Virus record (IMG/VR): IMGVR_UViG_3300044971_004578
Location: 1-22,582 of that record
Direction: 5' to 3' (one strand)
Source of the DNA: a virus
Length of the DNA stretch: 22,582 nucleotides
Shown piece after piece: positions 1 through 22,582 of the stretch. Position numbers and translations under genes: made by a program. The notes under the pieces are model-generated. The model did no database searches. It was not told where the DNA came from and saw only the letters and a program-made list of their open reading frames with translations. Every line of letters begins with the position of its first letter. The stretch's first letter is position 1.

Positions 1-724
1 CTGCAAGCACACCCGTTCCACCAAACTGAAAACCGCCCACGGGACGTGCGCTTGCCATTGGCGAGGCAGCAACCATGCGTTCAACCGCAGAGCGGGCTGC
101 GGAGCGGGCCTCAGATGGAGGATTGTCCGCGTCGTTGTCGCTGGGACCACCACGCTGATCTTCGTCCGGCTCTTCATTCCTGAACGGTTCAGCGCCAGCA
201 CCGGGGAACATGGAACCCATCAACGCAGCCTGCAGGCCAGGATTTCCAGACCCGAGTGCCTGCATTGCACCAACGGTCCCGATAAGACCGCCACCGCCGA
301 CGCTGGAGATGTTGTTCTGAGTTCCAATGGCGCCCGGAGACAAGACCGGCTTGTTGGTGAACTGGTCAAGGAACGCGCCGATCTGGCGCATCGGATCTTT
401 GCGGACGGGGTTGGGCATGCCCGTGAACGCGTTGATCGCTTCCTGAGCCTGATTGTGCATGCCAGACAGGTACTTCATCGGAAGCGCCATCGCGAGCCCA
501 CCAGGCCCGCTCAACGCTGACTCAGCCGTCCCCATCCCTCCTGCCGCTCCGATACCACCCATGGCAGGGGATGAGCCGGCAATCTGCTGCGCCAGCAACT
601 GGTACAGGCTCGCCGTGTCCATGGACGGACCACCAAGCATGCCCCTAGGGGCGCTCACGTACGAGGAATACTTGTTTGGCGACTGCATATTCATATACAA
701 GGACTGCCTGTCGCGTTCCATCAT
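1..724 (-). CDS. Gly/Ala/Met-rich virion-operon protein, C-terminus cut by window edge
   Basis: I do not recognise this gene. It reads as 241 open codons with no stop before the left edge, so the protein is longer than seen. Two adjacent ATGs (724 and 721) can start it; a GGAG lies 6 bases before the first, just inside the tail of the preceding gene's stop region. The product starts MMERDRQSLYMNMQSPNKYS, is rich in Gly, Ala, Met and Pro, and has a glycine-rich hydrophobic stretch around residues 140-155 followed by an acidic Glu/Asp/Asn stretch near 180-200. No catalytic motif or clear membrane segment is visible. It is the last visible gene of the virion operon. By position and composition it could be an internal (ejected) virion protein, but that is inference only. 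Confidence 0.75.
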   Translation of the reverse strand, partial: MMERDRQSLYMNMQSPNKYSSYVSAPRGMLGGPSMDTASLYQLLAQQIAGSSPAMGGIGAAGGMGTAESALSGPGGLAMALPMKYLSGMHNQAQEAINAFTGMPNPVRKDPMRQIGAFLDQFTNKPVLSPGAIGTQNNISSVGGGGLIGTVGAMQALGSGNPGLQAALMGSMFPGAGAEPFRNEEPDEDQRGGPSDNDADNPPSEARSAARSAVERMVAASPMASARPVGGFQFGGTGVLA

Positions 725-736
725 GTCAGTCTCCGG

Positions 737-2092
737 TCATCCCAAAAACGGGTTTTTAGACAACGGCAGCTTGTTGGCGACGTCGACGCCCGTCTGCGCC
801 CCCTGCAGCAGCAGCGCGGCGATCTCTCCGGGGCTGGCGTACGCGTCGTTCATCAGCCCGTATTTCTGGCGACCGTAGTCGCTGATGAGCTGCCCGCCCA
901 ACTGGTTGCGCCCGAGCATGCGCTGGTACTGATCCTGCGCCAGGCTCTGCTCGCCGAGCGCCTGCGCTCGCAACGCGCTGTTGAGCAGGCCCGTGGAGGC
1001 GCCGGACCCCACCATGCCGCCGCGGCCCTGCTGGCCCATCATCATCCGCAGCGCCTCGTCGCGCTGCGAGTTGATCCCGGCCTGCATCTGCGCTCGCTCG
1101 GCAGCGTCCGCCGCAGCCTGCTGGGCGGGATCCATGAGAGACTCACCCGCGCTCTTCAAGCCGCCGATGTCTTGCCAGTTGTCGTAATAGTTGCCGAGGT
1201 CACGCTTGGTGTACTCGTTCAGCGCGCCAGCCATGCCAGCCGGGAATGCGCCAGCAGCTCGACCGGCCTCGTAACCGAGGTCCTGTGCCACATCTGCATT
1301 GTTTTCCGGGTTGATGATGGTTGCAGAAACAGGAGAGATTGAGTTGACATTATGGCTTACTGTTTCTGGAGACATCAAAACTTCAAGATACTTTTTGGGA
1401 TCAAACCCACCACCGCCGCCACCTGCAGCGGTTCCGCCAGCAGTTCCGCTGTCGTCCTGCTGCTCTGGAACCTCGTAATAGTTCCCGTTTGCGTCACGCG
1501 CGGTGTACCTTGTCTGCGCGGTATTCGCTCGCGGCTGACCATGCTGGGTGAGCGCGCCCGAAAGGCTCATCTGCCCGGTCGCTGGACCCATCATGGGTGG
1601 ACTGTATCCGCCACCGGACATGCCGCGGCGATCCATCATCGCGTTCACACCGCCGCTGGTGTCCATCCGGTAGCCCTGCACAGGGGCTCCGGTCCACGTT
1701 GCGCCTGCGCCCTGCTGCGGAGCCGGCGGCGGCGGCGGCTGACCGTAGGCGCTTCCAGGCTCTCCCCAGTTCGCAAACGCGCGGTTCTGGCCCTGCTGCG
1801 GTTGCGGCTGCGTCGGCTGCTGAACGGGCCGCTGGGTCACGTTCCCGTAGCCGGGAATGCGGCCAGCATCGGTCATCCCGGTACCGGCAGGGCGCTGTGG
1901 CCCAGGCGGGACGGGTCGCTGCTGGCCGGAAAGTGCGTTCGCAAGGCCCGGCACGCGCTGCATGCTGGCCATGCTGCCGCTGCTTCTCCCGCCGCCGTAG
2001 TTGCCCTGCTGGGGCGCACCACGCCCGATGGTCTGCATCTGCTGTGCGCCGGTTCCGCCGCGCACTGGTGGAGAGTACATGGGCATGGTCAC
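737..2092 (-). CDS. Low-complexity Pro/Gln/Gly-rich putative virion protein
   Basis: 451 residues, family not recognised. The first ~220 residues are low complexity: Pro/Gln/Gly-rich with a PPPPP run near 120, then a run of six glycines before residue ~230. The C-terminal half (about 235-451) looks folded and mostly helical, with Ala/Gln/Met-rich stretches and a short loop-rich Gly segment near 355-365. The usable start is GTG at 2092, whose GTGA overlaps the stop of the gene before it by four bases; ATG at 2086 two codons on is an equal alternative, and neither has a clear ribosome site. It sits after the tail-region genes and before another Gly/Met-rich protein. A disordered head plus helical body fits an internal virion or DNA-ejection protein, but no motif proves it. 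Confidence 0.8.
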   Translation of the reverse strand: MTMPMYSPPVRGGTGAQQMQTIGRGAPQQGNYGGGRSSGSMASMQRVPGLANALSGQQRPVPPGPQRPAGTGMTDAGRIPGYGNVTQRPVQQPTQPQPQQGQNRAFANWGEPGSAYGQPPPPPAPQQGAGATWTGAPVQGYRMDTSGGVNAMMDRRGMSGGGYSPPMMGPATGQMSLSGALTQHGQPRANTAQTRYTARDANGNYYEVPEQQDDSGTAGGTAAGGGGGGFDPKKYLEVLMSPETVSHNVNSISPVSATIINPENNADVAQDLGYEAGRAAGAFPAGMAGALNEYTKRDLGNYYDNWQDIGGLKSAGESLMDPAQQAAADAAERAQMQAGINSQRDEALRMMMGQQGRGGMVGSGASTGLLNSALRAQALGEQSLAQDQYQRMLGRNQLGGQLISDYGRQKYGLMNDAYASPGEIAALLLQGAQTGVDVANKLPLSKNPFLG

Positions 2093-2646
2093 GTCCCGGC
2101 GTGGTTGAGGCTGAACCAGACAGTTACATCAAGGTCGGTGATCGTGCCAGAGAGGACGGAGAACTGGAACTGGAAATGGTCGTTGGTGCCGTTCCAAGAG
2201 TTAAACGACACCGGAGCCAGTGGAGCCGCCACCACCGGGTTGCCGCTGGTCATGGTCGCAAAGTTGAACGGTGGCGACCCGCCAAACATGGATGACCCGT
2301 TCTTGAGGATGTCAAGCGTGCCCGTAGCGCCCGTGAGCGTACGGCAGACCGCGGACACGTGCAAAAAGCGCCACGTCGAGCTGCTGGCTCCATCGACGTA
2401 TGGGAGGATCTGCTTCATCCCCGTCACTCCCGTGAACGCCGTCTGAACGTTGCCGACGTATTGAATCAGCCGGTACGGGAACTTGGCCTTGGGCTTCTGG
2501 AGCGCCGAGGTCGGCACGCTGGATGCCACGATGTTGTCGCCGGGAATGCTGTTGTAGGCGGCGCTGACAAGCGAACCCAAAGCGTTGCGGTCGACGAGGA
2601 CCGCATCACCTACGTTGGCGTTTGGGATGACAAGCGGGGTGGGCAT
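2089..2646 (-). CDS. Small beta-type structural protein, function unknown
   Basis: 185 residues, not recognised by family. The sequence is rich in Val, Ser, Thr, Gly and Phe with alternating hydrophobics typical of a beta-sandwich, for example SWNGTNDHFQFQFSVLSG near residues 148-165, and few charged residues. There is no signal peptide or membrane segment. ATG at 2646 is preceded by GAGG six bases away, right behind the stop of the upstream gene (8-base gap), and the stop overlaps the next gene's GTG. Its place between an AT-rich beta-type protein and low-complexity virion proteins suggests a virion surface or tail accessory protein. A capsid decoration role is equally possible. Confidence 0.75.
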   Translation of the reverse strand: MPTPLVIPNANVGDAVLVDRNALGSLVSAAYNSIPGDNIVASSVPTSALQKPKAKFPYRLIQYVGNVQTAFTGVTGMKQILPYVDGASSSTWRFLHVSAVCRTLTGATGTLDILKNGSSMFGGSPPFNFATMTSGNPVVAAPLAPVSFNSWNGTNDHFQFQFSVLSGTITDLDVTVWFSLNHAGT

Positions 2647-2654
2647 GGGTCACC

Positions 2655-3353
2655 TCAATACATCAGGCCGGTAAGTTGATCGACAACGCTGCTTGAGCCG
2701 TTGTAGTTCACGTTCATAGCCATTGAAAACATGTTGCTTCGATACGTGCTAAAAAAATCACCCGCTGACTTTGCGCCGTTGAAATTGAGGGTCGTTGGCC
2801 ATCCCGTTGCAATTGTCACGTCGGATGTGGCTTGATAGTAAACAAAAAGGTCATTTGCGCCGGAAATGTTGTGTATGATTCCATTTCCCGTGAACAAACT
2901 TGGCGCGCTGTTGACCACTCCAACAACATACGTTTTTGTGCGGTCGAACTTTATAGGAACCGAGAAGTTTATGACTGATTCAATGAACGATGGACCAGTC
3001 ACCGTTGCAAATGAACCTTGCACAAACACAAGCGTGAAACCTCTAGACTTTGGCCTGTATTCGTATATTGCTGATCCGATGTTGGCAGTTCCTGCACTCA
3101 TGGTGCCGTACAAGTTGTAGATCCCGTACCCGGTCATTTCTGCTGGATCTCGGAACTTGAGACGTGCAAACCTTGCCTTGTTGGCTACAAGCGGACATGC
3201 GCCTGTCGATGTGAGCGCGTCATCGACCGTGACCGGAAGACGTGCCATCGACGCATCCATCGTTACATATGCGCTGGCCTGCACCGCGCTGTTCCGCATC
3301 ACGCTGTTGCGAGACAGTGCTGCTCCTGGAAACAGGACCGGCGTCTGGCTCAT
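2655..3353 (-). CDS. AT-rich beta-type putative tail or surface protein
   Basis: 232 residues, no recognised family. It has many Ser, Thr, Asn, Gly, Tyr and Val residues, with beta-like stretches such as RGFTLVFVQGSFATVTGPSF (about 105-125) and KTYVVGVVNSAPSLF. The start ATG at 3353 overlaps the preceding stop as ATGA and has GGGAGG 5 bases upstream. Base use is unlike the neighbours: a hand count of 2701-3120 gives about 45% GC against roughly 58-65% in sampled flanking genes, with A- and T-ending codons common. It follows the large neck/nozzle-like gene. Recent acquisition plus a beta-rich product fits a host-range or receptor-binding component; this is inference from position and composition. 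Confidence 0.75.
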   Translation of the reverse strand: MSQTPVLFPGAALSRNSVMRNSAVQASAYVTMDASMARLPVTVDDALTSTGACPLVANKARFARLKFRDPAEMTGYGIYNLYGTMSAGTANIGSAIYEYRPKSRGFTLVFVQGSFATVTGPSFIESVINFSVPIKFDRTKTYVVGVVNSAPSLFTGNGIIHNISGANDLFVYYQATSDVTIATGWPTTLNFNGAKSAGDFFSTYRSNMFSMAMNVNYNGSSSVVDQLTGLMY

Positions 3354-5470
3354 CCGCGCCTCCCGAACCGATTCACGTCCATCTCAACTGCGTTCAGTTC
3401 CCACCGCTGCGGCACCGAGTCGCTGATTTCCAGCTGGCAGAAACGCCCTAGTCCCTGGACGCTTCCGCCGCGCACGGTCTGCATGTCGAAGAAGTTGGCA
3501 TAACGCAGCGCGTTGCTCTCCACCGTGGCGGTTGCATGGAACGCCGCAGACGGGTTCTCCCCGTCGTCGCCGAACGTCAGCGCCTGCTTGTCTCCGACGT
3601 TGCCGTCGACAATGAGGTTGCACGTCCATGAAAGGTTGTTCCACGTCTTTGTCGTCGGCGTGATCCAACGCACCAGCATCTTCTGCACGTCACCGATCTT
3701 GACTCGGTGCGTCACCCCCCAAAAAGTGACCGGCGCCCACTGGTCGTACAGGCCGCTGTCCATCTGCCACACGCATCCGTAGCGGTCGCCCAGCATGATG
3801 CGGTTCACGGGCGCGCTGCTGTCGGACACGATGCACGTGGCATTGAATCCAGGATCCGTCGCAAAGTTCTTGCCCTGCGGCCAGAACGACACGTCGCCGT
3901 CGGGGTCCACCGAGCAGTAGATGGCATCCGACATGACCCACGGCAGCGACGTCTGCGACGGGTAGTAGAGCCGGTACTGGTTCATCACCGTGTGGTACAC
4001 GCCGATGGATCGCGTGGCGTCGCTCGAGCCCAGCTCCTTCTGCAGCAGACCATCAATGCGTCTGGACTTTTTCTCCACGCGTTCACCGTTGAACGTGTAG
4101 ATGCCGTCCTCGGCGAGGAACCACGCAATGCCGCCGGCCACGGCAATGGACCGCGGCGCGATGCATCCCACGTTTCCGGGTAGCGGGAACGCCACGTATC
4201 CGTCCGCGCTGCCATCCGATTGCGCCACCCAGATGGCGTTGCGCTTGAACACGGCAAGTACGCCACCGACGGAACACATGCCGGTGATGTTCCCGTACTC
4301 GTCTTGACAGGCAAACTCGTTGTCGTTGGGCCACACATCCTTGTACGTGCCCGGAGATGAGTACGCGACGACGACGCCATTGGCGGTGAAGATACGGTCG
4401 GCGTGCGCTACAGCCACGCGCCCGTCCGGGATCGTCGAGCGCAAACCTCCGGTGACCGACTCATAAGGCGGCCCTGGGGTTATGCTCGCCTGCAGCCCAT
4501 AGATTCCACCGTCGTTTGGCAGCACGACGTAGAACCACCCAACTCCATCCACGTAGCCGATCACTCGGTCGGTTGACGCGTCGTAGTAACTCCACGTGCG
4601 CGTGGTCGCAGAGAACATCTGCGACGTTCCATCGGGCTGAATGTCATCCGACGGAAGCAGCGTCACCCCATCCAGGACGTAGCGGACCTCCGTGGGACTT
4701 GACAGGTACGTGATGAACTCATGTCGAGTTCCGCGACGGTCGTTGAAGTACAGCATGTCCAGGACGGTGTGCTCTTGCGTAGTGACCATCGTCGGGTACC
4801 CACCGCCGGAACCCATGGCCAGCGTGCTGGCAGCCAAGCCTGATGGCATGTCGCGCACGCGAAGCCACCACCCGGAGTTTCCGCCAACAGACTTTGAAGC
4901 CCAGTCAGATGGCGGATTGATCAAGCCGCGCACATGAAATCCGCTGACGGATGGATTGCTGCTGCTGTCGCTCGCCCATGGCCGGTACATGTTCAGCGCC
5001 ATGATCTGCGGGCTGGCGCCATCACCGAACTGGCGGAACATGTCTGCAACGGAAACGGCAACCCATGCCGTGCCGTTCCAGTAGTCGACCTTGTCGCGCA
5101 GAGAAGACCACTCGCCGTTGATCATACCGGCCCACGATGAAAACGTGGAGATCGCCGTTCCGTACACGTTGAACTGGTAGAACTTGCCGTTGGTGCTGCC
5201 GACGTACAGGTCGCGGTTACCCGTGCTGCCCATGGAGGCTGAGGCGCCATACGTCGTTGCGGGCTCCGTCCGCGTAGACGAGGCGCCCCAGCCTACAAAG
5301 ATGGCCGTGGCGGCGTCGCCGTACTGTCCGACTGCCGTCGAGCCTTGGCGCTTCTGAATGACTCCGTTCACGCTGTGTAGATTGTGCGTGTCGACGAAGT
5401 CGTTGGCGGTTGCCTCCATCGGCGTCGTGAAGACACCGCCAGTCAGCCGAAATGGAGGCAGCGCGACCAT
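3350..5470 (-). CDS. Neck/tail nozzle-like virion protein (podovirus head-to-tail protein)
   Basis: 706 residues. The N-terminus carries the pattern NDFVDTHNLHSVNGVIQKRQG-like (about residues 23-43), the 'N-x-x-x-x-x-G-x-x-x-R-x-G' opening common in podovirus tail tube/nozzle and DNA-stabilisation proteins. The middle is built of repeated beta-strand units, and near 433-460 there is the blade-like segment PRSIAVAGGIAWFLAEDGIY followed by FNGERVE, typical of the beta-propeller part of these proteins. It has few helices and no membrane segment. Family knowledge: such proteins (T7 gp12, P22 gp10, SU10-type nozzle) sit below the adaptor ring and form the DNA exit channel. Its place after an adaptor-like gene supports this. 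The start ATG at 5470 overlaps the previous stop by one base (TGATG) with only a weak GGTGG site. The exact subfamily is uncertain. Confidence 0.7.
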   Translation of the reverse strand: MVALPPFRLTGGVFTTPMEATANDFVDTHNLHSVNGVIQKRQGSTAVGQYGDAATAIFVGWGASSTRTEPATTYGASASMGSTGNRDLYVGSTNGKFYQFNVYGTAISTFSSWAGMINGEWSSLRDKVDYWNGTAWVAVSVADMFRQFGDGASPQIMALNMYRPWASDSSSNPSVSGFHVRGLINPPSDWASKSVGGNSGWWLRVRDMPSGLAASTLAMGSGGGYPTMVTTQEHTVLDMLYFNDRRGTRHEFITYLSSPTEVRYVLDGVTLLPSDDIQPDGTSQMFSATTRTWSYYDASTDRVIGYVDGVGWFYVVLPNDGGIYGLQASITPGPPYESVTGGLRSTIPDGRVAVAHADRIFTANGVVVAYSSPGTYKDVWPNDNEFACQDEYGNITGMCSVGGVLAVFKRNAIWVAQSDGSADGYVAFPLPGNVGCIAPRSIAVAGGIAWFLAEDGIYTFNGERVEKKSRRIDGLLQKELGSSDATRSIGVYHTVMNQYRLYYPSQTSLPWVMSDAIYCSVDPDGDVSFWPQGKNFATDPGFNATCIVSDSSAPVNRIMLGDRYGCVWQMDSGLYDQWAPVTFWGVTHRVKIGDVQKMLVRWITPTTKTWNNLSWTCNLIVDGNVGDKQALTFGDDGENPSAAFHATATVESNALRYANFFDMQTVRGGSVQGLGRFCQLEISDSVPQRWELNAVEMDVNRFGRRG

Positions 5471-6030
5471 CAGACCACCGAGCCCTTGCGAGAGCGGTGG
5501 CTGTCAGCCGCGGTCTTCTCCTCGATGGCGGCCAACTTGGCACGAAGAGCGGCGATCTCGCGCTCCGCAGCCACGTTCTGCTCCTGCAACTTGACCACGT
5601 TCTGCGTCGCCGTGATCGTTCCACCCAGCTTGATGGCGTCCGCCTTTTCGTGCGTCACCTCCTCGATGACGCGGTGGGCACCGATGAAGACCTTGGCAAC
5701 CCAGTCTTCCTTGCCGTCGTGGGACTTTCCGCTGCACTTGAAATGGCGGTCCTCCAGCGGCACCACGTTCAATCGGTCAAGTTCTTCATCGACCGCCGCC
5801 GCCGGCCCGATGGCGCAAACGGTGAAGTGATTGCCGTTCGCGAGCAGGAGCTTCATCACGCCGTTGTCGGACGGCTCCTCGTCGTGCGGGCCGAGTCCGA
5901 GCCAGAAACCGCCAGGAGCGATGGGCGGGCAACAGGTGTCCTTGACCCACTTGGGCACCGTCAGCGGGCGCCCGATGTAGCAGTAGTTGGTCTTGTTCCG
6001 GTAGTACTGCACGTTCTGGTTCTGCGACAT
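5470..6030 (-). CDS. Virion-operon protein with C-terminal coiled coil, function unknown
   Basis: 186 residues, not recognised. Residues 1-120 form a compact domain with several aromatic residues and Cys pairs (C33/C34) near CCPPIAPGGFWLGLG. Residues about 143-172 are a clear heptad-type amphipathic helix (VVKLQEQNVAAEREIAALRA), so the protein probably oligomerises. The tail is short and basic. ATG at 6030 follows AAGGAG with ideal spacing, nine bases after the upstream stop, and the stop overlaps the next start. Its place between the adaptor-like and nozzle-like genes makes a neck or tail-assembly role likely, but a chaperone or non-virion helper is possible. Confidence 0.75.
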   Translation of the reverse strand: MSQNQNVQYYRNKTNYCYIGRPLTVPKWVKDTCCPPIAPGGFWLGLGPHDEEPSDNGVMKLLLANGNHFTVCAIGPAAAVDEELDRLNVVPLEDRHFKCSGKSHDGKEDWVAKVFIGAHRVIEEVTHEKADAIKLGGTITATQNVVKLQEQNVAAEREIAALRAKLAAIEEKTAADSHRSRKGSVV

Positions 6031-6039
6031 TGCCGCTCC

Positions 6040-6726
6040 TTAGCCTTGCCAGATGGTGGCGTTCTGCTGCTCGACGAGCTGAATGTGGTTGTCGGGTACA
6101 AGCCGCTCGACATAGGCAATGTACCTCTCCAGCAAAGCATCGCGCGCGTCAATCAGCGAGTTTGCAGGGTCTTCGTTGATCTGGCGCAACCGGATGGCCG
6201 CGGCCATTGCGTACAGGTGAGCAAACATGGCCGGAATCTCGGTGAACGTGTCCGTCGCGTTGGCCAGAGGCGTCAGCGCCGGGAGATAGAACACCGTCAG
6301 GTTCACCACGGCGGTCGGCACCGGGCGCAGGCGAATCTGCGTTCCGTTGATGGCGTAGCACTTGGCATACCCTGTCTCGCTGATGTTTGCGAACTCGCGG
6401 ACGCGGATGGGCTCAAGGACCGTCTGGAACGACGACGCCGTGGACTGGTCGCGGGCGTAGACGTGAACAATCTGCGCCTGCTGGGCGGCAACCGGCAGAG
6501 TCACGTTCTCGGCCAGCGCAGGATACGTGAACGACGCGGATGTGATGAATCGGTCAGGAGCGCCGGTAGATACGAGCATGTACGTCTCGTTCCGAGCTTC
6601 GTTGATGGCGGCAATGATCTCGGAGTTCTTCGGCTTCCCCGTGTCGTCGGCAAACGTCGTGTTTGCCTTGTTCATCATCTGCTTTACGCGGACGACAAGG
6701 TCTTCAAGCGTTCCGAGATACGCCAT
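6040..6726 (-). CDS. Head-tail adaptor-like protein
   Basis: 228 residues. The opening has a helical pattern LEDLVVRVKQMMNKA, then NSEIIAAINEARNETYMLV (about 34-52); the 'I-x-x-A-I-N-x-A' helix is typical of phage head-tail adaptor (connector) proteins that ring the portal. A beta-rich middle (60-165) and a C-terminal helical bundle (170-215) fit the fold seen in podovirus adaptors such as those of SU10 or T7 gp11. I infer the family from this pattern, its size and its place between the capsid gene and the nozzle-like gene; no search was run. ATG at 6726 has AGGAG six bases upstream, overlapping the end of the preceding gene. Confidence 0.6.
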   Translation of the reverse strand: MAYLGTLEDLVVRVKQMMNKANTTFADDTGKPKNSEIIAAINEARNETYMLVSTGAPDRFITSASFTYPALAENVTLPVAAQQAQIVHVYARDQSTASSFQTVLEPIRVREFANISETGYAKCYAINGTQIRLRPVPTAVVNLTVFYLPALTPLANATDTFTEIPAMFAHLYAMAAAIRLRQINEDPANSLIDARDALLERYIAYVERLVPDNHIQLVEQQNATIWQG

Positions 6727-6727
6727 G

Positions 6728-7348
6728 TCAGTTCTCCTGGTAGACGCGCATCTCCTTCGCGGCGCGGTAGTTTTCCTCCCACATCAGCCGCTGGCGCTCC
6801 TCGGCATCCTTCGCAATGCGATCGATGTCTTCCTTGGTGCGAAGAGTAGTCCCGAACTTGTCCGCGTGCATCTGATGAACGCGCTTGGTGAACTCGTCCT
6901 TGTAGAAGTCCTCAAGGAACTCTCGATGCTGAACGCGCGGGTCAAGATACTTGCGCTCGTTGAGGTCGTTGAGTTCCTTCTGTCGAACGCCATAGCCACG
7001 CTTGGTGTTGTCCGCTTGGTTGAGCGCGCGGGCGACCCATCCGCCCAGACCAGTCGGGCAACCGTACTCGCCGTCAAGCCGGTAAATCTCGGTCCACATG
7101 TCGTGGATGAACTGCACCTCGGCGCCGCGGATGTTCATCTGTCCGATGGCGTCGACGCGCACGAAGATGACCCAGCAACCAGCCAGATCCTTCTTCGTGC
7201 CGTCATCGAGCGTGATCGTCCGCGTACCGGAGGGCTCCCACCAGCAAGTCAAGTCATGGCAGCCGGTATCCTCCCGCAGCGAGCGGATAAAATCCGGCGG
7301 CGCCATCACGTTTCCCTGCTTGGGAGCCTCACGGTACGCGAACGTCAT
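6728..7348 (-). CDS. Hypothetical protein between capsid and adaptor genes
   Basis: 206 residues, not recognised. The N-terminal ~115 residues mix strands and loops with a Cys/Trp cluster (GCHDLTCWWEPSG, about 29-41) and a Trp-rich strand (LAGCWVIFVRVDA). The C-terminal ~90 residues are strongly charged and helical, rich in Glu, Lys, Arg and Asp, ending EENYRAAKEMRVYQEN. There is no signal or membrane segment. ATG at 7348 has GAGG five bases upstream and lies 12 bases after the capsid stop; its stop is one base before the next start. Genes at this site often encode head-completion or tail-completion proteins, but nothing in the sequence decides this. Confidence 0.75.
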   Translation of the reverse strand: MTFAYREAPKQGNVMAPPDFIRSLREDTGCHDLTCWWEPSGTRTITLDDGTKKDLAGCWVIFVRVDAIGQMNIRGAEVQFIHDMWTEIYRLDGEYGCPTGLGGWVARALNQADNTKRGYGVRQKELNDLNERKYLDPRVQHREFLEDFYKDEFTKRVHQMHADKFGTTLRTKEDIDRIAKDAEERQRLMWEENYRAAKEMRVYQEN

Positions 7349-7360
7349 CGCAGCCTCACA

Positions 7361-8785
7361 TCACGCGTTGTTGTGGTCGCCCGTCAGGCCGACGATGTAG
7401 CCGTTGCGCGACGGCTTCAGACAGACCACGCCCGACTCGTACGCCTTGTACGCGACGGACCACTGGTCGGTGCCCGGAACCTGGCGCAGCGTCAGACCGT
7501 CGTTGTTCATCACGCCCAGCGGGAGGTCGCTCAGGATGATGAGCGAGTCCTTGCGGATGAAGTACGCGCGGTAGTGCGGCGCGAACGGGGACACCATGAA
7601 CTTCTTGGAGCCCGTGGTGCCGATGTTGTTGACCTCGATGCCCGACACGCCGACGGTCGGCGTGAAGCCGGCGCCCGGGTTCGTCCACCGCGCCAGGTTC
7701 GTCGACGCGCCCGTGGCCGCAAAGGTCGTGAAACCCTTCGCGAACGTGCGGTACACGTCCATGGTGCAGTAGATGAAGTCCGGGTCCTGACCACCGAGGG
7801 AGTCGTTGAACATCTGGCTGATCAGCTGGTTGCACATGTCAACCGTCAGAGCCGTGTTCGACGTGTTGGTGATCTTGAAGGACTGCAGCAGGCGCTGCGT
7901 GCTGACCTGCACGTTGCCGTAGTAGGCCAGCGAGTACAGCGAGTCCGTGCCGTCCTGGATGGCGTCCATGATGCCGTAGCCGCCGTACAGTCCGTCCTCG
8001 TAGCTCGCCTGCGACGAGATGGCTGCATCCTGCCGCTCACCCGTCGTCACAAGGAGGTCGCCCGCCACGAGAGTCGTGCCCGTCAGGTCCTGGAACGTCA
8101 CCGTCGAGGTCGCACCGTCGCGGCTGATGGCGGTGACGCGGCGACCCTTGTCGCTGGCGCCCGTGCGAAGCGCACCGAGCGGGTTCGGCGCACCGGCGTT
8201 GTTGGTCACGATGTCGCAGACATCGCCCTCACGGAAGAACCGGTTCCCCGCCCACGGCTTCGACGTCGCCGCGGTGGCAGGCGCGTTGGCCGCAACCAGC
8301 GTGACCACGTTGCCGGCCACGGACGAAACCTCGCCCTTGATGCCGAGGTTGCCGCGAGCCAGCTTCGACGAGATCATCTCGGGGAAGGCGGTCGTGGTCT
8401 GCTCCATCACGATGGCCGACAACTTGTCGTAGCCGCCCGACGACGTCTTGGGGGCGTTGTCCATCGGACCCGTGAACTGCACGGACGAGTACAGCAGGCG
8501 GCGCTTGAACCGCATCTCCAGCGTCTGCAGCGCGGCGGACGAGTCCTGGAGGTTGGCCGACGGGTTGAAGCCGGGGATGTAGCCACCCTCGGGGCGACCC
8601 TCGTACCGGAAGTTGCCGCCGATCAGCTCGTCGATGCGGTAGTACTTACCGCTGACGGGGCGCTTCTCGACGTTGATCATGGCGCGCTCGACAGAGCGGA
8701 TGTTGATCGCCTGCTCGAGGACGGGGTGGATCTGCTCGAAGAGCAGGTTCTGAATCGGCGAATCGGCAAGTGCCTGGATGGGCAT
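7361..8785 (-). CDS. Major capsid protein
   Basis: 474 residues. The assignment rests on order and character: it follows portal and scaffold, and has a long N-terminal arm (1-60), an E-loop-like charged region, beta-rich insert segments (about 145-235) and a C-terminal part with beta-strand/helix alternation such as GSKKFMVSPFAPHYRAYFIR, as expected of HK97-fold capsid proteins. Codon use is strikingly biased to G/C-ending codons, stronger than in the neighbours, as expected for the most abundant virion protein. ATG at 8785 has AAGGAG 7 bases upstream. A domain of about 90 residues around 145-240 (Gly/Ala/Val/Thr-rich, beta-type) may be an insertion domain. The fold is inferred, not tested. 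Confidence 0.8.
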   Translation of the reverse strand: MPIQALADSPIQNLLFEQIHPVLEQAINIRSVERAMINVEKRPVSGKYYRIDELIGGNFRYEGRPEGGYIPGFNPSANLQDSSAALQTLEMRFKRRLLYSSVQFTGPMDNAPKTSSGGYDKLSAIVMEQTTTAFPEMISSKLARGNLGIKGEVSSVAGNVVTLVAANAPATAATSKPWAGNRFFREGDVCDIVTNNAGAPNPLGALRTGASDKGRRVTAISRDGATSTVTFQDLTGTTLVAGDLLVTTGERQDAAISSQASYEDGLYGGYGIMDAIQDGTDSLYSLAYYGNVQVSTQRLLQSFKITNTSNTALTVDMCNQLISQMFNDSLGGQDPDFIYCTMDVYRTFAKGFTTFAATGASTNLARWTNPGAGFTPTVGVSGIEVNNIGTTGSKKFMVSPFAPHYRAYFIRKDSLIILSDLPLGVMNNDGLTLRQVPGTDQWSVAYKAYESGVVCLKPSRNGYIVGLTGDHNNA

Positions 8786-8800
8786 GTCCCTACTCCTTGA

Positions 8801-9838
8801 TCAGTTGACCTTCGTGGGGTCAATGTTGAGAGAACGAAGGAGATCGGGGTTCAACCGAGCTCCATGCTGCATTGCCAGCATTGCCGCTTCACGCGCCCCC
8901 TTCGGAGGCGCACCTGCCTTGGCAGCATTACCACCAGCAGGCATGGGTTTTCCACCGGCGCGCACTTGCTGCCTGCGCTGGCTGAGGGCTGCGTTTTCCT
9001 GCGTGCGTCGATCAGCCGCTGCAGCCGCCGGGGTCTTGGGCCCGACACCGAACGCAGACAGCATGAGGTTCGCCACCTGCGGCAGGCTCATGTTGGGGAT
9101 GCGCTCATGGATGGCCCGCAGAGCCGCAGCGGCATCCGGGTTGGCGAACACCTTCATGTGCGGCATCTGCGGCGAGCGGGCCAACTGCGCGATGCCGGCG
9201 TTGTACGCCTGTTCAAGACGCGCCTGCTGGGCAGCGAACTGCTGCTGCTGGATGGTACGCTGCTGCGCCTGCTGCTGCTGCTCGAACGTCTTGAGAATCT
9301 GGTCGATCTTGCTCTCGACGCCCTTGGAAGCCTGCTGCTGCTCCCACTTAAGGTTGTCGTGGATGAACTTGAGATGCTCCGAGGCAGGCGCATCCGGCGG
9401 CGGAGGAACCGGACGGGTCGCCTCCAGTTGCGCCTGCTTCTGCTGGGCCGCGGCGTTCTGGATGATGTCCATCAACGCCTTGTTCTGCTGCACGACGGGC
9501 TCAAGCACCGGCGCAAACGCGGAACGAAGCGTGTTTGGATCGAACGCGGGCGCCTGCTGCGCCTGCTGCTGCATCTGCTGGGCGCCCATCAGCAGTCGCT
9601 GGATGTCGGGCATCAGCGCCGGATCAATCTGCTGCTCTTCCTCGACGGGCGCCGTTTCCTGCTCGACGGCAGCCTCCACGGATTCGACCGGCGCGTTGTC
9701 GTCGCCAGCATCGACCGGAGCGGCGTCCATGGGCGCGGCATCCGCGGGAGCAGCATCGCCCCCGCCACCACCCATCGGGGCGCCATCGTCGGCGGACATC
9801 ACCGTGCTGCTGTAGAAATCGCTGCGTTCAATGCCCAT
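8801..9838 (-). CDS. Scaffolding protein
   Basis: 345 residues. The N-terminal ~75 residues are acidic, Ala/Pro/Asp/Glu-rich and probably disordered. Residues about 85-235 are Gln-rich and helical (for example FEQQQQAQQRTIQQQQFAAQ), and the C-terminal part is Ala-rich and basic (RRQQVRAGGKPMPAGG) with a final short helix. An acidic head, a long Gln-rich helical body, a basic end and a place directly between portal and major capsid genes are the hallmarks of internal scaffolding proteins, which guide procapsid assembly and bind capsid protein through the basic C-terminal helices. There is no visible protease domain. ATG at 9838 follows AGGGG just behind the portal stop, three bases away. Confidence 0.75.
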   Translation of the reverse strand: MGIERSDFYSSTVMSADDGAPMGGGGGDAAPADAAPMDAAPVDAGDDNAPVESVEAAVEQETAPVEEEQQIDPALMPDIQRLLMGAQQMQQQAQQAPAFDPNTLRSAFAPVLEPVVQQNKALMDIIQNAAAQQKQAQLEATRPVPPPPDAPASEHLKFIHDNLKWEQQQASKGVESKIDQILKTFEQQQQAQQRTIQQQQFAAQQARLEQAYNAGIAQLARSPQMPHMKVFANPDAAAALRAIHERIPNMSLPQVANLMLSAFGVGPKTPAAAAADRRTQENAALSQRRQQVRAGGKPMPAGGNAAKAGAPPKGAREAAMLAMQHGARLNPDLLRSLNIDPTKVN

Positions 9839-9841
9839 GAA

Positions 9842-12052
9842 TCACCCCTGCGGCGCGTCGTATGAGCGCGCCTGTTCAGCCACCGCCTGATACGCGGCAC
9901 TCTGGCCAGGATCAGCCGGTGGTTGGTTTGAAAACGGCTCCGCGCTCGATGCCGCTGGCGCCCCTCCGGTCGGCTGCGCCGCGACCTGCTGCTGCGTCTG
10001 CGCCGGCTGGAATGCCGGATTCGCGGCGTTCATCGCACCGTAGTTTGCCATGGCGGCCTGCTGCGCCATCTGCGGCGCAATGGCTTCCTCGGCTTCCAGC
10101 TGCGTGTGCATCTCCATGTGCTGCACGAGCCACGGGATCAGCGGGTCCTGCGGATTACGCATCTGGACAGACACCAGTTCCTTTGCGTGCACCACCTTGT
10201 GCAACTTGTGGTTCTGGTACTTGAGAGGCGCAGGCATGATGCCCTGCGTCTGTAGCATCTTGTCTTCCATCATCGCAAAGTCGCTGTGGCTGCGAAGGTC
10301 CGTGTACATGCCTTCGATGTCACCGAACTCGGCGTACTGCTGGTACTGATCGGGCGTGATGCCGCCGTTCTTGAGAGCCTCGGTCAGTTCGTCCATCTTC
10401 GACGCGCGGCTGCGGCCCACGTCGCGCACGGTACGCAAACGCACGTCGGTGGACTCTCCAACGTTCTCGGCGCGGAACTCGAAAGCCTCCTGCGAGCCCG
10501 TCTTTCCGAGTCGGCGGATGAGGCGACCGTCGTCGTAGAAGACGCGGCACAAATCCACGGTCCACTTGATGAGGCTGTCGAGGATGCGCGCGTGCTTGGC
10601 AATGACCGGTTTCAGCGGTCCGATGGCGTGTTCCTCAAGGAACGTCAGCGCACGCGCGGAGTCTGCGTTCTGATTGGCTCCGCGCAGAACCTCGGTCGCG
10701 GAACTGATGCGGTCGACCATGTCAAGCAAAGTCTGCTGCATGGTTTCCGCGTCCTGCGGATACGGCGCCAGTTGCACCGGCTGCGGCGACGGCAGATTGT
10801 TTCTGCCGCTGTAGATGAGGTGGCCGGTCTGGTCGTCCATCCGCATCTTGGTCTGCTCATGGTACGACATGCGAAGCTTGGCGCTGATTTTCGCGCGCGC
10901 GTTCTTCGACGACAGGTGCTCGTTGTACGTGATGATGAGCGGCAGGACGAGGTCAAGCGTCGACTGCGGGTAGTACATCCCGTCCGTCTCGTACATCGGG
11001 AAGTAGAAGTAGGGGCTCCATTGGCGGCTGTCGTGCAGATACGGAAGCGGCCCGGAGTAGATTTCCTGGTCCGACAGGTGAACGCTGAAGACACCCATCG
11101 GGTACTCGGCGCACGGTTTCCAGTAGTACTCGCGCACCGAGATGTACTTGAGCGTCGTCGGGCGCATCAGAACCACGGCGCTGCTGGTGCGGTACGAACC
11201 CATCATCTCGTTCCCGAGAGGGGCACGCTGGAACACCTCGAACGGAATGCCGAGCGGCTCGCCGTAGCAGCGGTATGCCCGCTCAGGGGACATGCGGATG
11301 TGCTGGACCATCTCCTCGGCGTCGCCGGGACACCGAGCGTCGGGGTCCGTGTACATGTCGTCCGGGTGGATCGCCATGTACGCGATGTCGCCCTCGGGCT
11401 TCATGCCGCCGAACTCGGAGATGTAACCAGGAGGCGACGGAGGACGGGTCGGACCCGGCTGCACGCCTTCCGCGTTGCACTTGGGGCACGCTTTTGCGTC
11501 TGGCATCCACACGATGCCGGTGGCGTTGCACTGGCTGCACGGCACTTGGTTGAACAGCGGCTTGTGATTTCCCGCGGTGGGATCCCACGGAGCCTTGATC
11601 CACGCATGACCGTAAAGATTGCACATCTGCGCGGCGCGCGCGTAGGCGTCGCCAAGCTGCGCCGACTCGATGGCGCTGTTGGCCAGTTCCGCGGCGACAT
11701 GGGCGCGAGCGATGTCCTCCTGGTCTTGCGTACGCGGGCTGGCCTCGCACAACGGTTCGTAGAACATGACGCCGCTGATGGTGCGGACCACGTCAAACGC
11801 GAGGTTCGCGTACACGAAGTTCTGGCGACGGTCCGGGTTCAAGCCAACAACGGTCGCGGACGTGGGGATGCGCCGGAAGTACGGGCGACCCGCGTACCAG
11901 TTGAGGTTGACCCAGTTGTCCATCTCCCGGATCATCCGTGGTGCCTGACGCGCGCGCTGCAGCAGATCCTGCTGTCGCAGGGTCACGTTGAGCCCCTTGA
12001 GGTACGCCTCGTCGCGTACCGCTCTGAACCCCACGTTGCCCCGGTCGAACAT
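9842..12052 (-). CDS. Portal protein with a zinc-ribbon-like insert
   Basis: 736 residues, typical for large podovirus portals. The N-terminal part has the portal-type pattern NWVNLNWYAGRPYF and NFVYANLAFDVVRTISGVMF; the central part has the long-helix region with NEHLSSKNARAKISAKLRMS and ATEVLRGANQNADSARALTF, and the C-terminal ~90 residues are Gln/Ala/Pro-rich and disordered. Twelve portal subunits would form the DNA channel at one capsid vertex and dock the terminase. Unusual: Cys172, Cys175, Cys189 and Cys192 form two CxxC knuckles (CSQCNATG and CPKCNAEG) like one DnaJ-type zinc finger, probably in the outer wing. It precedes scaffold and capsid genes, and ATG at 12052 overlaps the upstream stop as TGATG. 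Confidence 0.85.
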   Translation of the reverse strand: MFDRGNVGFRAVRDEAYLKGLNVTLRQQDLLQRARQAPRMIREMDNWVNLNWYAGRPYFRRIPTSATVVGLNPDRRQNFVYANLAFDVVRTISGVMFYEPLCEASPRTQDQEDIARAHVAAELANSAIESAQLGDAYARAAQMCNLYGHAWIKAPWDPTAGNHKPLFNQVPCSQCNATGIVWMPDAKACPKCNAEGVQPGPTRPPSPPGYISEFGGMKPEGDIAYMAIHPDDMYTDPDARCPGDAEEMVQHIRMSPERAYRCYGEPLGIPFEVFQRAPLGNEMMGSYRTSSAVVLMRPTTLKYISVREYYWKPCAEYPMGVFSVHLSDQEIYSGPLPYLHDSRQWSPYFYFPMYETDGMYYPQSTLDLVLPLIITYNEHLSSKNARAKISAKLRMSYHEQTKMRMDDQTGHLIYSGRNNLPSPQPVQLAPYPQDAETMQQTLLDMVDRISSATEVLRGANQNADSARALTFLEEHAIGPLKPVIAKHARILDSLIKWTVDLCRVFYDDGRLIRRLGKTGSQEAFEFRAENVGESTDVRLRTVRDVGRSRASKMDELTEALKNGGITPDQYQQYAEFGDIEGMYTDLRSHSDFAMMEDKMLQTQGIMPAPLKYQNHKLHKVVHAKELVSVQMRNPQDPLIPWLVQHMEMHTQLEAEEAIAPQMAQQAAMANYGAMNAANPAFQPAQTQQQVAAQPTGGAPAASSAEPFSNQPPADPGQSAAYQAVAEQARSYDAPQG

Positions 12053-12330
12053 CAGGTCACCCCGCTACGGTTCGGATCGGCCACATCGGTCATGTCCTTG
12101 GCGAACGTGGTCGACCACACCGGGTTGGCCATGTCGGGAGGAACCTCCACCCGCGCTGCCTGGCGCTTGTTGCGCCTCACCGGCTTGACCATGTCCGACA
12201 AGACCTCCGCGGACTCCTTCGACGTCAGGCTCGTCAGCGCATACGCCATGCGAACCGCCATGAACGCAAGCGTCCCGACGCAAGACACGGCCACGAACGC
12301 CAGAACCAGTACGGCCACGATGCTTTCCAT
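12052..12330 (-). CDS. Small single-pass membrane protein, first gene of the virion operon
   Basis: 92 residues, not recognised. Residues about 4-26 are a continuous hydrophobic stretch (IVAVLVLAFVAVSCVGTLAF) that fits one transmembrane helix. The rest is polar with a basic patch (VRRNKRQAAR, about 50-59), so by the positive-inside rule the C-terminus is probably cytoplasmic. There is no signal-peptidase or lipobox site. ATG at 12330 has only a weak upstream site. It shares TGATG with the portal start, so the two are probably co-translated. Its place at the head of the morphogenesis operon is odd for a membrane protein. A holin-like role or a membrane anchor for procapsid assembly could be considered, but neither is shown. 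Confidence 0.7.
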   Translation of the reverse strand: MESIVAVLVLAFVAVSCVGTLAFMAVRMAYALTSLTSKESAEVLSDMVKPVRRNKRQAARVEVPPDMANPVWSTTFAKDMTDVADPNRSGVT

Positions 12331-12398
12331 TTGGCCTGTCTACTACCTTGAAGGGTAACCTTGCAAGTACACGGACGCACGTCCAATGTAAACCTGCC
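12331..12398. promoter_or_regulatory. Divergent intergenic control region, virion operon versus terminase
   Basis: This 68-base gap separates the leftward virion operon from the rightward terminase genes, so it should hold divergent start signals. It contains an inverted repeat GGACG-CA-CGTCC at 12373-12384, an eight-base palindrome CTTGCAAG at 12360-12367, and ACCTTG twice (12345-12350 and 12358-12363, 13 bases apart). I see no good sigma-70 promoter pair on either strand. The repeats are candidate operator sites for a phage or host regulator. Confidence 0.4.
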
Positions 12399-13595
12399 AT
12401 GAAGCCACCTTCAGAAGGACTGCTGGAGTTCCTTTCCGGGCTCGACGCCGGCCAGCCCGACAAGGTAGAAAAGGTCAAAGCCACCAAGTTCTCGCAGCTT
12501 GGCTGGGACGACAAGTTGTTCAAGAAGTGGATTGTCAACGCGCTCCGCATCGAGGACAAGACCACCAACGCCATGCTCCCGCTGGGTCCGCTGCTGATGG
12601 CCAACCGGCCACAGGCGGAACTGCTCTTCACCATCCTCAAGGCACTCGACCGTGGCGGACCCGTCCGGTTCCTGGTGTTGAAGAGCCGCAAGGTCGGTGT
12701 GTCGACCATCGTGGTGGAACTGCTGCTGGCCATGGCAATGCAGCTCAAGGGGATCACCTGCGCCATCCTTGCCCACACCGACGAGTCTTCGCTGAAACTT
12801 TTCAAGATCGCCCGTGACTCCTACGAGAACCTGCCAAAGGATCTCAAGAACGCGCTCCCTACGCGGTACAACGCGCAGGATCGCATCCAGTTCGGCAACA
12901 AGGACTACGAGAAACTGAAGGCGCAGGATTTTGGGCACGTCGCGCTCATCAAGTCTCAGACCGCCGCAGGACAGTACCCGCTGACGGGCGACACGGTGCG
13001 CGTGCTGCACCTATCCGAGTGCGCCAAGTACGACGCCGTGGGCGACCACGCAGCCCAGCAGCGGTTCATCCTGTCTGCGCTTGGCGCCGTCCCGAAACTT
13101 GGACCGTCGCTGGTCATCGCGGAGTCCACCGCCAACGGTCAGCAGGGATGGTTCTACAACGAGTGGCAGCGGGCATCGAAAGCCCAAGCCGACGGTGAGA
13201 CTACGTCCAACTGGATCCCCCTGTTCTTCTCATGGCTGGAGGATCCTGCATGCTGGGCTCCCGTGCCGCACGGCTACGACTGGTCGCGGTGGCCGGCGGA
13301 AGATCAGAAGACCGAGGCCATGCTGCGCGACACGTTCTTTGCCAAGCCGGAACAACTGTACTTTCGGCGGTCGCAGATCAACATCGAGATGGCCGGTAAC
13401 TACGAACTGTTCGACCAGGAGTATCCGACGACGCCCAGCGGGGCGTTCCTTGCGTCCGGTCGACCTGCGGTACCACGGCGCTACATCAAGGCCATGGAAG
13501 CCATGGTGACCGACGACTACCGGCGCTACACGGCCAAGGTGATTGACAGTTACGACTCGACGATGACCGTCGACGTGGTGACGGAGCGCGCATGA
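12399..13595 (+). CDS. terL: Terminase large subunit, ATPase half (split gene)
   Basis: 398 residues. It powers DNA packaging by ATP hydrolysis at the portal. Visible motifs are a deviant Walker A SRKVGVST (96-103), a Walker B with catalytic Glu, VLHLSE (202-207), and the coupling motif ESTANG (242-247) with the familiar GWFYNEW after it. There is no RuvC-like nuclease domain: the protein stops about 50 residues after the FLASG segment, where a normal TerL runs on into its nuclease. That domain is the next gene, which starts inside this stop codon (ATGA). I chose ATG at 12399; an upstream in-frame TTG at 12348 would crowd the divergent gene and adds residues unlike a TerL start. Together the two products have about 668 residues, a normal large TerL size. 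Confidence 0.85.
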   Translation: MKPPSEGLLEFLSGLDAGQPDKVEKVKATKFSQLGWDDKLFKKWIVNALRIEDKTTNAMLPLGPLLMANRPQAELLFTILKALDRGGPVRFLVLKSRKVGVSTIVVELLLAMAMQLKGITCAILAHTDESSLKLFKIARDSYENLPKDLKNALPTRYNAQDRIQFGNKDYEKLKAQDFGHVALIKSQTAAGQYPLTGDTVRVLHLSECAKYDAVGDHAAQQRFILSALGAVPKLGPSLVIAESTANGQQGWFYNEWQRASKAQADGETTSNWIPLFFSWLEDPACWAPVPHGYDWSRWPAEDQKTEAMLRDTFFAKPEQLYFRRSQINIEMAGNYELFDQEYPTTPSGAFLASGRPAVPRRYIKAMEAMVTDDYRRYTAKVIDSYDSTMTVDVVTERA

Positions 13596-14404
13596 CCTCG
13601 GTGCAGATCCGCAAGATGGGCGACGGGCCGGAAGGACTGGGCGAGATTCACGTCCTTGAAGAGCCCGTCGAGGGCGCGCAGTACATCATCGGAGCCGACG
13701 TCGCGCAGGGAGCCACGTTCGGTACGGCCAAGCAGGACGCGGACGAGTCCACGCTGTGCGTGCTGCGACGTGACGGGATGCAGCTCATACAGGTGTGCGA
13801 GGCCGCGTACCGCTCCGAGAACTACGTGTTCGGACAGGTTCTTGCCGCCATCGGCACCTGGTACAACCACGCGTTCGTCAACGTGGAGCGCAACCTGGCG
13901 CACGGCGTCATCGCGGGCCTCAAGTCCTCCGGTTACCCCGTCGAACGCTGGTACGTGCCGCCCATCCAGTCATCCACGCTGGACGCGTCCGCGGCGCAGT
14001 ATTTCTTTCACAAGAACGCCAGCACTCAGAAGGTTCTGCTGGACACGCTCATCGCGTACATGGACCCGGAGGCGCCGCGACTGCGCCTGTTCTCCAAGCG
14101 GTGCCTCAACGAGATCGGGTCGCTACAGCGGGACGCCAACGGCGCCATCAACACCAACGGCAAGGACCGCACGATTGCCCTCGCCATGGCGGTCATTGTA
14201 GACGCCACAACCGAGTTCGAGGTCGAACTGCTGGAGAAGAAGAAGGCTCGCCCCATCGCCCCGTTCGGGGTCGACGAGGAACAATGGAACGAGCTTCATG
14301 GCATCAAGAACGTGCGTCCGCAGCAGTCCGACGAGGTTCCTGACTGGGAGGGCTCGGGTGAAACAGACGACGCGTGGGTTGGCGACTGGACGGAGATGAA
14401 CTAG
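13592..14404 (+). CDS. terL: Terminase large subunit, nuclease half (split gene)
   Basis: 270 residues. This is the RNase H/RuvC-like nuclease domain that cuts concatemeric phage DNA. The three catalytic acidic residues are placed as in the family: Asp36 in YIIGADVAQG, Glu99 in VNVERNLAHG, and Asp192 in KDRTIALAMA; Asp51 nearby may also help. The N-terminal ~28 residues (GLGEIHVLEEPVEG) match the linker strand that normally joins the ATPase and nuclease domains. The start ATG overlaps the stop of the ATPase gene by four bases, in a different frame, so translation is probably coupled. The C-terminal ~60 residues are acidic and may be flexible. A sequencing frameshift is the main alternative to a real split. 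Confidence 0.85.
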   Translation: MTSVQIRKMGDGPEGLGEIHVLEEPVEGAQYIIGADVAQGATFGTAKQDADESTLCVLRRDGMQLIQVCEAAYRSENYVFGQVLAAIGTWYNHAFVNVERNLAHGVIAGLKSSGYPVERWYVPPIQSSTLDASAAQYFFHKNASTQKVLLDTLIAYMDPEAPRLRLFSKRCLNEIGSLQRDANGAINTNGKDRTIALAMAVIVDATTEFEVELLEKKKARPIAPFGVDEEQWNELHGIKNVRPQQSDEVPDWEGSGETDDAWVGDWTEMN

Positions 14405-14416
14405 CGCGAAAAGAAA

Positions 14417-14440
14417 GAGCCCGGGTTGCCGCCCGGGCTC
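14417..14440 (-). terminator. Strong hairpin terminator, best fit to the leftward recombination operon
   Basis: GAGCCCGGG, loop TTGCCG, CCCGGGCTC make a perfect nine-pair, GC-rich stem. Read on the minus strand it is followed by a T-rich tail (TTTCTTTTCG at 14416-14407). On the plus strand the tail is CTTGGAACTG, not T-rich. It lies between two converging operons, so it may stop both, but it is best formed for transcripts coming from the recT operon. Confidence 0.75.
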
Positions 14441-14489
14441 CTTGGAACTGAGGCAGAGGGGTACGCGCCCCCCAAGCCGACACTCGCAC

Positions 14490-14507
14490 CGCCGTTTTTA
14501 CACGGCG
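14490..14507. terminator. Second hairpin in the gap after recT
   Basis: CGCCGT, loop TTTTAC, ACGGCG give a six-pair stem, 13 bases beyond the recT stop on the minus strand and 49 bases ahead of the stronger hairpin. It has no T-run behind it on either strand. It may protect the 3' end of the message or act with the main terminator. The rest of the gap (14405-14519) shows nothing else. Confidence 0.35.
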
Positions 14508-14519
14508 TCAACCGGCGCG

Positions 14520-15317
14520 TCAACCTTTTTTCGCCGCCTCGACCACCCTGTCGAGCGCGCCCTTCTCCTCCACGACCTCGCCCGTCACATCATCGAACGG
14601 ACCAACCTCGTCACGCACGACGGTACCCGTGCGCTCCAGCACCTCCTCGGCTTCGATGATGCGGTGCGCCTCCGGGCTCATTGGCAGCATCTTTGCCAAC
14701 TTCCGCAGCGGCGTCTTGCGCCACATCTCTTCCTCATGCGTCTCCCACGGCGTCTTGCGCCCGCCGGCCTTGCGGATGGCCTCACCCTTCACCTTCTCGA
14801 TCTGGCCCTTCAGCATCACCTCCATCTGGAAGCCGCCATCCTTGAAATGGGCGATGGCGTAGGCGTGCGTCAACCTCGCGGGGTCCGTCTCTCCCATGGG
14901 CGTGTGCTTCAGCGTCGGGTTCATGCCGTAGGAGTACGAAAACTCGTCGCCAGCGAACACGGCCCGCGCCTCGATGGACTTGATCTGGCCCGACCGGCGA
15001 GCGAGTTCAACGAGCCCCTTGTATCCGAGGATGAGCTGGCACTCCTTGCCGTACGGCACAAAGTACGCCTGCCCCATCAGACCGCCCACCTCCAGGCCCA
15101 ACTGCGCCACCTGGCCGATGGCGCCCATCAGCGAGGCCGCATCGCAGTCGAGCAGCTTCGGGTTCTTCCGCAGTTCCGTCAGCACGATGCGGACAAGCCG
15201 CTTGTCGTCGATGCCGCGCGGAATCGCCTTGGCGATCTCGGCGCTGCGGGCGTTGATCATGCCCTGCACCGTCAGGAACTTCTGCTGCACCGGACTGTGA
15301 ACCATCGTCGTCGACAT
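14520..15317 (-). CDS. recT: RecT-family single-strand annealing protein
   Basis: 265 residues, the usual RecT size. It anneals complementary single strands made by the exonuclease of the same operon. The family signature is clear: AQLGLEVGGLMGQAYFVPYG (about 71-90) followed by CQLILGYKGLVELARRSG (about 93-110), then the FSYSYGMNPTLKHTP and HFKDGGFQ region. The C-terminal part is acidic (DDVTGEVVEEKG), as is common in annealing proteins that contact host SSB or helicase factors. The start ATG at 15317 overlaps the stop of a 54-residue gene by one base, with GAAAGGGG as a ribosome site inside that gene. It is the last gene before the hairpins. Confidence 0.92.
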   Translation of the reverse strand: MSTTMVHSPVQQKFLTVQGMINARSAEIAKAIPRGIDDKRLVRIVLTELRKNPKLLDCDAASLMGAIGQVAQLGLEVGGLMGQAYFVPYGKECQLILGYKGLVELARRSGQIKSIEARAVFAGDEFSYSYGMNPTLKHTPMGETDPARLTHAYAIAHFKDGGFQMEVMLKGQIEKVKGEAIRKAGGRKTPWETHEEEMWRKTPLRKLAKMLPMSPEAHRIIEAEEVLERTGTVVRDEVGPFDDVTGEVVEEKGALDRVVEAAKKG

Positions 15318-15481
15318 CAGTTACCACCCCTTTCAGACTCACGGAGAACATCCCAGTAGAACTGCGTCGGAGTCAGCGGATGAACCACCGGATCAACACC
15401 GAGGTGACGCAGGCGCCGGATCAGCGACCCGCGGATCACGATCTCTTCGCGCTGCTCGCGCGTCATCTGATCGGCGTTCAT
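15317..15481 (-). CDS. 54-residue protein between exonuclease and recT
   Basis: I do not recognise this small protein. It reads from ATG at 15481 to TGA at 15317-15319. It starts MNADQMTREQREEIVIRGSL, has an amphipathic basic helix (LIRRLRHLG, about 20-28) and then a conserved-looking HPLTPTQFYWDVL stretch (about 34-46). It is joined to its neighbours by an ATGA overlap on one side and TGATG on the other, so all three are probably co-translated. The tight position inside a recombination pair suggests a helper or inhibitor of the exonuclease/RecT pair, or only a linker gene. The overlaps and codon use make it a real gene in my view. Confidence 0.7.
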   Translation of the reverse strand: MNADQMTREQREEIVIRGSLIRRLRHLGVDPVVHPLTPTQFYWDVLRESERGGN

Positions 15482-16377
15482 GCGTCACCGTCCTTGTCAC
15501 CGCCGACGAGGTTCACGACGCGGTACTTCTGCTCCTTGACGGTGTACGGCTTCTTGTTGATCAACTTCACGCGGTAATGCACGTCATCCGCCATCTCCAC
15601 CGTGTCGGCATCCTGAGCCGCCACAATCACCGCGTTGCGAAACGCCTTGAGGCGTTCCTGTATGCGTGCGTTCTGCTTTCTCAGTTCCACGATCTCGCGG
15701 TGGAACTCCAGCAGTTCGGGGCAACGCACCGTCTTGCCTTCCGTGACGGTGAGCAGCGACCGAGCCAGTGCGTCCATCTCGTCGGGAGTCTTGGGCGCCG
15801 GCGGGTCGCGTGACTCCACGGCATCCCAGAACGACTTTTCCTCGCGCACCAGCAGATCCTGGAACTCGGGATGACGCTGCACCGGGTACCATTGCAGATC
15901 CTGACCACCGAACAGCACCACCAGAACGGCGCTGTCAAAGCCCGTCACCGCCATCTGGTGCTGCATCTGCGCCTGGTAGTAAACCGGCAGCTCGCGCTCC
16001 CAGTTCTCCTTCTGCGCGGCGCTCACCGCCTTGATCTCCACGATGGCTTGCTTTCCGTCGATGTCCGCAACGCCGTCCAGCGACGCGCGCATCCACGGCT
16101 TTTGCTCATGAACGCAGATGGTGTGCGGTCCCCAGTAGGACACCGGGATTCCGCTCACCGCGGCAAACTCCTCTCGGATCAGCGGCTCCAACTTGCTTCC
16201 CCAGCGCATCTGCTGGGTGCTCTCCTTCGGCGGAAGCAGGCCCAACTTCTGCTGGAACAGCTCGACCCGGTTGCTCCACTTGCTCAGTCCCAGCACCGTG
16301 GGCGCGTCCGACGCGCCGATGCCGTTCCTGCGCTCCTCAAGCCACGCATCGCGCGACTCGCACTCGATGGTTCTCAT
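15478..16377 (-). CDS. YqaJ/lambda-type recombination exonuclease
   Basis: 299 residues. It resects double-stranded ends to feed RecT. The PD-(D/E)XK core is visible: GIGASDAPTVLGLSKW (19-34), the motif with Glu64 in RWGSKLEPLIREE, Asp101 in SLDGVAD, Glu114-x-Lys116 in IVEIKAVSA, and Gln136/Gln140 in YYQAQMQHQMAVTG. The C-terminal ~100 residues include a coiled helix (EIVELRKQNARIQERLKAFR) and a basic tail, beyond the nuclease core. I start at ATG 16377, with AAGGAG five bases upstream; the longer GTG start at 16443 would read through the likely promoter. It is the first gene of the recombination operon. Confidence 0.88.
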   Translation of the reverse strand: MRTIECESRDAWLEERRNGIGASDAPTVLGLSKWSNRVELFQQKLGLLPPKESTQQMRWGSKLEPLIREEFAAVSGIPVSYWGPHTICVHEQKPWMRASLDGVADIDGKQAIVEIKAVSAAQKENWERELPVYYQAQMQHQMAVTGFDSAVLVVLFGGQDLQWYPVQRHPEFQDLLVREEKSFWDAVESRDPPAPKTPDEMDALARSLLTVTEGKTVRCPELLEFHREIVELRKQNARIQERLKAFRNAVIVAAQDADTVEMADDVHYRVKLINKKPYTVKEQKYRVVNLVGGDKDGDA

Positions 16378-16471
16378 GTTGCTCCTTCCGCCTGCCTTGG
16401 TTGGTTGGCTGCGGTGATCGGGTGGTAGCATTCCGGTTGACACGCGTCAAGCGTGAATGTACACCGTCGCC
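16378..16471. promoter_or_regulatory. Divergent promoter/operator, exonuclease operon versus HTH-helicase operon
   Basis: The palindrome TTGACACGCGTCAA (16437-16450; 12 of 14 bases symmetric) holds a -35-like TTGACA pointing right and TTGACG pointing left. Seventeen bases on in each direction lie weak -10 matches, TACACC at 16460-16465 and TACCAC at 16427-16422. A second inverted repeat, CACGC-GTCAA-GCGTG (16441-16455), overlaps it. Rightward transcription would begin near 16472, at the HTH gene's ATG. This is a good candidate operator for that HTH protein. Confidence 0.5.
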
Positions 16472-16720
16472 ATGAGCGAACGACCCTTCTCTGAGCTTCT
16501 TGTGCGGATGCGCGAAGCGCGCGGACTTGATGCCTGCGTCGCTGCTGCCAAATGTGGCGTCAGCAAGTCCATGTGGTGCCATTTCGAGCATGGACGCCGG
16601 TTGCCAGCAGCACACCAGTTGTACTGCATGGCCAAACTTTTCAACCGGTCCATGCAGAGTTTGTACGAGGCTGCCTACCCGTCCGATGCGGACGTCGCCC
16701 GCATGAGGGTCCGCCAGTAA
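16472..16720 (+). CDS. Small helix-turn-helix DNA-binding protein (Cro/CI-XRE type)
   Basis: 82 residues from ATG 16472, or 87 from ATG 16457. The pattern is helical MREARGLDACVAAAKCGVSK (about 13-32) followed by SMWCHFEHGRRLPAAHQLYC: an Ala-rich first helix, a GVS turn and a recognition helix ending in the E-x-G-x-R-x-P signature of XRE/Cro-CI proteins. There is no dimerisation or protease-linked domain, so it is Cro-like in size. It is first in the rightward replication operon and sits beside a palindrome. Neither start has a good ribosome site; if the predicted promoter is right, the message begins at the second ATG and is leaderless, as is lambda cI from PRM. Likely role (inference): control of both divergent early operons. 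Confidence 0.8.
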   Translation: MSERPFSELLVRMREARGLDACVAAAKCGVSKSMWCHFEHGRRLPAAHQLYCMAKLFNRSMQSLYEAAYPSDADVARMRVRQ

Positions 16721-16721
16721 C

Positions 16722-18116
16722 ATGCAGATGTATCCGTTCCAGTCTGACGCGGTGCGTCGCGTCTTCACGCTTGGTCCGGGGCGCCGCATGCTGGTGTCCC
16801 CGACCGGCACCGGCAAGAGCGTGATGCTCTGCGGGCTGGCGCGGCTTCATGCGTCCTCCGGGCGTTCCGTCGGCATCCTGGTTCACCGCATCGAACTGCT
16901 GGAGCAGGTTGCCGAGAAACTGCGCGGATACGGGCTGCGTTTCGGAATCATCGCGTCCAAGGGCTCCACGGGCAGCGCGGAACGCGTGCAGGTTGCCATG
17001 GTGCAGACCATCCGCCGACGGATGGATAGGACGCCATGGGACGTGGTGATCTGCGATGAGGCGCACCGGGACGAGTTTAAAATCGCGGTCAACAACCCGC
17101 CGCCGTACCTGTACGGGTTCACGGCCACGCCATGGCGAGCCGACAACCGGCTTGGTGAGTGGTACCCCGATGGATTCACCGAGGCGATCCGGTACTCGCA
17201 GGCCATCGCTCAAGGGTACATTGTGCAGGCCCGCGTGTTTGCGCCCGACGTGCCCGACCTTCGGGACGTGGCAACCAAGGGTGGCGACTACGACGCGGTG
17301 GAACTCGGGCGGCGCCTGTGCAACCAGAAACTCGTCGGGAACGTGGTGGATACGTACCTGGCGCATGGGCGCAACGAGAAGGCGGTCTGCTTCTGCGTGA
17401 ACGTGGAACACGCCAACATGACCACGCGCGAGTTCCAGCGGCGTGGCGTCGCCGCGGTGTGCGTGACCGGCGATACGCCGTCGACGGAGCGCAGCGTGTA
17501 CATGGCGCGCTTCCGCACCGGGAGCGCACGCGTGCTGGTCAACGTGTCCGTCGCCATCGAGGGGCTCGACGTGGCGGACGCATCCATCGTGATCATCGAC
17601 CGGCCCACGCACTCCCTGTCGATGTACATGCAGATGGCGGGACGCGGGGCGCGCTCGTTCCCCGGCAAGCGGGAGTTCCGGCTGTTCGACCACAGCGGCT
17701 CGGTGTTCGAGCATGGCTCGCCAACGCAGGACCGCGACTGGGTGCTGTCAGGACCCGTCGAACGGCGCAAGAAGGGCGTTGCCGCGCCCACGTTCAAGCG
17801 GTGCGACAAGTGCTTCTACGTGTTCGGGCCTCGGGACCGCGAGTGTCCAAACTGTGCCACGCCGCACACCACGCGTCCGGTGACTCACAAGAACGGCCAG
17901 CTCGTCGAGGTGCTGCCGGAACTCTACAAGCCCGTGGAGGGCTTCGTTGATGCGTTCCAGAAGGCGCGTCGGCGCGCTTTTGCGGAAACGTCGGCGCGCG
18001 GGATCACGGGTCCGCGGCAATGGGCCTACGTGAACCGCGCCATGGAGGAGACACGGGCGTTTCTGCGTGGCGAAGCGCAACTCATCGTGCCACAGAACCC
18101 GGACCTTCTGTGGTGA
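16722..18116 (+). CDS. SF2 DEAH-box DNA helicase with zinc ribbon
   Basis: 464 residues. It is an ATP-driven helicase, probably for phage DNA replication or recombination. Motifs are in order: Walker A SPTGTGKS (26-33), motif II DEAH (112-115), motif III TATP (134-137), a second RecA-like domain with VLVNVSVAIEGLDV (271-284) and motif VI QMAGRGAR (304-311). After the helicase core is a four-cysteine zinc ribbon (Cys361, Cys364, Cys375, Cys378; CDKC and CPNC). The C-terminal ~70 residues are basic and helical. It starts one base after the HTH stop; ATG 16728 is an alternative. The next gene begins seven bases after the stop. It resembles the phage DEAD/DEAH helicases found beside replication ATPases. 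Confidence 0.9.
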   Translation: MQMYPFQSDAVRRVFTLGPGRRMLVSPTGTGKSVMLCGLARLHASSGRSVGILVHRIELLEQVAEKLRGYGLRFGIIASKGSTGSAERVQVAMVQTIRRRMDRTPWDVVICDEAHRDEFKIAVNNPPPYLYGFTATPWRADNRLGEWYPDGFTEAIRYSQAIAQGYIVQARVFAPDVPDLRDVATKGGDYDAVELGRRLCNQKLVGNVVDTYLAHGRNEKAVCFCVNVEHANMTTREFQRRGVAAVCVTGDTPSTERSVYMARFRTGSARVLVNVSVAIEGLDVADASIVIIDRPTHSLSMYMQMAGRGARSFPGKREFRLFDHSGSVFEHGSPTQDRDWVLSGPVERRKKGVAAPTFKRCDKCFYVFGPRDRECPNCATPHTTRPVTHKNGQLVEVLPELYKPVEGFVDAFQKARRRAFAETSARGITGPRQWAYVNRAMEETRAFLRGEAQLIVPQNPDLLW

Positions 18117-18123
18117 GGTCCCC

Positions 18124-18492
18124 GTGGCGCAGATCCATTCATCGGCGGTCAACTGCATCCTGCTCGGCGTGCAGCGAGCCGTACCAAAGGCGCGCCTGTT
18201 CAAGCGCGTCGTGGGTGCGTTTCGATCCGTCGATGATCCTGCGCGGATCGTTTCCGTGGGAGATGCGGGACAAGCCGACATCTACGGGTACCTGGAAGGC
18301 AGGCCTTATGCCGTGCCCTTCGAGATCGAGGTCAAGATAGGAAAGGACCGCGCGCGCACGGATCAATGTGCGTGGGCGGCGATGTGCGAGCGCATGGGGA
18401 TCCCGTACGTGATCGTCCGCGCTCAGACCAAGGCCGACATTCCATCCGCAGTCGATGACTGCATCCACTTTGTACGAGGACTCTCACGATGA
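18124..18492 (+). CDS. VRR-NUC-type PD-(D/E)XK nuclease
   Basis: 122 residues, GTG start at 18124, with GAGG five bases upstream that overlaps the helicase stop. The catalytic core is Asp52 in GQADIYGYL, then Glu69-x-Lys71 in FEIEVKIGKDR, with Gln81 in RTDQCAWAAM and the closing MGIPYVIVRA strand. This order (D, E-x-K, Q, then G-x-x-x-V-V) matches VRR-NUC single-domain nucleases of phages, which cut branched or structured DNA. An in-frame ATG at 18067 lies within the helicase gene and is less likely. ATGA overlap with the next gene ties it to the large ATPase. It may resolve replication or recombination junctions, or trim packaging substrates. Confidence 0.82.
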   Translation: MAQIHSSAVNCILLGVQRAVPKARLFKRVVGAFRSVDDPARIVSVGDAGQADIYGYLEGRPYAVPFEIEVKIGKDRARTDQCAWAAMCERMGIPYVIVRAQTKADIPSAVDDCIHFVRGLSR

Positions 18493-20384
18493 CTACCTCT
18501 GAACTTGCAGTGGTCGACGCCGAGGCGGAACCGCAACCCATCACCGTGGTGAACAACCACACGCTGTACAACGGAGACGTTGTCGCTGACTGCGCGTTCA
18601 CCGTGATGTGTCAGCGGGAGCAGGCCGACGGCACGCACGTGATGGATGTCGAGATCCGGCGCCATGACGGCATGACCTACACGGCGTCCATCGACGGCGT
18701 GATGCTGGAGGACGAGAAGAAACTCAACGCCATGGGCTCCTCCGTGGCGCGCGCCAACTTCTTCTTCCGGGCGAAGAACGGCTCGCTGGCGGCGCTGAAG
18801 CAGTACCTCCACGCGCAACCGGGCAACGAGCATGTCGTCATCGACGTGGCACAGGCGGGCTGGAACAACCGCTACTGCTGCTGGTTCGGCGAGATGGGCA
18901 TGGTCGACGCCAACGGCAAATGGTACCCGTGGACGTCCACGGGCGTGCGCGCCCCGTGCCGCGACCGTGCCACGTCGTCGTACCGCATGAAGACGTTCAA
19001 CCTGCGACGCGACCCGTTCGGTCCCGACATCCCGGTGATCGATCGTCCTGGCCACATCATGGGCAGCGTGTACGAACTGAAGCCAAAGGGACTGTTCCGC
19101 ACCGAGGCTGGCACGCAGCCCGTCGCGGTTTCCGACAGCGAGCCGACCATCGACGAGGCGCTGGACGAGGCGCTGGCGAAGGCGCGCACGCACATCCAGC
19201 AGGTGATCGCACTCTGGTCCGAGAACATCGGCAACTTCGGCGGCGCCATCGGAATCGGCTACATGACCGCCGCCTCCATCCGGCACCACGCGGAGTCCTA
19301 CGAGCGTCTGTTCCCGCATCTTTACATCACGGGACGCACGCAGTTCGGCAAGGACACGCTGGCCCGCATCCTCGCGTTGACCACCGGCATGAACATCAAC
19401 AGCGTCACGTCCGGTGGGCGAGGCACCACCGAAAAGTCCGTCCGAAACAAGCTTGCATCCGTCGGAAACACGCCGCTGTGGCTCAACGAACTGCGCTCCG
19501 ACACGTCGGACTACCTCAAGAGCCTCATTCGCACGTCGTCGGACTTCCAGTCCAACACCATCACCGACATCAAGCAGCGCAACGTCGTGTTCCAGGCCAA
19601 CCGGCCCATGATGCTGGTGGGCGAGGTTCTCATCGGAAACGACGCGGAACACTCGCGGTACGTGGTGCTTCGGATCAACACGCGCCCGACCAACAAGTCG
19701 GTCCTGCGCCAACTGGAGGCGTCCGCCTCCCGATGCTCTTCTCATTGGTCGCAGTTCCTGTGCGACCACAACCGCGCCGCGTGGCAGATCGCGCTTGCCG
19801 CCGAGAAACTCCGCCCGGAGTTCATGGCCCGAGGGTGCGATTCACGTCGAGCCCGCGGGTGGTCGCTCACCGCGGCCGGCATCGCGTACTGGTTCTCACC
19901 CGACTGCCACATCGCGCCCGCCGAGTGCATCCCCGAGCAGATCATGGAGGAACTGTTCGCGCGTGCTGCGGAAGCGATGCAATACGCCGTTGACGATGGG
20001 GTCAATGCGGAGTTCTGGAGCATCTGCCAGTCCGTGCGCGCGTCGGGCGACCTGTCGAACTCCGCGTCGTCACGGTGGGCGCGCTCCTACGTCGACCCGG
20101 AGTCGAGGCGCGTCAACGTGGCCATCTGGACGGCCCACATCATCCGCTCCATCTCCAAGGCGTCACCCAAGGAGATGCCCGCCCGAGGACTCATCCTCAA
20201 CGAACTGCGCGCGGACCCCGGCTTTCTGGGCACGCGCAACGTCCGGTGCGGTGGCGAGCAGCGGGCCTGCTACGTTTACGACAAGCAGACCTGCAATCTT
20301 CCGCAATGGGTGCTGGACTCGGCGGACGAGCACTACGCCAAGGACGACGTCGTCATGTCGCCCGCGGCGGATGAACCGTATTGA
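18489..20384 (+). CDS. Large P-loop ATPase, probable replication protein (DUF927/SF3-like)
   Basis: 631 residues. The ATPase core is a Walker A GRTQFGKDT (282-290), then RGTTEKSVRNKL, a Walker B-like strand TPLWLNEL (328-335, Asn-Glu at its end), a sensor-like strand FQANRPMMLVGE (368-379) and a likely arginine finger near Arg390 in AEHSRYVVLRI. This layout is like DUF927 and viral SF3-type helicases. The C-terminal ~90 residues (AIWTAHIIRSISKASPKE onward) look like a winged-helix DNA-binding domain. Residues 1-240 are unlike a primase I know: no zinc-binding cysteine set is visible. It is likely to be the phage replicative helicase or initiator. It starts at ATGA in the nuclease stop and its last 32 bases run under the converging methylase gene. 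Confidence 0.65.
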   Translation: MTTSELAVVDAEAEPQPITVVNNHTLYNGDVVADCAFTVMCQREQADGTHVMDVEIRRHDGMTYTASIDGVMLEDEKKLNAMGSSVARANFFFRAKNGSLAALKQYLHAQPGNEHVVIDVAQAGWNNRYCCWFGEMGMVDANGKWYPWTSTGVRAPCRDRATSSYRMKTFNLRRDPFGPDIPVIDRPGHIMGSVYELKPKGLFRTEAGTQPVAVSDSEPTIDEALDEALAKARTHIQQVIALWSENIGNFGGAIGIGYMTAASIRHHAESYERLFPHLYITGRTQFGKDTLARILALTTGMNINSVTSGGRGTTEKSVRNKLASVGNTPLWLNELRSDTSDYLKSLIRTSSDFQSNTITDIKQRNVVFQANRPMMLVGEVLIGNDAEHSRYVVLRINTRPTNKSVLRQLEASASRCSSHWSQFLCDHNRAAWQIALAAEKLRPEFMARGCDSRRARGWSLTAAGIAYWFSPDCHIAPAECIPEQIMEELFARAAEAMQYAVDDGVNAEFWSICQSVRASGDLSNSASSRWARSYVDPESRRVNVAIWTAHIIRSISKASPKEMPARGLILNELRADPGFLGTRNVRCGGEQRACYVYDKQTCNLPQWVLDSADEHYAKDDVVMSPAADEPY

Positions 20385-20895
20385 CCTCGTTGCCCCACGC
20401 GTCCCATCCATCACGCGGCGTGCGGGAGAACATCTCCAGCCGCCGACCCGGAGGATCATGTTTTTCGATCAGCTCGTAGGACTCGCGTGGCTTGGCGCTG
20501 TGTCGCGTGCGGGGCGCGAACAATACGCTGGGGAGCCGGTTGGCGGGCGCCGGGATAGGCACGTTCCCGATGCGCCCGTACAGCAGGTGCTCATGCATCA
20601 TGCGGAAACGCTGTCCGAGCCCCGGTGCACCTGTCTTGACCCACACGACGTTCGTCACGTAGCGAGCGCCGAGTTCGCCCATGAGCCACATGGCGTCACC
20701 CAGAAAGTTCGCAGTGGCCCACATCCAGAGTGAACACGACGACGCCGGCCGGAACGCGCCGCCCGCGCGTATGACCCCTGGAATCTCCCGCGTCTTCACC
20801 AGCGGATAGTGCCGGTCCGCCCCGCGCTTGATGCGACCGCCTCCACGCTCCATCCATGGAGGGTCCATCAGGATCGTCGTGTACGCTTCAGCCAC
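20353..20895 (-). CDS. MT-A70-type N6-adenine DNA methyltransferase
   Basis: 180 residues. It would transfer a methyl group from SAM to adenine N6, in DNA by inference. The catalytic DPPW is at 11-14, the HYPLVKTREIPG stretch (29-40) is typical of MT-A70 proteins, and the end has the family close HSAKPRESYELIEKHDPPG then RRLEMFSR and GWDAWGNE. GTG at 20895 has GAGG five bases upstream and overlaps the deaminase gene by 28 bases; its last 32 bases run under the end of the converging replication ATPase gene. No partner restriction gene is in view, so this is an orphan methylase, perhaps anti-restriction or regulatory. It is the last gene of the right-hand minus operon. Confidence 0.85.
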   Translation of the reverse strand: MAEAYTTILMDPPWMERGGGRIKRGADRHYPLVKTREIPGVIRAGGAFRPASSCSLWMWATANFLGDAMWLMGELGARYVTNVVWVKTGAPGLGQRFRMMHEHLLYGRIGNVPIPAPANRLPSVLFAPRTRHSAKPRESYELIEKHDPPGRRLEMFSRTPRDGWDAWGNEVNTVHPPRAT

Positions 20896-21320
20896 ACGAT
20901 CCTCGCGTTCTCGTCCACGTGTTCAGCCGCGGACCTGACGTGCTGGCTGATGCGGTACTCCTCGCCGTAGAACACGCGTGCGATGCCCGCGTTGGCCAGC
21001 AGTTTGAAGCACACCCAGCATGGAAACGCGGTCACGTGGCAGTCCGCGCCGTCCACCACGATGCCGCGACGAGCGGCCTGGGCGATGGCGTTCGCTTCCG
21101 CATGCACCGTGCGGACGCAATGCCCGTCCTCCATGAGGTGGCCAGCCTCGTCGCAATGCGGCTCGCCGGCGACGGACCCGTTGTAGCCCGTCGCCAGCAC
21201 CGCGTTGTCGCGCACCAGCACCGCGCCCACGTGCTTGCGGTCGCACGTCGCACGGGTCGCTGCGTGCTGGGCAAGGCCCATAAAGTACTGCTTCCACGTG
21301 GGGCGGGTGCCTTCGTTCAT
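20868..21320 (-). CDS. dCMP deaminase
   Basis: 150 residues. It makes dUMP from dCMP for thymidylate synthesis. The zinc site is His73 in HAEANA (Glu75 catalytic) with Cys101 and Cys104 of PCWVC. The flanking VGAVLVRDNAVLATGYNGS (31-49) and PHCDEAGH (55-61) match phage dCMP deaminases; the extra Cys26, Cys56 and Cys68 and His61 are in places where T4-like enzymes carry a second zinc or allosteric site, which is suggestive only. The ATG at 21320 directly abuts the upstream stop (TGAATG). It is in an operon with a GroES-like and a methylase gene. No thymidylate synthase is in view. Confidence 0.92.
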   Translation of the reverse strand: MNEGTRPTWKQYFMGLAQHAATRATCDRKHVGAVLVRDNAVLATGYNGSVAGEPHCDEAGHLMEDGHCVRTVHAEANAIAQAARRGIVVDGADCHVTAFPCWVCFKLLANAGIARVFYGEEYRISQHVRSAAEHVDENARIVWLKRTRRS

Positions 21321-21719
21321 TCACCGCTCGACGGACAGCAGGCGGGCACGTTCCGCGGCGATGGACTCCTCGGCGCGGCGCTGCACCTCGGCCTCCTGTG
21401 CCGCGATCTCCTTGTCGATGGCGTCGAGCATGGCCTTGTCCATCGTGGCGATGACCTCGTACTCGCGCAGGATGATCGGCACGCCATCCGCCTGGCGCGA
21501 CGTCCCCGGCGCCTCCTGCCCGGAGTACCGCGCGAAGATCACGTAGTCCCCCGGCCTGATGTGCTTCACATCCGGCCCGACGGCCATGACGGTGCCTTCC
21601 GTCGGGCGCTCCGAGGAAACGGTCATCACCAGCGACGACTGCTTCTGGCGGACCACCTTTTCCTGCATCACCACCACGCGATCCGCCGTCGGCTGCAACC
21701 AGAAATCACTTTTCGACAT
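21321..21719 (-). CDS. GroES-like co-chaperonin with a charged C-terminal helix
   Basis: 132 residues from ATG 21719 (GGGAG six bases upstream). The GroES pattern runs through residues 8-93: LQPTADRVVVMQEKV at the start, a mobile-loop region with the hydrophobic tripeptide LVM (30-32), EGTVMAVGPDVK, then RPGDYVIFARYSGQEA and PIILREYEVIATM. Family knowledge: GroES caps GroEL, and phages such as T4 (gp31) encode their own cap to fold capsid protein. Unlike typical GroES (about 97 residues) it has a further ~35-residue Ala/Glu/Arg-rich helix at the C-terminus. No GroEL gene is seen, so it would need the host chaperonin. A GroES-fold protein with another role is possible. Confidence 0.82.
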   Translation of the reverse strand: MSKSDFWLQPTADRVVVMQEKVVRQKQSSLVMTVSSERPTEGTVMAVGPDVKHIRPGDYVIFARYSGQEAPGTSRQADGVPIILREYEVIATMDKAMLDAIDKEIAAQEAEVQRRAEESIAAERARLLSVER

Positions 21720-21891
21720 GCACTGCTCCCTTCGCAATGGCCCTTATGCGGGCCTCCGTTGACCTGCTCAACACACCGATGTCGAACACCGCTTGGAGCG
21801 CCGCCCGAGCGTTGTCCCTCTGCCGTCGCACACGGCGCAGCTCGCGCTCCCAGTCCTCAGTCGCCATGGGGCGCCAGTTCTCACGCGCCAT
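21706..21891 (-). CDS. Small charged helical protein, function unknown
   Basis: 61 residues from ATG 21891, with GGAGG six bases upstream. It is strongly helical and basic/acidic: DWERELRRVRRQRDNARAAL (13-32), then a short end. No known motif was recognised. It overlaps the upstream DUF3310-type gene by 11 bases and the following GroES-like gene by 14 bases. A longer start at 21924 lacks a site as good. It may bind nucleic acid or a partner protein; nothing decides this. Confidence 0.65.
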   Translation of the reverse strand: MARENWRPMATEDWERELRRVRRQRDNARAALQAVFDIGVLSRSTEARIRAIAKGAVHVEK

Positions 21892-22114
21892 CTCGACCCT
21901 CCACGCGGGCGATGTGGCGCTCAAGGTACCACCGTGCCTTCCGCAGGTCGCTGATGCAGTCCTCCGCGGTTCCGCCCTTGAGGCCGGCGCGCGCCACGTA
22001 CTTCACCACGTTGCCAAGACAGAACCCCAGACCCCATGCTTCGATGACGTCGATGGCCTCGATCGACCCGTTTCCGGGCCTGTAGTACTCCGGTCGCTCA
22101 CTCATCGGCGCCAT
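21881..22114 (-). CDS. DUF3310-type small phage protein
   Basis: 77 residues from ATG 22114, with GGAAG six bases upstream; ATG 22105 is an alternative. It carries the family pattern IEAIDVIEAWGLGFCLGNVV (about 18-37), KYVARAG (about 38-44) and the closing DLRKARWYLERHI. DUF3310 proteins are common in phages, often beside nucleotide-metabolism genes; their biochemical role is not established to my knowledge. It overlaps the upstream gene's end by 17 bases. Confidence 0.8.
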   Translation of the reverse strand: MAPMSERPEYYRPGNGSIEAIDVIEAWGLGFCLGNVVKYVARAGLKGGTAEDCISDLRKARWYLERHIARVEGRDGA

Positions 22115-22466
22115 CCGCGCCTTCCGCCACGTCACGGATGAACTCCACCGGCGGCTTCGGGGCTGGACCGCGCCTGGCCGTCGTCAGGCCCTTTCCGAGC
22201 GTCTGCTCGCGAAGCATCAGGTCCAGCACCGGCGCCCACTGGTCCGGGATGCGGCGCGTGGTCGCCCCCGTCACGTGGAACATCTCGAGCATCGAGAACA
22301 CGCGGACCATGGAGTTCCCCTTCTCCAGCAGCTGCATGACGAACTTCTTGGCCTCCCGCGGGCCGGACTCGCCCGTGAACAGGCGCGCCGTAGCGTCCAC
22401 GGCGCCCATCTCGGGCCACCAGACCACCAGCATCCCAGGGTCCGCCTGTGGGATATACACCGCCAT
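22098..22466 (-). CDS. Hypothetical phage protein, 122 residues
   Basis: Not recognised. ATG at 22466 follows AGGAGGGG, the strongest ribosome site in this operon, which fixes the start; a longer reading to 22568 would run through the neighbour in another frame. It begins MAVYIPQADPGMLVVWWPEM, has a helical middle (REAKKFVMQLLEKG, about 37-50), a MFHVTGATTRRIPDQW turn region and a Pro-rich, acidic tail. There is no membrane segment or catalytic motif. It overlaps the stop of the upstream small gene by one base (TGATG). Confidence 0.72.
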   Translation of the reverse strand: MAVYIPQADPGMLVVWWPEMGAVDATARLFTGESGPREAKKFVMQLLEKGNSMVRVFSMLEMFHVTGATTRRIPDQWAPVLDLMLREQTLGKGLTTARRGPAPKPPVEFIRDVAEGADGADE

Positions 22467-22582
22467 CACCCCTCCTTGACCGAGGCCGCAAGCGTGGCCA
22501 ACGCGACCATCCATTGCTCCGGGGTGGAGCCCCGCACGAACTCGGCGGTCCTTTCCGCCCCCCAGCACGCCTCAAGCATCCT
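22466..22582 (-). CDS. Small protein cut by the right window edge
   Basis: Open from the right edge to TGA at 22466-22468: at least 38 residues ending QWMVALATLAASVKEG. An in-frame ATG at 22579 could be the start, but reading continues to the edge so the N-terminus is unknown. The Trp-Ala-Leu helix is the only visible feature. Its stop overlaps the next ATG by one base, and the next gene's ribosome site lies inside it, which supports a real coupled gene. Confidence 0.55.
   Translation of the reverse strand, partial: RMLEACWGAERTAEFVRGSTPEQWMVALATLAASVKEG

Follow-up and report, generated by a model that had tools for sequence, protein, structure and literature searches.

A candidate two-gene large terminase, with ATPase and nuclease halves in overlapping genes, in an uncultured bacterial virus

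Introduction

In packaging models, the ATPase of the large terminase (TerL) pulls a nuclease/DNA-gripping domain by way of a flexible covalent hinge. T4 gp17 is a single chain whose ATPase and nuclease domains share a mutual interface of >1000 square angstroms, and cutting it at the linker preserves the ATPase and nuclease activities but abolishes translocation (PMC3012670, PMC9958956). The isolated gp17 domains are enzymatically active (PMC3012670), and ATPase and nuclease domains have been crystallised separately. The terminase-type motor gp16 of phi29 combines an ATPase with an RNase H-like C-terminal domain (PMC7672431); it is one chain with a vestigial, inactive nuclease, and has no separate nuclease gene.

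Two TerL-related genes, 4 and 10, are present in the cluster AT Arthrobacter phages KitKat and KellEzio (PMC5513430). They lie several genes apart, whereas the ORFs described here overlap. The cluster AN Arthrobacter phages were considered as a precedent and rejected, the two separate genes there being lysis genes. Some actinobacteriophage terminases are presumably also annotated as separate "ATPase domain" and "nuclease domain" genes. Given these annotations and the cluster AT report, a split terminase may have precedents; a keyword search of the open literature, with partial coverage, found no description of a terminase divided into ATPase and nuclease. Here we analyse one uncultured bacterial virus, represented by a single metagenomic contig of 22,582 bases (the window). 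It encodes the same two domains as gp17 in two ORFs instead of one chain and, in contrast to phi29 gp16, with the nuclease triad intact.

Results

Two ORFs carry the ATPase and nuclease halves of a large terminase

The features of the two ORFs are as follows.

12399-13595, plus strand: ORF1, large terminase ATPase half, 398 amino acids plus stop
12684-12707, plus strand: Walker A, residues 96-103 (SRKVGVST), from alignment columns of 38 sequences
13017-13019, plus strand: Walker B catalytic Glu207, invariant in 38 sequences
13122-13139, plus strand: coupling motif ESTANG, residues 242-247; E242, T244 and G247 invariant in 38 sequences
13592-14404, plus strand: ORF2, large terminase nuclease half, 270 amino acids plus stop
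13697-13699, plus strand: nuclease Asp36, invariant in 46 sequences
13886-13888, plus strand: nuclease Glu99, invariant in 46 sequences
14165-14167, plus strand: nuclease Asp192, invariant in 46 sequences

Neither ORF has a Pfam match, and both were assigned to their family from PHROGs, profiles and folds. ORF1 matched terminase families in PHROGs, and a profile built from ORF1 and 37 relatives matched the T4 gp17 ATPase structure 2o0h with an E value of 3e-18. Its AlphaFold2 model (pTM 0.77) matches 2o0h/2o0j (E 4e-10). In the Walker A stretch LKSRKVGVST, K95, R97 and S102 are invariant and G100 and T103 near-invariant across the 38 sequences. With its Walker A, Walker B plus catalytic Glu, and coupling motif, ORF1 is predicted to be a complete terminase ATPase of the ASCE type. 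The profile of ORF2 and 45 relatives matched the nuclease of RB49 gp17 (3c6a, E 2e-22) and that of T4 gp17 (E 1e-18), and the ORF2 AlphaFold2 model (pTM 0.74) matches 3cpe, the whole of gp17, and 5m1f. By sequence and predicted fold, and with its acidic triad present, ORF2 amounts to a full terminase nuclease of the RNase H type.

The first-pass annotation had assigned the ATPase motifs to the first gene and the full nuclease triad to the second, and the alignments bear out both assignments residue by residue. It had also placed the break in the natural linker with both domains intact, which agrees with the linker alignment, the profiles and the predicted folds. Its view that the combined size is normal needs slight adjustment: the two products total 668 amino acids, a little longer than most relatives (~525-640 amino acids). 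No domain appears to have been lost across the pair. ORF1 and ORF2 are thus a large terminase by sequence and fold, and atypical in that a TerL is expected as one polypeptide and here occupies two ORFs in different frames.

The coding frame switches at an ATGA overlap

The second gene begins inside the stop codon of the first in another frame, as the first-pass annotation had stated; the ORF2 frame is -1 relative to ORF1.

13583-13586, plus strand: GGAG, Shine-Dalgarno-like, 5 nt ahead of the ORF2 start
13592-13595, plus strand: ATGA, the ORF2 start overlapping the ORF1 stop

The ORF2 frame meets a TGA upstream, at 13544, and has no ATG, GTG or TTG from there to 13592, which leaves ORF2 no alternative upstream start. 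A codon-usage likelihood, for which the window's other genes served as training set, put the switch from the ORF1 to the ORF2 frame at 13586-13591, i.e., at the junction; the coding signal follows the ORF1 frame as far as the stop and the ORF2 frame from the ATG onwards. Stop-start overlap, ribosome-binding motif and coding signal on both sides are the marks of a translation-coupled gene pair. The same junction style recurs in a second gene pair of this phage, GGGAGGCGCGG-ATGA at 3350-3353.

An alternative is recoding, e.g., ribosomes shifting by -1 ahead of the ORF1 stop, which would give a joined protein plus a minor ATPase-only product and leave the motor in effect a single chain. Both frames are open together for ~48 nt (13547-13595) at the -1 offset that this would use, and a joined product would account for a retained covalent hinge. 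The overlap, however, contains no slippery heptamer, 13540-13595 has no homopolymer of 3 or more, and the RNA fold downstream of the junction is unremarkable (z -1.2), so that neither the heptamer nor the stimulatory structure of a programmed -1 frameshift was found. The absence of heptamer and homopolymer disfavours both a programmed -1 frameshift and a run-length sequencing error. The ORF2-frame codons ahead of the ATG are, moreover, not coding-like, and ORF2 has its own GGAG and ATG. We regard recoding as very unlikely.

Related large terminases are single chains

Among 244 loci, 235 encode ATPase and nuclease in one open frame, in agreement with the single chain that the first-pass annotation had taken as the TerL norm; the others are the window itself, five genes ended by the edge of the locus and three broken copies. 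A further 26 loci include 25 with both domains in one open frame, counting one (L268) whose ATPase is interrupted by an in-frame stop, and a 26th (L254) that is the contig of the nearest relative again, in opposite orientation. Some loci are one contig fetched twice, and related TerL genes total ~250. Because these ~250 genes, the closest included, are single chains, the split must either have arisen in this lineage or be an error.

The closest relative, IMGVR_UViG_3300049489_001181 (L086/L245, a 44,024-base contig), has a continuous TerL orthologous to that of the window, with ~43% identity in each half. By tblastn, its residues 282-621 align with 12501-13514 (frame 3) and its residues 630-838 with 13622-14236 (frame 2). 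Continuity in close relatives is half of what the first-pass annotation had set against the split, and the closest relative, at ~43% identity, is indeed continuous, as are the others checked apart from a few broken copies. Both halves match TerL families, and no relative sharing the ORF1/ORF2 split was found among the loci compared. Scanning the viral collection for exact peptides from ORF1, from ORF2 and from the major capsid protein returned no close relatives, and a portal-based scan returned the L086 contig again and nothing else.

Broken TerL genes make up ~1-2% of the fetched loci (L064, L184, L187 and L268). L064 (~1777-1901) and L184 (~6028-6047) were rejected as parallel splits: each breaks inside conserved nuclease sequence, with sequence lost in L064. 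L187 (5592-5594) and L268 (1215-1217) were rejected as domain splits; they carry an in-frame TAA within the ATPase of an otherwise normal TerL, possibly an error, a pseudogene or a case of stop-codon readthrough.

The junction differs from a random indel

An assembly or sequencing error would mean that the true gene encodes one chain and that a small indel within 13547-13595, or a more complex misassembly, produced the ATGA. Continuity in nearly all other relatives, L086 included, and the background of broken copies both favour this reading. We compared the junction with L086 and with simulated indels.

13515-13621, plus strand: segment around the junction, unmatched in the closest relative (tblastn and linker alignment)

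This segment has 36 codons in the window against 8 residues in the L086 TerL (~27 extra), and 93 residues would separate the EYP motif from the first nuclease Asp in the window, against 72 in L086. The junction lies inside ~27 residues that L086 lacks, so the loss of one base from a gene that otherwise matches would not by itself account for it. The extra length is weak evidence by itself, because TerL linkers vary naturally: across 206 single chains the EYP-to-Asp linker has a median of 77 residues, and in 11 of them it equals or exceeds that of the window in length. With this caveat on linker variability, a split inside extra sequence is more in keeping with remodelling of the linker than with the loss of one base.

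One-base indels were placed in the linkers of ~230 continuous TerL genes. A first-ATG ATGA overlap arose in 1.2% of trials and an ATGA plus a Shine-Dalgarno 4-mer in 0.02%, and over whole genes the rate of neat junctions was ~2%; these are rates under the error model and not the probability of an error, and their reading is affected by selection, the window having been chosen for its neatness, which raises the odds that a chance ATGA is met. With that qualification, the first-pass view that the arrangement is unlike a random indel holds, and the frame-changed relatives L064 and L184 point the same way, with their breaks inside conserved nuclease sequence. An error is also opposed by the lack of a homopolymer near the junction and by the switch of codon signal exactly at the ATGA. 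The other genes common to L086 and the window each occupy one frame, so no further frame errors are seen in the contig, which speaks for its quality. On balance an error is unlikely, though it has to be taken seriously.

Genomic context

ORF1 and ORF2 lie beside the portal gene, among genes for packaging and structure.

9842-12052, minus strand: portal gene, diverging from the plus-strand ORF1 and ORF2
14417-14440, plus strand: perfect 10-bp hairpin, G+C-rich and strong, directly after ORF2, without a T run

The layout of L086 matches: its portal gene, 40% identical, is likewise divergent and next to TerL, and the corresponding region holds TerL, portal, capsid, helicase and replication genes. 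A small gene with a hydrophobic N-terminal stretch (12052-12330) sits between TerL and portal, and L086 has a comparable small hydrophobic gene at the matching position.

The window probably represents about half a genome, because the contig of the relative is 44 kb. ORF1 and ORF2 might then be something other than the main terminase, with a second, single-chain TerL in the unseen part. Both ORFs nevertheless match the L086 TerL and lie beside the portal gene exactly where the L086 TerL lies, which leaves a second TerL extremely improbable. No small terminase gene was recognised adjoining the large terminase genes (12399-14404); such a gene could be in the half of the genome that is missing, or could have escaped recognition.

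The hairpin (fold -21.5 kcal/mol, z -2.5) stands between the terminase genes and a convergent gene at 14520-15317. It is possibly the end of the two-gene transcript, or a two-way transcription end. Elsewhere in the window, an MT-A70-like adenine methyltransferase with a DPPW motif (20353-20895) and a deoxycytidylate deaminase-like gene (20868-21320) were tentatively recognised by eye.

Discussion

The window contains two ORFs with intact catalytic residues, correct domain boundaries and a frame change at their overlap. We consider it probable that this large terminase is genuinely encoded as two genes, through a split specific to this lineage, whose translation is coupled and whose two proteins assemble into one motor; the expression of both proteins, their pairing and a working motor are inferred.

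ORF1 and ORF2 would be carried on one short plus-strand message, with ORF1, the ATPase and lid, translated first. Ribosomes finishing at the ORF1 TGA could restart at the overlapping ATG, or begin anew there by means of the GGAG, and translate ORF2, the predicted DNA-gripping domain and RNase H nuclease. Both products would then associate, probably by the extensive contact surface that ATPase and nuclease are known to share in single-chain terminases, perhaps with a contribution from the extra tail of ORF1, and would form the usual ring on the portal, where ORF1 would power translocation and ORF2 make the starting and ending cuts.

The first-pass annotation had proposed a stable two-subunit packaging motor. 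The two genes do look genuine and coupled; "stable", in the sense of conserved, was not supported by the comparison, the relatives being continuous save for the broken copies. The proposal also faces, on our analysis, an obstacle that the annotation had not considered, the loss of translocation by linker-split T4 gp17. Because the T4 motor fails when cut at that place, a natural split would be surprising, and a working one would have to replace the hinge by non-covalent contacts, plausibly the ATPase-nuclease interface together with the ORF1 extra tail. If the split motor does not work, either the genome is defective or the sequence is wrong.

If the genome is defective or decaying, a genuine mutation would have put the split in the DNA and left the motor dead. 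The T4 result and the lack of any related split lineage among those found favour such a reading. Against it, both halves keep their catalytic residues and normal coding bias, as a recently broken copy also might, and the other genes in common with L086 are intact; we judge decay to be rather improbable.

We see an even chance that the two genes encode a natural, functional two-subunit TerL, in which non-covalent assembly replaces the covalent hinge and nuclease and ATPase can be supplied in unequal amounts. If so, the covalent ATPase-nuclease link would be dispensable, contrary to the view based on T4, and the virus would offer ready-made separate subunits for studying force transmission. Cutting and pumping could then be titrated separately.
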